NCBI GenBank assembly: GCA_016867265.1
Contig: VGJW01000001.1
Span: 62,001 to 126,000 of the forward strand
Reading direction: 5' to 3'
From: Candidatus Tanganyikabacteria bacterium
GTDB taxonomy: Bacteria > Cyanobacteriota > Sericytochromatia > S15B-MN24 > VGJW01
Length of the DNA stretch: 64,000 nucleotides
Shown here: positions 1 to 64,000 of the stretch, one piece after another
Layout: each line of letters begins with the position of its first letter
Position numbering within the stretch: position 1 is the first letter of the stretch
Notes under the pieces: model-generated
The model's database searches: none
The model's input: only the letters and a program-made list of their open reading frames with translations
Told to the model about the DNA's origin: nothing
Translations under genes and position numbers: made by a program

Positions 1-65
1 TGCCGGAGGCGCGTGCTTCGGCCGGTCAGGAACCGGAGACCGGGTCCGCTCGGCGACGGACGCGT

Positions 66-2138
66 GTGCGCCGCCAACGCCGGCCCTTGCCCCGCGCCTG
101 GAGGGTTGTCGTCTTCATGCTTGTCGTCGGCGTGAGCGGTGGAGCCGGGGCTGCAGCCGGGGTGGCCCACGCCTTCCGCAACTTGCCCCCTGTCGAGGAT
201 CTTCAGCGCTATGTGCCTTTCGAGACCACGGTCGTCCTCGATGCATATGGTGGGGTCCTGGCCAAGGTCCACGGCGAGGAGAACAGGACGGTCGTGCCGC
301 TGGGCGAGGTTCCCCCGCTTGTCCGGCAGGCCGTCATCGCGGCCGAAGACGTGCGCTTCTACAGGCACCCCGGCGTGGACCTTCGTGGTATCGCGCGTGC
401 CCTCATCAAGGACCTTGCGGGCGGTCGGGCCGAGGAAGGTGCCAGTACCCTCACGCAGCAGTTGGCAAAGAACCTCTTCTTGTCCTCGTCCCGTACCATC
501 GCGCGCAAGCTGGCCGATGCGTGGCTCGCAGTCAAGATCGAGCGGCGCTACAGCAAGGACCAGATTCTCGAGCTCTACCTGAACCAGGTCTACTGGGGTC
601 ACAATGCCTACGGCATTGAGGCCGCCTCCCAGACCTACTTCGGGCGCAGCGTCTCGACGGTGGGCCTGGCTGAGGGAGCCTTGCTCGCCGGCCTGTTGTC
701 GGAACCCGAGCGTGCCAGCCCCTACCGGCGTCTCAAGCGCGCCCTGCAGCACCAGCGGACCGTCCTGCGCAAGATGGTGGCCGCCGGTTTCGTCACTCAG
801 GCGCAGGCCACGGCTGCCGCAGCGCAGGCCTTGCCGATTCCTCCCGAGCCTCCGCGAAAGCGCGAGGCACTCAAGGCGCCCTACTTCACCAGCTATCTCC
901 TGGACGACCTCAAGGACCGCTTCGGGGCCGAGTATCTGGAGAAGGGTGGCCTTCGCGTCTCGACCACGCTGAATCCTGACTGGCAGGCCAAGGCCGAGGC
1001 GCTCGTCCGCGAGGCCCTCGAGAAGCACGGCAAGGCCAATCGCTTCAGCCAGACTGCCCTGGTGGCCATAGAGCCCCGGACCGGAGCCATCCGGGCCATG
1101 GTCGGGGGCGCGGACTGGAGTCGCTCGCAGTTCAACCGGGTCGTCCAGGCCCATCGGCAGCCAGGGAGTTCCTTCAAGCCCGTGCTCTACCTGACGGCCT
1201 TCGCGCAGGGCATGTCGCCCGGAACGATCTTCAGTGACGAACCAAGGACGTGGACCGGTGGCGACGGCAAGCCCTGGACGCCGCTCAACTACGGGGGGGA
1301 TCGCTATGGTGCCCTGCCCCTGCGGCGCGCGCTTGAGATCTCCAACAACGTGATTGCCGTCAAGCTCATCGACAGGGTCGGCGTCCGCAAGGTGGTCGAA
1401 ACGGCCCGCAGGCTCGGCTTCCGATCGGATATCCAGCCCAATATGTCCTTGGCACTCGGCACTTCCGAGGTCACGCCGCTCGAATTGGTGGCGGCCTTTG
1501 CCACCTTTGCCGCCGACGGGCAATTCGTGCCGCCGCAGTCATGGACCCGTCTGACGGATCGCGGCGGGACGGTGCTGCAGCGGCGGGTGCCGCGGACGAT
1601 CCAGGTGATGCCGCCCGCTCCTGTCCGCGTCCTCAACGATGTCCTGCAGGGGGTGATCCTGCGCGGGACGGGCTACGCCGGGCGCATTGCCCGGCCGGCC
1701 GCAGGCAAGACGGGCACGACATCCGACCATCGGGATGCCTGGTTTGTGGGCTACACCCCGGATCTGGCCACGCTTGTCTGGGTCGGCAACGACGACAATT
1801 CGACGATGTCGGGCGGCACGACCGGTGGCGAGGTTTGTGCGCCACTTTGGGCGAGGTTCATGGAGCACGCGCTTCGCTCGGCCTCTCCGTCCGCGTTCGT
1901 TCCTCCCGGGGGACCCAAGCCGGCTTCGGGATCTGCCACCGTCTCGGCCGAGGTCAGGGCGCAGCGCTTGCGCAAGGTCGTGCGCACGGAAACCGCGACG
2001 GCGGCCATGCCCTTGCGCAAGGCCGCCACGCCGCGCCCTGCCGTCACGCCGCCGCCGGTGCGCCACCCCATGCCTCAGGCGCCGCTCAGCATGCCGGAAC
2101 GACCCGAATCGGGCGGTATGGATGAGGAAAGTCGCTGA
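66..2138 (+). CDS. mrcA: Class A penicillin-binding protein (PBP1A type)
   Basis: This is a bifunctional peptidoglycan glycosyltransferase and transpeptidase, anchored in the inner membrane and working in the periplasm. After a basic N-terminus and one membrane segment comes the GT51 domain, with the catalytic Glu in AAEDVRFYRHPGVD and the motifs GASTLTQQLAKN and ELYLNQVYWG. The transpeptidase domain follows, with SSFK near residue 368, SNN, and KTGTT near residue 548. The 690 residues fit the family. A low-complexity Pro/Ala/Arg tail follows the catalytic domains. The start used is GTG at 66, but the frame stays open to the left edge of the window (Arg-rich), so the true start may lie outside and the entry may be N-terminally incomplete. 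The next gene is convergent. Confidence 0.93.
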   Translation: MRRQRRPLPRAWRVVVFMLVVGVSGGAGAAAGVAHAFRNLPPVEDLQRYVPFETTVVLDAYGGVLAKVHGEENRTVVPLGEVPPLVRQAVIAAEDVRFYRHPGVDLRGIARALIKDLAGGRAEEGASTLTQQLAKNLFLSSSRTIARKLADAWLAVKIERRYSKDQILELYLNQVYWGHNAYGIEAASQTYFGRSVSTVGLAEGALLAGLLSEPERASPYRRLKRALQHQRTVLRKMVAAGFVTQAQATAAAAQALPIPPEPPRKREALKAPYFTSYLLDDLKDRFGAEYLEKGGLRVSTTLNPDWQAKAEALVREALEKHGKANRFSQTALVAIEPRTGAIRAMVGGADWSRSQFNRVVQAHRQPGSSFKPVLYLTAFAQGMSPGTIFSDEPRTWTGGDGKPWTPLNYGGDRYGALPLRRALEISNNVIAVKLIDRVGVRKVVETARRLGFRSDIQPNMSLALGTSEVTPLELVAAFATFAADGQFVPPQSWTRLTDRGGTVLQRRVPRTIQVMPPAPVRVLNDVLQGVILRGTGYAGRIARPAAGKTGTTSDHRDAWFVGYTPDLATLVWVGNDDNSTMSGGTTGGEVCAPLWARFMEHALRSASPSAFVPPGGPKPASGSATVSAEVRAQRLRKVVRTETATAAMPLRKAATPRPAVTPPPVRHPMPQAPLSMPERPESGGMDEESR

Positions 2139-2155
2139 AGCCCAGAAGCCGGGCT
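2139..2155. terminator. Weak hairpin between convergent genes
   Basis: AGCCC and GGGCT form a 5-bp stem around a 7-base loop immediately after the PBP stop codon and before the end of the convergent gene. There is no T-run. It is a possible weak bidirectional terminator and nothing more. Confidence 0.25.
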
Positions 2156-2161
2156 GCGGGT

Positions 2162-2533
2162 TCAGGCGCCGCGGGTGCGAAGCCGGGCAATCTCGGCGGC
2201 CTGCCGCCGGATGGTGTCCTCGAGCGAGGAGACCCCCTCGACCAGTTCGGCGACCTGGCCCTTGAGCCGATCGCGCTCGTCCTTGAGACCCAGGACGGTA
2301 TCCGAGAGCCTGTCCAGAGATGCGGACGGTGCAGCCGCCAGCTCGATGATCTCCTCAGGCTCGTCATCCAGAGACGGGATATTGTCGAGCGTCAGGCTGC
2401 GCCGAAGCGACCGAATGCTGCGCTCGCTCTCGCGGATGTTGCGAAGTTGCTGGAAAAGCGCCACGATATCGGGGTTTTCCCGGTCGAGGATGCCGGCATC
2501 CTGCAGTTCGTGGATACGGTTCTTGTCGGCCAT
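2162..2533 (-). CDS. Small coiled-coil protein of unknown function
   Basis: The 123-residue soluble protein is highly charged and I do not recognise it. The N-terminal half (HELQDAGILDRENPDIVALF) is helical, a short acidic stretch lies in the middle (DDEPEEIIEL), and residues about 75-120 show heptad-like spacing of Leu/Val in a predicted coiled coil. It has no signal peptide and no cysteines. It is the last gene of the leftward set that begins at typA and sits 78 bases after the secreted FlgT-like gene, so it may be co-transcribed. Codon use resembles its neighbours and the frame has no competing long frame with better features. Confidence 0.7.
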   Translation of the reverse strand: MADKNRIHELQDAGILDRENPDIVALFQQLRNIRESERSIRSLRRSLTLDNIPSLDDEPEEIIELAAAPSASLDRLSDTVLGLKDERDRLKGQVAELVEGVSSLEDTIRRQAAEIARLRTRGA

Positions 2534-2611
2534 CAGCGTTCCTCGGAGAGCATTGCTAAAGCCCAGCTTGCGTCGCCTGGTCCTTGTCAGGCAGTGAGCG
2601 GCGTCACCGAC

Positions 2612-3352
2612 CTAGGGTCGCGACAGGGTTCCCGTCACATCCTCGAGCACGAGGTCCCCGACACGAGGCATCTGGCCGCTGGTACGCTCCTCGATGTCGC
2701 ACAGCGAGAACCATTCCTCGGCCCGCTGGACGCGGGCCAGTGCGATGGTGTCCTGTCGGATGCCGACGATGCGCCGGATAAGGATCCCGCTCCCTCGCGC
2801 CAGGCCGGCACGCGTACCGAGGTCGATATAGACTTGGCCGTCCCTCAGGTCCCGGACGTGACCCGAGAGGGGGTGGTTGGCGCGCATGAAGCGTCGAACG
2901 CGCTGGGAGACCTCGGCGACGCTGCTGCCCGTAGCCTCGAACAGCGGGCCGACTTCACCCAGGCTCAGATCAAGGACACGTGCGGAGAGGCCGGGGCCAC
3001 CCTCGGCCTGGGACAGGCTGCGTCCGACCAGCAGGTATCGGCCCGGTGTCTTGCCGCGCAGTTGATCCCGCGCCTGGAGCGTCAGGGGCGGATCGAGCTG
3101 GAGCTCGGTTCCCTTCAATGAGAGCTTGATGCCGTTGCCCGGTGCCAGGTGGAATCGGCCGTCTCCGGCCAGCACCTTGGCAAGAACCGGCGAAAGGCCG
3201 ACGGGATCGGGGCTGAGTAGGACGGCCAGACCCTGGGGATCGGGACGAGACTGCGGGGGGAGCGGGGTCTGGGCCCACGCCGCTGACGCGCTGAAGGCGA
3301 CAGGCAGGAAGCAGGCAGGAAGGAACGACCGGAGGCGAGGCCTAGCCTGCAT
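2612..3352 (-). CDS. Secreted protein with FlgT-like C-terminal domain
   Basis: The 246-residue protein begins with a clear signal peptide ending in an AWAQ-type cleavage site. The start chosen is ATG at 3352, which has AAGGAG six bases upstream; an in-frame ATG at 3370 lacks this. The C-terminal part contains GQVYIDLGTRAGLARGSGILI, a pattern typical of the small beta-barrel domain at the C-terminus of FlgT-like proteins, and is followed by RVGDLVLED. The middle region (residues about 50-150) resembles proteins that bind or assemble in the periplasm, but I cannot name it. No flagellar genes are in the window, so a flagellar role is not supported. It overlaps the end of the upstream amidohydrolase gene by 11 bases. 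Confidence 0.75.
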   Translation of the reverse strand: MQARPRLRSFLPACFLPVAFSASAAWAQTPLPPQSRPDPQGLAVLLSPDPVGLSPVLAKVLAGDGRFHLAPGNGIKLSLKGTELQLDPPLTLQARDQLRGKTPGRYLLVGRSLSQAEGGPGLSARVLDLSLGEVGPLFEATGSSVAEVSQRVRRFMRANHPLSGHVRDLRDGQVYIDLGTRAGLARGSGILIRRIVGIRQDTIALARVQRAEEWFSLCDIEERTSGQMPRVGDLVLEDVTGTLSRP

Positions 3353-4214
3353 GGGGGGGCTCCTTGCCAAGGCGACGCTCCTGAACCCGGGTCAGGCCCG
3401 CCAAGGTGACCTCGAAGCGCTCATCGCGACCCAGAGGCGTATCCGTGCGGGCGCGCCGCCGGGCATTCGGGTCGAGGACGGCCTCGAGCCTTGCCGGCTC
3501 CAGCAAGGGGGCCTGGGCCACGACGCGACCCCAGGGATCGAAGACTGCCGAACCACCCCAGAAACAGGTACCGTCCTCGAATCCGACCCGATTGGCGAAG
3601 ATGAGGTGCACGCCATGCATGCGGGCAATGGTCCGGTTCAGGTCTTCCCACGCGTGGGCTGCGGCCGGCCGGCTTCCCTCCAGGCCGCGCACCGGTGAGG
3701 CCGCCATCGAGACCAGGATGTCTGCTCCGTCGGCCACCAACAGGCCTGCGGCCGACGGGTGCCACGCATCCTCGCAGACCAACATGCCGACCCTGCCCAA
3801 TCGGGTATCGAAGGCCCGGAAGGCGTGGCCTGCTCCGAGAAAACGCGCATCCTCGAAGAGCCCGTAGTTGGGCAGGTAGACCTTGTCATGACGGTGCAGG
3901 ACCTGGCCAGCCGACATGTAAAGGGCGCTCAAGCGCAGTTGATCATCTGCCGTCCGATGCACGGCACCGACGATGATGTCCGTCCGCATCGACCTCTCCA
4001 GCAGGGGGGCGAGCCGTGGGTCGCCTTCGGGAAGGGCCAACTCCGGGGCGAGGTCCTTGACGAAGTAACCCGTCAGGGAGAGCTCGGGAAAGACCACCAG
4101 GTCGGCGTCGCGACCTTCTTGTGTCTCGAGTACATCGAGGTGACGACGGATATTCTCGGCCATGTCACCCAGTGCGGGTGCCATCTGGGCCACGACGATG
4201 CGCGGCGCCTTCAC
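3342..4214 (-). CDS. Nitrilase-superfamily amidohydrolase (NadE glutaminase-like)
   Basis: This 290-residue carbon-nitrogen hydrolase carries the full catalytic triad: Glu44 in FPELSLTGY, Lys111 in HDKVYLPNYGLFED, and Cys147 in MLVCEDAWHP. The ED-W context around the Cys and the PNYGLFEDARF segment resemble the glutaminase domain of glutamine-dependent NAD synthetase. No ATP-pyrophosphatase domain follows, so the protein is a stand-alone amidase. A paired synthetase could lie elsewhere, or it may hydrolyse another amide. The start is GTG at 4214, two bases after the stop of the preceding gene, which indicates operon membership. It is cytoplasmic, with no signal peptide. Confidence 0.85.
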   Translation of the reverse strand: MKAPRIVVAQMAPALGDMAENIRRHLDVLETQEGRDADLVVFPELSLTGYFVKDLAPELALPEGDPRLAPLLERSMRTDIIVGAVHRTADDQLRLSALYMSAGQVLHRHDKVYLPNYGLFEDARFLGAGHAFRAFDTRLGRVGMLVCEDAWHPSAAGLLVADGADILVSMAASPVRGLEGSRPAAAHAWEDLNRTIARMHGVHLIFANRVGFEDGTCFWGGSAVFDPWGRVVAQAPLLEPARLEAVLDPNARRRARTDTPLGRDERFEVTLAGLTRVQERRLGKEPPHAG

Positions 4215-4216
4215 CG

Positions 4217-4702
4217 TCAGCCCGCCTGGAGGTGCTGCCGTCCAGCCTGCACCGTGGCGAGTACCCTGCCGAGGCGATCCTCCATCGAGCCGAGGACCTC
4301 GTCCGCGTAGCGATCCGCACCGTCCTGCTGGCTGGCAAGGTCCGCATCGGCGGCCGCGCGCAGCCGTGTCGCTTCATCCAGCGCGGCACGGACGATTTCG
4401 TGCTCCTGCACCAGTGTCTGTGCTTGCCTGCGGGCCTCGGCCACGATCCCGACAGCCTGCTGTTCGGCCTCGTCAAGAATCTGCTGCTGGCGTCCGAGAA
4501 GGTCGCGCGCCTTTTCGAACTCACCGGGAAGCGATCCCTCGAGTTCTTCGAGGAGGTCGTAGAAGCGGTCCTCGGAGACGATGCTCAGGCGGGCGAGCGG
4601 AATGCGCCAAGCGTGGGTGAATACCTCTCCCAAGGTGTGCACCAGCTCCAAGGCCTTGAGTGCGGGACGGCGGCTGTCGGCAGCAAACTCGGTCACGTTC
4701 AA
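4217..4702 (-). CDS. Coiled-coil protein coupled to coaD
   Basis: The 161-residue soluble protein is mostly helical. A short N-terminal globular part (RLSIVSEDRFYDLLEELEGSL) is followed by a long Ala/Glu/Gln-rich coiled coil resembling the stalk of ATP synthase subunit b or the tail of DivIVA-like proteins. Similar coiled-coil genes next to coaD occur in several phyla and are often annotated ATPase or DivIVA-like. The start is TTG at 4702, embedded in a TTGA overlap with the coaD stop codon, so its translation is probably coupled to coaD. Function unknown; a cell-division or envelope-scaffold role is only a guess. Confidence 0.8.
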   Translation of the reverse strand: MNVTEFAADSRRPALKALELVHTLGEVFTHAWRIPLARLSIVSEDRFYDLLEELEGSLPGEFEKARDLLGRQQQILDEAEQQAVGIVAEARRQAQTLVQEHEIVRAALDEATRLRAAADADLASQQDGADRYADEVLGSMEDRLGRVLATVQAGRQHLQAG

Positions 4703-5219
4703 AGGGAACTCTCCGTATCGGACGGGGTGGGACGGAAGCGGGCGGCCAGGTGGCGTGCCACCGAGGCGGGAACGAACGAGGTGATGTCGCCGCCAAGGGA
4801 GGCCACTTCCTTGACGGTGGACGACGCGAGGAAGAGATTTTCGGCACGGGTCATAAGGAAGACCGTATCGAGCTCCGGGTTCAAGCGCCTGTTCATCAGC
4901 GCGATGCGCAACTCGGCATCGAAGTCCGAGACGGCGCGCAATCCCCGGATGAGGGTACGGGCTCCGAGCGATGCCGCAAAGTCCGCCGTCAGGCCCTGGA
5001 AGCTGCAGACTTCGACCGTCGGCCGGTCCGCGAGCACCTCCCGCAGCAGCGTCACGCGTTCCTCGACCGTCAGCAGGCCCTTCTTGGTCGTGTTGTGCAG
5101 CACGGCGACGACGACGCGGTCGAACAACTCGATGGCGCGGTCGATGACGTCGATATGGCCGACCGTCACAGGGTCAAAGGATCCGGGGTAGACGGCCGTC
5201 CTTACGGATGTCGCCGTCA

Positions 5220-5220
<1 letters not shown>
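4699..5220 (-). CDS. coaD: Phosphopantetheine adenylyltransferase
   Basis: This catalyses the fourth step of coenzyme A synthesis, ATP + 4'-phosphopantetheine to dephospho-CoA + PPi. The 173-residue length is slightly above the usual 160. The nucleotidyltransferase signature YPGSFDPVTVGH is at residues 11-22, followed by the phosphopantetheine pocket (RGLRAVSDFDAE) and the ISSTVKE-type motif near residue 132. The start ATG at 5220 shares its last base with the typA stop codon (TGATG). It lies between typA and the coiled-coil gene in a leftward operon. The neighbour rsmD, common in other genomes, is absent. Confidence 0.97.
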
Positions 5221-6995
<1,775 letters not shown>

Positions 6996-7001
6996 TTCCC
7001 C

Positions 7002-7007
7002 ATGCTA
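7002..7007 (-). promoter_or_regulatory. -10 box of typA (leaderless)
   Basis: TAGCAT on the minus strand, with its last T 7 bases before the first base of the typA ATG at 6995. A typical -10 to +1 distance puts +1 on the start codon. No conserved -35 hexamer is evident. Confidence 0.65.
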
Positions 7008-7068
7008 GGGGGCGGGGGAGAGGGCGTCAAACGTGGCCGTGGCCGTGTCCGCAGCCCAAGGGCGCCTG

Positions 7069-7077
7069 TGCTATCAT
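7069..7077 (+). promoter_or_regulatory. Extended -10 box of the BON-domain gene (leaderless)
   Basis: TGCTATCAT (TGC plus TATCAT at 7072-7077) ends 7 bases before the GTG at 7084. It diverges from the typA box 65 bases away. There is no room for a Shine-Dalgarno sequence. Confidence 0.65.
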
Positions 7078-7083
7078 TGAACC

Positions 7084-7899
7084 GTGACGTTTTGTGAATC
7101 TTTGCCCGTGCGTGGCGGGCAAGCTTGCGTGTCGGTGTTGGCTGCGTTCCTGCTGGCCGGTGCGTCGGCGCCGCTCCCGGGCGGCGCCCTGCCTTCCGCC
7201 CAGTTGCCCGCGAATGGGTTCGCCGCGGGGTGGGTGACGGCGCGGTTGATGCTCGATGGTGTCGGCGTCGTCACCTTGGCGGCTCCCGATGCTCCGGCCC
7301 TCGCGCGGCGCTTCGCCGAGATCCGAGCGAGGTTGCGTGCGGGTGTCTCTCGCGATGGCACGCTCCGGATGCCCGGGACGCTTGCCGCCGTGCCGGGCGA
7401 AGCGGGCGTCCTGTACACACTGGGGGGAGAGCCCCTCCTGACGCTGACGCCGCTAGACGCCCGCAGGACAGGTGTTTCCGGACTTCGCGACGCCAGTGTC
7501 GCCGTCCAGGCGGCCATTGATGCCTTTCTTGCGAGGCTTCCCGTGGGCGAGGCGTGGCAGGAGGCGCTTTTTACCGCGGCCGACGAGCGCGGTCGGCCCT
7601 GGGAGCCGGAGCTGTGCGCCGTGGCCGTGCGCGAGGTGGGCGAGCTCGTGCCGATGGGTGTGCCGGGAATCCGTGCCTCGCTTCACGGTCATGTGCTGCG
7701 TTTGACGGGTGAGGTCGCCACGCTCGAGCAGAAGGTGGTCCTGGCGCGCGATGCCCGAAACCTGCCGGGTGTCCGGGACGTCGACAACATGCTGGTGGTG
7801 CGGGGCGGCGATGGAGATCCCGTCTTTCCGCCCGAGGCCTCCCTCTTGCCCGACGCCGCCGTCCGGCCTGCGGAGCCTGCCTCCGGGGGGCAGCCGTGA
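7084..7899 (+). CDS. Secreted BON-domain protein
   Basis: The 271-residue protein has an N-terminal hydrophobic stretch (LAAFLLAGASAPLPGGALP) that looks like a signal peptide. The C-terminal third carries a BON domain (GIRASLHGHVLRLTGEV, then the LPGVRDVDNMLVV strand), a fold that binds phospholipid or other envelope components. The middle (residues about 40-170) has no recognised domain but contains ordered alpha/beta pattern. The start GTG at 7084 follows the TATCAT box by 7 bases and is predicted to be leaderless. The stop overlaps the start of the GGDEF/HD-GYP gene by 4 bases (GTGA), so the two products are made together. It could supply an envelope signal to that enzyme, but this is inference. 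Confidence 0.8.
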   Translation: MTFCESLPVRGGQACVSVLAAFLLAGASAPLPGGALPSAQLPANGFAAGWVTARLMLDGVGVVTLAAPDAPALARRFAEIRARLRAGVSRDGTLRMPGTLAAVPGEAGVLYTLGGEPLLTLTPLDARRTGVSGLRDASVAVQAAIDAFLARLPVGEAWQEALFTAADERGRPWEPELCAVAVREVGELVPMGVPGIRASLHGHVLRLTGEVATLEQKVVLARDARNLPGVRDVDNMLVVRGGDGDPVFPPEASLLPDAAVRPAEPASGGQP

Positions 7900-10800
7900 C
7901 GGCGCCGCTCGCGACTCCCTGGGCCAAACGTTACTTTCACGCCGTCACGGCCGTCGGCCTGACGGCGGGCCTTGCGCTCCTCGCGGTGCACGTCATGCGG
8001 GGGGAAGGGCTTCAAACGCTGTCGGATCCCTTGCTCGCCCTTTTCCTCGTACTCGGTCTGCTGTCCGAGTCGTTCCAGATCCGATTGCCTCGTGGCGGGC
8101 GCACGTCCCCGTCCTTTGCCGTGTTCTTTTCGTGCCTGCTGGAGCACGGTCCTGCACCGACTCTGCTCGTGGTCCTCGCCGGGGCGCTCGGGGCCGCGCT
8201 GTTCCAGGCGAGGCCGCTCTCGGCCGGTCTCTTCAATACGGCGCAGTACGTCATCGCCACGCTCGGCGCTCACGCCGTGCTGACGTTGGGTGGGCACGTT
8301 CCCGCCGCGTGGCAGGCTACGGCCCCGGCCGTATTCCTCGCCGGCGCCATCGCATTCGTCGGCCTGAACGTGGTGCTCGTGGACAGCTACTTTGCCATCG
8401 AACGCCGGCAGGCCCTGTGGTCCCTCATCTGGCAGGATGACCGCTGGGAATTTCTGTTCACCTTGCTTCAGGCGCCCATTGCCATCATGGTCCCCTGGCT
8501 TCTCCACACCTACTCGTGGCAGGTTTCGACCCTGGTTCTCGTGCCGTTCCTGGCTTCGACCATCCTGTTCCTGCAGGTGGTGCGCAGCCGTCAGGTCCGT
8601 CGCGAACTGGCCGATCGCAATGCGTCTCTGGCCGAGGCCGTCGAGGGTCTGGATCGGAGCAACCGGCAGTTGGCGAGGACCAACGAGGATCTCGACTCGG
8701 CCAACCATCAGCTGGCCAAGTCCATCTCCGACCTCGATGGCGCCAACCGCGAGCTCAGGGTTCTGCACGGCGTCGCCGCAGCGATTTCGGGCAGTACCGA
8801 TCTCTCGGATACCTTGAGAGAGATCGGCGCCGGCATCCGTCAGGTCTTTGACCCTGGCGCAGGCTTGCTGGTCCTTCAGGACCGTGAGTCGGGAGACCTG
8901 GAGCCGGTAGACCTCGAGGGCCTGATGCCTGCCGAGGGAACCTTGCCCGAAGGCTGGGGGCAGCGGGTCGCGCAGGCCGTCCAGACGCGTGAGGACGCCC
9001 TGCTCATCGATGATCTGACGACGCATCCCCTCGGCGAGGGATTGCCCTTCGGGCTGCATGCAAGCCTGCTTGCGGCGCCGATCCGGACAGACGAGGGCTT
9101 TGCCGGCCTGCTCTGCCTGCTGGATCCCGAGCCCGCCGCCTTCTCCGAGCGCGAGGGCGAGCTCCTCGTCACGCTTGCGGCGCATGCGACCTTTGCCATC
9201 CGCAAGGCGCAACTCGTCCAGACTACCCAGCTTCTGGCCATCACCGACGGCCTCACGGCGGTCTACAACCGGCGCTACCTGCAACGGCAACTCGAGTCCG
9301 AGTTGCGTCGGGCTTCGCGCCTCGGCCATGGCACGACCGTCATGCTGCTCGATGTTGACTTTTTCAAGGCCTTCAACGACGCCCACGGGCATCTGCTGGG
9401 TGATCAGGTGCTGCGTTCCTTGGCGCAGGTGTTGCGGGAGTCGGTGAGGGAGACGGATGTCGTCGCGCGCTATGGCGGTGAAGAGTTTGCCGTCATCCTG
9501 CCGGAGACGTCACTCGATGCCGCCATGGCCGTCGTGGCACGATTCAGGGGCCGGCTGCGCCAGCATCCCTTCTGGGGGCGTAGCCAGACGCCTGTCCAGG
9601 TAACGGTCAGCATCGGCCTCGCACACCACGCGACCAGTCGTTCGACGGCCGACGAGATGCTGGACCGGGCCGACCAGGCGCTGTATGCCGCCAAGCATGG
9701 GGGGCGGGACCGGGTCTTCGGATGGGATGCCGACAAGGAGCAACCGGTCCAGATGGCGGCACCCGAGCCCGGCAGCATGCCCCGCCAGGCCATCCGCCAG
9801 TCGGCGGTGCTGGACCGGGGACGCTGGGCCGCGTGGTTGGCCGAGGGCCAGCCCCCGGCCGTCCAGCGGCTTCGACAGGCCCTTCGGCTTTGTGGTGCGC
9901 CTGTCACTGCCGAGGATGCCCCCGATGCGCTTGTCGATCAGGCGCGCGGCCTGCTCTTGCTGCGTCTCGAGGCCGGGGCAGGCGATGCCGGGGAGCCTGC
10001 GGAGGCCATTGCCTTCTATCAGGCACTGCGGGCCGAGGCCTTGTCGTGGCTGGCTGCCGGTATCTCCCTGACCCAGGCCGAGAACATCGCCCTGGCCTTG
10101 ACGGGTTCCTTCCAGGACCACGTGCGCCACGGTCCTTTCTCGCCTCAGGACAAGCTCATCGTCCTGTCCGGCCTCGAGTGGTTGTCCCGGCAGGCCACCC
10201 TCACCTTGTCGCTGGTCTGGCACGAGAGCTACCAGCAGACACACCGGGACATGCTGCTGCTCGAGAAACTCGATCGTGTCCAGGGCAGTCTGGATGCCTG
10301 GCTCGAGCAGGGCCTTGCCGTGCTGCGCGAAGGCCTCGGCGGCTTGCCGGCGCTGCTCTTCCTGCGCGATGGCGATGGCCTTCTCTTGCGTGCCCGGTCC
10401 GGCGGCGAAGGCATTCGAGTCGTGCCTGAGGGCGCTTCGTGGCCGGCGCGCGTCGCGGCTGCCGACACCCCCCAGCTCGTCGAGGCGCCGTTCGGTGTCG
10501 AAGATGAGTCGCGAGGTTACGGAATAGGCCAGGCCTGGGCCTTGCCCCTTCGTCACGAAGGCCAGTGGCTGGGCGTGGTCCTTGTGGCAGTACGCGAGGG
10601 CAAGCGCCTCGTGGCCCGCGAGCGGCGCCTGTTCCAGACGGTGGTCGGGAGACTGACCTCGGCACTGGGACGCGTCGTCCTCGAGGAAAGGCGCCAGGAA
10701 GCCTACCTTGCCGCCATCGGGGAGCTGGTCGGTTCCCTCGAGGCAATGGATGGGTTCGAGGCCGGTCACGCCCGTTATCTCGAGCACCTCACGGCCGAGA

Positions 10801-11300
10801 TGGGTCGCCGCTTGTCCCTTGATGCGGCTGACCTCGAGGCGCTTGGCCTTGCGGCGCGTTTCCACGACCTGGGCAAGGTTGCCGTGCCGGCAAGCGTGCT
10901 GCACAAGCCGGGCACCCTGACGCCCGAGGAGCGGGCCGTCGTGGAGGTTCACCCCGAGGTCGGCGCACGCCTGCTGGCCCCTGTCAGCCGTCATCCCTCG
11001 GCCATTGCGGCGATTCGTCATCACCATGAGCGTTTCGACGGCAGCGGATACCCCGGCGGGCTGGCGGGCGAGACCATCCCGATGCTGGCGCGGATTCTGG
11101 CCGTGGCCGAGGCGTGGGACGGCATGACCACGCCCAAGGCGTGGCGGCCTGCGATGCCGCCGCTCGAGGCACTCGCGGAGATGCAGGACTCGGGCCATTT
11201 CGACCCCGCCGTGCTGGGTGTCCTGGGTCAGATGCTGGCCTCCGGTGATTTGGCGCGCGACGGGCGCGAGACCCTGACGACCCGCGCTGCCGTCTGCTAG
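7896..11300 (+). CDS. Membrane GAF-GGDEF-GAF-HD-GYP c-di-GMP enzyme
   Basis: At 1134 residues this is among the largest proteins in the window. N-terminal residues 1-230 hold about six hydrophobic segments resembling a MASE-type sensor. A coiled coil with near-repeats (DRSNRQLARTNEDLDSANHQ) follows, then a GAF-like domain, and a GGDEF domain with GGEEF near residue 529. An inhibitory RxxD site (RETD) lies five residues before GGEEF. After an uncharacterised helical section (about 640-800) comes a second GAF-like domain and a complete HD-GYP domain, with HD near 988 and HHERFDGSGYPGG near 1041. Both c-di-GMP synthesis and hydrolysis motifs are intact. Translation is coupled to the BON gene. 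Confidence 0.93.
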   Translation: MTAPLATPWAKRYFHAVTAVGLTAGLALLAVHVMRGEGLQTLSDPLLALFLVLGLLSESFQIRLPRGGRTSPSFAVFFSCLLEHGPAPTLLVVLAGALGAALFQARPLSAGLFNTAQYVIATLGAHAVLTLGGHVPAAWQATAPAVFLAGAIAFVGLNVVLVDSYFAIERRQALWSLIWQDDRWEFLFTLLQAPIAIMVPWLLHTYSWQVSTLVLVPFLASTILFLQVVRSRQVRRELADRNASLAEAVEGLDRSNRQLARTNEDLDSANHQLAKSISDLDGANRELRVLHGVAAAISGSTDLSDTLREIGAGIRQVFDPGAGLLVLQDRESGDLEPVDLEGLMPAEGTLPEGWGQRVAQAVQTREDALLIDDLTTHPLGEGLPFGLHASLLAAPIRTDEGFAGLLCLLDPEPAAFSEREGELLVTLAAHATFAIRKAQLVQTTQLLAITDGLTAVYNRRYLQRQLESELRRASRLGHGTTVMLLDVDFFKAFNDAHGHLLGDQVLRSLAQVLRESVRETDVVARYGGEEFAVILPETSLDAAMAVVARFRGRLRQHPFWGRSQTPVQVTVSIGLAHHATSRSTADEMLDRADQALYAAKHGGRDRVFGWDADKEQPVQMAAPEPGSMPRQAIRQSAVLDRGRWAAWLAEGQPPAVQRLRQALRLCGAPVTAEDAPDALVDQARGLLLLRLEAGAGDAGEPAEAIAFYQALRAEALSWLAAGISLTQAENIALALTGSFQDHVRHGPFSPQDKLIVLSGLEWLSRQATLTLSLVWHESYQQTHRDMLLLEKLDRVQGSLDAWLEQGLAVLREGLGGLPALLFLRDGDGLLLRARSGGEGIRVVPEGASWPARVAAADTPQLVEAPFGVEDESRGYGIGQAWALPLRHEGQWLGVVLVAVREGKRLVARERRLFQTVVGRLTSALGRVVLEERRQEAYLAAIGELVGSLEAMDGFEAGHARYLEHLTAEMGRRLSLDAADLEALGLAARFHDLGKVAVPASVLHKPGTLTPEERAVVEVHPEVGARLLAPVSRHPSAIAAIRHHHERFDGSGYPGGLAGETIPMLARILAVAEAWDGMTTPKAWRPAMPPLEALAEMQDSGHFDPAVLGVLGQMLASGDLARDGRETLTTRAAVC

Positions 11301-11303
11301 GAT
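11295..11303 (+). promoter_or_regulatory. Extended -10 box of the beta-propeller gene (leaderless)
   Basis: TGCTAGGAT, with TAGGAT at 11298-11303, ends 7 bases before the GTG start at 11310. It overlaps the stop codon of the upstream GGDEF/HD-GYP gene. Confidence 0.6.
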
Positions 11304-11309
11304 GGGCGC

Positions 11310-12524
11310 GTGGAGGTGGCCTGCTTGCGCCGACTGACCGTATCTGCCCGGGGCCGCGTCCTCGGCCTCTTCGTGGCGCTGCTCGCCGGCTGCTTCCGTG
11401 GTGTGGGTGCTGCGGGCCCGACGTCCGGCGGGGCGCCCACGTTGCGTGCCTATGTCGCGACGGGCAGCTCGAATGAGGTCGCCGTCATCGACACGGTCCT
11501 TCGTCGGCCGGTCTCGGATCCTATCGCCGTGCCGGGCTATCCGTCGCGGATGGTCGTGGCGCCCGCGGGGACGATGAACGAGAAGAACCGAGAGTTGCTC
11601 TTCGTTCTTTGCCGCGTCAATGGTTCCGTCGCCATCATCAACCGCCGGAGCAACAACATCGAGGCCACCGTCCAGGCCGGCGAGGAGCCGACGGATCTCG
11701 CCATCACCAGCGACGGCGCGTTCGTCTATGTCGTTAGCCCCAGAGAGCGCAGGTTGCGTCGTATCAATGTCGTGACGCGGCAGGTGGATCGGTCCACTTC
11801 CCTTCCCGAAGATTTCGAACCGGTGTCCGTTGCCGTGCGCAACTTCCGTCAGGCGCCTGTAGGCACGGACGGTGCCATCAAGCATGCGGTGTTGGTCCTG
11901 TCCCGCAAGCCGGCCCTGACGAATACGGTCAAGGTCGCGCGGATGCTGGCCTACAACGTCGACAGCGGCAACATCCAGACCAGTGGCCAACTGCTCGACG
12001 CTGCCGTAAGCCGGGATCCCCAGCAGCCATCCCGTGTCGTCATCTGGGAGGATGCAGCGGGCACGTCAGCTTTCGCCTACTCCGTGGATGCGGGCAACGG
12101 TTCGTACATGTCGGTACGTGACCTTTCCTCGTGGCAGCCAGGTGTCCTGAACATCGTCAGCGAGACCGTCGTGCAGCTTTCGGGTGTTACGGGTGGTGTC
12201 GGCGGCATTGCTGTGGATGCCCAAGGGTGGCGTTACCTTGCCTATCCGGACTCCTTCGGCATCTATGCCATTGCTCCGGGCGCCTCGAGCGGCAATTTCA
12301 CGGCCCTGTCCCCCAGCGGCAGCTTCCAGCCGACGAACATGACGGTCAACGGGGACGGTTCCGAGTTGTGGGCCGTTTCCCCCGGCAAGAGCAAGGTCGT
12401 CGCGTGGAACCTGCTGCCCTCGGGTGGTCTGACGGAGCAGGCCGGTTCCGTCCTTTACAGCCTGTTGTCCGGTGCCGCCCCGGTACCGGACGATGTGGTC
12501 CTGGCTCCCGGCCTCGGTCGCTGA
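11310..12524 (+). CDS. Beta-propeller lipoprotein
   Basis: The 404-residue protein has a lipoprotein signal: a basic N-terminus, a hydrophobic core and the lipobox LLAGC with the acylated Cys at residue 28. The mature part carries blades of the YVTN/NHL type, for example AYVATGSSNEVAVIDT and LAITSDGAFVYVVS, each ending with a hydrophobic strand. Such propellers act as surface or periplasmic binding platforms; the ligand is unknown. The start GTG at 11310 is supported by the -10 box 7 bases before it. The next gene, rimO, starts 10 bases after the stop and may be co-transcribed. Confidence 0.85.
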   Translation: MEVACLRRLTVSARGRVLGLFVALLAGCFRGVGAAGPTSGGAPTLRAYVATGSSNEVAVIDTVLRRPVSDPIAVPGYPSRMVVAPAGTMNEKNRELLFVLCRVNGSVAIINRRSNNIEATVQAGEEPTDLAITSDGAFVYVVSPRERRLRRINVVTRQVDRSTSLPEDFEPVSVAVRNFRQAPVGTDGAIKHAVLVLSRKPALTNTVKVARMLAYNVDSGNIQTSGQLLDAAVSRDPQQPSRVVIWEDAAGTSAFAYSVDAGNGSYMSVRDLSSWQPGVLNIVSETVVQLSGVTGGVGGIAVDAQGWRYLAYPDSFGIYAIAPGASSGNFTALSPSGSFQPTNMTVNGDGSELWAVSPGKSKVVAWNLLPSGGLTEQAGSVLYSLLSGAAPVPDDVVLAPGLGR

Positions 12525-12533
12525 GGCAAGCTG

Positions 12534-13850
12534 ATGACGCGTCGCGTAGGCATGGTCAGCCTCGGCTGTTCCAAGAACACGGTGGATTCCGAGAACATGC
12601 TCGGCCTTCTGACCGAGGCCGGCTACGAGGTCGTCGGGGACGAACGGGCCGCAGACGTCGTCGTCGTCAATACGTGCTCCTTCGTGGGTGATGCGACGCA
12701 GGAATCCGTGCGCACCATTCTCGAACTGGGCCAGGACGGTCGGCGGGTGGTGGTGGCGGGATGCCTTGCTCAGCGGCATCAGGAAGAGTTGCTGGAGACC
12801 ATGCCGGAGATCTCGGCGGTCATCGGCACGGGGGATTTCGGAGGCATCGTCGACGTCGTGCGGCGGGTGGACGAGGGCGAGCGCTTTCAGGGCGTGACGC
12901 CCGTGCCCGATGCCCGCAACGTCCTGGTTGACCTGCCGCGCCGCCTGACAGGCCTCGGGCCATCGGCCTATCTCAAGATTGCCGAGGGCTGTGACCACGT
13001 TTGCACGTTCTGCATCATCCCGCAATTCAGGGGTCGGTACGTGTCGCGCGAGAAGCCGTCGATTCTGGCGGAGGCTCGCCGACTCGTGGCTCAAGGTGTC
13101 CGCGAGATTGTGCTGATCGCCGAGGATACGACCCGATATGGCCAGAAGGAGACGGGCAAGTTCCGTCTGCCTCAACTGCTGGCTGATCTCGATGGCCTCG
13201 ACGGTCTCGCCTGGATCCGCATCCTGTATGCCTATCCCAACTACATGACCAACGAGTTGCTCGAGGCCATCCGGGATCTGCCCAAGGTCCTGCCCTATCT
13301 GGATGTCCCGTTGCAGCACACGCATCCGGACATGCTCAAGGCGATGAAGCGCCCCCGCCACGAGCCCCCGGCAGAGCTGGTGGCGCGGATGCGTTCCATC
13401 GTGCCCGAGATGGCCTTGCGCACCACTTTCATCACCGGCTTCCCCGGTGAAACCGAGGAGCATGCCGAACACGTGCTCGATTTCGTTCGTCAGACCCGCT
13501 TGGATCATGTGGGTGCCTTCGCGTATTCCCCCGAAAAAGGAACGCCGGGGGCGACGATGAAGCCCGTGGTCCCGAAGCGCACGCGTGTGGCGCGTCAGCG
13601 CCGCATCATGGAGGCGCAGCAGGCCATCTCGCTGGAGCACCATCAGGCGCTTGTCGGTCGCACGCTCGACGTTTTGGTCGAGGGCCTCGACGAGCGTCGC
13701 GGCCGCTGGATCGGTCGGACCTACCGGGATGCCCCCGAGATCGATGGCCTGACCTTTGTCCGTGCCGAGCGCGACCTCGAGATCGGCAGCATCGTCCCGG
13801 TGCGTGTGACAGAGGCTGCGCACTATGACTTCCATGGCGTCGCCCTCTGA
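12534..13850 (+). CDS. rimO: Ribosomal protein S12 methylthiotransferase
   Basis: This radical-SAM enzyme methylthiolates Asp88 of ribosomal protein S12 and has two iron-sulfur clusters. The 438 residues begin with GMVSLGCSKNTVDSE (N-terminal MTTase domain), then NTCSFVGDATQES, and the radical-SAM motif CDHVCTFC in EGCDHVCTFCIIPQFRGRY. The C-terminal TRAM domain follows (DVLVEGLDERRGRWIGRTY). The GCSKN start and the PQFRG context point to RimO rather than MiaB. It lies in a rightward run with pgsA, upp, cinA and nth, all joined by short overlaps. Confidence 0.96.
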   Translation: MTRRVGMVSLGCSKNTVDSENMLGLLTEAGYEVVGDERAADVVVVNTCSFVGDATQESVRTILELGQDGRRVVVAGCLAQRHQEELLETMPEISAVIGTGDFGGIVDVVRRVDEGERFQGVTPVPDARNVLVDLPRRLTGLGPSAYLKIAEGCDHVCTFCIIPQFRGRYVSREKPSILAEARRLVAQGVREIVLIAEDTTRYGQKETGKFRLPQLLADLDGLDGLAWIRILYAYPNYMTNELLEAIRDLPKVLPYLDVPLQHTHPDMLKAMKRPRHEPPAELVARMRSIVPEMALRTTFITGFPGETEEHAEHVLDFVRQTRLDHVGAFAYSPEKGTPGATMKPVVPKRTRVARQRRIMEAQQAISLEHHQALVGRTLDVLVEGLDERRGRWIGRTYRDAPEIDGLTFVRAERDLEIGSIVPVRVTEAAHYDFHGVAL

Positions 13851-14421
13851 CGCCCCGTCGGGCAGGCCCGTCTCCCCCCTGACGCTGGCCACTTGGGTCA
13901 CGTTGTTCCGGTTCGTGCTGGTTCCACCCATCGTGGCGTCGATGGCCTGGGCACCCCATGGGCTCTTGGATTGGCGCTCCTGGGTGCCGCTGGGCCTGTT
14001 CAGCCTTGCTGCGGCGTCGGACTGGATGGATGGTCTTCTCGCCCGACGCATGGGACAGACCTCGGCGATGGGAGCGTGGCTCGACCCGCTGGCCGACAAG
14101 GTCCTGGTAGCCGCTTGTCTGGTGGCCTTCGTCGAGGCTGGTACTTTGCCGGGCTGGAGCGTCAGCGTTGTGCTGGCGCGCGAGTTCGTGGCGACGGGCT
14201 TGCGGATCGTGCTGGCCGACATGGGTCAGGGCATCCGGCCCGCCGCTTGGTCCGGCAAGGCCAAGGCCATTGCGCAGATGTGCTCGATTTCCGCCCTGCT
14301 CGTTCCTTGGCCGCCGCTCGTTCCTTGGGCGATGAACCTTTACGGGGTGGCCGTCTTCCTGACGGTCTGGTCCGGCGTGGCGATGATCTGGCAGACGCGC
14401 GCCATCTGGAGGAGTGCATGA
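13825..14421 (+). CDS. pgsA: CDP-diacylglycerol-glycerol-3-phosphate phosphatidyltransferase
   Basis: This membrane enzyme makes phosphatidylglycerol phosphate, the committed step to phosphatidylglycerol and cardiolipin. The 198 residues hold the CDP-alcohol phosphotransferase signature DWMDGLLARRMGQTSAMGAWLDPLADK, written here in parts: DG, AR, G, D and D are all present with normal spacing. Several hydrophobic helices surround it. The start ATG at 13825 overlaps the rimO end by 26 bases; an in-frame ATG at 13834 is also possible. The stop overlaps upp by 4 bases (ATGA). Pairing pgsA with cinA is common in many bacteria. Confidence 0.95.
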   Translation: MTSMASPSDAPSGRPVSPLTLATWVTLFRFVLVPPIVASMAWAPHGLLDWRSWVPLGLFSLAAASDWMDGLLARRMGQTSAMGAWLDPLADKVLVAACLVAFVEAGTLPGWSVSVVLAREFVATGLRIVLADMGQGIRPAAWSGKAKAIAQMCSISALLVPWPPLVPWAMNLYGVAVFLTVWSGVAMIWQTRAIWRSA

Positions 14422-15068
14422 CACGTTCCAACGATGCCATGGTCCACGAGTTGGACCATCCGCTCGTGCATACTGCCGTTGCCGAGCTTCGGGCCCGAGG
14501 GACCTCGGTCCCGCGGTTCCGTCAGCGGGCCCGGGAACTGGCGAAGTTCCTTATCCTCGAGGCCACGCGTGATCTGCCCACGACCGACATCGAGGTGGAA
14601 ACGCCGCTGGCCATCGCCAAGGGCAAGACCATTGGCGACCGACCGATCGTCATTGCGCCCATCCTGCGTGCCGGCCTGGCGTTGGTCGAGCCGGCGATGG
14701 AGTTGCTGCCCGAGGCCGAAGTCCGTCATATCGGACTGTACCGGGACGAGGAGCGCCTCGAGCCCGTGACTTACTACGCCAAACTCCCCGATCGCTTTTC
14801 GCCGGATACGCTGGTACTCGTCATCGATCCCATGCTGGCGACGGGGGGGTCTGCCTCGGCGACCATCGACCTTTTTCGCCAGCGGGGCGTCGCCCAACTC
14901 AAGTTCCTGTGTCTCATCGCGAGCCCGGAGGGCGTTTCGAGGCTGCGGTCCGATCATCCCTCCGTGCCCATCTACACGGTCTGCATCGACAGCCACCTCA
15001 ATGAGCGTGGCTACATCGTCCCGGGCCTCGGCGACGCTGGGGACAGGACCTTCGGCACCTTGCCGTGA
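14418..15068 (+). CDS. upp: Uracil phosphoribosyltransferase
   Basis: A salvage enzyme converting uracil and PRPP to UMP. The 216 residues include the PRPP loop VIDPMLATGGSA and the uracil-binding end GYIVPGLGDAGDRTFGT, both canonical. The start is ATG at 14418 (ATGA overlap with pgsA); an open frame extends far upstream but that part is only the other frame of pgsA. The stop overlaps cinA by 4 bases (GTGA). The insertion of upp between pgsA and cinA is not a standard arrangement that I know. Confidence 0.96.
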   Translation: MTRSNDAMVHELDHPLVHTAVAELRARGTSVPRFRQRARELAKFLILEATRDLPTTDIEVETPLAIAKGKTIGDRPIVIAPILRAGLALVEPAMELLPEAEVRHIGLYRDEERLEPVTYYAKLPDRFSPDTLVLVIDPMLATGGSASATIDLFRQRGVAQLKFLCLIASPEGVSRLRSDHPSVPIYTVCIDSHLNERGYIVPGLGDAGDRTFGTLP

Positions 15069-16312
15069 GCCTCGCCTTCGTCGCCATCGGTGATGAACTG
15101 CTGACGGGGCGCGTCCTCGATCGCCATCTGTTGCAGGTGGGTCGGGATCTCGCGATGCATGGCCTGTCGTTGCGTTCCGCGCGGGTGGTCCCCGATGACG
15201 TGTCAGCCATCCAATCCGCACTGGATGCGGAATCGGCTGCGGGCGCGAGGAGCGTCGTCCTGACGGGCGGCCTGGGGCCGACGCCCGACGACATGACCCG
15301 CGAGGGCGTGGCGGCCTGGGCAGGTGCTCCGCTCGAGCTCCACGCCGTAGCCCACGAGCAGGTCCTCCGCCAAGTGGCCTTGAGGCATCGTGAGCCTGTG
15401 GATGCCGACGTGCGGCTTGCCACACTGCCCAAGGGTGCGGCGGTGCTGCCGAACTCCGTAGGCACGGCCCCGGGGTTTCATCTGGTCGGTCCGACGGGTC
15501 TCGAGATCTGGGCGCTGCCCGGCGTGCCCGCGGAGTTCAGGCGCATGTGGCTGGGTGAGGTCCTGCCGCGCTTGCGGGTTGGTTCCGAACAGCACGTCGC
15601 GTTGCAGGTCCTGCGCACATCCGGTGCCGGTGAGCGTGAAGTCGCCGATCGCATCGCATCGCTTTTCGCGCGTCCCGACTGTCGACTCGGCACCTATGCC
15701 GGCGAGGGTGAGGTCGAGGTGCACGTCGCCGTGGAGGCGGCAGGACCCCTCGTTGCCGAGGAGCGGCTGACTTCGCTCGTGGCCGAGGTCCGACTGCGAC
15801 TCGGAGATCTTGTGCACGGGGAGGGCGACGAGGCGCTGGCCGAGGCCGTGGCACGGCGGCTTGGCCAACGTGGCGAAACACTGGCTACCGCCGAAAGTGT
15901 CACGGGTGGACTGCTCGCCAGCCTGCTGACGGATGTTCCCGGCAGTTCCGCATGGTTCCTCGGTGGGGCCGTCGCCTACTCCGTGGGCCACAAGACGCGG
16001 CAGCTGGGCTTGGATCCAGAACTGGTCGCGCGCGCGGGCCACGTGAGCCCCGAGGTCAGCCGGGCCATGGCACGGCAGGCCCGCGCGTTGCACGGTGCCA
16101 CGTGGGGTCTGGCGACGACGGGTTGGGCTGGGCCGGATGGTGGTCGACCGGGCGAGGAAGCCGGCTTGGTTCATCTGGCCCTCGAGGGTCCGGACGGGCT
16201 TTGCGGCAGTTGGACGCATCGCTTCCCCGGTGTCGATCGTCCGTCTGTCAAGTTGCGGGCGGCACGGGCCGCCTTGCGCGCGCTCTGGCTGGCGATGGGA
16301 CTGCAGTCGTGA
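15065..16312 (+). CDS. cinA: CinA family nicotinamide-nucleotide amidohydrolase
   Basis: The 415-residue, two-domain protein has an N-terminal MoCF-like domain (FVAIGDELLTGRVLDR, TGGLGPTPDDMTRE) and a C-terminal PncC domain (TLATAESVTGGLLASLLTDVPGSS). The latter hydrolyses NMN to NaMN in NAD recycling, and the N-terminal domain is linked to ADP-ribose pyrophosphatase activity in some members. The start is GTG at 15065 in a GTGA overlap with upp. The stop overlaps nth in the same way. Length and motifs are normal. Together with the NadE-like amidohydrolase at 3.3-4.2 kb, this gives two possible NAD-related enzymes in the window. Confidence 0.94.
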   Translation: MSLAFVAIGDELLTGRVLDRHLLQVGRDLAMHGLSLRSARVVPDDVSAIQSALDAESAAGARSVVLTGGLGPTPDDMTREGVAAWAGAPLELHAVAHEQVLRQVALRHREPVDADVRLATLPKGAAVLPNSVGTAPGFHLVGPTGLEIWALPGVPAEFRRMWLGEVLPRLRVGSEQHVALQVLRTSGAGEREVADRIASLFARPDCRLGTYAGEGEVEVHVAVEAAGPLVAEERLTSLVAEVRLRLGDLVHGEGDEALAEAVARRLGQRGETLATAESVTGGLLASLLTDVPGSSAWFLGGAVAYSVGHKTRQLGLDPELVARAGHVSPEVSRAMARQARALHGATWGLATTGWAGPDGGRPGEEAGLVHLALEGPDGLCGSWTHRFPGVDRPSVKLRAARAALRALWLAMGLQS

Positions 16313-16962
16313 AGCGCTGGCGTCCACGTCCCGACGAACGGGAGCGTGTCGCGCGAATCTGGCAGGCCTTGGCCGATACCTACCCGGATGCGCGGACGGA
16401 ATTGGCCTTCGGCAATCCTTTTGAATTGCTCTGTGCCGTGATTCTTTCGGCACAATGCACGGATGTCCGTGTGAACCTGGTGACGCCCGGTCTGTTCCGA
16501 CGATTTCCCGATGCCCGCGCGCTTGCCTCGGCGGACGTGGCCGAGGTAGCTGCCCTCATCCGCTCTTGTGGCCTTTGGCCCGCCAAGTCCAGGAACCTCG
16601 TGGCGATGGCCGGCATGTTGGTAGCGCGTCACCGGGGTGAGGTGCCGGATACCCGCGAAGCCCTCGAGGCCCTCCCGGGAGTGGGCAGGAAAACCGCCAA
16701 TGTCGTCTTGGCGCAGGCCTTCGGTGTGCCTGCCCTCGCCGTCGACACCCATGTCTTCCGGGTGGCCCGTCGCCTTGGCCTCTCGCGGGCCCGAGACGTG
16801 CTGGGCGTCGAGGAGGACCTCGGGATCCGCCTGCCGCAGGAGTCGTGGGCCGAAGGGCACCATTGGCTGATCCTGCACGGGCGCAGGGTCTGTGTGGCCC
16901 GAAAGCCACGCTGCGCGTCGTGTTCTCTGGCGGCTGACTGTCCGGGGGCGGAACCGTGGTAG
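16309..16962 (+). CDS. nth: Endonuclease III
   Basis: This DNA glycosylase/AP lyase removes oxidised pyrimidines in base excision repair. The 217 residues show the helix-hairpin-helix LPGVGRKTANVVLAQAFG, with the catalytic Lys in GRKTA, and the Asp in the AVDTHVFR motif. The C-terminal iron-sulfur ligands appear in CVARKPRCASCSLAADCPG (Cys-x6-Cys-x2-Cys-x5-Cys). The start is GTG at 16309, overlapping the cinA stop (GTGA). The stop overlaps the next, unknown gene by 7 bases. Confidence 0.96.
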   Translation: MKRWRPRPDERERVARIWQALADTYPDARTELAFGNPFELLCAVILSAQCTDVRVNLVTPGLFRRFPDARALASADVAEVAALIRSCGLWPAKSRNLVAMAGMLVARHRGEVPDTREALEALPGVGRKTANVVLAQAFGVPALAVDTHVFRVARRLGLSRARDVLGVEEDLGIRLPQESWAEGHHWLILHGRRVCVARKPRCASCSLAADCPGAEPW

Positions 16963-17510
16963 CCCGGGTCCGGACGGTCGTGGCGATGGCCCTCGTGCTT
17001 GTTTTGATGGCGCGTCCAGCCGAGGCGCGACTGGGCCGGGACGTGGGACAGTTGGACCGCTATCTCAAGTCCTTGCCCCTCGCCACGATGCATGACGTGC
17101 CGGGCATGGCACCTTCCCGGATGTGGGCAGGGCGCATTGCCGGCCTCGTGGTCGCGGTTCGGGCAAACCCCGCCCGAGGAGTCCTGGGCGAACAGGTCAT
17201 CGAGGTCGAGTGGCCCGAACGCGTCGGAGACCATGTGCCAATCGGCATCATGGCCCGACTGCTCGTTGAAGCTACGGGACTTCGTCACGGTGAGACGCTG
17301 AACCAGATGTTGCTCGGGATGCGGGACAGGATTCGCCATGGGGGAATCCGGATGCCGAATCTCCAACTTCGGGGTGCGCGCATTGCCCTCGAGTTGCTCG
17401 AGGAGCCTCCCTCTAGCCTGCGCGATGGCCTCGCCACCCACGCGGGTACGCTCTACTGGCGGGCGACCGCCACCAGCCTTGCCGGGGCAGTGCCAACCCG
17501 TCGGCCATGA
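16956..17510 (+). CDS. Secreted protein of unknown function
   Basis: The 184-residue protein has a signal peptide (VARVRTVVAMALVLVLM followed by ARPAEA) and so is probably exported. I recognise no family. The mature part includes RYLKSLPLATMHDVPGMAPSR, a central VEWPERVGDHVPIG and a helical stretch with LLVEATGLRHGETLNQMLLG. It has no cysteines in the mature part. The start GTG at 16956 overlaps the nth stop by 7 bases, so it is co-translated with nth. The next small gene begins 10 bases after its stop. It could be a structural envelope protein, but there is no evidence for a function. Confidence 0.72.
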   Translation: MVARVRTVVAMALVLVLMARPAEARLGRDVGQLDRYLKSLPLATMHDVPGMAPSRMWAGRIAGLVVAVRANPARGVLGEQVIEVEWPERVGDHVPIGIMARLLVEATGLRHGETLNQMLLGMRDRIRHGGIRMPNLQLRGARIALELLEEPPSSLRDGLATHAGTLYWRATATSLAGAVPTRRP

Positions 17511-17520
17511 GGGAGACGTC

Positions 17521-17793
17521 ATGCCTTTGGTAACCCGTACGCATCGGATCCCGCTCGAGGAATTGGCCTACCAACTCTCCTGTTCACCCGAGGTCGCCGC
17601 CCTGCGGGATGCCTTCCTTGCGGGTCGCATCGAGGATCAGGATGCTCAGGGCCAGTTGCTCGATTTCGTATTGGGCGGGCGCTGCACCGTCCAAGCCTAT
17701 GCCGGAGAGGAGGACCTCCGCTGGGCGCTCTCCGAGGCCGAATCGGGCAAACTGACGAGCCTGCTTTACTTGGGGACGCTTCGGGGAACCTGA
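17521..17793 (+). CDS. Small cytoplasmic protein of unknown function
   Basis: A 90-residue acidic protein without signal peptide or membrane segment. I chose ATG at 17521, with GAGGGAG five bases upstream; the open frame extends upstream to 17338 but that part is the other frame of the preceding gene. Visible features are IPLEELAYQLSCSPEVAALRDAFLAGRIED and GRCTVQAYAGEEDLRWAL, which look like a small helical domain. I do not recognise it. It is the last gene before the promoter region of the coiled-coil signalling operon. Confidence 0.65.
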   Translation: MPLVTRTHRIPLEELAYQLSCSPEVAALRDAFLAGRIEDQDAQGQLLDFVLGGRCTVQAYAGEEDLRWALSEAESGKLTSLLYLGTLRGT

Positions 17794-17803
17794 CACCTGC
17801 GGG

Positions 17804-17809
17804 TACGAT
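17804..17809 (+). promoter_or_regulatory. Possible -10 box of the coiled-coil/HK/RR operon
   Basis: TACGAT in an 88-base gap; transcription from it would give a leader of about 65 bases ending in CGGAGG upstream of the ATG at 17882. No clear -35 element is visible. Confidence 0.35.
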
Positions 17810-17881
17810 ATGGGTGACGGAGCATACCGCCTGCTCGCATCCGCCTCCGCATGATGGTCTGGAATATCCGGAGGTTTCGAC

Positions 17882-20587
17882 ATGCGAGCGGGATGGTCTG
17901 GGCTGCGCTGGGCCGGCAAGGCTGCGGGTTGGCTCGTCTTGGCGGGCACGGTACCGATGGTCGCCGTGCCGGCTTCTGCCGAGCCCCTGCGTCCGGTGGA
18001 TGCCACGGTCCGCGCGGCGGAGCGTCCGGAAGCTCCCGCGGGGCGTGAAGCCGTTCCTGCCGCGAAGGTAGCCGAAGCCCCCGCTTCGGGCTCTGCTGCG
18101 GATGTGGCAGATCCTGTTGGCCTGACGAATGCGGCCTCCGGGCGTACGGTCGTCGGCCAACAGGAAGTGTCGGCGGCGGGCAATGAGGTGCGGTCCGAAG
18201 GCGATGCGGCCGACCTTGAGGAGCGTGCCCTTGCGGCCGATCTCGCCGAGGAACTCGATACCTGGGTGCGACGCATCGAACTGCGCCTGCAGGAAGCCGC
18301 GGCACTTGGCGCTTCCAGTTTTGAGGGCAAGATGCCCCGCGTGGTGGGCCCGGCAGGTAGCGCGCTGCCCTTGGTGTTCTACCAGAAGTCCGGTGCTTCC
18401 TGGCGCTCCATTCCGGTTCAGGAGAGCGGTCTCGAAGTTGCGAGGCTGGAAGAGGCGAGGTCCGGTTCGTTGACCATGCCCGTCCCCGATGGCTTGCTGA
18501 TTGCGGTGCCCGGTGCCCAGCAGGGGGTGGTGGCGACCGTCGTGCCCTGGGTGGATCTGGCCAAGGCCATCGAGGCGACGCCGGCCGGTGCGCGCACGGT
18601 GCTTCTCGATCGCGAGGGCGAGGCGGTTGTCCACGCAGGCTTGCTGTCCCGGGACCAGGCCGCCGTCTTTCGTGGCCTGATGCCCTCGGGCCAGACCGAG
18701 GTCAAGGCGACGGGCAAGCATTTTCAGGTTGCCCCCGTGGGCGTCTTGTCCCTCTATCTGCTCATCCAGTCGGATACGCTGCCCGAGGGGGCGGTGCGCA
18801 ACCTTTCGCTTCCCGAGCCGACCTTGCTCGTCACCGCCCCGTCCCGCAATGTCCTCGCGATGGTCCGGGAGCGTTGGATGGTGGCGGCTCCGCTCGGCAT
18901 GGCCGTGGTCGTCGGTGGCTTTCTCCTTGCCCACGGACGTCGCCAGCGTCGCAGGCAACGTCGCCGCAAGCACGGTCGGACTCAGGTTCCGGACATGGGT
19001 GCGGTGGATTACCTCGATGCGTTGGCCCGTGATGAGGGAGATCCCTTCGAGGGTCTGGTCCCGGCTGCATCTGTCGCCCGCGTGCAGGATGACGAAGCGG
19101 GTGCCGTCGGGTCGCCTGTGTTGCCGGAGGCTCAGATGTCGCAAGAGGTCTCGGGACCGGATGTGACCGAGGTCGATCTGCAGGATCTGGACTTGTCGGC
19201 AGCGCCGCAGCCACGGCCGGTCGCTGAGGAACTCAAGGCGCGTGCACGGGGGGAGCACCCCCCGATGCCCCAGGGCGTCCGCCGTGGTGTCCGGCCCGAA
19301 GAGGTCCTCGTGACGCGGGGGGAACTGGATCGTGTTCTCGAGCGTGGCCTCGATCGGCTTTTCCAGCGGATGCTGGGCAACGTTGAGGACTTGGAGCGCA
19401 AGACCCATGAAGCGACTGAGGCCCAGCGGTCCGGCTTCAAGGAGCTGCTGGGACGGTTCCAGGACCTTCAGGAGGCACGTGAACGCGACTTGGCGGAGCA
19501 GCATGCCCGTCTGGGGCGTTTCGATCAGGACCTGGCGGCCGTGGAGCTGCGATGGCGTGGGACGGACGCCAAGTCGACCGAGGCCGAGCTGCGCCTGCGC
19601 GAGCAGGCAGAGGCGATGGCGCGCCGCATGGCCAACCAGGAAGTCAGTGTCGAGGCCATGGGAACCCGGGTCGATGGCGTCGGGCAGGCCCTCAGGCAGG
19701 CTGCCGACCACAGTCGCGCCGAATTCGAGATGCTGCGCGGCGAGCTTGCCGAGTTGCGCAAGGCCATGGATGAGGCGCGCCGCCAACTGCGGGCCGAACT
19801 GGGAGATGAGGCCTCCCAGCGGCGTCAGCATGTGGACGATGCCCGTGAAGAGGACCGCGCCGGACGGCGGGAGGTCGAACGTGTGGTCCAGCAGTTCGCC
19901 ACAAGGCTCGAGGAGCTTTCGGTCCACGCGGCGGGCCGTATGGAGCAGCTTGGCCGGGATCTGGACGGTGTCGGGCAGCAGATCCTGCAGGCCGAGATTC
20001 ACCAGCGCGAATCCCTGCGCCAGGTTCACGATCGCCTCGTGCCTCAGGGGCAGCTTGGCCAGATGCGCCAGGAAGTCACGGACCTGAAGGCGCTGCTTGC
20101 CCAGCGGGACCGAGAGGTCGAGGAGCTGCGCGGCAGGATGGACCAGATGATCCGCGACCAGCGCGAGGATCGCCAGCAGTTGTTGCAGCAGGTCCAACGC
20201 GAACTCAGTCACGTCCATCAAGCCACGCCGATGCTGGAACAGCAGCAGATCCAGTTCATTACCTTGCAGCAGGAGAACCAACGCCTTGCCCAGCGTCTGC
20301 AGCAGGTGCTCCAGTTGATGCAGAGTCTCAACCAGACGGTGCATCAGGCGGAGTCGCGCACCATGCAGGAGATCGACTGGCTCAAGGGGCAGGCGCGTGG
20401 CCTGTCCGACACTCGGCCCGCGCAGCAGGCGCCGGCGGCCAGCGTGCATGCCCAGCAAGACCAGCCCCCCCTGACTCCTCCGCCACCTCCCGGTGAGGAG
20501 CGCCCGATCGACCTCTGGGGCCGCCTGATGGGGCGTGACCGGGAGTCAGTAGAGGATACGCTGCGCAAGCGGAGGCCGGGTTCCTGA
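17882..20587 (+). CDS. Membrane-anchored coiled-coil protein with Cache-like outer domain
   Basis: The 901-residue protein starts with a signal peptide or anchor (residues 1-37). A periplasmic region follows to about 335, in which VLLDREGEAVVHAGLL and flanking strands resemble a Cache sensor fold. A transmembrane helix (about 337-354) is followed by a strongly basic stop-transfer patch rich in Arg. Residues about 370-480 look disordered, and 480-860 form a long Gln/Glu/Arg-rich coiled coil with repeated LREQAE-like heptads, ending in a Pro-rich tail. No catalytic domain is visible. It sits 19 bases before a histidine kinase and response regulator, so it may relay a signal to them or act as a polar scaffold. 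RBS CGGAGG decides the start. Confidence 0.85.
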   Translation: MRAGWSGLRWAGKAAGWLVLAGTVPMVAVPASAEPLRPVDATVRAAERPEAPAGREAVPAAKVAEAPASGSAADVADPVGLTNAASGRTVVGQQEVSAAGNEVRSEGDAADLEERALAADLAEELDTWVRRIELRLQEAAALGASSFEGKMPRVVGPAGSALPLVFYQKSGASWRSIPVQESGLEVARLEEARSGSLTMPVPDGLLIAVPGAQQGVVATVVPWVDLAKAIEATPAGARTVLLDREGEAVVHAGLLSRDQAAVFRGLMPSGQTEVKATGKHFQVAPVGVLSLYLLIQSDTLPEGAVRNLSLPEPTLLVTAPSRNVLAMVRERWMVAAPLGMAVVVGGFLLAHGRRQRRRQRRRKHGRTQVPDMGAVDYLDALARDEGDPFEGLVPAASVARVQDDEAGAVGSPVLPEAQMSQEVSGPDVTEVDLQDLDLSAAPQPRPVAEELKARARGEHPPMPQGVRRGVRPEEVLVTRGELDRVLERGLDRLFQRMLGNVEDLERKTHEATEAQRSGFKELLGRFQDLQEARERDLAEQHARLGRFDQDLAAVELRWRGTDAKSTEAELRLREQAEAMARRMANQEVSVEAMGTRVDGVGQALRQAADHSRAEFEMLRGELAELRKAMDEARRQLRAELGDEASQRRQHVDDAREEDRAGRREVERVVQQFATRLEELSVHAAGRMEQLGRDLDGVGQQILQAEIHQRESLRQVHDRLVPQGQLGQMRQEVTDLKALLAQRDREVEELRGRMDQMIRDQREDRQQLLQQVQRELSHVHQATPMLEQQQIQFITLQQENQRLAQRLQQVLQLMQSLNQTVHQAESRTMQEIDWLKGQARGLSDTRPAQQAPAASVHAQQDQPPLTPPPPPGEERPIDLWGRLMGRDRESVEDTLRKRRPGS

Positions 20588-20606
20588 AGCCTGATCGGGC
20601 CAACAG

Positions 20607-21569
20607 ATGAGGGCGTGGCGTCAGTCCATCGTGCCCCCGATTGTCTTCGGGGTGCTGCTGATCCTGATTGTCATCCTGCTGGGCGCGACGTGGAATCTGG
20701 CGCTGTTGCAGGTCCCCGGCACGTGGCAACGGGTCTTCGAGCCGGGTTCCTGGGGCCGGCCACTGATGCTGGTGGCCGGGACCCTGCTCTTTCTTGCCGT
20801 CATTGCGGGGTTGGTCCTGTATGTCGTGTTTCTTGCCCAGCAGATCAGGGCCAACCAGCTGCAGCAGAACGTGATGGATGCCGTCACCCACGAGTTCCGC
20901 AGTCCCCTGACGTCCCTTCGGCTGGCGCTCGATACCTTGAGGCGCAAGGAGGTTCCTGCCGATGAGGCCCGGATGTTCCTCGGCATGATGGCTGACGACT
21001 GCGACCGCTTGCAGGATCTGGTCGAGCGGGTGCTCGAGGCCGGAAGGCTGGAGGCTGGTTCGCGGTCCTATCGACTCGAGGATGTGCCGATGCGCCAGTT
21101 GCTTGCCGACTTGACCGGCCGTCTGCGGCTGCGTTTGCGTCTGGCGGATTCCTGCATCCGGTTGCCGGATCGGGAGGCATGGGTTCGCGCCGATGCCGAT
21201 GCGCTCGATCTGGTCTGCACGAACCTGCTTGAGAATGCGGTCAAGTACAGCCCCGAAGATCGGATCGAGGTGGTCGTGACGCTCCGCGCGGGCAGGGTCC
21301 CGGGCCAGGTTGCCCTCGTGGTCGTGGACCAGGGCATTGGTTGGGCACCGGGCAACGAGCGTCGGATCTTCCGTCGATTCGTCAGGTTGGGGGACGAGAT
21401 GACGCGACGGCGCAAGGGCATCGGCCTTGGCCTTTACCTCGCACGCTCGATGGTGATGGGCATGGGGGGCAGCATCGAAGCCACGAGTCCCGGTGTCGGG
21501 CGCGGGGCCGTCTTTACGGTGAGCTTGCCAGGGAGGATGGATGGCGAGGATCCTGATCGTCGAGGATGA
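20607..21569 (+). CDS. Sensor histidine kinase
   Basis: The 320-residue two-component kinase has two membrane helices (about residues 9-27 and 53-76) with only a short loop of roughly 25 residues between, so it has no real sensor domain of its own. The HisKA dimerisation domain has the phospho-acceptor His95 in DAVTHEFRSPLTSL. The ATP-binding domain shows the N box (NLLENAVKYS), G1 (DQGIGW) and G2 (GIGLGLYLA). No HAMP domain is present. The gene overlaps the downstream regulator by 29 bases. Its likely input is the 901-residue coiled-coil protein encoded just upstream; this is inference. Confidence 0.94.
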   Translation: MRAWRQSIVPPIVFGVLLILIVILLGATWNLALLQVPGTWQRVFEPGSWGRPLMLVAGTLLFLAVIAGLVLYVVFLAQQIRANQLQQNVMDAVTHEFRSPLTSLRLALDTLRRKEVPADEARMFLGMMADDCDRLQDLVERVLEAGRLEAGSRSYRLEDVPMRQLLADLTGRLRLRLRLADSCIRLPDREAWVRADADALDLVCTNLLENAVKYSPEDRIEVVVTLRAGRVPGQVALVVVDQGIGWAPGNERRIFRRFVRLGDEMTRRRKGIGLGLYLARSMVMGMGGSIEATSPGVGRGAVFTVSLPGRMDGEDPDRRG

Positions 21570-22260
21570 GGCGCACATCGCCCAGGGTTTGCGCTACAAC
21601 CTTGTCACGGAGGGCCATGAGGTCTTCGTCGTCGTGGATGGCGAGGCCGCCGACCAGCTGATCCGGGGGGGCGATCGTCCGGATCTGATCGTGCTGGACG
21701 TCATGTTGCCGGGATTGAGTGGCATCGACCTGTGTCGGGGCTGGCGCGCGATGGGCGTCCGTACACCCATCCTCATGCTGACGGCACGGGGCTTCGACCG
21801 GGAGAAGGTCCTCGGCTTGCAAGTGGGTGCGGATGACTATGTCACCAAGCCCTTCAACCTCGAGGAGCTGCTGGCTCGGATCTCATCCTTGCTCAGGCGT
21901 CAGGACTGGCATCGGGAGGCCCCTGCCGAAAGCCTCGGCATCGTGCGCATCGGCCAGTGTGACGTCGACTTCGCGCGTGGCGAGGTGTTGCGTGGCGATG
22001 AGCAGGTCCGCCTGACTTCGCTGGAACTGCGCCTGCTTCGTCACCTTGTCGCGGCGAAGGGACGCATCGTGGGGCGCGATGCCTTGATGGAGGCGGTCTG
22101 GGGATTTCCCTCCGGCGGTGCTACCCGCACGATCGACAACTTCGTATTGCGCCTTCGCCGCCTCGTCGAGCCGGATCCGGCTCGTCCCGTGCATCTGTTG
22201 TCGATTCGCGGTCAGGGCTTGCGCCTCGATGTGGATCCCGAGCGGCCGAGAGGACGCTAG
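21541..22260 (+). CDS. OmpR-family response regulator
   Basis: The 239-residue transcription regulator has a receiver domain with acidic pair Glu8/Asp9 (ILIVEDE), the phosphorylated Asp53 in LIVLDVMLPG, and the Lys in DDYVTKPFNLEELLAR. A winged-helix DNA-binding domain follows (residues about 135-232), with the recognition part TIDNFVLRLRRLVEPD. It overlaps the kinase gene by 29 bases, so the pair forms one system. Its stop overlaps the end of eda on the other strand. Targets are unknown; no matching repeat operator is obvious nearby. Confidence 0.95.
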   Translation: MARILIVEDEAHIAQGLRYNLVTEGHEVFVVVDGEAADQLIRGGDRPDLIVLDVMLPGLSGIDLCRGWRAMGVRTPILMLTARGFDREKVLGLQVGADDYVTKPFNLEELLARISSLLRRQDWHREAPAESLGIVRIGQCDVDFARGEVLRGDEQVRLTSLELRLLRHLVAAKGRIVGRDALMEAVWGFPSGGATRTIDNFVLRLRRLVEPDPARPVHLLSIRGQGLRLDVDPERPRGR

Positions 22261-22898
22261 GCGAGGGATGCGCGGGCCGTGGCCACGCACGCAGCCACAC
22301 GATCGGCCTTGCGTGACCGAATGGTGTCCCCGTGAGCCAAGGTCTGGCCCAGGCTGATGACCGTAGCCCCAGCCTGCAGGTAAGCTCCGGCTTCCCCGGG
22401 TTCGATGCCCCCCGAAGCGAAGGCCCGCAGGTCGGGAAACGGTGCACGGACGTCACGGAGGTACCCGGCGCCGCCAAGGCGGTGGATGGGAAAGATCTTG
22501 ACGAAGTCCGCCCCTGCCTCGATGGCCTCGTGAATCTCATGGGGCGTGAGGGCCCCGAGAACGACGGGCAGGTCGTGGTGATGGGCAAGATCCGCCAGCC
22601 CGGCGGGTCGCGCCGGGCTGACAAGGTACCGGGCCCCGGCGGCGATGGCCTCGAGGGCATCGTGTCGGTTGAGGATGGTGCCCGCGCCAACCAGGGTCGT
22701 CCCCTCGAGCGCACGATCCGCAAGATGGTGCAGGACCCGGGCCGGATCGGGAATCGTCCACGTCACCTCGATGGCTGGCCACCCGAGTTCCAGCAGGCAC
22801 TCGCCAAGCCAGACGGCTTCGTCCGGCACGCTCGTCCGCAGCACCGCGACAAGCTTGCCTCCAGCCAGGCGAGCCGAAACTTCCCCACGCCGGTCCAT
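22257..22898 (-). CDS. eda: KDPG/KHG aldolase
   Basis: This class I aldolase cleaves 2-keto-3-deoxy-6-phosphogluconate to pyruvate and glyceraldehyde-3-phosphate (Entner-Doudoroff pathway) or acts on 4-hydroxy-2-oxoglutarate. The 213 residues include Glu44 in PAIEVTW, the phosphate-binding GAGTILN, and the Schiff-base Lys134 in ADFVKIFP. The start is ATG at 22898, fixed by a TATCAT box ending 7 bases before it. A much longer open frame upstream is not coding. No other Entner-Doudoroff gene (edd) is in the window. Confidence 0.92.
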   Translation of the reverse strand: MDRRGEVSARLAGGKLVAVLRTSVPDEAVWLGECLLELGWPAIEVTWTIPDPARVLHHLADRALEGTTLVGAGTILNRHDALEAIAAGARYLVSPARPAGLADLAHHHDLPVVLGALTPHEIHEAIEAGADFVKIFPIHRLGGAGYLRDVRAPFPDLRAFASGGIEPGEAGAYLQAGATVISLGQTLAHGDTIRSRKADRVAACVATARASLA

Positions 22899-22904
22899 GG
22901 GCCC

Positions 22905-22910
22905 ATGATA
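22905..22910 (-). promoter_or_regulatory. -10 box of eda (leaderless), overlapping that of trmJ
   Basis: TATCAT on the minus strand, last T 7 bases before the eda ATG. It shares the TA at 22909-22910 with a TACCTT box on the plus strand that serves trmJ. Confidence 0.6.
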
Positions 22911-22914
22911 CCTT
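22909..22914 (+). promoter_or_regulatory. -10 box of trmJ, overlapping that of eda
   Basis: TACCTT on the plus strand would start transcription near 22921, leaving about 13 bases of leader that hold GGGAGGG just before the ATG at 22934. It overlaps the eda -10 box head-to-head. Confidence 0.45.
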
Positions 22915-22933
22915 TGGTCCTTGGGAGGGCGCG

Positions 22934-23722
22934 ATGCGTGAGCGTCTGAGGATCGTGCTGCATCAGCCCGGGGTGCCCGGGAACCTTGGGTCGATTGCCC
23001 GCGCCGTCGCGCATCTTGGCCTGGCGGACGTCGTGATCGTGGGCGCACCCGGCCTGAAGGATCAGCCCGAAGCCCGCATGATGGCCGTCCACGTGCCCGA
23101 TGTGCTCGATGGGTTCCGGGAGACCGACGATCTGGAGTCGGCCCTCGAAGGTTGCGCTCTGGTGCTGGGGACGTCGGCACGCCCCAAGACCGACGACCTG
23201 CCCCCGCTCGACCCTGATGGGGCGGTGGCGCTCGCGGGGACCGTGCCCGGGCGCGTTGCCCTGCTCTTCGGATCTGAAAAGTATGGCCTGTCTACGGAAT
23301 TGCTGCGGCGCTGCGACCAGGTCGTCCGCCTGCCTTCGCACAGGCAGGGCGAGTCCTTCAATCTGGCGCAGTCCGTGCTGCTGCTGGGGTGGGAATTTTC
23401 GAGGACACGAACCGAGGCGCCTGCGGTTGTGGCTTCCGATGCCCGCTTTCGCAATCGGTTTCGCGTCGATGACCGGCTCGAGGCGGCCCTCGTGGCCTTG
23501 GGCGTCTTGCGGGACCACCACAGGTCCAAGAAACTCATGACGGCCCGCCGCTTGCTGGCCCGGCTTGCCTTTTCGGACGAAGAGGCGGCCTTGCTGCGCC
23601 AGGTGGCGTCCAAGGTAGCCTTGAAGCTGGGACTCAGGCCCGAACGCGTGCGCGGCCCAGTTGTGCCAGTCGCGCCAACAGGAGATGAAAGCCCTCCTGC
23701 TCATCCGCTAGACCACGCTTGA
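22934..23722 (+). CDS. trmJ: SPOUT tRNA/rRNA 2'-O-methyltransferase (TrmJ-like)
   Basis: The 262-residue protein belongs to the SpoU/TrmH superfamily. The N-terminus (RIVLHQPGVPGNLGSIARAVAHLG) matches TrmJ, which methylates the ribose of tRNA residue 32. SAM-knot motifs follow: LVLGTSAR, VALLFGSEKYGLS, and SFNLAQSVLLLGWEF. Substrate assignment is by similarity of pattern only. An SD sequence GGGAGGG precedes the ATG. The 3' end runs 89 bases into the convergent holA gene, and its last 25 residues are low-complexity Pro/Val, so the natural terminus is a recent extension or is poorly conserved. Confidence 0.85.
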   Translation: MRERLRIVLHQPGVPGNLGSIARAVAHLGLADVVIVGAPGLKDQPEARMMAVHVPDVLDGFRETDDLESALEGCALVLGTSARPKTDDLPPLDPDGAVALAGTVPGRVALLFGSEKYGLSTELLRRCDQVVRLPSHRQGESFNLAQSVLLLGWEFSRTRTEAPAVVASDARFRNRFRVDDRLEAALVALGVLRDHHRSKKLMTARRLLARLAFSDEEAALLRQVASKVALKLGLRPERVRGPVVPVAPTGDESPPAHPLDHA

Positions 23723-24674
23723 GCGCGTGATCGAAGGCCACGATGGCCTCGAGGCCCTTCACCAGCGCCTCGAGGGACCAGTGGCGGATGGCTTCGAGGT
23801 CCTTCTGCACCTTGAAGGGGTGCGCTTTCACCTGGCGTGCGATTTCGTCGGGACCGACCCGCTGGCCAGCCAGGTCCTTGCATGAGACGTACTGGCGCCA
23901 GACCGTCGCCATCGTCGCGAGACACTCCAACGGATGCTTCTGGCGCGCAACCTCGTCGTAGGCCGCAAGGACGCCGCGCACGTCAAACGCCAGAAGGGCC
24001 TCGATGATCGGGAAGACCTCGCTCTCCTCGGAATGGCACAGCAGGTCGACATCTTCGCGGGTCACCGGCCGATCGTCCGCGAATGCCGTCAACTTGGCCA
24101 ACTCGTTGACCAGCGCTCCCTTGTCTTGGCCGATACGTGCCACAACGGCCTCCGCGACACCCGGCTGCAGCTTCAGGCCCTTGCTGCCTGCTTGTCTTGC
24201 CAGCCACGCCACGGTCGCTCTGTCGTCATAGGGATTGGGCCCCGGAAAGACGTGCTCCACGGCCGTCTTGCTCGACAGGGCCGAGGAAAAGGCCTTGTAC
24301 TGCCGCGTCGTCTTGTTGGGTGAACCTACGGCGAGCAGGACCAGGTGTCCTGCCTCGGGTCGTGGCTCATTCAGCCACGCGACCAGCACGGCCTTGTCGT
24401 TCTCGTTCGGTGCATCCTTGCCCGAGGCGGTAAACCAGTTGCAATCGCGGACGATGACGACCCTGTCCCCGAAGAACGAAGGGGTTCTGAGCGCCGATTG
24501 CACCTCGGCCACCCGCGCGCTGCCCTCGAAGGTCGTCAGGTTCATGGGACGCAGATCAGCAGGAAGCCACCCGTCGAGACTGTCGCGCAGCCACGCGTCA
24601 GCCTCGTAGCCATCGATTGCGTATGGGCCGTCCTTCTTGGCGCCACTCCGCTCGCCCCGCACCAGGTGAATCAC
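23634..24674 (-). CDS. holA: DNA polymerase III subunit delta
   Basis: The 346-residue clamp-loader subunit opens the beta clamp. It starts with IHLVRGER and a DALL-type segment, and carries the family pattern of an AAA-like N-terminal domain (VVIVRDCNWFTASGKD, LVLLAVGSPNKTTRQYKAF), a middle helical domain (LVNELAKLTAF) and the C-terminal collar domain (QVKAHPFKVQKDLEAIRHW). The start GTG at 24674 overlaps the uppS stop (GTGA). It is the last gene of the lysA-cdaA-cdaR-uppS-holA operon. The 3' end overlaps trmJ on the other strand by 89 bases. Confidence 0.9.
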   Translation of the reverse strand: MIHLVRGERSGAKKDGPYAIDGYEADAWLRDSLDGWLPADLRPMNLTTFEGSARVAEVQSALRTPSFFGDRVVIVRDCNWFTASGKDAPNENDKAVLVAWLNEPRPEAGHLVLLAVGSPNKTTRQYKAFSSALSSKTAVEHVFPGPNPYDDRATVAWLARQAGSKGLKLQPGVAEAVVARIGQDKGALVNELAKLTAFADDRPVTREDVDLLCHSEESEVFPIIEALLAFDVRGVLAAYDEVARQKHPLECLATMATVWRQYVSCKDLAGQRVGPDEIARQVKAHPFKVQKDLEAIRHWSLEALVKGLEAIVAFDHALKRGLADEQEGFHLLLARLAQLGRARVRA

Positions 24675-25402
24675 CTACCACCCCCGAAGCGTCGCTCACG
24701 GGTCTGGAAGTCCTCGAGGGCGCGCGCGAGGGCCGCTTCGTCGAAGTCGGGCCACAGGACGCGGGTAATGTGCAACTCGGCGTAGGCCACCTGCCAAAGC
24801 AGGAAGTTGGACAGGCGCGATTCGCCGCTCGTCCGGATCAAAAGGTCGGGGTCCGGCTGTCCGGCCGTATCCAGGGCCTCACCCAACCGCCTTTCGTCGA
24901 TGGCCCCGGGGGCCAGTCGGCCCTCGGCCACCTCGGTCGCCAGACGACGGACGGCACGCAGGATTTCCGCCCGGCTACCGTAATTGAGCGCGATGTTGAG
25001 CGTGAGGCCCCCGTGCCCTGCGGTACGGGCCTCGGCTTCCTCGACGAGAATGCGGACGTCCTCGGGCAGCGCGTCGCGCTCCCCCGGAAAAATCATCCTG
25101 ACGCCCGCCTCGTCCAGTTCGCGAATTTCGGACCGCAGCGTCTCCCGGAACAGGGCCCACAGGAAGCCGACTTCCTCGCGGCTGCGGGACCAGTTCTCGG
25201 TCGAAAATGCATAGACCGTCAGGAAGGGAATGCCTAGGTTCCGGCATGCCTGCACCATCCGTTTGAGCGTTCGCCTTCCCGCCTCATGTCCTGCGGTGGC
25301 GGGAAGCAAGCGCTGCTTGGCCCAGCGTCGGTTGCCGTCCATGATGATGGCGACGTGCTGGGGCAGGCGCTCCTTCGCCAACCGGTCAAAGACGCCGCTC
25401 AA
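24671..25402 (-). CDS. uppS: Undecaprenyl diphosphate synthase
   Basis: This cis-prenyltransferase adds eight isoprenes to farnesyl-PP, giving the lipid carrier for peptidoglycan and other surface glycans. Motifs: HVAIIMDGNRRWAK near the start, AGHEAGRRTLKRM, LTVYAFSTENWSR, and the C-terminal DLLIRTSGESRLSNFLLWQVAYAE split by one Ser-rich loop. The start is taken as TTG at 25402, in a TTGA overlap with the cdaR stop. This gives 243 residues, the family length, whereas the open frame reaches further upstream without homology. It links the c-di-AMP genes to cell-wall lipid supply. Confidence 0.93.
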   Translation of the reverse strand: MSGVFDRLAKERLPQHVAIIMDGNRRWAKQRLLPATAGHEAGRRTLKRMVQACRNLGIPFLTVYAFSTENWSRSREEVGFLWALFRETLRSEIRELDEAGVRMIFPGERDALPEDVRILVEEAEARTAGHGGLTLNIALNYGSRAEILRAVRRLATEVAEGRLAPGAIDERRLGEALDTAGQPDPDLLIRTSGESRLSNFLLWQVAYAELHITRVLWPDFDEAALARALEDFQTRERRFGGGR

Positions 25403-25872
25403 GGGATGTCGGCCGTCGCGGGCTGCGCCGGCGCGACTCGGCCCGCTCCTTGATCCGGGATGCGGGCCGGCGAGACGCCTGCACCCGGTTCGGGCCAACA
25501 CGTCACGCGGTCGGGCAGGACTTCGCTGACGACACCTTCAGGTACCTCCAGCTGGACCGGCAGGCGGTCACCGGCCCTGAACCGTGCCGGTACCGTCACG
25601 GAGGCCGTGGGGGGCGCATCTCCGAGTGCTTTCAGGAGGTCGCCCGGTCCCTCGAGCCGGACATCGACCCACGCCGGCTCGACGCGCGCGGACGGACTGG
25701 CCTCGCCCGATGCACTGCGCAGCGTGACCTGCACGGTGATGCGGCGCTGCTCGGCCTCGCCCTTGAATCGCTCCTGGCTGACTCCGACGAAGCCCCACAT
25801 GGCGATGGCCATCAGAAAGGCCAGCAGCCGCAGGCCGCGGGTCCCGTCTTCCTGGCGTCCGAGGCGGATCAT
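25399..25872 (-). CDS. cdaR: YbbR/CdaR-domain protein
   Basis: The 157-residue protein has an N-terminal membrane helix (GLRLLAFLMAIAMWGFVGVSQE) and then one YbbR domain. Features include a first strand with VQVTLRSA and a later segment SVTVPARFRAGDRLPVQLEVPEGV. CdaR proteins regulate the adjacent diadenylate cyclase CdaA from the outside of the membrane. Most Firmicutes versions have four YbbR repeats and are over 400 residues, so this is a minimal form. The start ATG at 25872 overlaps the cdaA stop (ATGA). The C-terminal 25 residues are Pro/Ala-rich. Confidence 0.85.
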   Translation of the reverse strand: MIRLGRQEDGTRGLRLLAFLMAIAMWGFVGVSQERFKGEAEQRRITVQVTLRSASGEASPSARVEPAWVDVRLEGPGDLLKALGDAPPTASVTVPARFRAGDRLPVQLEVPEGVVSEVLPDRVTCWPEPGAGVSPARIPDQGAGRVAPAQPATADIP

Positions 25873-26723
25873 CGGCGACTCAGCAGGAGGCGTCCGAGCG
25901 GACTCGGTACGGGGGGACGCGACAGCATCAAGGCTGCCTCGAGGCGCCCCCGCAACTCGTCTTCGGTCAGGAATCGATGCAACTGGCCCTGCTCGGCAAT
26001 CGACAACGCCCCGGTTTCCTCGGAAACCACGATGGCCAGGGCATCCGTCGTCTCCGTCAAGCCCAAGGCCGCCCGATGGCGGGTGCCAATCGGACGTCGC
26101 GCCGAGCGCCGGATGGTCTCGGAGAGCGGCAACAGGGCGCCAGCGGCAACGATGCGGTCGCCACGCAACAGGACCGCACCATCGTGCAGCGGGCTTCCGG
26201 GCAGGAACAGGCTGGTCAGCAACTCGGCGGATACCTTAGCGCCGATAGCGGTGCCTGTCTCGGCGAACTCCTTGAGTCCGGTCTGGCGTTCGAGGATGAT
26301 CAGTGCCCCGACCTTTCGGCTGGTCAGGACACGAGCCGTTGCCACAAGCTCGCCGATGAGATGCTGGACCTCCTCGTCGGGGCGTGCCGCCGCGAATCGC
26401 TCGGGACGGAAGATCTCGCCCTGACCCAGCATCGCGAGCGCCCGTCGCAACTCTGGCTGGAAGACGAGAGGGACGGCCACGATCAGCATGGTGGCCGTGC
26501 TCTGGACCAGCCACGTGATGGTGTGCAACTGCAGGGCATTCGCAACCAGATAGGCCGTCAGCAGCAGAAGAAGGCCGCGCAGCAACTGGACGGCGCGCGT
26601 GCCCCGGATCAGCAGGAACAGACGATAGAACACCAGCGACACGATGGTGATGTCGAGCAGGTCCTGCCAGCGCAGGACGGAAAGCAGCCGCACCAGGGCG
26701 TCGAGAATGGCGGACGTGCTCAT
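25869..26723 (-). CDS. cdaA: Diadenylate cyclase CdaA
   Basis: This membrane enzyme makes c-di-AMP from two ATP. Three N-terminal hydrophobic helices (about residues 15-90) precede the DAC domain with DGA (181-183, in LHDGAV) and RHR (215-217, in GTRHRAALG). A long start at 26735 (GTG) is possible. I prefer ATG at 26723 because it makes the usual ATGA overlap with the lysA stop. The 284-residue length is normal. The operon lysA-cdaA-cdaR-uppS couples the nucleotide signal to peptidoglycan precursor genes, as in cyanobacteria, where cdaA also lies between lysA and uppS. Confidence 0.95.
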   Translation of the reverse strand: MSTSAILDALVRLLSVLRWQDLLDITIVSLVFYRLFLLIRGTRAVQLLRGLLLLLTAYLVANALQLHTITWLVQSTATMLIVAVPLVFQPELRRALAMLGQGEIFRPERFAAARPDEEVQHLIGELVATARVLTSRKVGALIILERQTGLKEFAETGTAIGAKVSAELLTSLFLPGSPLHDGAVLLRGDRIVAAGALLPLSETIRRSARRPIGTRHRAALGLTETTDALAIVVSEETGALSIAEQGQLHRFLTEDELRGRLEAALMLSRPPVPSPLGRLLLSRR

Positions 26724-28063
26724 CCGAGGGACCACTCGGGCGACGGGATTTCCGTAGCCAGCAGGTCGGCAGGTCGCTCGCGACGGCTGGCCAGCGCGCG
26801 ACGGCCGGCCTCGACCAGAACGAGCGCAGGTCGGGGCAGGCGATTGTAGCGGGAGGCCATGGCGTAGTGATAAGCCCCCGCGACCCAGCCGACGATGCGA
26901 TCACCGGGCCGGGGATCCCGCAGCATCACGGTACCCAACTCGTCGCCTTCTTCGCACGTCCTGCCGACGAGTCGCCAAGCACGCCCGCCTTCCGACTGTC
27001 CGGGCAGCAGGCCTTCGTGAACGTAGTTCGCCTCGTACAGGGACACCCGGGGATTGTCCGCGAGGCCCCCGTCGACGACGACGCAGCCATTGGCATGCTT
27101 GACGGAGAGGATGGTGTAGACGGTGCAGCCGGCTGTGGCGACCAGCCAACGGCCTGGCTCCACGACCAGCTGGGGCCACGTGGCCGGTGCGTCGGGCCAG
27201 CCCTCGGCAAAGCCCCGAGCCAGCGCCTCGATCCAGGCCTCCGGATTCGGCTCGGCATCGTCAGGGCCATAAGGCACGGCCAGGCCTCCGCCCAGGTCCA
27301 GAACGGCGGGCATCCAGCCCGTGCGGCGGTGCAGGTCCGCAGCAATACGCCCGGCCACGGCCCCCGTGGCCTTGAAGGTTTCAGGGTCATGGATCTGGGA
27401 CCCCGTGTGGAGCTGGAGGCCGATCAACTTCAGGTTGCCGGCACGGCGAATGGCCCCGACGGCCTGGTCCAGATCCGGCCCCTCGGGCAGGCCGAACTTG
27501 CTGCCTGCGACGCCGGTCGCGAGCGCGGGGTGGGTATCGGCCGTGATGCCCGGCAGGACACGCACCAGCACCTCCACCGAGACCCCTGCGCTTGCCGCCG
27601 CCTCGGCCAACGGGGCAATCTCGTCGCAGGCATCGACGTGGAAGCGCCGCACGCCGTGGGCCAGGGCCCGGGCGTGATCGTCAGGTGCCCGGCCGTGTCC
27701 CTGCAGGACGATACGATCTCCCCCCACCCCGGCCGCCACGGCCGCCTCGATTTCACCGATGGACACCGTCTCGAGGTCGGCTCCCCCGTCGGCCAGCAGC
27801 CGGGCAATGGCAGGATGGCCATGGGCCTTGCTGGCGAAGAGAATCCGCGCCCCGGAGGGCCAGTGTGCGCTGCAGGCCGCGAACAAGCGTCGGAGACGCG
27901 ACCGGATTTCGCCCGTGTCGATCACCCAGACGGGGGTGCCGAGGGCCTCGGCAAGCCCGGCCAGAGGATTTCCGCCTACTTGCCAGCCCGCTGCGCCTGA
28001 CGTGGCCGAGGCTGGCCGGAACGTGGCGGGCAGGTGACGGGTCGGGGGTACGTCGACGGGCAT
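26720..28063 (-). CDS. lysA: Diaminopimelate decarboxylase
   Basis: This PLP enzyme decarboxylates meso-diaminopimelate to lysine. The PLP-Lys lies in LFASKAHGHP near residue 78. The phosphate loop region (GHGRAPDDHARA), DLGGGLAVPYGP and EPGRWLVATAGCTVYTILSVK follow, with the substrate residues CEEGDELG near the end. Two starts exist. ATG at 28078 overlaps a perfect TATAAT box (28077-28082), so it cannot be transcribed. ATG at 28063 lies 14 bases after the box and is used here, giving 447 residues. It heads the operon with cdaA, cdaR, uppS and holA, and is divergent from the Nif3-like gene. Confidence 0.93.
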   Translation of the reverse strand: MPVDVPPTRHLPATFRPASATSGAAGWQVGGNPLAGLAEALGTPVWVIDTGEIRSRLRRLFAACSAHWPSGARILFASKAHGHPAIARLLADGGADLETVSIGEIEAAVAAGVGGDRIVLQGHGRAPDDHARALAHGVRRFHVDACDEIAPLAEAAASAGVSVEVLVRVLPGITADTHPALATGVAGSKFGLPEGPDLDQAVGAIRRAGNLKLIGLQLHTGSQIHDPETFKATGAVAGRIAADLHRRTGWMPAVLDLGGGLAVPYGPDDAEPNPEAWIEALARGFAEGWPDAPATWPQLVVEPGRWLVATAGCTVYTILSVKHANGCVVVDGGLADNPRVSLYEANYVHEGLLPGQSEGGRAWRLVGRTCEEGDELGTVMLRDPRPGDRIVGWVAGAYHYAMASRYNRLPRPALVLVEAGRRALASRRERPADLLATEIPSPEWSLG

Positions 28064-28076
28064 GGAGATCTGTTCC

Positions 28077-28082
28077 ATTATA
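28077..28082 (-). promoter_or_regulatory. -10 box of the lysA operon
   Basis: A perfect TATAAT on the minus strand. With +1 about 7 bases on, the leader before ATG 28063 would be only about 7 bases, too short for a normal SD site. The upstream in-frame ATG at 28078 lies inside the box. Confidence 0.6.
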
Positions 28083-28109
28083 GCCGCTCAGGCTGCTTCG
28101 GGGCCTCCG

Positions 28110-28118
28110 TGCTAGCAT
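28110..28118 (+). promoter_or_regulatory. Extended -10 box of the Nif3-like gene (leaderless)
   Basis: TGCTAGCAT, with TAGCAT at 28113-28118, ends 7 bases before ATG 28125. It diverges from the lysA TATAAT box 30 bases away. Confidence 0.65.
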
Positions 28119-28124
28119 GAGTGC

Positions 28125-28916
28125 ATGGAGCGCTCGGAGCTTGTCCGCTGGCTCGAGGTATTGGCTCCGCCGACCCGGGCCGCGTCCTGGGACCGTGTCG
28201 GCCTGCAGGTCGGGCGTGACGCAGGTCCTGTCACCGGGGTCTGTGTCAGCGTCAACCCCTCGATGGCTGCCGTCCGTGCGGCTCGGGCCATGGGTGCGAA
28301 CGTCCTCGTGACCCATCATCCGCTGATCTTCAAGCCCCTCTCCGAGGTGCGAACGGACCGCGAGTCGGGTCGTGTCCTGGCTGAGGCGCTCGCCGGGGAC
28401 CTGATGCTTTACGCCGCGCACACCAATCTGGATGTCACGGCTTGCAACCGGCGTCTCTCCGACCTGATGGGCTGGGACCTGGACCAGATCCTCGTGCCTG
28501 AGGGGCGCGACGAGGAGGGGCTTCCCTGGGGGCTGGGCCTCTGGGGCCAGCTCGCAGCGCCCCGGGCCCTCGATGCGCTGTGCCGCGAGGTCGGCCGCAC
28601 CCTGCAGGCACGTTCGCTTCGCCTGGTGCGCGGCCACGACCGGGAGGTGGCCTCGGTGGCCGTCTGCTCCGGCGCGGGTGGGGACTTCTGGCCCCGCGTC
28701 GCAGCGCTCGGCATCGACCTCTACATCACGGGCGAGATTCGTTATCACGACGCCCTGGATGCGTCGGCGCACGGGGTCTGTGTTCTCGAGGTCGGCCATC
28801 AGGCCTCCGAGGAGCCCGTCGTGGACGTGGTCGTCGGTTTTCTCCGGGAGCGGTTGCCGCGGACCGTGGTCGTCCAGGGCTTTCGCGAGCCGGAACCATT
28901 CGAGGTGTTGTCTTGA
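28125..28916 (+). CDS. Nif3-like dinuclear metal centre protein
   Basis: The 263-residue protein belongs to the NIF3/YbgI hexameric family, which binds two metal ions in a central ring. Metal-ligand motifs are THHPLIFKPL, AAHTNLDV and the C-terminal ITGEIRYHDALDASAHGVCVLEVGHQASE. The biochemical role is unproven; GTP cyclohydrolase I type 2 is the usual database name. The start ATG at 28125 is supported by the TAGCAT box 7 bases before it. The stop overlaps the der start codon (TTGA). It leads the operon with der, plsY, rsmA and ispE. Confidence 0.92.
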   Translation: MERSELVRWLEVLAPPTRAASWDRVGLQVGRDAGPVTGVCVSVNPSMAAVRAARAMGANVLVTHHPLIFKPLSEVRTDRESGRVLAEALAGDLMLYAAHTNLDVTACNRRLSDLMGWDLDQILVPEGRDEEGLPWGLGLWGQLAAPRALDALCREVGRTLQARSLRLVRGHDREVASVAVCSGAGGDFWPRVAALGIDLYITGEIRYHDALDASAHGVCVLEVGHQASEEPVVDVVVGFLRERLPRTVVVQGFREPEPFEVLS

Positions 28917-30238
28917 ACCTGCCCATCGTGGCCATCGTCGGTCGTCCCAATGTTGGCAAGTCAACGCTGCTGAACCGCTTTGTCGGGTCGCGCGAGGCCA
29001 TCGTCCACGGTGAGGAGGGGGTGACCCGCGACAGGCTCTATGCCCGCGTCGAGTGGTGTGGGCGCCAGTTCTTGGCTGTCGATACCGGAGGCATCGTCCC
29101 CGGTACCGACGACGACATGCTGGCTCAGGTGGCCGACCAGGCCCGTTTGGCCATCGCCGAGGCCGACCTCGTCCTGTTCGTCGTGGACGGGAAGGCAGGT
29201 CGTTTGCCTGCCGACGACGAGATTGCTCATCTTCTGCGCAAGTCCCGCAAGCCGGTCCTCGTGGTCGTCAACAAGTGCGACCGGTATGAGGATTTCGAGC
29301 AGGTTCTCGAGTTCCACGCCCTAGGGCTCGGCCAGCCCTGGCCGGTGTCGGGGGTACACGGCACCGGCACGGGCGACATGCTCGATGCGATGCTCGTCGG
29401 TCTGCCGGTGGTCGATGCCCACGAGGAGGACGACTCCATCCGGATTGCGGTCGTCGGGCGTCCCAATGCGGGCAAGAGCTCGCTCGTCAATCGGCTGATC
29501 GGCGAGGACCGGATGATCGTCTCCCCCGTCTCGGGGACGACGCGCGATGCCATCGACACGGCCATCGAACATGACGGGCGTCGGTTCTGGTTGGTCGATA
29601 CGGCCGGCATCCGACGAAAATCCAAGGTCGACTACGGCGTGGAGCAGTTCTCGGTTGTCCGCGCCTTGAAGGCCCTCGAGCGCGCTGACGTCGTGGTGCT
29701 CGTCATGGACGGCACGATGGGTGTCACGGACCAGGACAAGCGGCTCGCCGAGATGGCGGTCGAAGGCGGCAAGGGTCTGGTGCTCGTCGTCAACAAGTGG
29801 GACCTCGTGCCCAAGGACCAGCACACGATGGAGCCATTCCGTCGCGACGTGCTTGCGGCACTGCCTCACGCGGACTTCGCGCCTGTCGTCTTCATCTCTG
29901 CCCTTACGGGCCAGCGCGCGCTGCAGGTGCTGGATACCGCCATCAAGGTCGCGGACGAGAATGGTCGTCGCATCACGACGGGGGTCCTGAACGAAGTCAT
30001 GTCCGAGGCGACGGCCATGCAGCCCGCACCGACCCGACACGGCCGGCGCCTGAAGGTCTACTACGCCCAGCAAGGGCCGACTCACCCGCCGACCTTCATC
30101 CTCTTCTGCAACGAACCCGAGCTCTCGGTGCCCTCGTACACGCGCTATCTCGAGCATCGGATGCGGGATGCCTTCGGCTTCGTCGGGGTGCCCATAAGGT
30201 TTATCTACCGGCCGCGTCGGGAGCGCCGCGAGCGTTGA
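28913..30238 (+). CDS. der: Ribosome biogenesis GTPase Der
   Basis: This essential GTPase with two tandem G domains acts in late 50S assembly. It has 441 residues, with G1 motifs GRPNVGKST near residue 10 and GRPNAGKSS near residue 182. It also has DTGG and DTAG switch motifs, NKCD and NKWD, and a C-terminal KH-like domain (PTHPPTFILFCNEPE). The start is TTG at 28913, overlapping the stop of the Nif3-like gene (TTGA). A longer frame upstream is only the other frame of that gene. The stop shares its last base with the plsY start (TGATG). Confidence 0.96.
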   Translation: MNLPIVAIVGRPNVGKSTLLNRFVGSREAIVHGEEGVTRDRLYARVEWCGRQFLAVDTGGIVPGTDDDMLAQVADQARLAIAEADLVLFVVDGKAGRLPADDEIAHLLRKSRKPVLVVVNKCDRYEDFEQVLEFHALGLGQPWPVSGVHGTGTGDMLDAMLVGLPVVDAHEEDDSIRIAVVGRPNAGKSSLVNRLIGEDRMIVSPVSGTTRDAIDTAIEHDGRRFWLVDTAGIRRKSKVDYGVEQFSVVRALKALERADVVVLVMDGTMGVTDQDKRLAEMAVEGGKGLVLVVNKWDLVPKDQHTMEPFRRDVLAALPHADFAPVVFISALTGQRALQVLDTAIKVADENGRRITTGVLNEVMSEATAMQPAPTRHGRRLKVYYAQQGPTHPPTFILFCNEPELSVPSYTRYLEHRMRDAFGFVGVPIRFIYRPRRERRER

Positions 30239-30858
30239 TGCCGGCCGCTTGGTGGGTTGTCCTGCCCTTGGCTTGGCTCATCGGGACCGTTCCCTTTTCC
30301 TATCTGCTTCCGCGGTGGTTCTCGGGTCGGGATGTCCGTTCCACGGGCAGCGGCAACGTCGGTGCGACCAATGCCGACCGGGCCGCGGGCAAGCTCGTCG
30401 GGGCCTGCTGCCTGTTGCTTGACGCCAGCAAGGGTGCCCTGGCCATCCTGCTGGCCGAGGCTTGGGCTGCCCCCTTGCCTGTCGTGGTGGCGGCGGCGCT
30501 GCTCGCCTTGGCAGGCCATGGCCATTCGCCGTGGCTTCAGGGTGCCGGCGGCAAGGGCGTCGCGACGACGGCGGGTGCGCTTCTCGCCCTTTCGACGGCT
30601 GGCGCGGCCGTCGTGCTGGTCGTCTGGGTGGTGCTGCTTGCCACGACCCGTACGGTCTCCGTGGCCAGCATCGGGGCGGCAGCGGCCATGCCCCTTGCCT
30701 TGTTGCTCGGGAATTTGGGCCTGGCGCCTTGGTCCGTTTCCCTGCCCGTCGTGCTCTTTGGCGGCGTTGCGGGGCCCTGGATCATCTTCCGGCACAAAGA
30801 CAACTTGAAGCGTTTGCGTGCGGGGCAGGAGCCTCGCATCGGCACGGTGCAGTCATGA
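30238..30858 (+). CDS. plsY: Glycerol-3-phosphate acyltransferase PlsY
   Basis: A membrane enzyme that transfers the acyl group of acyl-phosphate to glycerol-3-phosphate, the first step of phospholipid synthesis. The 206 residues show the motifs VRSTGSGNVGATNADR (phosphate binding), GHGHSPWLQGAGGKGVATTAG and, near the end, IIFRHKDNLKRLRAGQEPRIG. Several hydrophobic helices alternate with these loops. The start is ATG at 30238 (TGATG with der). The stop overlaps rsmA by 4 bases (ATGA). With pgsA at 13.8 kb this is the second phospholipid gene of the window. Confidence 0.96.
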   Translation: MPAAWWVVLPLAWLIGTVPFSYLLPRWFSGRDVRSTGSGNVGATNADRAAGKLVGACCLLLDASKGALAILLAEAWAAPLPVVVAAALLALAGHGHSPWLQGAGGKGVATTAGALLALSTAGAAVVLVVWVVLLATTRTVSVASIGAAAAMPLALLLGNLGLAPWSVSLPVVLFGGVAGPWIIFRHKDNLKRLRAGQEPRIGTVQS

Positions 30859-31679
30859 ATCAGCGACCGCCGGTCCCTGCCTTCAGGGCCAAGCGCAGCC
30901 TGGGCCAGAACTTCCTGACGGATGCCTCGGTTCTCGACCGCATCATCGAGGCCGCTGCTGCGGAGGGTGGCGATACGGTGCTCGAGGTGGGACCAGGTAA
31001 GGGTGCCCTGACCGAGCGCCTGCTTGCGACAGGGGCTCGCGTCATCGCCGTGGAGCTGGACGAGCGGCTGAGGACGGGCCTGCGGGTGCTCGAGGCCAAC
31101 CATCCGAATCTCAAGGTGGTGTGGGCGGACGTCATGGGCACGTCCTGGTCCGCGCTCGGCTTGCCTGAGGGGGCGATGCTGGTCGCCAACATCCCCTACT
31201 ACCTGACTTCCCCGCTGATCTTGCGGGCCTTGGGTGCGGACGACGCCGGGGACACCGGCACGCCGTTCCGCCGGCTGGTTCTGATGGTCCAGGAAGAGGT
31301 GGCCGATCGCCTGCTTGCGGAACCGGGTTCGCGCCAGTGGGGCGCCTTGTCCGTCGCGGTCCGGCAACGCGCCGAGGTCCGGCTGGTCTGCAAGGTGCCG
31401 CGCAGGGCTTTCAAGCCCGTGCCCGGAGTGGATTCCGCCGTGGTTTGCATCGATGTTCGCGCCCGATGGGCGGTACCGCCTGCCAGTCCGGTACGGTTCC
31501 GGCGTGTGGTCAGGGCCATCTTTGCCCAGCGGCGCAAGACCCTGCGCAATGCGCTGAAGGCCGCAGGCTGGTCCGCCGAAGTCCTGTCCGAGGCTTGCGC
31601 GGGCCTGGATCCGCTGGTTCGCGGCGAAACGCTCGACCTGGCCGGCCTGGTGCGACTCGCCGATGCCCTGCCGGACTGA
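30855..31679 (+). CDS. rsmA: 16S rRNA dimethyladenosine transferase RsmA (KsgA)
   Basis: This enzyme dimethylates two adjacent adenines near the 3' end of 16S rRNA during small-subunit assembly. The 274 residues start with PPVPAFRAKRSLGQNFLTD. The SAM site is VLEVGPGKGALTERLL, and the catalytic NIPYY loop lies in LVANIPYYLTSPLI. The C-terminal domain ends with ALPD. The start is ATG at 30855 overlapping plsY; the stop lies 17 bases inside ispE, so the five-gene set nif3-der-plsY-rsmA-ispE is translated in a chain. Confidence 0.95.
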   Translation: MNQRPPVPAFRAKRSLGQNFLTDASVLDRIIEAAAAEGGDTVLEVGPGKGALTERLLATGARVIAVELDERLRTGLRVLEANHPNLKVVWADVMGTSWSALGLPEGAMLVANIPYYLTSPLILRALGADDAGDTGTPFRRLVLMVQEEVADRLLAEPGSRQWGALSVAVRQRAEVRLVCKVPRRAFKPVPGVDSAVVCIDVRARWAVPPASPVRFRRVVRAIFAQRRKTLRNALKAAGWSAEVLSEACAGLDPLVRGETLDLAGLVRLADALPD

Positions 31680-32553
31680 GCCCGCGGGCAACTGGCGGGT
31701 CTGTGCCAAGCTGAACCTCGGTCTCTCGGTGGGCCCCCCGGGAGTCGACGGTTACCATCCCGTCAACAGCCTGCTGGTTGCCATCGATGCCTGCGATGTC
31801 TTGCGTGTCGCGCGGCGCCCGGGGGCCACGTCGTGGGAGGTCTCGTGGGCGGAGGGTGCCCCCGCCACGGACCTCGGGCCTGTCGAACGGAATCTGGCCC
31901 ATCGGGCTTGGCAGCTGGCGGGTTCTCCCGACGGCTATGCCTTCCATCTCGTGAAACACCTGCCGGCGGGTGGCGGACTTGGTGCCGGATCTGCCGATGC
32001 GGCGGCTGTCCTGCGAGTACTGGTCCTGGGCGGGGACCTGGATGCGGTCCGGGCGGACTCCCTCGCGCGGGGTCTGGGTTCGGATGTCGCCTTTTTCCTG
32101 GGCCACGGGCCGGCGTGGGCCACGGGCCGCGGGGAGCTGCTTGAAGCGTTGCCGACTGGGCCGGAACTGCATGGTGTCCTCGCTTGCGGCCCGGACCGGG
32201 TGCCCACGCGCGAGGCCTACCATTGGCTCGACGCAGTGCCAGCCCGGCTACCCTGTGATCTCGCGCCCTTGAGGTCCGCGTGGCTCCGTGGCGACAGGCC
32301 GGGCATCCTGGCCGCCACGGCCAATGATTTTGAGATTCCGGTGCGCCGGGCCTTGCCGGCATTGGGGACAACCCCGGATGCCTTGCTTGCGGCGGGTGCC
32401 GAAGGCGTCCTGCTCGCGGGAAGCGGGGCGTGCTGGGTGGGCTGGGCCAGCGACGCCCTGCACGCCGAGGAGGTCGCGCGGGCCATGTCGGGCTTTGACG
32501 GCTGGGTTGTCCCGTTCAGGACGGTCGTGGACCCGGTTCAGCGGATGACTTGA
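31663..32553 (+). CDS. ispE: 4-diphosphocytidyl-2-C-methyl-D-erythritol kinase
   Basis: This GHMP-family kinase of the non-mevalonate isoprenoid pathway phosphorylates CDP-ME. The 296 residues contain CAKLNLGLSVG at the N-terminus, the ATP-binding PAGGGLGAGSADAA motif, and GSDVAFFL with the catalytic Asp. A C-terminal GGAGAGSA-type loop (LLAGSGACWVG) ends the fold. It overlaps rsmA by 17 bases, a pairing (ksgA-ispE) found in many bacteria. Together with uppS in this window it makes precursors for undecaprenyl phosphate. Confidence 0.95.
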   Translation: MPCRTEPAGNWRVCAKLNLGLSVGPPGVDGYHPVNSLLVAIDACDVLRVARRPGATSWEVSWAEGAPATDLGPVERNLAHRAWQLAGSPDGYAFHLVKHLPAGGGLGAGSADAAAVLRVLVLGGDLDAVRADSLARGLGSDVAFFLGHGPAWATGRGELLEALPTGPELHGVLACGPDRVPTREAYHWLDAVPARLPCDLAPLRSAWLRGDRPGILAATANDFEIPVRRALPALGTTPDALLAAGAEGVLLAGSGACWVGWASDALHAEEVARAMSGFDGWVVPFRTVVDPVQRMT

Positions 32554-33140
32554 GGCGATGCCGGGGGACTGTGCGCCTCCTTGCGGCGGCCGAGTGCGTT
32601 GGGCAGCGCGGAAAGCGTTGCCCAAGCTACCAGCAGGCCGGGCAGCCCCGATACCTGGCTTGCGACCGCGGGCCAGGGTTCCAAATCAAGCAGCGCCAGC
32701 CAGGCGGCACCGCAGGACCAACAGGCGGTTTGGCCCAGCAACAGGCCGGTGAAGCGATGCCGGTACGTTCCTCCGCGGACGCACCAGGCGATGACCAGGG
32801 CTTGGACCACCATGCCGAACTGGAAGCCGAATGCGGGTCCCACAAGCATCGCGAGGCCGCGGGACGACTCTGCCCAGGGTGCTCCGAGCAGGCAGGCCAC
32901 CAGCCACAGGGCGAGTGCCACACTTGCCTGCGCCGGGGGCAGGGTCAGGCCGGCAACCCACGGCCCGAGGGCTTGCAAGGTCCACGGAGCCGTGCCGACG
33001 GTCCAGCCCGCGGCCTCGAACAGGATGCTTCCCCCGTGGGGCAGGCCGCCTGCAGGCGCCACGACAGGGCACGGCACCTCGAGGAAGAGGCCGAGGACAG
33101 TCAGGGTGAGTCCGAGCAGGACAAGCAGCAATCGCGACAC
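32538..33140 (-). CDS. bioY: BioY-like membrane protein
   Basis: The 200-residue integral membrane protein has about six hydrophobic helices. The central stretch WTLQALGPWVAGLTLPPAQA, followed by GAPWAESSRGLAMLVGPAFGFQFGMVVQA, has the pattern of the S-component BioY of biotin ECF transporters (a long hydrophobic loop with GP.GF). The start is GTG at 33140, 7 bases after a TAGCAT box, and predicted leaderless. It is convergent with ispE, overlapping its end by 16 bases. No BirA or bio genes are nearby, so biotin specificity is not proven; it could be another ECF substrate-binding subunit. Confidence 0.6.
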   Translation of the reverse strand: MSRLLLVLLGLTLTVLGLFLEVPCPVVAPAGGLPHGGSILFEAAGWTVGTAPWTLQALGPWVAGLTLPPAQASVALALWLVACLLGAPWAESSRGLAMLVGPAFGFQFGMVVQALVIAWCVRGGTYRHRFTGLLLGQTACWSCGAAWLALLDLEPWPAVASQVSGLPGLLVAWATLSALPNALGRRKEAHSPPASPQVIR

Positions 33141-33146
33141 TCCTGC

Positions 33147-33152
33147 ATGCTA
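33147..33152 (-). promoter_or_regulatory. -10 box of the BioY-like gene (leaderless)
   Basis: TAGCAT on the minus strand, with its last T exactly 7 bases before the GTG start at 33140. Confidence 0.6.
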
Positions 33153-33159
33153 CGGTCTC

Positions 33160-33188
33160 TTGACCCTCCCTTGCCACCGGCCTAGACT
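33160..33188 (+). promoter_or_regulatory. Promoter of secDF (-35 and -10)
   Basis: TTGACC at 33160-33165, a 17-base spacer, and TAGACT at 33183-33188. This is the best two-part sigma-70-like promoter in the window and gives a 5' leader of about 30 bases for secD (GTG at 33224). Confidence 0.65.
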
Positions 33189-33223
33189 GAACGGCCTTGT
33201 CCTTTCTTTACCGGTGATGCTTC

Positions 33224-34486
33224 GTGAAAATAACGCCGCGCCAGGTGATGCTGCTCCTCGTGGTCCTGCTGACCATGGGGTCGATGTGGGTCGTCCAGGA
33301 CGGCAAGCAGCTCCCGTTCCGCTTGGGCCTCGACATTCAAGGCGGCATGCATCTGGTCCTCGAGGCCAAGGACACCGCCACGGTCAAGGTCGACGACAAG
33401 GTCATGGCGTCGGTCATTCAGGTCATTCGCAATCGCGTCGACCAGTATGGCGTCACGGAGCCCTCGATCCAGCGCAAGGGCGAGCGTCAGGTCGTCATCG
33501 ACCTGCCCGGCCTGCGCAATCCTGATGAGGCCCGGAACTATCTGGGCAAGACGGCCCAGTTGGTCTTCCAGGAGCCTGTCACCACCTCCCCGATGCGCAA
33601 CGCATCGGCCTCGGCCTATGCCGACACCCCGCTCACGGGCAAGATGCTCGTCGATGCCAGCGCCCAGCCGGACGGGGCGGGGATCGGCAAGGGCTGGCAC
33701 GTTTCGCTGCGGTTCAATGCCGAGGGTGGCAAGCTCTTCGGTGACCTGACGAGCCGGTTCGTGGGTCAGACCATTGCCATCAAGCTGGATGACAAGGTCG
33801 TGTCCGCCCCTCGGGTCAACGAGCCCATTCTCCAGGGCGAAGCGATCATCACGGGGTCCTTCACGGCCAGGGAAGCCCAGTTGCTTGCCAGCCAGCTCAA
33901 GGCGGGTGCCCTGCCCGTCCCCCTCGTCGAGATCGAGAACCGGGTCGTCGGCGCCTCGCTGGGGACGGATGTCGTTCGCAGTGCCGTCCGGGCGGGCGTT
34001 GCCGGCTTCGTGCTCGTCGTGCTGTTCATGCTCGCCTACTATCGCCTGCCGGGCCTGGTTGCCGACCTGGCTCTTGCCGTCTATGCGGTCCTGGTCCTGG
34101 CCATCTTCAAGCTGATTCCCATCACGCTCACGGTGCCGGGCATTGCCGGCTTCATTCTGTCCGTGGGCATGGCCGTCGATGCCAACGTGCTCATCTTCGA
34201 GCGGACCAAGGAAGAGTTGCGTGCCGGGCGCAGCCTCTATTCGGCGATCGAAATCGGCTTCCGTCGTGCCTTCACGGCGATTTTCGACTCGAACTCGACC
34301 ACGCTGCTGACCTGCTTCATCCTGTACGCTCTGGGCACCGGCCTCGTCAGGGGCTTCGCGCTCACGCTCGCCGCCGGCGTCCTTTGCAGCCTGTTCACGG
34401 CCATCACCGTCACACGGGCCCTGCTCCACCAGGTCCTCGAGTCTCCCTCGATGAAGTCCCCTACCCTCTTCGGAGTCCGTATCTGA
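33224..34486 (+). CDS. secD: Protein translocase subunit SecD
   Basis: An inner-membrane RND-family protein that, with SecF, drives late steps of Sec export using the proton gradient. The 420 residues include the D1 motif LGLDIQGGMHLVLEAKD, the periplasmic P1 domains, and the conserved IAGFILSVGMAVDANVLIFERTKEE in the C-terminal membrane block. It is shorter than the E. coli form (about 615) but close to compact versions in other phyla. The start is GTG at 33224, about 36 bases after the -10 box. The stop overlaps the secF start (TGATG). Confidence 0.95.
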   Translation: MKITPRQVMLLLVVLLTMGSMWVVQDGKQLPFRLGLDIQGGMHLVLEAKDTATVKVDDKVMASVIQVIRNRVDQYGVTEPSIQRKGERQVVIDLPGLRNPDEARNYLGKTAQLVFQEPVTTSPMRNASASAYADTPLTGKMLVDASAQPDGAGIGKGWHVSLRFNAEGGKLFGDLTSRFVGQTIAIKLDDKVVSAPRVNEPILQGEAIITGSFTAREAQLLASQLKAGALPVPLVEIENRVVGASLGTDVVRSAVRAGVAGFVLVVLFMLAYYRLPGLVADLALAVYAVLVLAIFKLIPITLTVPGIAGFILSVGMAVDANVLIFERTKEELRAGRSLYSAIEIGFRRAFTAIFDSNSTTLLTCFILYALGTGLVRGFALTLAAGVLCSLFTAITVTRALLHQVLESPSMKSPTLFGVRI

Positions 34487-35517
34487 TGGCCGTCGAGAAC
34501 ACTGCCCCCTCCGGCGCGCCCGATCCCGCGCTCCTCGTCGACGTGATGGGCCGCAAGACCCTGTGGTTCGGCATCTCGGCCGCCATGATGATCCCGGGCA
34601 TCATCGCCATCGTGATGTGCTTCTCGCGGTTCGGTGCCCCGGTCAAGCTGGGAATCGACTTCATGGGGGGCTCGCTCCTGCAACTGCGTTTCGACAAGGT
34701 GGTCTCCGTCGAGCAACTGCGTGAGGCGCTCGGGACCATCGACCTCGAGGGCCACAAGGTCGAGGGCGAAATCCAGGAGGTGCTGGAGACGGCACAACGG
34801 GCAGCCTCGGGAAGCGTGGATGGTTCTACGCTTATACTGCGCACTCGGACGCTGACCGCGACCGAGGTCGGCCAGATCAAGGCCGAACTTGCCAAGAAGC
34901 CCGGTCTGGGTGCTTTCGTGCCCGAGCGCATCGAGACGGTCGGCCCCAAGATTGGTGCCGAGCTGCTCCGAAACGCCATGTTGGCCCTTGTCGCGGGCAT
35001 TCTGGTCATTCTGGGCTACATCGCCGTTCGCTATCAGTTCGATTTCGCCATGTGCGCCATCGCGGCAATGGTCCATGACGTGGTCGTCATGCTTGGCTCG
35101 TTCGCGATTCTCAGTCTTACGCTGGGTGCCGAGGCGGATGGCCTCCTCGTGACGGCGTTGCTCACGGTCATGGGTTTCTCGGTCCACGACACTATCGTCA
35201 TCTTCGATCGCTTCCGCGAGAACCTTGGGCTGGCGCGCAAAGGCGACACTTTCGGGGACGTGGCCAACCGCAGCGTCAATCAGACCTTCGCCCGCTCGAT
35301 CAATACCAGCCTCACCGTGGTTCTGACGTTGATTCCGCTGGTTCTCTTCGGCGGCTCGAGCATCTTCTTCTTCTGTCTGTCGATGCTCATCGGCATCGTG
35401 TCGGGTACGTACAGCAGCATCTTCAATGCGGCGCCCCTGCTGGTGCTCTGGCGGGATCGCGCTGCTGCGAAGCAGCCGCCTGCCGGGCTGCCTCCGTCGG
35501 CACAGGCGACGGCCTGA
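34486..35517 (+). CDS. secF: Protein translocase subunit SecF
   Basis: The partner of SecD, 343 residues. Motifs are the D1 segment LGIDFMGGSLLQLRFDK, the membrane block IRYQFDFAMC (VHDVVVMLGSF) and FSVHDTIVIFDRFRENL, as expected for SecF. The start ATG is at 34486, overlapping the secD stop by one base. The C-terminal 20 residues are Pro/Ala-rich. Downstream is the rpsF leader. SecD and SecF are separate here, not fused. Confidence 0.95.
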   Translation: MAVENTAPSGAPDPALLVDVMGRKTLWFGISAAMMIPGIIAIVMCFSRFGAPVKLGIDFMGGSLLQLRFDKVVSVEQLREALGTIDLEGHKVEGEIQEVLETAQRAASGSVDGSTLILRTRTLTATEVGQIKAELAKKPGLGAFVPERIETVGPKIGAELLRNAMLALVAGILVILGYIAVRYQFDFAMCAIAAMVHDVVVMLGSFAILSLTLGAEADGLLVTALLTVMGFSVHDTIVIFDRFRENLGLARKGDTFGDVANRSVNQTFARSINTSLTVVLTLIPLVLFGGSSIFFFCLSMLIGIVSGTYSSIFNAAPLLVLWRDRAAAKQPPAGLPPSAQATA

Positions 35518-35626
35518 CGACGCGGGTCCCTCTTTCCCGAAGGGGCCTGACGTGGTACGCTGAAGCTTCATCCCTTTTGTTCGACCGCTGCAGGCGGCGG
35601 GCCGTTGTCCGTGTGGAGACATTGTC

Positions 35627-35962
35627 GTGACCAAGGCTTACGAGTCGATGTACATCGTCCGTCCCCAGCTCGAGGATGAGCAGGTGGATGCGGCCATGAA
35701 GCAGGTCGAGGACCTGATCGCCAAGTTCGGCGGTTCGGTCGTCCGCCACGAGAAGAAGGGCAAGCGTCGCTTGGCCTATGAAGTGAACGATCAGCGCGAA
35801 GGCACCTACTGCCTCGTCAACTTCGAGGGTGCGCAGCTCCTGCTTGACGAACTTCGTCGTCTGTTCGCCATTTCGGATGACTTCCTTCGGGCCATGATCC
35901 TGACGCAGGAAGAGGCCGGCCCCATCCAGACCAAGGCTGCTGCCGCGCCGGCCGAAGCCTAG
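35627..35962 (+). CDS. rpsF: 30S ribosomal protein S6
   Basis: This small-subunit protein has 111 residues, the ferredoxin-like fold YESMYIVRPQLEDEQVDAAM and the basic patch HEKKGKRRLAYEVNDQREGTYCLVNF. The start is GTG at 35627 with GGAG upstream. Upstream lies a 109-base leader after secF that includes potential stems, which in other bacteria can hold an S6:S18 autoregulatory element, though I cannot confirm it. The next gene is ssb. Unlike the usual rpsF-ssb-rpsR operon, no rpsR follows. Confidence 0.95.
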   Translation: MTKAYESMYIVRPQLEDEQVDAAMKQVEDLIAKFGGSVVRHEKKGKRRLAYEVNDQREGTYCLVNFEGAQLLLDELRRLFAISDDFLRAMILTQEEAGPIQTKAAAAPAEA

Positions 35963-35972
35963 GATCAGGCGC

Positions 35973-36434
35973 GTGTCGGTCAACCAGATTGTGCTTGTGG
36001 GTACGGTCGATACCGATGCCCAGGGCGTGCCCCATCGCGGTACCACCCCTACGGGCTATGACCTGACCCGGTTTCGCATGCGTGTGGCCAAGGCGGCGCG
36101 CAATGAGCAGGATGCCCCTCGCTTTGATGTCTTCTCCGTCGAGGCGGTCGGGCGTCAGGCTGAGGTGGCCGCGCAGTTGAAACCTGGGTCGGTCGTGGCC
36201 GTCGAAGGTCGCATGAAGACGTTCCGGGACGAGCAGAACGCGACCCGGATCTTCATCGAGGCTGCTGTTGTTCAGGCGATCGGCACCGGGATGGAGCCAG
36301 GGCTCCCTGCCTCCACGATGTCTTCCTATGATGTGGATCGCCCGGTCGCGCCCAAGTCATCCTCTCCGGCGTTTGAGGCGGACCCCTTGGGGGGCGGCGA
36401 GCCAGAGGACTTCGACGGTCCGTACCCCTTCTGA
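35973..36434 (+). CDS. ssb: Single-stranded DNA-binding protein
   Basis: A 153-residue SSB with an OB-fold N-terminal domain starting SVNQIVLVGTVDTDAQG, then RFRMRVAKAAR and VVAVEGRMK. The C-terminal tip DFDGPYPF is a divergent version of the acidic DDDIPF peptide that recruits repair and replication partners. Overall similarity to classical SSB is low, so the OB domain is divergent. The position between rpsF and pheS supports the assignment. The start is GTG at 35973, 11 bases after the rpsF stop. Confidence 0.85.
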   Translation: MSVNQIVLVGTVDTDAQGVPHRGTTPTGYDLTRFRMRVAKAARNEQDAPRFDVFSVEAVGRQAEVAAQLKPGSVVAVEGRMKTFRDEQNATRIFIEAAVVQAIGTGMEPGLPASTMSSYDVDRPVAPKSSSPAFEADPLGGGEPEDFDGPYPF

Positions 36435-36472
36435 GGCCCCCCCGCGGGCACGCCTGAAAACGGATTAGCCGG

Positions 36473-37504
36473 ATGACGACCGCTCAGGAAGCACTTGAGT
36501 CGATCGAGCGGGAAGCGCTTGATCGGCTTGCTACGTTGTCGACGACGGCCGGGCTAGAGGGTTGGTTGACCGAGTTTCTCGGCCGCGAGCGCGGGCGGGT
36601 CACGCAGGCCCTTAAGCTGATTCCGACCCTGCCCCCCGAAGCGCGCAAGCCATACGGGGGCGCTGTCAATCGGCTCAAGGTGGCGCTTGAGGCCGCCCAT
36701 GCGGAGAGAGGGGGCGTGCTTCGTGCGGCCGAGACGGCAGCACGTATCGAGGCTGAGGCGTTGGATGTCTCGATGCCTTCCATTGGTCGCTCGATGGGCC
36801 ATGCGCATGTCCTGTCCCAGGTACGTGACGAGTTGGTTGCCCTGTTCAAGAGCTTGGGCTACGGGCTTGCCGAGGGCCCGGAGGTCGAGGATGCGTGGCA
36901 CAACTTCTCGGCGCTCAATACGCCGGAGGATCATCCGGCCCGGGACCCCAAGGATACGTTCTACCTGCCGGACGGTCGCCTGCTTCGCACCCAGACCTCA
37001 TCGGTCCAGATTCGCCATATGGCGGCGGGCAAGCCGCCTTTCCGGATCATCGCGCCGGGTCGGGTTTACCGTCGCGACGCCGTGACTCCGCGCCACTACC
37101 CGATGTTTCACCAGCTCGAAGGCCTGCATGTGGCTGAGGGCATCACTTTTGCCCACCTCAAGGGCGTTCTTCAGGCTTTCGCCGAAGGGGTTTTTGGCTC
37201 GGGGACGCCCATGCGGTTGCGGCCCAGTTTCTTTCCCTTCACTGAACCGTCGGCCGAGATGGATGTGCGGTGCGTCTTCTGCGAGGGCGCGGGGTGTAGA
37301 ATCTGTTCCCATACGGGCTGGCTCGAGATATTGGGCTGCGGCATGGTGGATCCGGCGGTTCTCGAGGCCGTCGGTATCGATTCCGAGCGTTATTCGGGCT
37401 TCGCTTTCGGTCTTGGCGTGGAGCGCATCGCCATGCTTCGGCACCGGATTCCGGACATCCGCCTGCTTTGGGAGAACGATGCCCGTTTCTTGGCCCAGTT
37501 CTAG
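36473..37504 (+). CDS. pheS: Phenylalanyl-tRNA synthetase alpha subunit
   Basis: This class II aaRS alpha chain charges tRNA-Phe as an alpha2beta2 complex with PheT. The 343 residues start with a coiled-coil arm, then motif 2/3 elements: DTFYLPDGRLLRTQTSSVQIR, RVYRRDAVTPRHYPMFHQ, and the end GFAFGLGVERIAMLRHRIPDIR. A CxxC pair (VFCEGAGCRICSH) lies in the loop. It forms an operon with pheT (9-base gap) and sits after rpsF-ssb. The tRNA-Phe gene lies at 48.1 kb. Confidence 0.97.
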   Translation: MTTAQEALESIEREALDRLATLSTTAGLEGWLTEFLGRERGRVTQALKLIPTLPPEARKPYGGAVNRLKVALEAAHAERGGVLRAAETAARIEAEALDVSMPSIGRSMGHAHVLSQVRDELVALFKSLGYGLAEGPEVEDAWHNFSALNTPEDHPARDPKDTFYLPDGRLLRTQTSSVQIRHMAAGKPPFRIIAPGRVYRRDAVTPRHYPMFHQLEGLHVAEGITFAHLKGVLQAFAEGVFGSGTPMRLRPSFFPFTEPSAEMDVRCVFCEGAGCRICSHTGWLEILGCGMVDPAVLEAVGIDSERYSGFAFGLGVERIAMLRHRIPDIRLLWENDARFLAQF

Positions 37505-37513
37505 GAGAGTGCC

Positions 37514-39892
37514 GTGCGTCTGCCCTTGAATCTGCTGCGCGGCCGACTTGGAGGGACCTGGAGCCTTGGCGAGGTCAGCGCGACGCTTGCGCGGTCGCCT
37601 CTCGAACTCGAAGGCGTGGAGCGGTTTGCGCCAGGTATGGACCGGGTCATCACGGGACGTATCGTAGACGCTGCTGCCCATCCGGATGCGGACCGTCTCC
37701 GGGTCTGCTCGGTGGATGCCGGGGCTGCGGGTGCCTTGCAGATCGTCACGGCGGCAACCAACGTACAGGCCGGAGACATCGTGCCCGTCGCGCTCGACGG
37801 TGCTGTCTTGCCGACGAGCAAGGCCATCGCGGCCTCAAAGATGCGGGGCGTGATGTCCCAAGGCATGTTCTGCTCGCGCGAGGAGCTGGCGCTTGGGGAC
37901 GGCGTGGACGGCGTCTGGGTCCTGCCTTCGGAAACGGTGTTGGGCCTGCCCATCGCCGAAGCGATGGATTTGGGGGAGGTCGTGCTGGATCTTGCGGTGC
38001 CGGCCCATCGCGGTGATCTCTTGTCCGCCCACGGTGTAGCGCGCGAGTTGGCTGCGTTGGGCTTGGGGCATCTGGTCCCCTTGCCGTCCCCAGTGGCTTT
38101 CCCGGCTGGCGGACCGGCAGCGCCACAACTGACCGTCGCGCCTGAAGGTATCTGGCGCTATGCGGCCTGCGCCATCGAGGGCGTAAGCGTTCCCCCCTCT
38201 GCGCCTGATGTGGCGCGCGTCCTCGAGGCGGCTGGTCTCAGGGCCGTGGACGGCATCGTCGATGTCACCAACCTGATGCTGCTCGAATTCGGTCAGCCGA
38301 TGCATGTCTTTGACGCGCAGCACCTGCAGGGCGGGCGTATGCAGGTCCGTTCGGGCGTGGCAGGCGAGACGCTTGTTCTGCTCGATGGCCGCGAGGTGCA
38401 ACTGGATGAAGCGGACCTCGTGGTGGCGGATGCGGAAGGGCCAGTCGCCCTTGCCGGCGTGATGGGTGGTGAGGCGACGGCCGTGCAGGCGAGTACGACG
38501 GCGCTGCTGCTCGAGGTTGCCAGCTTCGAACCCGCCGCGGTCCGTGCGACGGCCCGGCGCCATCAGGTGAACTCCGAATCTGCCCAGCGTTTCTCGCGAG
38601 GCGTGGATGCAGATTCCATTCCGGCGCTGCTCGCCGAGGCCGTGCGGCGCATCGTGGACGTGGCCGGGGGCCGGGCCGGTCAGGCAGCGGATCTGGTTCC
38701 GGTTCCTGGCGCGATCGTTGCGCCCGTCGTCGCTTTCCGGCCGGCACGAGCCCGTGCATTGCTGGGCCTTGATGTTGCGGATCAGGGCCAACTCGCCGCT
38801 CTGGAGCGCATCGGTGCCAAGGTGGATGCCAAGGATGCGACTTGGCAGGTCACTCCCCCCGATTGGCGGCGTCTCGACCTGCAGCGTGAGGTGGACTTCG
38901 TCGAGGAAGTTGCCTTCCAGTGTGGTCTCGATGCCATACCAGCGATCCTGCCCCCGATGGTCCGGCTCGCGGGTGCCGGCAAGGCCGATGTCGCGGCGAC
39001 CTTGCGTGGCTGGGCCACGGCGGCCGGACTGGACGAGGTGGTCCTGCCCTCGCTCGTGGCGGCCCATCGGGATAATGTTTTCGTGTCCTGGCCTGCCGTT
39101 GCCGTTGCCGAGGCCATGGGCGAATTCCAGGTCCTGAGGCGCTCGCTCTGGCCGGGGTTGCTCGAGATTGCGACCCGCCGTCGTCGCGAAGGGGCGGAAC
39201 GGGCGATGTTCTTCGAGGTCGGGCAGGTTGCGTGGGTCGAGGATGGCGAGATTCGTGAGGAGCAGCGTTTCGCAGCCCTGATCGCCGGTGGCCTCGAGAC
39301 GGGGCCCTGGCTCCATGTCCCTCAGGCACTGCAGCCGGATGTCCGCTGGGGACAAGGGCTGCTCGAGTCCCTCTTGGCTTGTCTGGGCGTGGCCGGAACG
39401 GCCGGATGGCGGGCGGCGACTCTGCCCGGCCTGCAGCCCGGCCGGACGGCCGTCGGTGGGCCGTCCGGCTCCTGCGTGGCAGCAGAAGTGCATCCTGAAC
39501 TTCTCGAAAAGCTCGATCTAGCAGCCTGGGGGCGGGTTGTTCTGGTCGAAGTGCGGTTGCCTGCGCTTGCGGGTGAAAAGGGCCTACGGCATTTCCTGCC
39601 TTTCGACCGCTACCCGGTCGCACGTCGCGACCTCGCGGTCGTGGTGGCTTCGACGGTGACGGCGGCAGAGGTCGAGAGCGTCATTCGCGACGCAGGTGGA
39701 CAGGCCGTGCGGTCCGTGCGCTGCTTTGATCGCTATGCCGGGCCCGGGTTGCCCGATGGCTCGGTCAGCCTCGCGATGGCGCTGGACTTCGGGGCCGAGG
39801 ATCGGACACTGAAGGATGCCGAGATCGAGGTCCTCGAAGCTGGCTTGCTCGCTGAGCTCGAATTTCGACTCGGGGCGCGTCGACGCAGCTGA
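37514..39892 (+). CDS. pheT: Phenylalanyl-tRNA synthetase beta subunit
   Basis: The 792-residue beta chain has the EMAP-like tRNA-binding domain (HPDADRLRVCSVDAG, SKMRGVMSQGMFCSREELALGD), the B3/B4 editing domain (GIVDVTNLMLLEFGQPMHVFD), the B5 domain, a catalytic-like core and the C-terminal ferredoxin-fold anticodon-binding domain (FDRYPVARRDLAVVV). Length is normal. The start GTG at 37514 has AGGAG upstream. A perfect 6-bp hairpin follows its stop codon. Confidence 0.97.
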   Translation: MRLPLNLLRGRLGGTWSLGEVSATLARSPLELEGVERFAPGMDRVITGRIVDAAAHPDADRLRVCSVDAGAAGALQIVTAATNVQAGDIVPVALDGAVLPTSKAIAASKMRGVMSQGMFCSREELALGDGVDGVWVLPSETVLGLPIAEAMDLGEVVLDLAVPAHRGDLLSAHGVARELAALGLGHLVPLPSPVAFPAGGPAAPQLTVAPEGIWRYAACAIEGVSVPPSAPDVARVLEAAGLRAVDGIVDVTNLMLLEFGQPMHVFDAQHLQGGRMQVRSGVAGETLVLLDGREVQLDEADLVVADAEGPVALAGVMGGEATAVQASTTALLLEVASFEPAAVRATARRHQVNSESAQRFSRGVDADSIPALLAEAVRRIVDVAGGRAGQAADLVPVPGAIVAPVVAFRPARARALLGLDVADQGQLAALERIGAKVDAKDATWQVTPPDWRRLDLQREVDFVEEVAFQCGLDAIPAILPPMVRLAGAGKADVAATLRGWATAAGLDEVVLPSLVAAHRDNVFVSWPAVAVAEAMGEFQVLRRSLWPGLLEIATRRRREGAERAMFFEVGQVAWVEDGEIREEQRFAALIAGGLETGPWLHVPQALQPDVRWGQGLLESLLACLGVAGTAGWRAATLPGLQPGRTAVGGPSGSCVAAEVHPELLEKLDLAAWGRVVLVEVRLPALAGEKGLRHFLPFDRYPVARRDLAVVVASTVTAAEVESVIRDAGGQAVRSVRCFDRYAGPGLPDGSVSLAMALDFGAEDRTLKDAEIEVLEAGLLAELEFRLGARRRS

Positions 39893-39896
39893 CCCG

Positions 39897-39912
39897 CAGC
39901 CGTGGGCGGCTG
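39897..39912 (+). terminator. Hairpin after pheT
   Basis: CAGCCG, a 4-base loop and CGGCTG form a perfect 6-bp stem 5 bases after the pheT stop codon. No T-run follows, so termination may be weak or rho-dependent. Confidence 0.4.
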
Positions 39913-39936
39913 GCGTGAGAATCGTCGGGCCCCGGG

Positions 39937-39947
39937 TAACATAGCAT
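39937..39947 (+). promoter_or_regulatory. -10 region of the roadblock-protein gene
   Basis: Two overlapping boxes, TAACAT at 39937 and TAGCAT at 39942-39947, in the 107-base gap. Start near 39954 gives a leader of about 45 bases, with GAGGAA before ATG 40000. Confidence 0.5.
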
Positions 39948-39999
39948 GTCGTCCTGACCTTGTTCGGCCCGGTCGGAACGCGCTTCTCGAGGAACACGC

Positions 40000-41736
40000 A
40001 TGGCAAGGCAAAAGTCCAAAGCCGCCACGAAGGGCAAGGGTAAGGGCAAGTCCGGCAAGGCTCCCTCCGGTGGCCTCATGGGCTTCCTGGCACGCCTGTT
40101 GCCCGGGGGCAAGGGCAAGGCAAAGCCTGCCAAAGGCAAGAAGCGCAGGGACGCTGATGCGGCTTCGGTAGCGGAAGACGCCGGTTGGTCCGATGAGGAG
40201 ACCTCGCTGGCCGCAGAGGCGGGCTGGGATACCTCGGACAGCAGTTGGGGCGGTGAAGCGAACTGGGGTGATAGCGCAGATGCGTGGACCCCCGCTGGCG
40301 AAGGCGGGGGCGGTGCTCCTGCTGCGGATTGGGCCGATGCAGGTCCGATGGGGCAGGATTGGCTGAGTGGTTCGTCGGCCCCCACGGATGCGGCGCCGAC
40401 GGAGGCCCCTGCCGATGATGGCTGGGGAGCCTCGAGCAGTTGGGAGCAAGCGCCCGGACCAGCGCCTCAGATGGCGGTACCCGCGCCCGCCCCGGCCCCT
40501 CGGCAACCCGAGGATGCCGCTGCCTCGGATCCCAACAAGCTCTTTCCGGATGGCGTCGATGCCTCGCTGGACAGCCTGTTCGACAGCTTTGAGCCTCAGC
40601 CCGCAGCCGTAGCTGCCCAGCCTGAGGAACCGGTGTCGTCGCCGGCGGCGGACCTGATGGGCGAGTTCATGGGCATGTTGCCTGGCGCCGCGGACACCAC
40701 GTCGGTGGTCGCAGACGCTCCAGTCGTCGATGGCTGGCAAGATGCCGCGCCTGCGGCGGATGCGGATTGGCAGGCTCCCCCCGAAGCTGCCGACGGTGTC
40801 TGGCAAGCCCCTGCCGAAGGCACCGATGCTGGCTGGCAACCGCCTGCCGACGGTGGCTGGCAGGCCCCTGCCGAAGGTGCCGATGCCGGCTGGCAACCGC
40901 CTGCCGACGGTGGCTGGCAGGCCCCTGCCGAAGGTGCCGATGCTGGGTGGCAGCCGCCTGCCGACGGTGGCTGGCAAGCCCCTGCCGAAGGTGCCGATGC
41001 CGGCTGGCAACCGCCTGCCGACGGTGGCTGGCAAGCCCCTGCCGAAGGTGCCGATGCCGGCTGGCAGCCCCCTGCCGACGGTGGCTGGCAAGCTCCTGTC
41101 GCGGGTGCCGATGCCGGCTGGCAGGCCCCGGTCGCGCCGGAGGCCGCCTACTTGCCCCCGCTTGAGGCCGTGGTCCCCGAGGCACCGTTGCTCCCGCCTT
41201 CACCACCACCTGTCGCTCCCGAGCCCCCCAAGGCAGCGCTCGGAGTACCGGCGCCCCCGGCCGGAATACCCGAGCCTCCGCGCCCTGAAGGCCTTGTTTC
41301 CGTGGGCAAGATGCTCGTGGACCAGAATCAGCTCAAGAAGATCATCGACCGCGGCGAAGGTGGCGATGGCCGGACCCGCCTCATCACGTCGGCCCGGGGT
41401 GAGGAGCTGGACCAGATGCTCCAGCGCATCCAGGCGGTACGCGGTGCCTCAGGTGCCTTGATTGTCGGCCGTGATGGCCTCGTCATCTCGGCACAGCTCT
41501 CGTCGGACCATGACCGTGAGATGCTGGGGGCGATCGCATCCTCGATGTTCGCCAACCTCGAAGTCCAGGTCCGGAAGATGCAAGTCGGCAAGCTGGGCTG
41601 GGCGATGATGGATTGCAGCGAAGGTTCGCTGATGATTGTCGGGCTCGAGATCGGTGTCCTCGTCGTGCTTGCCGAGGGTGTTGCCGAACTGGACATCGGC
41701 GGGGTCTGGGAAGTCATCGCGACCCGCGACACTTGA
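40000..41736 (+). CDS. Roadblock/LC7 protein with Trp-rich disordered repeat region
   Basis: The 578-residue protein has three parts. Residues 1-50 are Lys/Gly-rich with a short hydrophobic helix (GLMGFLARLLPGG). Residues about 50-430 are low-complexity, acidic, and rich in Ala, Pro, Gly and Trp, including six 19-residue tandem repeats of the form DGGWQAPAEGADAGWQPPA. The C-terminal 110 residues form a roadblock/LC7 domain (ELDQMLQRIQAVRGASGALIV, with QVGKLGWAMMDCSEGSLMIVG), the fold found in MglB and other GTPase regulators. RBS GAGGAA precedes the ATG. It lies 75 bases upstream of pilB, so a role in pilus control or polarity is likely. No Ras-like GTPase (mglA) is beside it. Confidence 0.85.
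   Translation: MARQKSKAATKGKGKGKSGKAPSGGLMGFLARLLPGGKGKAKPAKGKKRRDADAASVAEDAGWSDEETSLAAEAGWDTSDSSWGGEANWGDSADAWTPAGEGGGGAPAADWADAGPMGQDWLSGSSAPTDAAPTEAPADDGWGASSSWEQAPGPAPQMAVPAPAPAPRQPEDAAASDPNKLFPDGVDASLDSLFDSFEPQPAAVAAQPEEPVSSPAADLMGEFMGMLPGAADTTSVVADAPVVDGWQDAAPAADADWQAPPEAADGVWQAPAEGTDAGWQPPADGGWQAPAEGADAGWQPPADGGWQAPAEGADAGWQPPADGGWQAPAEGADAGWQPPADGGWQAPAEGADAGWQPPADGGWQAPVAGADAGWQAPVAPEAAYLPPLEAVVPEAPLLPPSPPPVAPEPPKAALGVPAPPAGIPEPPRPEGLVSVGKMLVDQNQLKKIIDRGEGGDGRTRLITSARGEELDQMLQRIQAVRGASGALIVGRDGLVISAQLSSDHDREMLGAIASSMFANLEVQVRKMQVGKLGWAMMDCSEGSLMIVGLEIGVLVVLAEGVAELDIGGVWEVIATRDT
40792..41133 (+). repeat. Six tandem copies of a 57-bp repeat
   Basis: Copies start at 40792, 40849, 40906, 40963, 41020 and 41077, each 57 bases (19 codons), inside the roadblock gene. 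The four middle copies are nearly identical in DNA, the first and last diverge (GTC for GGC; VAG in place of AEG). Each unit has two Trp codons spaced 11 and 8 residues. Copy number may vary between strains by slippage or recombination. Confidence 0.95.
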
Positions 41737-41811
41737 GACAACGGGCTCCGGGCGGGTAAGTAACCTTTCAGGACCTTTTGCATGCGGTGCCGTTACGGAG
41801 GGTAGGACACC

Positions 41812-43725
41812 TTGGCCATCGTCAAGATGAAGCTTGGGGAGATCCTGCTCAATGCGAATGCGATAACCGAGGCCCAACTCGCCCAGGCCGTCGAGGTTCA
41901 GAAAGCCTCGAGGGAGTCTCTCGGGCTGATCCTGATCAAGCAGGGTTATGTCACCGAGGCGACCATCAAGGACGCGCTCGAACTGCAGTACGGCTTGCGT
42001 TACATCAACCTGCGCAAGACCAAGGTCCCGCCCGAGGTCCTGAAACTCATCCCCGAGAACCTGATTCGGCAACACATGATCGTGCCGGTATCGCTGACGA
42101 ACAACCGCCTGCAACTGGCGATGGTCGATCCCCAGAACCTGATCGCGCTGGATGACGTCCGGTTCATGCTCAAGGGCATTTCCATCCAGCAGGTCGTCAT
42201 CACCGAGGACGAATTCTTCTGGTTCCTCGATCAGGTGCGCGGCGAGTCGCCCGAGCAGGTGGCTGCCCAGGGTTCGGGCGGGGCCGTGCCCGACATCGCA
42301 TCCGTCCTTGGTGATTTGGCCGGCGACGACGACATCGAGATGATCGAGCAGAAGGAGGACAACCTCAAGGTTACCGACCTCGAGAGGATGAGCGAGGAGT
42401 CGCCCATCATCAAGCTTGCCAATTCGATCCTGACAGGGGCGCTGGGCGGCAAGAAGGTTTCCGACATCCACATCGAACCCTTCGAGAACGAGGTCCAGGT
42501 CCGCTACCGCATGGATGGCCTGTTGCACAAACAGTCCCTGATTCCCAAGAAGTTCCTGCCCGCCCTGGTGAGCCGTTTCAAGATCATGGCCTCGCTGGAC
42601 ATTTCGGAAAAGCGGTTGCCGCAGGATGGTCGCATCCGCGTGCGCTTCAAGAACCGGGATGTGGACTTCCGCGTGTCGACCTTGCCGTCCAAGCATGGCG
42701 AGAAGGTTTGCATGCGCATCCTGGACAAGGGCAGCACGACGCTGGGGCTCGACAAGCTCTTCCTCTATCCCGAGGATCTCGAGCTGGTGCGCGAGATGGC
42801 CAATCGCCCCTTCGGCATCATCTTCGTGACGGGGCCCACGGGCTCGGGGAAGACGACCACGCTCTATTCGATCCTGAACGAGCGGAACACCCCGGACGTC
42901 AATATCTCCACCGCTGAGGACCCGATTGAGTACGATGCCCCGGGACTTATCCAGTGTCAGGCGCGTCCCGAGATTGGCTATACCTTCGCCCGCATCCTGA
43001 AGGCATTCCTGAGGCAGGACCCGGACATCATGCTGATTGGCGAGACGCGCGATTACGAGGTCGCCAAGATTGCCATCGAGTCCGCCCTTACGGGGCATCT
43101 GGTGTTCACCTCGCTTCATACCAACGACGCCCCAGGTGCCATCATGAGGCTCTCCGAGATGGGGGTCGAAGGCTTCCTGGTCTCCGCCGCGACCATCGGC
43201 GTCGTCGCCCAGCGGCTCGTCCGTCGCCTATGCTCGGCCTGCAAGGTTCCCTATACGCCCGAGGTGCGCGATCTGGACTTTGTCGGCTATCGCTATGACC
43301 CGAACGCCCTGCCGACCTTCTACAAGGCGGTGGGTTGCCCCCAGTGCAACAAGGGCTACTCCGGCCGCATGGGCGTCTACGAGATCATGAAGATGAACGA
43401 CGAACTGCGTGACCTCGTGGGTCGTGGTGCCTCCACGGCGCTGATTCGCTATGCAGCCAAGCAGACCGGTATGGTGACGCTCAAGGACTATTCCTTGAAG
43501 CTTGTCCGGGATGGCCACACCTCGCTCGAGGAGGTCGTCCGCGTGACGTTCTCGGGCGAGGGCGAGGAGAAGCTCTGCCCCAGCTGTCGGAATCCCGTCG
43601 GGGACGAGTTCATCAAGTGTCCCTTCTGCCAGGTGGATCTCAAGAAGATGTGCCCGCAGTGCCACCAGCGGGTTGAAGAGGGCTGGAAGGGTTGTCCCAA
43701 CTGCGGGACCCTGCTTGCCGCGTAG
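41812..43725 (+). CDS. pilB: Type IV pilus assembly ATPase PilB with C-terminal double zinc ribbon
   Basis: This 637-residue hexameric secretion ATPase powers pilus extension. N-terminal residues 1-70 form a MshEN-type domain (KLGEILLNANAITEAQLAQAVEVQ, then LGLILIKQGYVTEATIKDALELQ), which in relatives binds c-di-GMP. The ATPase core has Walker A GPTGSGKTTTLYS, an Asp box and a Zn-binding tetracysteine (CSAC and CPQC). The last 48 residues add a second zinc module with CPSC, CPFC, CPQC and CPNC, a double zinc ribbon not found in standard PilB. The start is TTG at 41812 with ACGGAGGGTAGG upstream. It is followed by pilT. Confidence 0.94.
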   Translation: MAIVKMKLGEILLNANAITEAQLAQAVEVQKASRESLGLILIKQGYVTEATIKDALELQYGLRYINLRKTKVPPEVLKLIPENLIRQHMIVPVSLTNNRLQLAMVDPQNLIALDDVRFMLKGISIQQVVITEDEFFWFLDQVRGESPEQVAAQGSGGAVPDIASVLGDLAGDDDIEMIEQKEDNLKVTDLERMSEESPIIKLANSILTGALGGKKVSDIHIEPFENEVQVRYRMDGLLHKQSLIPKKFLPALVSRFKIMASLDISEKRLPQDGRIRVRFKNRDVDFRVSTLPSKHGEKVCMRILDKGSTTLGLDKLFLYPEDLELVREMANRPFGIIFVTGPTGSGKTTTLYSILNERNTPDVNISTAEDPIEYDAPGLIQCQARPEIGYTFARILKAFLRQDPDIMLIGETRDYEVAKIAIESALTGHLVFTSLHTNDAPGAIMRLSEMGVEGFLVSAATIGVVAQRLVRRLCSACKVPYTPEVRDLDFVGYRYDPNALPTFYKAVGCPQCNKGYSGRMGVYEIMKMNDELRDLVGRGASTALIRYAAKQTGMVTLKDYSLKLVRDGHTSLEEVVRVTFSGEGEEKLCPSCRNPVGDEFIKCPFCQVDLKKMCPQCHQRVEEGWKGCPNCGTLLAA

Positions 43726-43769
43726 CCGACAATCGCTGAACCGACGCCACCCTTGGAGGGACATCCGCC

Positions 43770-44876
43770 GTGTACATGGAAGAACTGCTGCAGCTGACCT
43801 TCGACCGGGACGGGTCGGACCTGCATATCTCTTCCGGCGTTCCGCCGATCATCCGCATCAACGGGAAGCTGGTGCGCACGGATTATGAGCCGCTGTCTCC
43901 CGAGGATACCCAGCGCCTCATCTTCTCGATTCTCTCCAATGACCAGCGCAAGACCCTCGAGCAGACGTTGGAGCTGGACTGCTCCTACGGTGTCGTCGGC
44001 CTGGGCCGGTTCCGCGTCAATGCCTTTCGCTCCAAGGGTGCCTTCGCCGCAGTCTTGCGTACCATCAAGTCGAAAGTGCCGCGCTTCGAGGACCTGGGGC
44101 TGCCCCCGCTGATCCGTGAGCTGACCCACAAGCCTCGCGGCGTCATTCTGGTCACTGGGCCGACGGGTTCGGGCAAGTCGACGACCCTCGCTGCCATGAT
44201 CGACAACATCAATGCCACGCGGGCCGAGCACATCCTCACCATCGAGGATCCCATCGAGTTCGTCCATACGCCCAAGATGAGTCTCGTCAATCAGCGCGAA
44301 CTGGGGGCCGATACGCGAAGCTTTGACAATGCCCTGAGGGCGGCCCTGCGCGAAGATCCCGACGTCATCCTGGTCGGCGAGATGCGCGACCTCGAGACCA
44401 TCCGCCTCGCCATGTCGGCGGCGGAGACCGGCCACCTTGTCTTCGGCACGCTGCACACCAGCTCGGCGATGCAGACGGTCGACCGTATCGTCGACGTCTT
44501 CCCGCCTCACCAGCAGCAGCAGATTCGCGTTCAGATTTCCAACTCGCTTGTCGCCGTTCTCTCGCAGACCTTGGTGCCCAAGATGGGTGAGCCCGGGAAG
44601 GCCGGCAAGGGGCGATGCATGGCCCTCGAGATCATGGTCAACACGCCCGCCATCGCCAATCTGGTCCGTGAAGGCAAGACGGCCCAGATCTATTCGTCGA
44701 TCCAGACGGGGCAGAAGTACGGCATGCAAACGCTCGAAAATGCCTTGCGCGACCTCTATCTGAACAAGCAGATCGCCTACGAGGACGCCGTCTCAAAGAC
44801 GTCGCGCCCGGACGACCTGATCCGCATGATCGGTGCGGCACCGGCAGGGTCCATGGCCCAGTCGATGGCGCACTAG
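43770..44876 (+). CDS. pilT: Type IV pilus retraction ATPase PilT
   Basis: This 368-residue ATPase drives pilus retraction (twitching motility, DNA uptake). N-terminal PAS-like part DGSDLHISSGVPPIIRING; Walker A GPTGSGKSTTLAAMID; Walker B LREDPDVILVGEMRDLETI, with AIRNLIREGK-like C-terminal motif NLVREGKTAQIYSSIQTG. The start is GTG at 43770 with GGAGGG nine bases upstream; ATG at 43776 is the alternative. It is followed by pilC 10 bases on. The gene order pilB-pilT-pilC is that of cyanobacteria and several other phyla. Confidence 0.97.
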   Translation: MYMEELLQLTFDRDGSDLHISSGVPPIIRINGKLVRTDYEPLSPEDTQRLIFSILSNDQRKTLEQTLELDCSYGVVGLGRFRVNAFRSKGAFAAVLRTIKSKVPRFEDLGLPPLIRELTHKPRGVILVTGPTGSGKSTTLAAMIDNINATRAEHILTIEDPIEFVHTPKMSLVNQRELGADTRSFDNALRAALREDPDVILVGEMRDLETIRLAMSAAETGHLVFGTLHTSSAMQTVDRIVDVFPPHQQQQIRVQISNSLVAVLSQTLVPKMGEPGKAGKGRCMALEIMVNTPAIANLVREGKTAQIYSSIQTGQKYGMQTLENALRDLYLNKQIAYEDAVSKTSRPDDLIRMIGAAPAGSMAQSMAH

Positions 44877-44886
44877 GAGCGTTACG

Positions 44887-46146
44887 ATGCCCCAGTACAG
44901 CTGCAAGGTCCGGGACTACCGCGGCAAGTCCTTCATCAAGGTCATGCCGGGCAACTCGCCCGAAGAGGTCCGGGACAAGCTGCGCGAGATGGGCTACATC
45001 ATCGTCACGCCGCTACGAGTGGCCAAGGACGGTACGGGAGAAGAGGCGGTCGATCTCGGCCCAAGCCTGAGCGAGCGTCTGCGTAACCTGAGCTTCCTCA
45101 AGCCCAAGGTCAAGCTTGAGGACCTGTCGATCTTCACGCGGCAGTTGGCCACCATGATTAACTCCGGTGTGGCCTTGGTCCGTGCCCTGTCGATCATGGC
45201 GGAACAGACGAGCAACGCAGCCCTGTCGGAGGTCGCCGACGACATCCGGATGCGTGTCGAGGCAGGCACCGCGCTTTCGGATGCGATGGCCAAGCATCCT
45301 GACGTCTTCGACAATCTTTTCGTCGGCATGGTCCGGGCCGGTGAGGCGGGTGGTGTGCTTGACGAGGTCCTCCAGCGCATCGCGAGCTTCAATGAGGCGT
45401 CCGCGCGACTTCGTCGGCAGGTCAAGTCGGCCATGACCTATCCGATTGCCGTGGCCATCATGGCCGTCTCGATCTTCATCGGCATGCTGCTGTTCATCTT
45501 GCCGGTCTTCTCGAACATGTTCGCGCAGATGAATGCCAAGTTGCCTGCCTACACCCAGTTCATGATTGACCTGTCCGAAAATGCACGGGGACCTGCTGGT
45601 CTCAGCATGGTCTGCACCATTGCCATCGCGGTTTTTCTCTACAAGCGTTTCGCCGCGACCGACCAGGGGCGTCACGTGATCGACAAGTACATGTTGCAGT
45701 TGCCCGTGGTGGGCGGCATCGTCCAGAAGGTCGCCGTGGCGCGCTTCACGCGGACGCTGGGAACGCTGTTGCGCTCAGGCGTGCCCTTGTTGTCGGCCCT
45801 CGAGATCGTCCGTGATTCGGCAGGCAATACCGTCATCTCAGGTGCCATGGAGGACATTCGCCAGGCCGTGCGTGAAGGTGAGGGTATCTCCAAACCCCTT
45901 GAGAAGGCCGACATCTTCCCGCCCATGGTGACGCAGATGGTCTCGGTCGGCGAGGAAACGGGGCAGATCGACGGCATGCTGGAAAAGGTCGCGGACTTCT
46001 TCGACAGTGAGGTCGAGGCCTCCATCAAGTCGCTCACGAGCCTGCTTGAGCCCATCATGATGGCCTCCATCGGCATTCTGGTCGGGTCCATCGTCGTGGC
46101 GATGTACCTGCCGGTCTTCTCCATCATCGGCCAGGTGGGCAAGTAG
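44887..46146 (+). CDS. pilC: Type IV pilus inner-membrane platform protein PilC
   Basis: The 419-residue membrane protein is the platform on which PilB and PilT act. It has the duplicated GspF domain (LEDLSIFTRQLATMINSGVALVRAL and VARFTRTLGTLLRSGVPLLSALEI) and three membrane helices. The start is ATG at 44887; the open frame upstream overlaps pilT and is not coding. The C-terminus ends LPVFSIIGQVGK, typical. No pilin or pilM-Q genes are present in the window, so the rest of the pilus is encoded elsewhere. Confidence 0.96.
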   Translation: MPQYSCKVRDYRGKSFIKVMPGNSPEEVRDKLREMGYIIVTPLRVAKDGTGEEAVDLGPSLSERLRNLSFLKPKVKLEDLSIFTRQLATMINSGVALVRALSIMAEQTSNAALSEVADDIRMRVEAGTALSDAMAKHPDVFDNLFVGMVRAGEAGGVLDEVLQRIASFNEASARLRRQVKSAMTYPIAVAIMAVSIFIGMLLFILPVFSNMFAQMNAKLPAYTQFMIDLSENARGPAGLSMVCTIAIAVFLYKRFAATDQGRHVIDKYMLQLPVVGGIVQKVAVARFTRTLGTLLRSGVPLLSALEIVRDSAGNTVISGAMEDIRQAVREGEGISKPLEKADIFPPMVTQMVSVGEETGQIDGMLEKVADFFDSEVEASIKSLTSLLEPIMMASIGILVGSIVVAMYLPVFSIIGQVGK

Positions 46147-46183
46147 TCGCGACGTCGGGCTGGTCGCCTCTGCGTCGGGTGCT

Positions 46184-46189
46184 TACCAT
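46184..46189 (+). promoter_or_regulatory. -10 box of queE (leaderless)
   Basis: TACCAT ends 7 bases before the ATG at 46196; no room for an SD sequence or a preQ1 riboswitch. Confidence 0.5.
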
Positions 46190-46195
46190 GACGGG

Positions 46196-46846
46196 ATGAG
46201 CGAGCCCCGGCGATACGCGATCAAGGAGATCTACCCCACGCTTCAGGGGGAGGGTGCTCAGGCTGGCCAGATGGCCGTGTTCCTGAGGTTTGCGGGATGC
46301 AATCTCTGGACGGGCAGAGAGGACGATCGCCCCGGAGCCACGTGCGTCTTCTGCGATACGGACTTCGTGGGCACGAACGGTCCTGGCGGTGGCTCCTACG
46401 ATGAGCAGGCCCTGGTCCGTGCCGTCAATGAGGCTTGGGTCGCGACGGGCGCTAGCGGGCCGCGCCGCTGGGTCGTCTGCACGGGTGGTGAACCGACGCT
46501 GCAACTCGATTCCGCCCTTGTCAGGGCCCTGCAGCAGGCGGGGTTCCGGGTCGCCATCGAGACCAACGGTACCCGGCCCGTTCCGGAGGACGTCGACTGG
46601 GTTTGCGTCAGCCCCAAGGCCGATGCTCCGCTGGTTCAGACCAGTGGCCATGAACTCAAGCTGGTCTATCCCCAGGCGGATGCGCAACCGGAACGCTTCA
46701 AGGGCCTGGCGTTCGACCACTTCTTCCTGCAGCCCATGGATGGCCCGGACAAGGCAGCGGCAACCGACGCGGCGATCGCCTACTGCATGGCGCATCCGGA
46801 GTGGCGCCTCTCCTTGCAGACCCACAAGCTCGTGGGCCTTCGCTGA
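46196..46846 (+). CDS. queE: 7-carboxy-7-deazaguanine synthase QueE
   Basis: A radical-SAM enzyme of the queuosine (7-deazapurine) pathway that converts 6-carboxytetrahydropterin to CDG. The 216 residues have the long Cys-x14-Cys-x2-Cys cluster in AGCNLWTGREDDRPGATCVFCDTDFVG, the same type as E. coli QueE. CTGGEPTLQLD and the end QTHKLVGLR follow. The start ATG at 46196 is predicted leaderless. No queC, queD or queF is present in the window. It ends at a strong hairpin shared with the convergent EF-hand gene. Confidence 0.95.
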   Translation: MSEPRRYAIKEIYPTLQGEGAQAGQMAVFLRFAGCNLWTGREDDRPGATCVFCDTDFVGTNGPGGGSYDEQALVRAVNEAWVATGASGPRRWVVCTGGEPTLQLDSALVRALQQAGFRVAIETNGTRPVPEDVDWVCVSPKADAPLVQTSGHELKLVYPQADAQPERFKGLAFDHFFLQPMDGPDKAAATDAAIAYCMAHPEWRLSLQTHKLVGLR

Positions 46847-46852
46847 GCAGTA

Positions 46853-46892
46853 GGCGGGCCGGAAGGCTTCGTGTCCTTCCCGGGCCCCGCCT
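46853..46892. terminator. Bidirectional terminator between queE and EF-hand gene 1
   Basis: A long, imperfect GC-rich stem (GGCGGGCCGGAAGG against CCTTCCCGGGCCCCGCC) with a loop of 8 bases lies between the convergent ends. The inner 6 bp are perfect. Confidence 0.55.
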
Positions 46893-46912
46893 GCCTCAAT
46901 CGGTCGGCAGTG

Positions 46913-47272
46913 TCAGGCCAAGCCGAGATAGCGGTCCAGTTCGGCACGAGTCACGGTGCCGTCCTTGTCGTTGTCGAGCGTCTTGAACACGTCGAGGGCC
47001 AGAGACGAAGTGATGCCTCCGTCCGCCCCTGCTTGGTTGCTGTCCCGTGCGCCGCGCAGGACCTGGTTCCGCTCCCTGAGCGCCTCCTCGATCCCACCCA
47101 CATATTGAAGCAAGCTGACATGGCGATTCTGGTCTGCCTCACGAAGTCGGTCGAACTCCCGCAACATCGTCTGGTGGCGCTCCATGCCCAGAATGGCCTC
47201 CGCACCGATGGCGGGCTGCGGGGCGGGCGAGACGAATGAGAAACCTAGCGGATTCATGAAAATATGCGCCAT
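46913..47272 (-). CDS. EF-hand protein, copy 1
   Basis: A 119-residue protein whose C-terminal 30 residues form one canonical EF-hand loop, DNDKDGTVTRAE, with Asp at positions 1, 3 and 5 and Glu at 12, flanked by helices FKTL and LDRYL. The N-terminal part is a helical region of unknown role with LREADQNRHVSLLQYVGGIEEAL. It has no clear signal peptide. It is related to the gene at 47.5-47.9 kb by both protein and DNA in the last 85 bases. An SD-like AAGGAGG lies about 20 bases upstream of the ATG, farther than usual, so the true start is uncertain. Confidence 0.7.
   Translation of the reverse strand: MAHIFMNPLGFSFVSPAPQPAIGAEAILGMERHQTMLREFDRLREADQNRHVSLLQYVGGIEEALRERNQVLRGARDSNQAGADGGITSSLALDVFKTLDNDKDGTVTRAELDRYLGLA
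46917..47001 (-). repeat. EF-hand direct repeat, copy 1
   Basis: An 85-base segment matching 47568-47652 at an offset of 651 bases, encoding the EF-hand of both small genes. DNA identity is visible over whole stretches such as the DNDKDG codons. Confidence 0.75.
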
Positions 47273-47412
47273 CAGCGGACCGAATATGAACGATTCCTCC
47301 TTCAGGGTGGATGAAGAATGCCTTTGACAAGCGATCTATCCCGGCTGACTTGCACCTGCTGGCAACATTTCATCTGGATTCCAAGTTTCGCCCCGCTCAC
47401 GAAGACATGAAT

Positions 47413-47457
47413 GACGCCCCGGTCCGGATGGCGACTGGCCCTTCGGACCGGGGCGTC
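47413..47457 (-). terminator. Long hairpin downstream of EF-hand gene 2
   Basis: A perfect 14-bp stem (47413-47426 with 47444-47457) and a 17-base loop, located 29 bases beyond the stop codon of the gene ending at 47486. No long T-run follows, but stem stability is high. Confidence 0.6.
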
Positions 47458-47485
47458 AGCCTTCGAAGGCCGCACCTTCCAGAGT

Positions 47486-47899
47486 TCAAGCCTGCCGGGT
47501 TCCGCCGCTCGGCTGGGGGCCGGCTGCAACTGCTTCCGCACCCTGTCTCAGCCCGGTTGGCTGCGCGGCCAGGCAGAGATGACGGTCCAGCTCGGCACGT
47601 GTCACGAGGCCATCCTTGTCGTTGTCGAGCCTCTTGAATGCCTCAAGTGCCATCTCGGAGGAAAGGCCGCCTCCCCGACCGATCTGTTTGTGGTCCGCCA
47701 GGCCCTTGAGCAGATCGGTCTGCTCCTTGAGTACCTGACCAATCCCCTCCAGCGTACGCTGCAACGCATGATGCGGCTCAAGATCGAGCATGGCTGCCAT
47801 CAGGCCGGCATCTCTGAAGCCCCGGTCATCCTCGACGTCGATGTCCTCGTTCCCTCCACGCATGAGCCGCTGGGCCAGAATCAGCTCGGTAATCATCAT
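47486..47899 (-). CDS. EF-hand protein, copy 2
   Basis: A 137-residue protein with one EF-hand, DNDKDGLVTRAE, near residue 105, and a long N-terminal helical region (GIGQVLKEQTDLLKGLADHKQ). The C-terminal tail is low-complexity. A strong SD GAGGAGG precedes the two adjacent ATG codons (47899 or 47896). The domain order and the EF-hand are shared with copy 1, indicating a tandem duplication with divergence of the N-terminal part. A Ca2+-dependent regulatory or structural role is possible but unproven. Confidence 0.75.
   Translation of the reverse strand: MMITELILAQRLMRGGNEDIDVEDDRGFRDAGLMAAMLDLEPHHALQRTLEGIGQVLKEQTDLLKGLADHKQIGRGGGLSSEMALEAFKRLDNDKDGLVTRAELDRHLCLAAQPTGLRQGAEAVAAGPQPSGGTRQA
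47568..47652 (-). repeat. EF-hand direct repeat, copy 2
   Basis: The partner of the 46917-47001 segment, offset 651 bases. It encodes the EF-hand of copy 2. Confidence 0.75.
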
Positions 47900-48016
47900 G
47901 TCCTCCTCGCAAGGCGGTCCCCCCGACCTTCGGGGTTATCCGAAAAGCTTGCGAGCCATGCGCAAGATTTAATCCCGCGAGAGCAAACGATCATGGAGAA
48001 GCAAGACAAAGCAAAT

Positions 48017-48045
48017 GGTCCCGCCTTCAGGAGGAAGACGGGACC
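48017..48045 (-). terminator. Rho-independent terminator of tRNA-Phe
   Basis: GGTCCCG/CGGGACC plus an inner CTTC/GAAG around a 5-base loop; on the minus strand the stem is followed by ATTTGCTTTG, a T-rich run. Confidence 0.7.
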
Positions 48046-48051
48046 TTCAGG

Positions 48052-48124
48052 TGGCGCAGGGCGGAATCGAACCGCCGACACCCAGATTTTCAGTCTAGTG
48101 CTCTACCAACTGAGCTACCGCGCC
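48052..48124 (-). tRNA. tRNA-Phe (GAA)
   Basis: A 73-base cloverleaf on the minus strand: acceptor GGCGCGG/CTGCGCC with discriminator A; D-loop AGTTGGTAGA; anticodon loop CTGAAAA with anticodon GAA; T-loop TTCGATT. No CCA is encoded. A TGCTATCCT box precedes it by 10-11 bases and a T-rich terminator follows. Confidence 0.97.
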
Positions 48125-48134
48125 GTAGTGCCAC

Positions 48135-48140
48135 AGGATA
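48135..48140 (-). promoter_or_regulatory. -10 box of tRNA-Phe, overlapping the metG box
   Basis: TATCCT on the minus strand (with TGC before it), last base 11 bases from the tRNA 5' end. It shares TA at 48139-48140 with a TAGCAT box (48139-48144) on the plus strand. Confidence 0.6.
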
Positions 48141-48144
48141 GCAT
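48139..48144 (+). promoter_or_regulatory. -10 box of metG, overlapping the tRNA-Phe box
   Basis: TAGCAT on the plus strand predicts a start near 48151, giving a leader of about 31 bases with GGAG before the GTG at 48182. Confidence 0.55.
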
Positions 48145-48181
48145 GGGTCATGGCCCTTTGTAAGGCCTTCTGGAGTACACC

Positions 48182-49735
48182 GTGTCCTACTACGTCACCA
48201 CCGCCATCGACTACGTCAACGGACGGCCTCATCTCGGCCACGCCTACGAGAAGATTGCCGCCGACATGATTGCCCGCCACCAGCGACTCCTGCTGGGCCC
48301 TGGCGACGTGTTCTACCTGACGGGCACGGATGAGCACGGGGCCAAGATCGAGAAGGTCGCCCGCGAGGCCGGGGTCTCCCCGGCCGCCTGGTGTGACGAG
48401 AAGGCAGCTCAATTCAAGGAAGCCTGGGAACTGCTCGGTGTCGCTCCGGATCGGTTCATCCGCACCACGGATGCGGACCACGAGGCCATGGTCCAGCGCA
48501 TCTTCTCGCGCTTGCTGCAACAGGGGGACATTGCCAAGGCCCGCTACGAGGGCTGGTACTGCCGCTCCTGCGAGGAGTTCAAGCTTGAACGTGACATGGC
48601 CGAGGATCGGCATTGTCCGGTGCATGGCACGCCCACGGAATGGCAGAGCGAGGAGAATTATGTCTTCCTCGTCTCCCGCTACAAGGAGCGCGTCCGGGCT
48701 TGGCTGGAGAGTGACGCCCGGCCGCTCGAGCCCGATTGGCGGTGTCGCGAGACGCTGAACCTGCTCGAGGGGTTTCCCGATGTCTCCGTTTCGCGGCAGA
48801 GCCTGAAATGGGGCGTTCCTGTCGCGGAGGACCCTGACCACGTCATTTATGTCTGGATTGACGCCCTCTCCAACTACTTGTCGGGCATCGGCTACATGCG
48901 CGACGAGGCCTTGTTCCAGTACTGGTGGCCCGCGGATCTCCACCTTGTCGGCAAGGACATCACCAAGTTCCACGCCATCATCTGGCCCGCCCTCCTGCTG
49001 GCCCTCGACCTGCCCTTGCCCCGCAAGGTCTATGCCCACGGCTGGGTGCTGGTCGGCCAAGAGAAGATGTCGAAGTCGACGGGAGTCGTCGTCGATCCCG
49101 TTACCATGGCTCGGGAATACGGTGCTGATGCCCTGCGGTACTACCTGCTTCGCGAGATTGTCTTCGGCAAGGATGGCGAGTTCACGCAGGAAGCCTTCGA
49201 GAATCGTGTCAATGCGGATTTGGCCAACAATTTCGGTAACGCCCTGCACAGGATGCTGACGTTCGCCGAGCGTCATTTCGAGATGCGTGTCGCACGGCCG
49301 CAGGATTTGCCTGCCGAGGTCAGCGCCCTTGCGGCTGCGGCCGCAGCCGCGCGTGACGCTCATCGCGAGGCAATGGGGCGGCTCGCCTTGCATGAGGCGC
49401 TGGGTGCGGTCTGGGGCCTGCTCGACGAGACCAACCTGTTCATCGACAGGATGGCACCCTGGGCGCTGGCCAAGGCCGGCGACCTGGCACTTCTGCAACA
49501 AGTGCTCTGGGGCGTCTTCGAGAGCCTGCGTGTCGCGGCCATCATGGCCTCGTCCGCCATCCCCGGGTTGGCCCTCAAGCTTTGGGAACAGCTGGGTCCG
49601 GGCCAGGAGTTGGCCTCGGCCCGATGGGAGGATACGGTGTTCGACGGTACGCCCGATCGTACCTTTGCCTTGGTCCGTACGGGACCCGTCTACCCGCGCA
49701 TCGGGGTGGCGGCCGCCAAGGGTGCCAAGGCTTGA
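48182..49735 (+). CDS. metG: Methionyl-tRNA synthetase
   Basis: A 517-residue class I enzyme. The HIGH-type motif is in GRPHLGHAYEKIAADM, the metal-binding loop CRSCEEFKL with C-x2-C and a later CPVH lies in the connective peptide, and KMSKS is in EKMSKSTGVVVDP. The start is GTG at 48182 with GGAG upstream. The stop overlaps the tatD start (TTGA). It is the smaller form without a C-terminal tRNA-binding domain. Confidence 0.97.
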   Translation: MSYYVTTAIDYVNGRPHLGHAYEKIAADMIARHQRLLLGPGDVFYLTGTDEHGAKIEKVAREAGVSPAAWCDEKAAQFKEAWELLGVAPDRFIRTTDADHEAMVQRIFSRLLQQGDIAKARYEGWYCRSCEEFKLERDMAEDRHCPVHGTPTEWQSEENYVFLVSRYKERVRAWLESDARPLEPDWRCRETLNLLEGFPDVSVSRQSLKWGVPVAEDPDHVIYVWIDALSNYLSGIGYMRDEALFQYWWPADLHLVGKDITKFHAIIWPALLLALDLPLPRKVYAHGWVLVGQEKMSKSTGVVVDPVTMAREYGADALRYYLLREIVFGKDGEFTQEAFENRVNADLANNFGNALHRMLTFAERHFEMRVARPQDLPAEVSALAAAAAAARDAHREAMGRLALHEALGAVWGLLDETNLFIDRMAPWALAKAGDLALLQQVLWGVFESLRVAAIMASSAIPGLALKLWEQLGPGQELASARWEDTVFDGTPDRTFALVRTGPVYPRIGVAAAKGAKA

Positions 49736-50586
49736 GCAGCGAGGATTCCCGCCTGGCGGATGGCGAAGCGCCCTGGATCGACAGCCATTGCCATCTCGAC
49801 ATGTTGCCGGGCTGGGGCAAGGGCGAGGGCGACGGGGTCGGTCCTGATGACGCCACCTGTGCCTCCGAGATCGACGACCTGGTCGCCCGGGCCCGGGCTG
49901 CGGGCGTCGGCCGGATGATTGCCGCAAGCTGCCGACCGGATGAGGTGCCGGGCCTGCTGCACCTGCTCGATCGTGTTCCCGTGCTCTGGTCGGCCTTTGG
50001 TCTTCATCCCCATGAGGCGCGGGACTGGGGCCCTCAGGTCGAAGACCTGCTGCTACGCGCGCTTGCCCATCCCAAGGCCGTGGCCGTGGGCGAATGTGGC
50101 CTTGACTATCACTATGACCATAGCCCGCGCGATCTCCAGCAGGTGGCCTTTGCCGCGCAGTTGCGACTGGCTACGCGGCTGGACAAGCCTGTCGTCATCC
50201 ACACCCGACTTGCCGAGGAGGATACGCTCAGGATTCTCGATGAAGTGGGCGTCCCCCCCCGTGGCGGCGTGCTCCACTGCTTTACCGGCACGCTCGCCAT
50301 GGCTCAGGCTGCCGTTGCCCGAGGTCTTCACGTGTCGTTCAGCGGCATCGCGACCTTCCCCAAGGCTGCCGACCTGCGCGAGGTGGCGGCTTGGGTACCT
50401 CTGGACCGCATCCTTGTCGAGACGGATGCGCCCTTTCTCGCTCCTCCTCCCTATCGCGGGAAACGGAACGAACCGGCTTGGGTCGTACGCGTGCTTGAGG
50501 TCCTGGCAGAGGTCCGTGGCATGTCCATGCGGGACCTGGGTCTGGCCGCGGCGCGGAACACGGAGCGCCTGTACCGTATCGCCTGA
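49732..50586 (+). CDS. tatD: TatD family deoxyribonuclease
   Basis: The 284-residue metal-dependent hydrolase has the TIM-barrel metal motifs WIDSHCHLDML (His-x-His), GLHPHEA, GECGLDYHYD, VVIHTR and ETDAPFLAPPPYRGKRNEP. TatD members act as 3'-5' exonucleases or D-Tyr-tRNA-like hydrolases. The start is TTG at 49732, overlapping the metG stop (TTGA), a common metG-tatD pairing. An additional N-terminal stretch in the open frame upstream is not coding. Confidence 0.93.
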   Translation: MSSEDSRLADGEAPWIDSHCHLDMLPGWGKGEGDGVGPDDATCASEIDDLVARARAAGVGRMIAASCRPDEVPGLLHLLDRVPVLWSAFGLHPHEARDWGPQVEDLLLRALAHPKAVAVGECGLDYHYDHSPRDLQQVAFAAQLRLATRLDKPVVIHTRLAEEDTLRILDEVGVPPRGGVLHCFTGTLAMAQAAVARGLHVSFSGIATFPKAADLREVAAWVPLDRILVETDAPFLAPPPYRGKRNEPAWVVRVLEVLAEVRGMSMRDLGLAAARNTERLYRIA

Positions 50587-50679
50587 GGGTTGCTGTGTCG
50601 CCTTGCGAGTGGACACACGAGGCCGGGGTAGCGTACCTTCCCCAGTTGTCAGCTTGCGAACACCGAGTGGAGTTTGGAC

Positions 50680-51276
50680 GTGAAGCACCTCATCATCTAC
50701 GCGCATCCCAATCCTGCCAGTCTTTCGAATGCCATGAAGGATGCGCTGGTCGAGACTTACGAAGCGCAGGGCGCCGAGGTGGTCGTCCGGGACCTGTACG
50801 CCCTGGATTTCGAGCCAGTCCTCAAGGGCAGTGACTTCGTCGCCATGAAGGCCGGCAAGCTGCCGGAGGACATCGTGACGGAGCAGGGGCATATCAGTTG
50901 GGCGGACGCCATCACGGTGGTTGCCCCCGTCTGGTGGACCGGTCTCCCGGCGATTCTCAAGGGCTACATCGATCGGGTGTTCCTCTACGGTTTCGCTTAC
51001 CAGTATGGTGTCAACGGGCCAGAGGGCCTGCTCAAGGGCAAGAAGGTCCTGCTCGTGAGCAACCACGGGAGTCCGGCCGATATCTACGCAGCCAACGGGA
51101 TGCATGGCGCCATAAGCCAGACCCAGGACACCGGCATCTTTGCCTTCTGTGGCATGGAGGTCGTCCAGCACCTGTATTTCGGCGCCGTGCCCTCGGTCGA
51201 CGATGCCACCCGCAAGGGCTATCTGGACGAAGTTCGCGCCGCGGCGACAAAGCGCTTCGGCGCTGTCACCGCCTGA
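50680..51276 (+). CDS. NAD(P)H-dependent oxidoreductase (flavodoxin-2 fold)
   Basis: A 198-residue FMN-binding protein of the NQO1/YwrO/KefF family. It begins KHLIIYAHPNPASLSNAMK (phosphate-binding loop) and has PVWWTGLPAILKGYIDRVF, then LVSNHGSPADIYAANG. The start is GTG at 50680, seven bases after GGAG; a TTG at 50674 is less likely. It could reduce quinones or act with a K+/H+ antiporter such as KefC, but no kef gene is adjacent. Downstream is a hairpin and then the broken P-type ATPase. Confidence 0.88.
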   Translation: MKHLIIYAHPNPASLSNAMKDALVETYEAQGAEVVVRDLYALDFEPVLKGSDFVAMKAGKLPEDIVTEQGHISWADAITVVAPVWWTGLPAILKGYIDRVFLYGFAYQYGVNGPEGLLKGKKVLLVSNHGSPADIYAANGMHGAISQTQDTGIFAFCGMEVVQHLYFGAVPSVDDATRKGYLDEVRAAATKRFGAVTA

Positions 51277-53801
51277 TCGCGTCTCGTTCGCCGGGGGAAG
51301 CACGACGCTTCCCCCGGTCGGCATTTGGGGCCAGCTTGCGGGTTTCGAAAACCCGGCTCAACCCGAGCAGGCCAAGGTTCGTCGTGATGCACAGACCAAC
51401 GGGCAGGCCCAGCTCCGGGTTCAGGCTTCCGAGCTGCAGGGCCTCGCGAGGCCTCGGTGCGAGCGTCACGAGCAAGGCGATGCTGCCCGTGGCGGCGATG
51501 AGCGCGACGAGGGGCAGGTTGGGGCTGGCCTGACGCGTATCGGTCTCCCGGGAGACCAGCAGAATCATCACGAGCGTCGCGGCGAGACAAGCGAATCCAG
51601 CCGTCCTTGCCTGCCCCGAGCTCGCCGTGGCTACCCAGGTCCACAGGGTGGCCGCAAGGCATCCGGCTGCGCCCATCAACCCTCTGGCCAGCGCGAGATG
51701 CATGTAACCTGCCTCCGGCAAGGGGCTGTCCGAGGGATGGGGGGGCAGCGCATGACCTCGGTCGAGGGGCGATCGGTCTCGATGACCAGTGTGCACGAAG
51801 GATCGATGACCAACTCGAGCAGCACCAGGTGGACGGGCAGCAGAATCAGGGGAAGCGAGGGCGCCACGGCAGGCGGCAAGGCGAGACCGGCAATCGGGAT
51901 TTGGGCTGAAACGATGAAAACCTCTGCGCATGAGAGTTTGTCACGGACTTCCCTGCCCTCTGCGATGGCCTCGACGAGCGCGGGAAAGTCGTCATCGAGC
52001 AGGACCAGGTCGGCGGTTTCCCGGGCCACATCGGCGCCACGCCGTCCCATGCCGACGCCGACGTCGGCAGCCAGCAGGGCCGATGCATCGTTGACGCCGT
52101 CGCCCGTCATCGTGACGCGTTCTCCCCGGGCCTTGAGGGCCGTGACGAGGCGCAGCTGGTGTTCGGGACGTACTCTGGCAAAGACCGAGGTGTCGGCAAC
52201 CGCCCGAGGCCAGTCTTCCGGCTCAAGGGCATCCAGCTCCGGTCCTTCGATGCTGGGCCACGAGGCGTCGAGGCCCGCCTCTCGACATCGGGCGACTGCC
52301 TCCCGGACTCCCGGGCGGAGCGGATCGGCGAAGGCGAGCGTGCCTCCCCAGCAAAAGGTCGACTGCCTGGGTTCCGCGGCTGTTTCGGACGGGCCGGCCC
52401 AGGCGACGTCCAGCACCCGCATCCCTCGACCTGCCAGGACCTCGACTCCCCCGAGCAACGCATCGCACTCGGCCTCCGAAAGGTTGCACAGGGCCAGAAT
52501 CTGTTCCGGGGCTCCCTTGATGGCCTGACACACCATGTGTCCACTTGCGTCCAGCCAGGACTGCCCGAAGCCCATCCAGCCCGACTCTGGCTTGAGGATG
52601 GGGCCTGCCTGCCAGCCCTCGGGCGCATGCCAGACCCCTTGACCAAGGGCCGTACAGGCGTCGTGCAGGGCACGGTCCATCGGATCGTCCACCATGGCCG
52701 GACAGGCGAGCAGTCCGAGTTCCAGTGCATGAAGCGCCAGAGGCGCCCTCGGTGCCTTTCCGGTAGCCGGGATTGCGTCGGAACATGCCGGATGGACGAG
52801 CGTCGTGCGGTTTGACTTCAAGGTCCCGGACTTGTTCACACAGAGTACCAAGGTTGCGCCGAGGGTCTGCAGGCTTGCGAGGTGCCGGGTCAGGACCCGA
52901 TGATTCGCGAGGCGCCAGGCACCCATCGCGAGGAAGATTGTCAGGACGACGGGAATTTCCTTGGGGATCAGGGAGATGGCGAGCGTCATGCCGGCAAGGG
53001 CACCATCTCGCCAGGCTCCTGCCGACCCACCCTCGTGCAGGGCGTGCGTGACCGTTGCCAGGAGACAGGCCGCGATCGCGATCAGGGAGAGTTGGTGCAC
53101 CATCCGGCGTGTCGCCGCATCCTGTACTCTCCGGTTTCCGTGATGCCGGACAAGCTGGCACCGATGCGTCCCGTGCCGTTCTTGACTCCCGTCCTTCGGA
53201 CCTCGGCAAGCCCACGTCCCGTCCGGACCAGAGAGCCTGCCCAGAGCGTCGCGTCTTCGGTCCCTGCGGATCCATCGCCAGTTGGCGGGCCTGACAGGCA
53301 TCGTTTGGCCACCGGCAGGAATTCTCCCGTCAGCAGACTCTCGTCGGTCTGGATATCGTCCCCCTCACGCAGAATGACATCGGCAGGCAGCCTCTCCCCT
53401 GCCGTGATGATCAGCCAGTCCCCGACGACCAATTCCCTGGCTGGCAGGCGAAGCGGTTGGCCGTCACGGATGGCGATGGCCCGGGGAGTCGCCTGGGCCC
53501 TCAGGGCCTCGAGTGCAAGCCGAGTCCGCCATTGTTGCGCTACTGTCAACCCAATCACGAAGCAGACACCGACGAACATCGAGAGGGTGTCCTCGCGTGC
53601 CCCGATCAGGGTGTAGAGGCAGGTCGTCCCGATGAGCAGCAACAACATGGGTTCGGCTGCCAAGGCCCGCAGCGCGTGCCACGCGTGCTTGCCCGGGGGA
53701 GGCGGCAGGGCATTCGGTCCCTCTGCCGCCAGGCGCCGTCCTGCCACGTCCGAGGCCAAGCCTCGGACGGACGGGGACCGGGATGCCAGCACAGGAGCCA
53801 T
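51266..53801 (-). pseudogene. Broken cation-transporting P-type ATPase
   Basis: A leftward P2-type ATPase is split over three frames. Fragment 1 (about 53801-53130) has the N-terminal membrane domain and the A-domain, whose TGES is TGEF here. Fragment 2 (about 53115-51715) has helix M4 (IPKEIPVVL), the P-domain in which the phosphorylated Asp of DKTGTLT is Asn (NKSGTLK, codon 52834-52836), and the hinge GDGVNDA. Fragment 3 (about 51715-51266) has the last membrane helices. Two frame changes near 53115-53140 and 51710-51730 separate them. The loss of the key Asp and two frame breaks indicate a decaying gene, although sequencing indels could cause the frame changes. The transported ion is not certain (Ca2+-type pattern). 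Confidence 0.8.
51291..51317 (+). terminator. Terminator after the oxidoreductase gene
   Basis: A perfect 11-bp stem (CCGGGGGAAGC / GCTTCCCCCGG) with a 5-base loop, 14 bases after the stop codon. It overlaps the 3' end of the convergent pseudogene; only a short T stretch follows. Confidence 0.6.
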
Positions 53802-54102
53802 GGTCGGCGAATCGGCACCTGGATGATTGTGCCCCTGTGAAATCTACCGTTGGTCGGTCCGGCCTTGCCGATAAAGACTCGAGCCAAGGAGGAGCGGTCC
53901 AAGCGTATCCCGAGTCGCGGCGTCACGGCATCTCTTGTCGGGGGCTACAACCAGCAGTTGGCAGGTCGTGGGGCTTCGGTGCCCGCGCGTCTCCCCACGG
54001 AGGCCACCGTGCGTCCCCAATCGCCTGAATCCTTCGCCCCGCAGGGCCTGCCGAGGCGGAGCTCAGGCTTCAGCCGACCCGGCTAGTACGGCCGCGACCG
54101 GG
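53802..54102. other. Gene-free stretch between the P-type ATPase remnant and cysE
   Basis: About 300 bases without a convincing gene on either strand. I see an AAGGAGG that lacks a following start codon, a hairpin at the cysE end, and no clear promoter box. Confidence 0.5.
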
Positions 54103-54104
54103 TC
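54077..54104 (-). terminator. Possible terminator of the cysK-cysE operon
   Basis: GACCCGG/CCGGGTC forms a 7-bp stem that overlaps the cysE stop codon, with a 15-base loop and no T-run. Confidence 0.4.
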
Positions 54105-54690
54105 AGATTCCGGCCCCGAGCTCGAACGTCTCGGCGGCCTCAGGTTGGCGCACCGGCATCGTGATGCGTCCGGGGATGCCGACGACGCGGGCCCTGGCCG
54201 GTACGTCGCGAAGGACGACGCTGCCGGCACCGATGCGGGCCTCTTCGCCGACGAGGATGTCCCCAAGGATGGCCGCGCCGGCACCGACGACGACACGGTC
54301 CGCGAGGGTGGGGTGACGCTTGGCGCGTTCGCTCGAGACGCCACCGAGCGTTACCTGGTGGTAGATCAGGACGTCATGGCCGATTTCGGCCGTCTCGCCG
54401 ATGACGACGGCCGCACCATGATCGATGAACAGGCGACGCCCGATGCGGGCACCTGGATGGATCTCGATCAAGGTCAGGCTGCGTACCCACTGGGAAAGCA
54501 GCCGGGCGAGCAGGCGTTGGCCCCGGGCCCAGAGCGCGTGCGCGACACGGTGGCCGGCGAGGGCGTGCACCGCGGGGTAGCAGAGCCAGACCTCAAGTCG
54601 GGTGCGGGCAGCTGGATCCTCGCGCAGGATCCGATCCACCACCTCGCCCAGATCCCGCCAGGCCTCACCGAAAGTCAGGGGCTCGTTCAT
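54103..54690 (-). CDS. cysE: Serine O-acetyltransferase
   Basis: The 195-residue enzyme acetylates serine with acetyl-CoA, giving the precursor for cysteine. The N-terminal helical domain ([26 protein letters not shown]) is followed by the left-handed beta-helix with hexapeptide repeats ([28 protein letters not shown]) and the C-terminal tail. The His in HGAAVVIGE and YHQVTLGG are catalytic or conserved. The start overlaps the cysK stop by 4 bases. CysE and CysK form the cysteine synthase complex, in line with the operon. Confidence 0.96.
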
Positions 54691-55706
54691 CCAGGAACGG
54701 CGGCACTGGCCGTGGCACGGGACGGACTTGCGACCAAGGCTTCGGCTGCTGCACGCTCTTCGGCGAAGAGCACGGTGGACAGGTAGCGTTCACCCAGGTC
54801 AGGCAGGATCACGACCACCAATCGGCTTGCCGTCTCGGGGCGCCGTGCGTAACGAATGGCGCATGCCGCTGCAGCGCCGCAGCTGATGCCGACGTGCAGG
54901 CCTTCCTCACGGGCAAGTCTGCGCGCCATCACCATCGCGTCGTCCGCCGAGACGGTCATGACCTCTCCCCGATCCCCCGCTCGCCAGGCGGCAAGCAGGG
55001 ACGGATCGAGCGTCTCCGGCACGAAGCCGGTCCCGATCCCCTGAATGCGGTGGGGCGAGTGGGTGCCCCCGGACAGGATCGCGCTCTCGACCGGCTCGAC
55101 CCCGATGAAGCGAAGGTCGGGCTTTCTTCCACCCAAGGCCTGCCACAGTCCGGAAAGCGTGCCCCCCGTGCCGATGCCACCGACCACGACATCAACTTTG
55201 CCGTCCGTGTCCGCCCAGATTTCCTCAGCGGTGGTCTCCCGGTGGACGCTCGGGTTGTCGGGATTCGCGAACTGCATGGGCATCCAGCGATCGGGGCCCT
55301 CCTGGCAGATTTCCTCTGCGCGGCGGATGGCCTCCGGCATGCCGAGCGGTCCCGGCGTCAGCACGACCTCGGCGCCCAGAGACAGAAGCAGGGTCCGACG
55401 CTCCATCGAGACCGTCTCCGGCATCGTCACGATCAGTCGGTAGCCCCGTGCCGCGGCCACGTAGGCCAAGGCAAGGCCCGTGTTGCCGCTTGTCGGCTCG
55501 ACGATGGTCGTATGGCCCGGTCGGATCAACCCGGACTGTTCGGCACCGTCGATCATCGCCACGCCGATCCGGCACTTCACGGAGTGCATCGGGTTGTACT
55601 TCTCGAGCTTGGCCACCACTGTCGCGTGACAGCCCTCCGTGACGCGGTTCAGACGCACCAGAGGTGTGCGGCCGGCCAACTCGGTGACGTCGTTGAAGAT
55701 GCGCAT
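54687..55706 (-). CDS. cysK: Cysteine synthase (O-acetylserine sulfhydrylase)
   Basis: This PLP enzyme converts O-acetylserine and sulfide to cysteine. The 339 residues match the E. coli CysK layout: PLP-Lys in [15 protein letters not shown], the substrate loop [20 protein letters not shown], the glycine-rich phosphate loop [10 protein letters not shown], and the end [12 protein letters not shown]. It starts 27 bases downstream of a strong hairpin that follows the aldehyde dehydrogenase gene, so cysK may be transcribed by read-through from it or from a promoter I cannot see. It overlaps cysE by 4 bases. Confidence 0.96.
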
Positions 55707-55733
55707 GACTGAGGACCTGCTTGAAAAGGATGG

Positions 55734-55771
55734 GCCCCGACCGGGCAGCCATCATGGTGTCCGGTCGGGGC
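55734..55771 (-). terminator. Terminator between aldehyde dehydrogenase and cysK
   Basis: A perfect 11-bp stem (GCCCCGACCGG / CCGGTCGGGGC) with a 16-base loop, followed on the minus strand by CCATCCTTTT. It is a good intrinsic terminator 9 bases after the dehydrogenase stop; the cysK start is only 27 bases further on. Confidence 0.7.
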
Positions 55772-55779
55772 GCCGTGCA

Positions 55780-57261
55780 CTAGAGTCCGAACGGATTGAA
55801 GACCTTGTCCGTCGTGTTGGCCATGATGGCTTTCTCCTCGAGGTAGGCGTCAAGGCTGCGGACAGAGAGTTCCCGGCCCAGACCGGACTGCTTGGTTCCG
55901 CCGAAAGGCAGGCCCGAGAAGGCCGTGAACGGCTGGTTGATGCCCACGCCACCCGAACTGATGCCCTGGGCCATGCGCAGGCCACGGGCCAGGTCCCGCG
56001 TCCAGACCGAGGCGAACAGGCCATAGTCGGTGCCATTGGCCAGCTTGAGGGCCTCGGCCTCCGAGGCGAAGGGCGTGATGGTGACGACGGGGCCGAAGAC
56101 CTCCTGCTTGAAGACCTCATGCTCTGGCGTGACGCCCGTCAGGACGGTCGGCAGATAGAAGTGACCCTTGGCATGCGCCTCGGCGCGCTTGCCTCCGAGG
56201 GCGACAGTGACCCCTGCGGCAACGGCACGCTGAACGAAGCCATCCACCTTGGCGAGGTGTTCCGCGGAGATCAGCGAACCCACGTGGGTGACCTCCTGGG
56301 TCGGGTCGCCGACCACCAACTTGCCAGCCTTGGCCACGAAGGCCTCGACGAATCGATCGTGGACGGACTGTTCGACCAGGATGCGGCTGCGTGCCTCGCA
56401 GGACTGTCCGGCACTGTAGAAGATGGCATGGACCGAAGCTGCAGCGACAGCCTCGACATCGACGTCGGCGAAGACCACGCTGGGCGACTTGCCGCCCAGT
56501 TCCAGCGTCAGGCGCTTTAGCCGCCCGGCTGCCGCGGCCATGATGGCACGGCCGGTTTCCGTGCCGCCCGTGAAGGCCACCTTGTCGACGCCCGGATGGG
56601 TGACCAGCCAGTTGCCGACCGTCTCGCCGGGACCGTGGACGACGTTGAGCACACCCGCCGGAAGACCGGCTTCCGCCAGAATCTCGGCGAGCTTCATGGC
56701 GGTCAGGGGGGTGAGCTCGGACGGCTTCAGGACGATGCAGCAGCCGGCGGCCAGTGCGGGGGCCAATTTCCAGCTTGCCATCATGAACGGGTAGTTCCAA
56801 GGGATGATCTGGGCGCAGACCCCGATGGGCTCCTTGACGGTCAGCGACAGGGTGCCGGGCATGATGGCGGGCACCGTCTCGCCGGTGATCTTGGTTGCGG
56901 CACCGGCGAAGAATTCGAAGACCTCGGCACCCGAGAGGATCTCGCCCTTGCAGTGTGCGACAGGCTTGCCATTGTTGCGGCTCTCGAGCTCGGCAAGCTC
57001 TCCTGCACGTGCACGGATGAGGTCGGCGGCCTTGTTGAGGATGCGGGTTCGCTTGCCCGCCGGCGTCGTCGCCCAGCGCCCGAATGCCTTGCGTGCCGCC
57101 GCCACGGCGCGGTCGACGTCGTCCTTGCCTGCCACGCCTAGCTCAGCGATCAGGTCTTCCGTGGCGGAGCTGGAGACGGTCAGCGACTGGCCCGACGTTG
57201 CCGGTACGGCGGCGCCATCGATCCACAGGGGGGTCTGGGGCAGGGTCAGGGTGGCCGACAT
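55780..57261 (-). CDS. Aldehyde dehydrogenase family protein (betaine aldehyde-type)
   Basis: The 493-residue NAD(P)-dependent enzyme oxidises aldehydes to acids. Motifs: IIPWNYPFMMASWKLAPAL (NAD-binding loop), FTGGTETGRAIMAAAA, the catalytic Glu in LELGGKSPSVVFADVD, the catalytic Cys in YSAGQSCEARSRILVE, and EVFGPVVTITPF. The pattern resembles betaine-aldehyde or gamma-aminobutyraldehyde dehydrogenases, but the natural substrate cannot be named. The start is ATG at 57261 with AAGGAG eight bases upstream; a longer frame has no SD. A TAGAAT box precedes it. Confidence 0.92.
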   Translation of the reverse strand: MSATLTLPQTPLWIDGAAVPATSGQSLTVSSSATEDLIAELGVAGKDDVDRAVAAARKAFGRWATTPAGKRTRILNKAADLIRARAGELAELESRNNGKPVAHCKGEILSGAEVFEFFAGAATKITGETVPAIMPGTLSLTVKEPIGVCAQIIPWNYPFMMASWKLAPALAAGCCIVLKPSELTPLTAMKLAEILAEAGLPAGVLNVVHGPGETVGNWLVTHPGVDKVAFTGGTETGRAIMAAAAGRLKRLTLELGGKSPSVVFADVDVEAVAAASVHAIFYSAGQSCEARSRILVEQSVHDRFVEAFVAKAGKLVVGDPTQEVTHVGSLISAEHLAKVDGFVQRAVAAGVTVALGGKRAEAHAKGHFYLPTVLTGVTPEHEVFKQEVFGPVVTITPFASEAEALKLANGTDYGLFASVWTRDLARGLRMAQGISSGGVGINQPFTAFSGLPFGGTKQSGLGRELSVRSLDAYLEEKAIMANTTDKVFNPFGL

Positions 57262-57340
57262 GGCAGGACTCCTTGTCCATGAAGCCGACGGAAACCAGCG
57301 CGCTGGACGACGTCGGCAAGGCAGGCTGGGCAACTGCCTA

Positions 57341-57346
57341 ATTCTA
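57341..57346 (-). promoter_or_regulatory. -10 box of the aldehyde dehydrogenase gene
   Basis: TAGAAT on the minus strand in the 135-base gap, giving a leader of about 74 bases with AAGGAG before the ATG. No -35 hexamer is clear. Confidence 0.45.
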
Positions 57347-57396
57347 GGCCATGATGCCGTTTCCCGTGCGATGGGGCCAGTACGGGGCTGTCCTCG

Positions 57397-58308
57397 CTAC
57401 CGAACGCGCCACCGCAAGCCCACGAGACCCGCATAGAAGTCGCTGTCGTTGAATATCCTGCGTTCCGCCACGGTGGCTCCGCCGTTGACGAGGCGGACCC
57501 GGAAGAAGGTGTCCAGCTTCCGTTGCAGCGGGATGAACAGCGTGGCTGCGGTGTCCAGCAGGCCTCCCTTCACCGGCAGCAAGCCGAGGGTGGAGCTGGC
57601 ATCGGCCTCCCAGACGAAGGACATCCCTTCGGGCAAGGGCTTGCGCCAGCGGACCTTGAGGGCGGGTACCCAGCCGATGTCCTGCTCATCGTCATACTTC
57701 AGGCCCTGAGCGTCCGAGAACGAGACGATGGCGTTGCGAATCTGGTTCGTCACGCCGACCTCGAGGCCGTCCTCCCACGTTCCCGCGACCCGATGCAGCC
57801 AAGACAGGCGCCAGCCCTCGAACTTGTAACGGGCATCGACCACGGTGCCACGGGCAAAGGCCGTGTCCTGGAAGGTGATGTCCTTGGGCAGGACCACGCG
57901 GGTCGTCAGGTCGAGGGGGGCATACAGGAAAATCAGGCTTTCGGTATCCCAGAAGCGGGCCTCGGCGACCACGCGCTGGGAGGGCAGCAGGTTCCTGTTC
58001 TGCATCAGGTCGCCCGCCGTGAAGAACGTGCCGTCGTTCGGTCCGTACTGGGCGTCGTTTCGGGCAATAAGCAAGGGACCGGTCTCGAGGTCGAACCAAA
58101 AGCCGTCGAGGGGGCCCGGCCGCTTTCGGGGACCCTCGGTACCGGTGGTGACCACGGTGGTACGGACCTCTTCCAAGCTTTCGGTCGGCGACGATGTCGT
58201 GGCGTCCCGGACCTCGATCTCTCGGGTTTTCCCGGCGAGCGGCACCTGCGGGAGAGACGGCATCGTGAGGGCAGGAGCGGCAGCAAGCAACAGCGTTGGA
58301 AGGGGCAC
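57397..58308 (-). CDS. Predicted outer-membrane beta-barrel protein
   Basis: The 303-residue protein starts with a hydrophobic stretch (PLPTLLLAAAPALTMP). After about 60 residues of linker, it consists of alternating strands with aromatic residues, for example AEARFWDTESLIFLYAP, RYKFEGWRLSWLHRVAG, VPALKVRWRKPL and YAGLVGLRWRVR, ending in a hydrophobic strand as many outer-membrane barrels do. The family is unknown to me. GTG start at 58308; the gene begins 18 bases after rfbC and so is likely co-transcribed with it. Confidence 0.7.
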   Translation of the reverse strand: MPLPTLLLAAAPALTMPSLPQVPLAGKTREIEVRDATTSSPTESLEEVRTTVVTTGTEGPRKRPGPLDGFWFDLETGPLLIARNDAQYGPNDGTFFTAGDLMQNRNLLPSQRVVAEARFWDTESLIFLYAPLDLTTRVVLPKDITFQDTAFARGTVVDARYKFEGWRLSWLHRVAGTWEDGLEVGVTNQIRNAIVSFSDAQGLKYDDEQDIGWVPALKVRWRKPLPEGMSFVWEADASSTLGLLPVKGGLLDTAATLFIPLQRKLDTFFRVRLVNGGATVAERRIFNDSDFYAGLVGLRWRVR

Positions 58309-58326
58309 GGCGACCTCGTTCTGGCT

Positions 58327-58893
58327 TCAGGTGGCAGGCAAGGGGGCGGCCAGGACCCGGTTGCGAAGGAAGGGGCTTGCGCCATCGCGGTCCGAGAGCA
58401 CGGCTTCGCCCGGTAACGGCCACGCAACGGCCAGGTCCGGGTCATTCCAGCGAATGCCGCCTTCCGACGGGCCGTGGAACTGCCGGGTGCACTTGTAGGA
58501 CACGAGCGCCGTATCGCTAAGGACCTGAAAGCCGTGGGCGAAGTCCTCGGGGATGAACAGGGTCTCCCCCCCCTCTTCGGTGAGCTCTGCGGCGACCCAC
58601 TGGCCGAAGGTCGCGCTGCCCGGGCGAATGTCCACGGCGACATCCCAGATACGCCCGGACACGCATTGGACAAGCTTGCCCTGGGCGTGTGGCGCGACTT
58701 GGTAATGCAGGCCACGCACGGTTCCCCTTCGCGAGAAGGACAGGTTGTCCTGCGTGAAGGTGTCCGGGATACTCGCCGCAGCAAAGTCAGAGGCCTTGAA
58801 GGTTTCCCTGAAGAAGCCCCGGGCGTCGGCGAAAGTTCGTGGTCTGGCAAGGACCACGCCGGGCAAGCCGAGATCCTCGAAGGTGAAGGGCAT
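58327..58893 (-). CDS. rfbC: dTDP-4-dehydrorhamnose 3,5-epimerase
   Basis: The 188-residue enzyme of dTDP-L-rhamnose synthesis has a cupin fold. Motifs are DARGFFRETFKASDF, QDNLSFSRRGTVRGLHYQV (catalytic His in RGLHYQ), and FGQWVAAELTEEGGETLFIPEDFAHGFQVLSD. The start is ATG at 58893; the open frame continues upstream through the tRNA-Ser gene and is not coding there. The neighbouring rfbA, rfbB and rfbD genes are not present, so this gene is isolated from a full operon. It begins 24 bases after the tRNA end. Confidence 0.94.
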   Translation of the reverse strand: MPFTFEDLGLPGVVLARPRTFADARGFFRETFKASDFAAASIPDTFTQDNLSFSRRGTVRGLHYQVAPHAQGKLVQCVSGRIWDVAVDIRPGSATFGQWVAAELTEEGGETLFIPEDFAHGFQVLSDTALVSYKCTRQFHGPSEGGIRWNDPDLAVAWPLPGEAVLSDRDGASPFLRNRVLAAPLPAT

Positions 58894-58916
58894 GCGTCGT
58901 CCTCGTGACAATGAGG

Positions 58917-59001
58917 CGGAGGAGGTGGGATTCGAACCCACGGATGGTTGCCCATCTCCGGTTTTCAAGACCGGCGCGATCGACCGCTCCGCCACTCCTC
59001 C
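58917..59001 (-). tRNA. tRNA-Ser (UGA)
   Basis: An 85-base class II tRNA on the minus strand: acceptor GGAGGAG/CTCCTCC with discriminator G, anticodon loop CTTGAAA with anticodon TGA, a long variable arm, and a T-loop TTCGAAT. No CCA is encoded. A TGCTAGCAT box lies 10 bases upstream of its 5' end. No terminator separates it from rfbC. Confidence 0.97.
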
Positions 59002-59010
59002 GGGCTCGTC

Positions 59011-59019
59011 ATGCTAGCA
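59011..59019 (-). promoter_or_regulatory. Extended -10 box of tRNA-Ser
   Basis: TGCTAGCAT on the minus strand, with its last base 10 bases from the tRNA 5' end. Confidence 0.6.
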
Positions 59020-59030
59020 CGCAGGCACCC

Positions 59031-60062
59031 TCACCACAGGCGAAAGGTGAAGAGCCCTGCCGCGAACATCAGATAGAACGCGCCTCCCGCCAGGAGACCG
59101 GTCGGCGTCAGTTCGCCACGGACTTTCAGCTGGATGATCATCAGGCCGGACGCCAGGACCGTCAGCCCGGCCGCGAGCAGGGACGACGGGCTGAGCACCC
59201 ACGGCGTGAGCGCCATGCCCACGGCCATCGGAATGCAGGTCTGGAAGACCATGGCCCCGGTCAGGTTGCCGAGCGCAAGCGTATCCTTGCGCGCCCCGAT
59301 CCAGAGGACGCTGTTGAGTTTCTCGGGCAGCTCCGTGGCGATGGGCGTGATAAGCAAGGACAGGATCAGCGGATTCAGTTGCACGATCTCGGCCAGGTGC
59401 TGCAGGCGCTCGACGAAGAAGTGAGCCGTAACCACGATGCCCAGCAGGGCGACGATGACCTGCAGGGCCACGATGCCGCCGCGCGGCTCGCTCCGATTGC
59501 CGTCGAAGGTCAGGGGATGGAGGTCACCCTCCATCTCGCCCTCGTCCGCAAGTGTGCGGGCGACGTAGAAGCCATAGGCGGCAAGGAAAGGCAAGGCAGC
59601 CAGTTGCTTGAGCGTCACGGGGCCCAACTGGATGACGGGCAGGAAGGAGACGCCGATGGCCGCCACGAAGGTCACGAGGAAGGTCGTGAGGTCTCTGCCC
59701 ATCACCGTGCTGTTGACCGCGATGACAGCTGTCCGTCGTCCCCTGCGCGTGTACACGATGACGGCGACGCCGGTGACGAACATCGCCAGGGTCGCCAGCA
59801 TGAAAGGTGCGCCCACGATGGCTCCCTCGGCGACGGCTCCGCCTGCCTTGTGGCCTGCCAGCCAGCCGCCCACGAGCGCAATCAGCGGCACCACCGTTTC
59901 CGGCAAGGCCGTGCCGACGGCTGCCAAGACGCTGCCGACCGCTCCTTCGTTCAGGCCCAGCTTCTTGCCGGTCCACTCGATGGCATTCGTGAAGAGTTCG
60001 CAGAACCAGATGATGACGGCGATGAGCGCCACCAGGGCAACGATGTCGATGAACAGGGTCAT
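59031..60062 (-). CDS. CaCA-family cation exchanger
   Basis: The 343-residue integral membrane protein has about ten hydrophobic helices in two halves, each with one copy of the CaCA alpha repeat: GSVLAAVGTALPETVVPL and LSLLITPIATELPEKLNSV. These are the residues that line the ion path in Na+/Ca2+ exchangers. Whether it exports Ca2+ or another divalent ion is not fixed by sequence. The start is ATG at 60062, overlapping the stop of the upstream helicase gene by 4 bases (ATGA). With the broken P-type ATPase and the EF-hand genes this gives a small calcium theme. Confidence 0.9.
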   Translation of the reverse strand: MTLFIDIVALVALIAVIIWFCELFTNAIEWTGKKLGLNEGAVGSVLAAVGTALPETVVPLIALVGGWLAGHKAGGAVAEGAIVGAPFMLATLAMFVTGVAVIVYTRRGRRTAVIAVNSTVMGRDLTTFLVTFVAAIGVSFLPVIQLGPVTLKQLAALPFLAAYGFYVARTLADEGEMEGDLHPLTFDGNRSEPRGGIVALQVIVALLGIVVTAHFFVERLQHLAEIVQLNPLILSLLITPIATELPEKLNSVLWIGARKDTLALGNLTGAMVFQTCIPMAVGMALTPWVLSPSSLLAAGLTVLASGLMIIQLKVRGELTPTGLLAGGAFYLMFAAGLFTFRLW

Positions 60063-61984
60063 GCCTCACGAACCTCCGGGGCGGGGGATCCGGCGCCCAT
60101 CTCGCGCAGGAAACGGGACGGTATGGCATCCCTTCGGTGACCGAATCGGATGCGTTGGTTGCTGTGACTGAGCAGCAGCCGGGATTTGGCCCGGGTGACG
60201 GCGACGTAGCAGAGGCGGCGCTCTTCGGCGATGCCTCCCTCCTCGATGGCGACCTGGTAGGGCAAGGTCTCCTCTTCGAGGCCCATCAGGAAGACCGTCT
60301 CCCATTCCAGGCCCTTGGACGCGTGGATCGTCACCAGCTGGACGGCTTTCTGGCGACCCTTGGACTTGCGGGGCTTCAGGCTGTCGTCGACCCGACGCAG
60401 CAGCTCGCCCGCGGTCTTGCATGCCCAGCGCTGGGCCATCGCGTGGAACGTGGACAGGACGTCCAGCTTCTGCCGGGCCTCTTCCTTGCGGCTATTCTCC
60501 AGCTGGTCTCGCAGCCGGGTGTCCTCGAGAATCTTAAGGATCAGTTTGTCGACCGGCTCCTTGAATCGACGCCAGTGGTCGATCATGGCGATGGTCTGGA
60601 GGACAATCTGCTGTTGGGCCAGCGTCGGGAGGGGGCAAGCGCGCGCATCCCGGCAAATGTCCAGCAAGGCGGTCTTCCGCATCCGTGCGGTGCCGGTCAG
60701 TGCCGAGATGGTTTCGGCCGTTGCCCCGCGGCGCTTGAGCAATGCCTCGAGGCCCAGATCGGCCATCCCGCCCGAGGGCGGGACCAGGCGCAGGTAGCCG
60801 AGCAGCTCCTGCAAGCCGGGGTGCTCCAGAAAGCTCCCGCTGCGCTTGGCCGAGTAGGGGACCTTGGCCTGATCCAGTTGCTCGGTGAGGAGACCTGCCT
60901 GCGCATGGGTGCGGTAGAGGACGGCAATCTCGTCCAGCGGATGGCCACGGCTGGCGAGAGTCTGGATGCGGCCCACGATCCACTCGGCTTCCTGAAAGGA
61001 GTCGCCGCAAATACATTGCTCCCACGGTTCACCGGGAGGCTTGACGGCCCGGATTGTCTTCTCGATCTGTTTGCTGTTGTGGCGGATCAGGCGGTTGGCC
61101 AAGTCCAGGATTTGCGGCGTCGAGCGGTAGTTCTGTTCCATCATGATGCGTGTCGTGCCGGGGAAGTCCCGCTCGAAACCCAGCAGGTTGTCCAGCTCGG
61201 CCGCGCGGAAGCCGTAGATTCCCTGCGCATCGTCCCCGACGGCGAACAGGTTCATCCGGTCCCCCGCCAGCAGTCGCGCAAGACGATACTGGGCACGGTT
61301 CGTATCCTGAAATTCGTCGATGAGCAGGTGGGTCCATGTGGCCTGCACCCTGGCCCGGATATCGGGCTGCTTTTCCAGCAGACGCACCGGCAGCACGATC
61401 TGGTCGTCGAAGTCATACACGCCCCGCGTTCGGAGCCAATCCTCGTACTTGGCGTAGGCCTGGGCCAGCACGGCGTCTCTCGGGTCGGCGCTGACGCTGC
61501 GCACCTGGTCCGGCGGGACCAGCCGGCTCTTGTTCCAGGAGATGAAGGCCGCCATGTCCTGTGCGGAGACCTCGGCCCTAAGCTCCTTGCGCACCATGTC
61601 AAGCACCAGGCGCTGGCCTTGCTCGAGGAGCAGGCGCGGCGGGCGCGGGAAGCCCAGCGCCGCGTGGTGCTGCTGGATGAGCTTCATGCCGAGGCTGTTG
61701 AAGGTCGCGATGGTCAGGCCGTCATGGACGCCCTTGTCCCCGAGCAGCAGGCCCACGCGCTCGGCCATCTCGCCTGCGGCTTTCCGGGTGAACGTGACGG
61801 CCAAAATGGCCTCGGGCTTGATGCCCTGCCGGACCATCCGCGCGATGCGGCGCGTCAGGACGCTCGTCTTGCCTGAGCCGGGGGCGGCAATCACCAGGAC
61901 GGGCCCATCAACCGTGGTCACGGCCTGAAGTTGGGCGGGGTTGAGACCGTCCAACAGGGTGTCGTGCAGGAAAAGCTGGCTCAT
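60059..61984 (-). CDS. UvrD/PcrA-type ATP-dependent DNA helicase
   Basis: A 641-residue superfamily 1A helicase. N-terminal motif I is LVIAAPGSGKTSVLTRRIARM, followed by FNSLGMKLIQ, motif II LLIDEFQDTNRAQY, motif III AVGDDAQGIYGFRAAELDNL, TRIMMEQNYRST, and motif V/VI near the end (TIHASKGLEWETVFLMGLEE, YVAVTRAKSRLLL). It is slightly shorter than the E. coli UvrD (720) and lacks its C-terminal extension. The start is ATG at 61984; the open frame extends upstream into the yaaR region but lacks support. It overlaps the exchanger gene by 4 bases. Confidence 0.94.
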   Translation of the reverse strand: MSQLFLHDTLLDGLNPAQLQAVTTVDGPVLVIAAPGSGKTSVLTRRIARMVRQGIKPEAILAVTFTRKAAGEMAERVGLLLGDKGVHDGLTIATFNSLGMKLIQQHHAALGFPRPPRLLLEQGQRLVLDMVRKELRAEVSAQDMAAFISWNKSRLVPPDQVRSVSADPRDAVLAQAYAKYEDWLRTRGVYDFDDQIVLPVRLLEKQPDIRARVQATWTHLLIDEFQDTNRAQYRLARLLAGDRMNLFAVGDDAQGIYGFRAAELDNLLGFERDFPGTTRIMMEQNYRSTPQILDLANRLIRHNSKQIEKTIRAVKPPGEPWEQCICGDSFQEAEWIVGRIQTLASRGHPLDEIAVLYRTHAQAGLLTEQLDQAKVPYSAKRSGSFLEHPGLQELLGYLRLVPPSGGMADLGLEALLKRRGATAETISALTGTARMRKTALLDICRDARACPLPTLAQQQIVLQTIAMIDHWRRFKEPVDKLILKILEDTRLRDQLENSRKEEARQKLDVLSTFHAMAQRWACKTAGELLRRVDDSLKPRKSKGRQKAVQLVTIHASKGLEWETVFLMGLEEETLPYQVAIEEGGIAEERRLCYVAVTRAKSRLLLSHSNQRIRFGHRRDAIPSRFLREMGAGSPAPEVREA

Positions 61985-62033
61985 CGGAACAAGGCTGGTC
62001 CAGCGTATCACGGCTTCAGGGACGGTTCCCGGG

Positions 62034-62039
62034 TAGGAT
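62034..62039 (+). promoter_or_regulatory. -10 box of the yaaR gene (leaderless)
   Basis: TAGGAT, last base 7 before the ATG at 62046. It diverges from the UvrD gene. Confidence 0.6.
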
Positions 62040-62045
62040 GCACCC

Positions 62046-62498
62046 ATGGACCTCAAGGTTGGGCAGGACGGCCGCGGCTCGGCCACGCCGCTCAGGCAGG
62101 ATCGGCCCGTTCCGGCGCGTGAGGTCGCCGGAGTCGGCCCTGCGAGTTTCCAGGATCAGCTGGCCGCGGTGCCGCGGGCGAGCCACACGCCCGGGAGTGC
62201 CGAGGATCTGGTCGCGGACATCGAGCGTCAGGCCCGGCGCTTGATGGAGCGCCCCTCGATGGGAGAGCTGGCCGCCTACCGGGAACTGGTGCGGCGTTTC
62301 ATCAAGCGTGTGCACGAGCGTCTCGGGCGGGTCGATCAGCATACCGACCGGCGCAACCGGACGCTGGCCATTCTGCGGACGCTTGATCAGGATCTGGAAC
62401 AGCTGTCCGAGGATGTCCTGAAGAGTCAGTCCGGCGTGGTGGATCTGGCAGGGCGGCTCGACGCCATCCGGGGCCTGATCCTTGACCTGATGGTCTGA
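62046..62498 (+). CDS. YaaR/DUF327 family protein
   Basis: The 150-residue helical protein belongs to the YaaR (DUF327) family, whose molecular role is not established. It shows the family pattern ELAAYRELVRRFIKRVHERLG, then LAILRTLDQDLEQLSEDVLKSQSGVVDLAGRLDAIRGLILDLMV. The N-terminal 45 residues are low-complexity and variable. It is cytoplasmic. ATG at 62046 follows a TAGGAT box by 7 bases, so a leaderless transcript is predicted. It is upstream of tRNA-Pro. Confidence 0.88.
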   Translation: MDLKVGQDGRGSATPLRQDRPVPAREVAGVGPASFQDQLAAVPRASHTPGSAEDLVADIERQARRLMERPSMGELAAYRELVRRFIKRVHERLGRVDQHTDRRNRTLAILRTLDQDLEQLSEDVLKSQSGVVDLAGRLDAIRGLILDLMV

Positions 62499-62538
62499 TC
62501 GGTCCACGACCCGGCCACTGGACCACCATCCGGCGGGC

Positions 62539-62547
62539 TGCTATCAT
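62539..62547 (+). promoter_or_regulatory. Extended -10 box of tRNA-Pro
   Basis: TGCTATCAT (TATCAT at 62542-62547), 12 bases upstream of the tRNA 5' end. Confidence 0.65.
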
Positions 62548-62558
62548 CTTCGTCTGTT

Positions 62559-62632
<74 letters not shown>

Positions 62633-62637
62633 CTCGG

Positions 62638-62669
62638 GTCCCTTCCGTATGATGGCGGAAGGGACTTTG
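62638..62669 (+). terminator. Rho-independent terminator of tRNA-Pro
   Basis: A perfect 10-bp stem (GTCCCTTCCG / CGGAAGGGAC) with an 8-base loop, followed by TTTGCCTT, 5 bases after the tRNA. Confidence 0.85.
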
Positions 62670-62770
62670 CCTTGGGGACCGTGACCGGTCGCCCCGAGTG
62701 CCGGAAGCACGGTCTTGGTTGGCAGGCATGATTCTTGCCTTTGTCGGGCGCCTCGCTGCAAGCTGCCCCC

Positions 62771-63277
62771 ATGGACGCGTTCTTCTTCCAGCCCAGGCTG
62801 GTCCACGTTCCCCTCGGACTCGCCGTCGCGCTCCCGTTCCTCGGCCTTGCGGTGCTGGTGGCGTCGCGGCGTAGCTGGCTTCCGTTAAGGACCTGGGGCC
62901 TCGTGGTCCTGCTCCAGATCGTGGCGACGACCAGCGGGGTAGTCGCGATGCGGGCTGGCGAGAACGAAGAGGAACTTGTCGAGGAAGGGGGTCCCGAGGA
63001 GGCCCTTGATAGGCATGAATCGGCGGCCGAACAGTTCGTCTGGATGACAGCCGGTTCGACCGCGCTCGGTGCGGGCGGCTGGCCGCTGTAGGCGGCACCG
63101 GTCGGTCCCTGGCTAGCCCTCGCTTCTATTGCGGGAACCGGAGTCGCGCTTGGCTCGGGCATCCGGGCCGGCGCCAGCCGGGGCCATCTGGTCTATCGCC
63201 ACGGCGCGGCTGAGGTCCGGCGCCAATCGGGTTCCGCCGCACGCCAGGACTCGCCGGGGCGTGACGATCGACGATGA
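62771..63277 (+). pseudogene. DUF2231-like membrane protein interrupted by TAG
   Basis: The frame starts at ATG 62771 (DAFFFQPRLVHVPLGLAVALP) and encodes a small membrane protein with the DUF2231 pattern. At 63089-63091 an in-frame TAG ends it after 106 residues. Beyond this the same frame stays open to TGA at 63275-63277 and encodes a second hydrophobic segment (PWLALASIAGTGVALGSG) and RGHLVYRHGAA, a typical DUF2231 C-terminal motif. The full product would be 167 or so residues, the family length. So this is either a nonsense-disrupted gene or a case of read-through. No other frame damage is visible in the interval. Confidence 0.75.
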
Positions 63278-63313
63278 ACGTCGCCCGGCTTGGAACGATC
63301 GGCATCTTTGGGC

Positions 63314-63610
63314 ATGATGCCGCTGGGGGACCTCGTGGGCTGGAGATTTCGCAGGACCGTGCGGCTGCTGCCGGGCATCAGCCTCAACTTGGGCATGGGG
63401 CGGCCTTCGGTGTCCTTCGGCAAGCGTGGCGCCCGCGTGACGGTGGACGAGGAGGGCGTGAGGGCCACGACGGGCCTGCCGGGAACGGGCTTGTCCTACA
63501 CCTCCCGCGCCAGCTGGCGCTCTGGCCAGCGCAAGGGGGGCGGCGGCGTCCGCGTCCTCCTGATCCTGCTGGCCCTTGCCGTGGTGGGCTGGCTGGGTGG
63601 GGGGCGCTGA
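63314..63610 (+). CDS. DUF4236-domain protein
   Basis: A 98-residue protein starting at either of two adjacent ATG codons (63314 or 63317). The N-terminal 55 residues fit DUF4236 (GWRFRRTVRLLPGISLNLGMGRPSVSFG and ARVTVDEEGVRATTGLPGTGLSYTS). The C-terminus carries a single membrane helix (RVLLILLALAVVGWLGG). DUF4236 occurs in many phage and bacterial proteins; function unknown. It follows the broken DUF2231 gene by 36 bases. Confidence 0.8.
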   Translation: MMPLGDLVGWRFRRTVRLLPGISLNLGMGRPSVSFGKRGARVTVDEEGVRATTGLPGTGLSYTSRASWRSGQRKGGGGVRVLLILLALAVVGWLGGGR

Positions 63611-63683
63611 AGCATTCATGTGCTTGATCTTGGTTTGGGTATAACTATTTCTTAAGGCCGTGCCGTGAATTTTGGGGCGATGG

Positions 63684-64000
63684 ATGCATGTCCCGTCCCG
63701 AGAGGTCCCGAAGCCCATCGTGTTGCCACGCTCTTCTCCCGTTCCGCGTCCCGTGGTCGGCCGATTGCCGAAGCCCAACCGGGACAGTATGCCCCCGCCG
63801 CTGCTTCGCCCCATGCCCGGTGTCGTGACCCGGGGCGTCCAACCCGGTCATCCCGCGCTGGACATCGCTTGCTTCGAGGGCACGCCTGTCCGCGCTGCGC
63901 ACGACGGCCAAGGTCGGTCCTTTCGCAATCACACTCATGGCAACGTCTTTGCGTTGCGTGCGGCAGACGGACTGGAGACGTCCTACGCCCACCTGCAGTC
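63684..64000 (+). CDS. M23-type metallopeptidase, 5' part (runs off the window)
   Basis: A frame open from ATG 63684 to the end of the window encodes at least 105 residues and continues beyond. Residues about 50-100 show the LytM/M23 pattern: GHPALDIACFEGTPVRAAHDG (HxxxD zinc motif) and GLETSYAHL. The second His motif (HxH) would lie outside. No signal peptide is visible from the chosen start. ATG 63684 follows GGGGCG; GTG at 63720 is another candidate. M23 enzymes are peptidoglycan endopeptidases or scaffolds. The upstream 70 bases are AT-rich, with TATAAC at 63640. Confidence 0.75.
   Translation, partial: MHVPSREVPKPIVLPRSSPVPRPVVGRLPKPNRDSMPPPLLRPMPGVVTRGVQPGHPALDIACFEGTPVRAAHDGQGRSFRNHTHGNVFALRAADGLETSYAHLQ

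Follow-up and report, generated by a model that had tools for sequence, protein, structure and literature searches.

A Roadblock protein encoded next to pilB in Sericytochromatia and its possible link to an MglA-type GTPase

In Myxococcus, GTP-bound MglA stimulates pilus formation via SgmX, which helps place the extension ATPase PilB (PMC7519303). The C-terminal helix (Ct-helix) of MglB comprises residues 147-157, of which D150-D152, D154, L156 and F157 have been named; it promotes nucleotide exchange and binds an MglA pocket to which K181, K185, L64 and I67 contribute (PMC6785124). A search of mostly open-access literature found no paper on a Roadblock protein in a pilB operon, on MglA in Sericytochromatia or on a polarity system in non-photosynthetic Cyanobacteriota (Sericytochromatia, Obscuribacterales). 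The operon described here offers a concrete and testable bridge between MglA and PilB/PilT. It lies in a 64,000-nucleotide stretch of DNA (the window) from Candidatus Tanganyikabacteria bacterium, which has a genome of 2.85 Mb and belongs to the class Sericytochromatia (non-photosynthetic Cyanobacteriota). The protein encoded directly 5' of pilB is tentatively read as a membrane-tethered Roadblock adaptor that would dock MglA near PilB and PilT.

The pil cluster and its conservation

The cluster and its upstream neighbours are arranged as follows.

36473 to 39892, + strand: pheS-pheT, upstream neighbours, kept in the window's order and in Obscuribacterales (pheT alone in genome G109)
40000 to 41736, + strand: Roadblock adaptor gene (578 aa), first in the roadblock-pilB-pilT-pilC cluster (ORF, Pfam, synteny)
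41812 to 43725, + strand: pilB-type extension ATPase with an MshEN N-domain and a C-terminal double zinc ribbon (Pfam, NCBIfam)
43770 to 44876, + strand: pilT retraction ATPase (Pfam, NCBIfam)
44833 to 46146, + strand: pilC platform protein, true start probably near 44887 (ORF, Pfam, NCBIfam)

The adaptor reading frame was called from an ATG at 40000 to a stop at 41736, and 75 bp separate this stop from the start of pilB on the same strand. An earlier note on this DNA described a 578-residue protein with a basic N-terminus, a disordered Trp-rich region with six 19-residue repeats and a C-terminal Roadblock domain, placed before pilB-pilT-pilC; the ORF, Pfam, repeat and AlphaFold data all agree with this layout. 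Two conserved elements, a predicted membrane anchor and an LF..LD.LF helix motif, had been missed. PilM scored above its cut-off in the same genome, which makes a type IVa pilus (T4aP) machine plausible. A promoter scan gave no useful result. The double zinc ribbon of PilB (Pfam DZR, aa 589-632, 43576-43707) occurs besides the c-di-GMP-type MshEN N-domain; the region is covered by the PilB matches of Sericytochromatia and Obscuribacterales and appears conserved. Past the 3' end of the pil cluster, the - strand encodes two mutually similar short EF-hand proteins (46913-47272 and 47486-47899).

A search of genome contigs with the window protein alone matched no relative, and an alignment-based search used instead of the single sequence recovered 14 loci. 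The adaptor gene is present in 13 of the 59 genomes searched (own genome included), all from the same class. The earlier note had proposed the neighbour of pilB in related genomes as a check, with a gene absent or unlinked as the outcome that would speak against its idea; the gene is directly 5' of pilB in 12 of the 13 gene-bearing genomes (the window's own and 11 relatives). The exception is G001, where the gene is on a small separate contig and pilBTC stands behind other genes. Class members with no match are incomplete, broken within or at the start of pilB, or have no orthologous pilB in the assembly. In named records, homologues come from Candidatus Sericytochromatia MAGs and, more distantly, from Obscuribacterales/Melainabacteria MAGs. 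Photosynthetic cyanobacteria in a 292-genome sample of the phylum gave only short Roadblock proteins with weak scores.

Predicted membrane anchor and Roadblock domain

Three parts of the protein lie outside the long linker.

40000 to 40152, + strand: N-terminal basic tail and amphipathic helix GGLMGFLARLL (aa 24-34), a predicted membrane anchor
41290 to 41410, + strand: conserved segment before the Roadblock domain, GLVSVGKMLVDQNQLKKII...TT.VI.A.RG (GKMLVDQ; alignments A1 and A5)
41410 to 41673, + strand: Roadblock/LC7 domain, aa 471-558 (Pfam, profile search, AlphaFold, Foldseek)

The first 60 residues hold 17 K/R versus 4 D/E, and the GGLMGFLARLL helix has a hydrophobic moment of 0.59 with basic stretches on both sides. 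The same layout occurs in 4 relatives and is that of the window's order. Sister families f6 and f7 carry a signal-like segment and a transmembrane helix instead (Kyte-Doolittle 2.8-3.4), and Obscuribacterales and G109 have several N-terminal transmembrane helices. The f5 gene is truncated at the 5' end, so its N-terminus is absent from this comparison. Anchors that are conserved but interchangeable suggest that the protein is tethered to the membrane and that its Roadblock domain is in the cytosol; the N-terminus would then hold the adaptor on the inner membrane.

The C-terminal Roadblock domain named in the earlier note is the sole Pfam domain of the adaptor (Robl_LC7, E 2.6e-10, 40.3 bits versus a cut-off of 23). 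Its place in the Roadblock/LC7 superfamily is also seen in the AlphaFold model, which Foldseek matches to Roadblock structures with a probability of 1.00; these include structures from Asgard archaea, Ragulator p14/MP1 and MglB (6izw, 6h5b, 6hjm). By sequence, the nearest Roadblock domains are those of Asgard and CvnB-type proteins rather than MglB, which is why the adaptor is not classed as an MglB. A profile search with the domain matched Asgard and CvnB chains and no MglB at E<=0.01, and hhalign gave a probability of 6% for the alignment with the cognate MglB. The gene is coupled to pilB and not to mglA. The possibility that the adaptor is the MglB of this genome is ruled out, with a canonical mglB-mglA pair on contig C3. 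When the MglA-contacting residues of M. xanthus MglB (MxMglB; alpha2, N37, R98) were mapped by eye, the cognate MglB apparently lacked N37 and R98 too. The domain should dimerise as other members of the fold do, and could offer a second surface for a GTPase or partner.

The segment preceding the domain is strongly conserved over two classes and is present twice in Obscuribacterales, but is absent from f4 (two relatives). No relative of it and no confident structure were found. The idea that it is an MshEN-like module is not supported: hhalign to the PilB N-domain gave a probability of 0.2%.

Linker motif, MglA and alternative readings

The remaining features are in the linker and on a second contig of the genome.

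40540 to 40593, + strand: linker motif LFPDGVDASLDSLFDSFE (aa 181-198), MglB Ct-helix-like, a candidate MglA-docking motif
40787 to 41123, + strand: lineage-specific array of 57-bp tandem repeats, each coding for a Trp-rich unit of 19 aa
C3:140632-141680: cognate mglB-mglA pair (mglA at 141108-141680)

Residues 60-440 are rich in Ala, Pro, Gly and Trp (23% Ala, 17% Pro, 13% Gly and 6% Trp in the linker), and a pLDDT of ~35-45 in the AlphaFold model indicates that this linker is disordered. The motif is the sole block of the linker that can be aligned, and residues 185-194 within it form the sole linker helix that AlphaFold predicts, at a pLDDT of ~55-58, which is low in absolute terms. Its shared form is LF..(V/L)D.(S/A)LD.LF with 1-9 copies per linker: one in f1-f4, three in f5 and f7, and 5-9 in f6. 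The pattern D..[ILVM]D.[LI]F has a single match in ~20,000 aa of window ORFs, in the adaptor alone, and all 28 of its 28 matches in 64,550 aa from 12 related loci fall in these Roadblock proteins. Shuffled linkers hardly ever contain the motif (P<=0.0015 for every Sericytochromatia linker apart from L028, which is truncated). An Obscuribacterales linker contains VSDDDIDDIF. In the window protein, VDASLDSLF matches D150, D154, L156 and F157 of MxMglB and has a hydrophobic residue at 153; the motif is short, present there in a single copy, and its match to MxMglB covers 4-5 residues. Both the sequence match and the predicted helix are in the linker and not at the C-terminus. The linker motif thus resembles the MglA-binding Ct-helix of MglB and may be an MglA-docking motif.

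The earlier note had looked to an MglA-type GTPase encoded elsewhere, and the genome does contain an intact MglA of 192 aa (E ~1e-79 to M. xanthus MglA) on a different contig from the pil cluster, adjoined by a canonical MglB (E 1e-23 to MxMglB). MglA was found in 21 of the 22 genomes checked, missing solely from one that is 64% complete. The pocket residues L64, I/V67, K181 and K185 are kept in 20/20 MglA checked, with one K185R. In f1-f4 the coupled MglB ends in a tail of the form [IL][DNSQ][DN]LF (9/9 genomes). In f5-f7 the coupled MglB has no such tail, and the Roadblock linker has 3-9 copies of the motif. Two MglB-like paralogues of f7 carry LDDQIDNMF or LNNQVDDMF close to the C-terminus, and MglB was not found in four Obscuribacterales at E<=1e-12. 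This pattern of tails and copies fits a docking motif common to MglB and the pilus-linked protein, but it reflects only one or two evolutionary events.

Other MglB-like genes were also observed. The host genome has a second MglB-like/MglA-like pair (L004 / L042, G000:C3 ~29,040-30,084), in which the MglA-like protein is 29% identical and the Roadblock protein ends in ...ALDDIFGDL, similar to the tail motif. A further MglB paralogue (L002, G000:C24:19566-19967) has no tail motif and occurs across f1-f4.

Under the tentative MglA-docking reading, the long disordered linker would present one short helix, or 3-9 copies of it in sister families, that mimics the MglB Ct-helix. Given that its gene shares a cluster with pilB, pilT and pilC, the adaptor would most likely concentrate the MglA of the genome at the pilus machine and couple the nucleotide state of MglA to extension and retraction. 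A stronger form of this proposal is rather doubtful. In it, this product of the pilBTC operon would be a multivalent array for MglA capture, its Roadblock domain joined to a membrane-tethered linker that bears copies of the Ct-helix, up to nine of them in the sister families; the array would have taken over the function of the MglB helix where MglB is tailless, and would tie the MglA switch to the pilus ATPases. The operon also suggests that the Ct-helix of MglB is a portable docking motif, able to occur outside MglB and to multiply.

The main rival to MglA docking is a pilus adaptor that works independently of MglA, which is considered unlikely. Here a Roadblock dimer, formed in f6 with a second Roadblock protein, would directly bind PilB, PilT or PilC, and the linker motif would dock on an ATPase or on the Roadblock domain itself. 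The tight linkage to pilB is consistent with such a protein. So is f6, where a second short single-domain Roadblock gene lies between the adaptor gene and pilB and suggests a possible heterodimer partner, at the following positions.

L034:6768-7103: second Roadblock gene of f6
L035:9057-9386: second Roadblock gene of f6
L036:8627-9010: second Roadblock gene of f6
L032:8167-8514: second Roadblock gene of f6
L037:774-1142: second Roadblock gene of f6

Docking of a helix on a Roadblock domain also has a real precedent in Myxococcus, where the Roadblock dimer of MglC is bound by a RomR helix (PMC12719032). However, the linker motif is unlike the RomR helix as described, in which W394 is the key residue (PMC12719032), and it does match the MglA-binding helix of MglB and the cognate MglB tails. 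The near-universal presence of MglA in the genomes checked also argues against a role independent of it.

The tandem array comprises 5.9 copies of 57 bp (93% match) and encodes 19-aa GGWQAPAEGADAGWQPPAD units at aa 266-379. The adaptor has 25 Trp, 23 of them within aa 63-374, and their spacing in the array alternates between 8 and 11. Regular spacing of this kind led the earlier note to propose Trp stickers, and a condensate-forming scaffold in which these stickers and the Ala/Pro/Gly spacers phase-separate at the pole is improbable. The repeats themselves are confirmed, and all 5 changes among units 2-5 are synonymous (P ~0.001 on a neutral expectation), a sign of purifying selection; the repeats are therefore probably used by the cell, though they are lineage-specific. 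Other lineages have aromatic repeats of their own (AFGDTP, QQWDPNQ), and one f6 linker has a sub-threshold nucleoporin-FG match. However, the Trp spacing is absent from relatives, which have 0-8 Trp and repeats of QQWDPNQ, AFGDTP or LDSALDDLF, so a Trp-based mechanism is not shared, and low-complexity linkers evolve fast anyway. The Trp repeats are ruled out as a conserved functional core. They represent an elaboration of the spacer in one lineage, and the condensate idea could apply only to this lineage of the window protein.

More distant gene orders bear on the age of the pil linkage. In Obscuribacterales the orthologue stands after pheST and combines N-terminal transmembrane helices with a pair of Roadblock domains, while pilBTC is found elsewhere in the genome. 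G109, from another lineage, has a divergent transmembrane-Roadblock gene flanked by pheT and pilT. Family f6 has lost the link to pheST and retained the one to pil. Judging from this gene order, the pheST-roadblock-pil neighbourhood is probably old, and some lineages have lost its pheST part and others its pil part. A general membrane-bound Roadblock signalling protein with an ancestral tie to pheST, for which the pil linkage is a by-product of gene order, would suit the Obscuribacterales arrangement but is improbable given f6 and G109. The linkage to pil genes, as expected of a type IV pilus accessory protein (12/13 Sericytochromatia, pilT in G109), is retained across diverged lineages, which argues for function.

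Comparison with described systems

The proposed MglA-docking adaptor shares parts with several described proteins. With MglB of M. xanthus and T. thermophilus, a GAP/GEF of MglA, it shares the Roadblock fold, and its linker motif resembles the Ct-helix. It differs from MglB in that the motif precedes the domain and can occur in several copies, in its predicted membrane anchor and in a sequence that is not MglB-like; the genome also has a canonical MglB of its own. The proposed role is closest to that of SgmX of M. xanthus, a link between MglA and the PilB extension ATPase (PMC7519303). SgmX, however, is a TPR protein with no Roadblock domain described, so that the adaptor is built from different parts. 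In M. xanthus, MglC is a Roadblock hub and RomR is disordered and docks by a helical segment (PMC12719032), but these are two separate proteins and the MglC Roadblock has no membrane anchor. CvnB of the Streptomyces conservons and the Roadblock proteins of Asgard archaea have the nearest domains by sequence, but are short single-domain proteins with neither linker nor anchor.

The eukaryotic Ragulator/LAMTOR complex is multi-subunit and lipid-anchored and works with Rag GTPases. It is a membrane-tethered Roadblock scaffold for small GTPases, as the adaptor is proposed to be, and p14/MP1 is among the best structural matches to the adaptor domain. The likeness is one of analogy, and no sequence kinship to the adaptor is claimed. 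A Ragulator-like layout of anchor, disordered arm, Roadblock domain and small GTPase would nevertheless be an instructive bacterial parallel.
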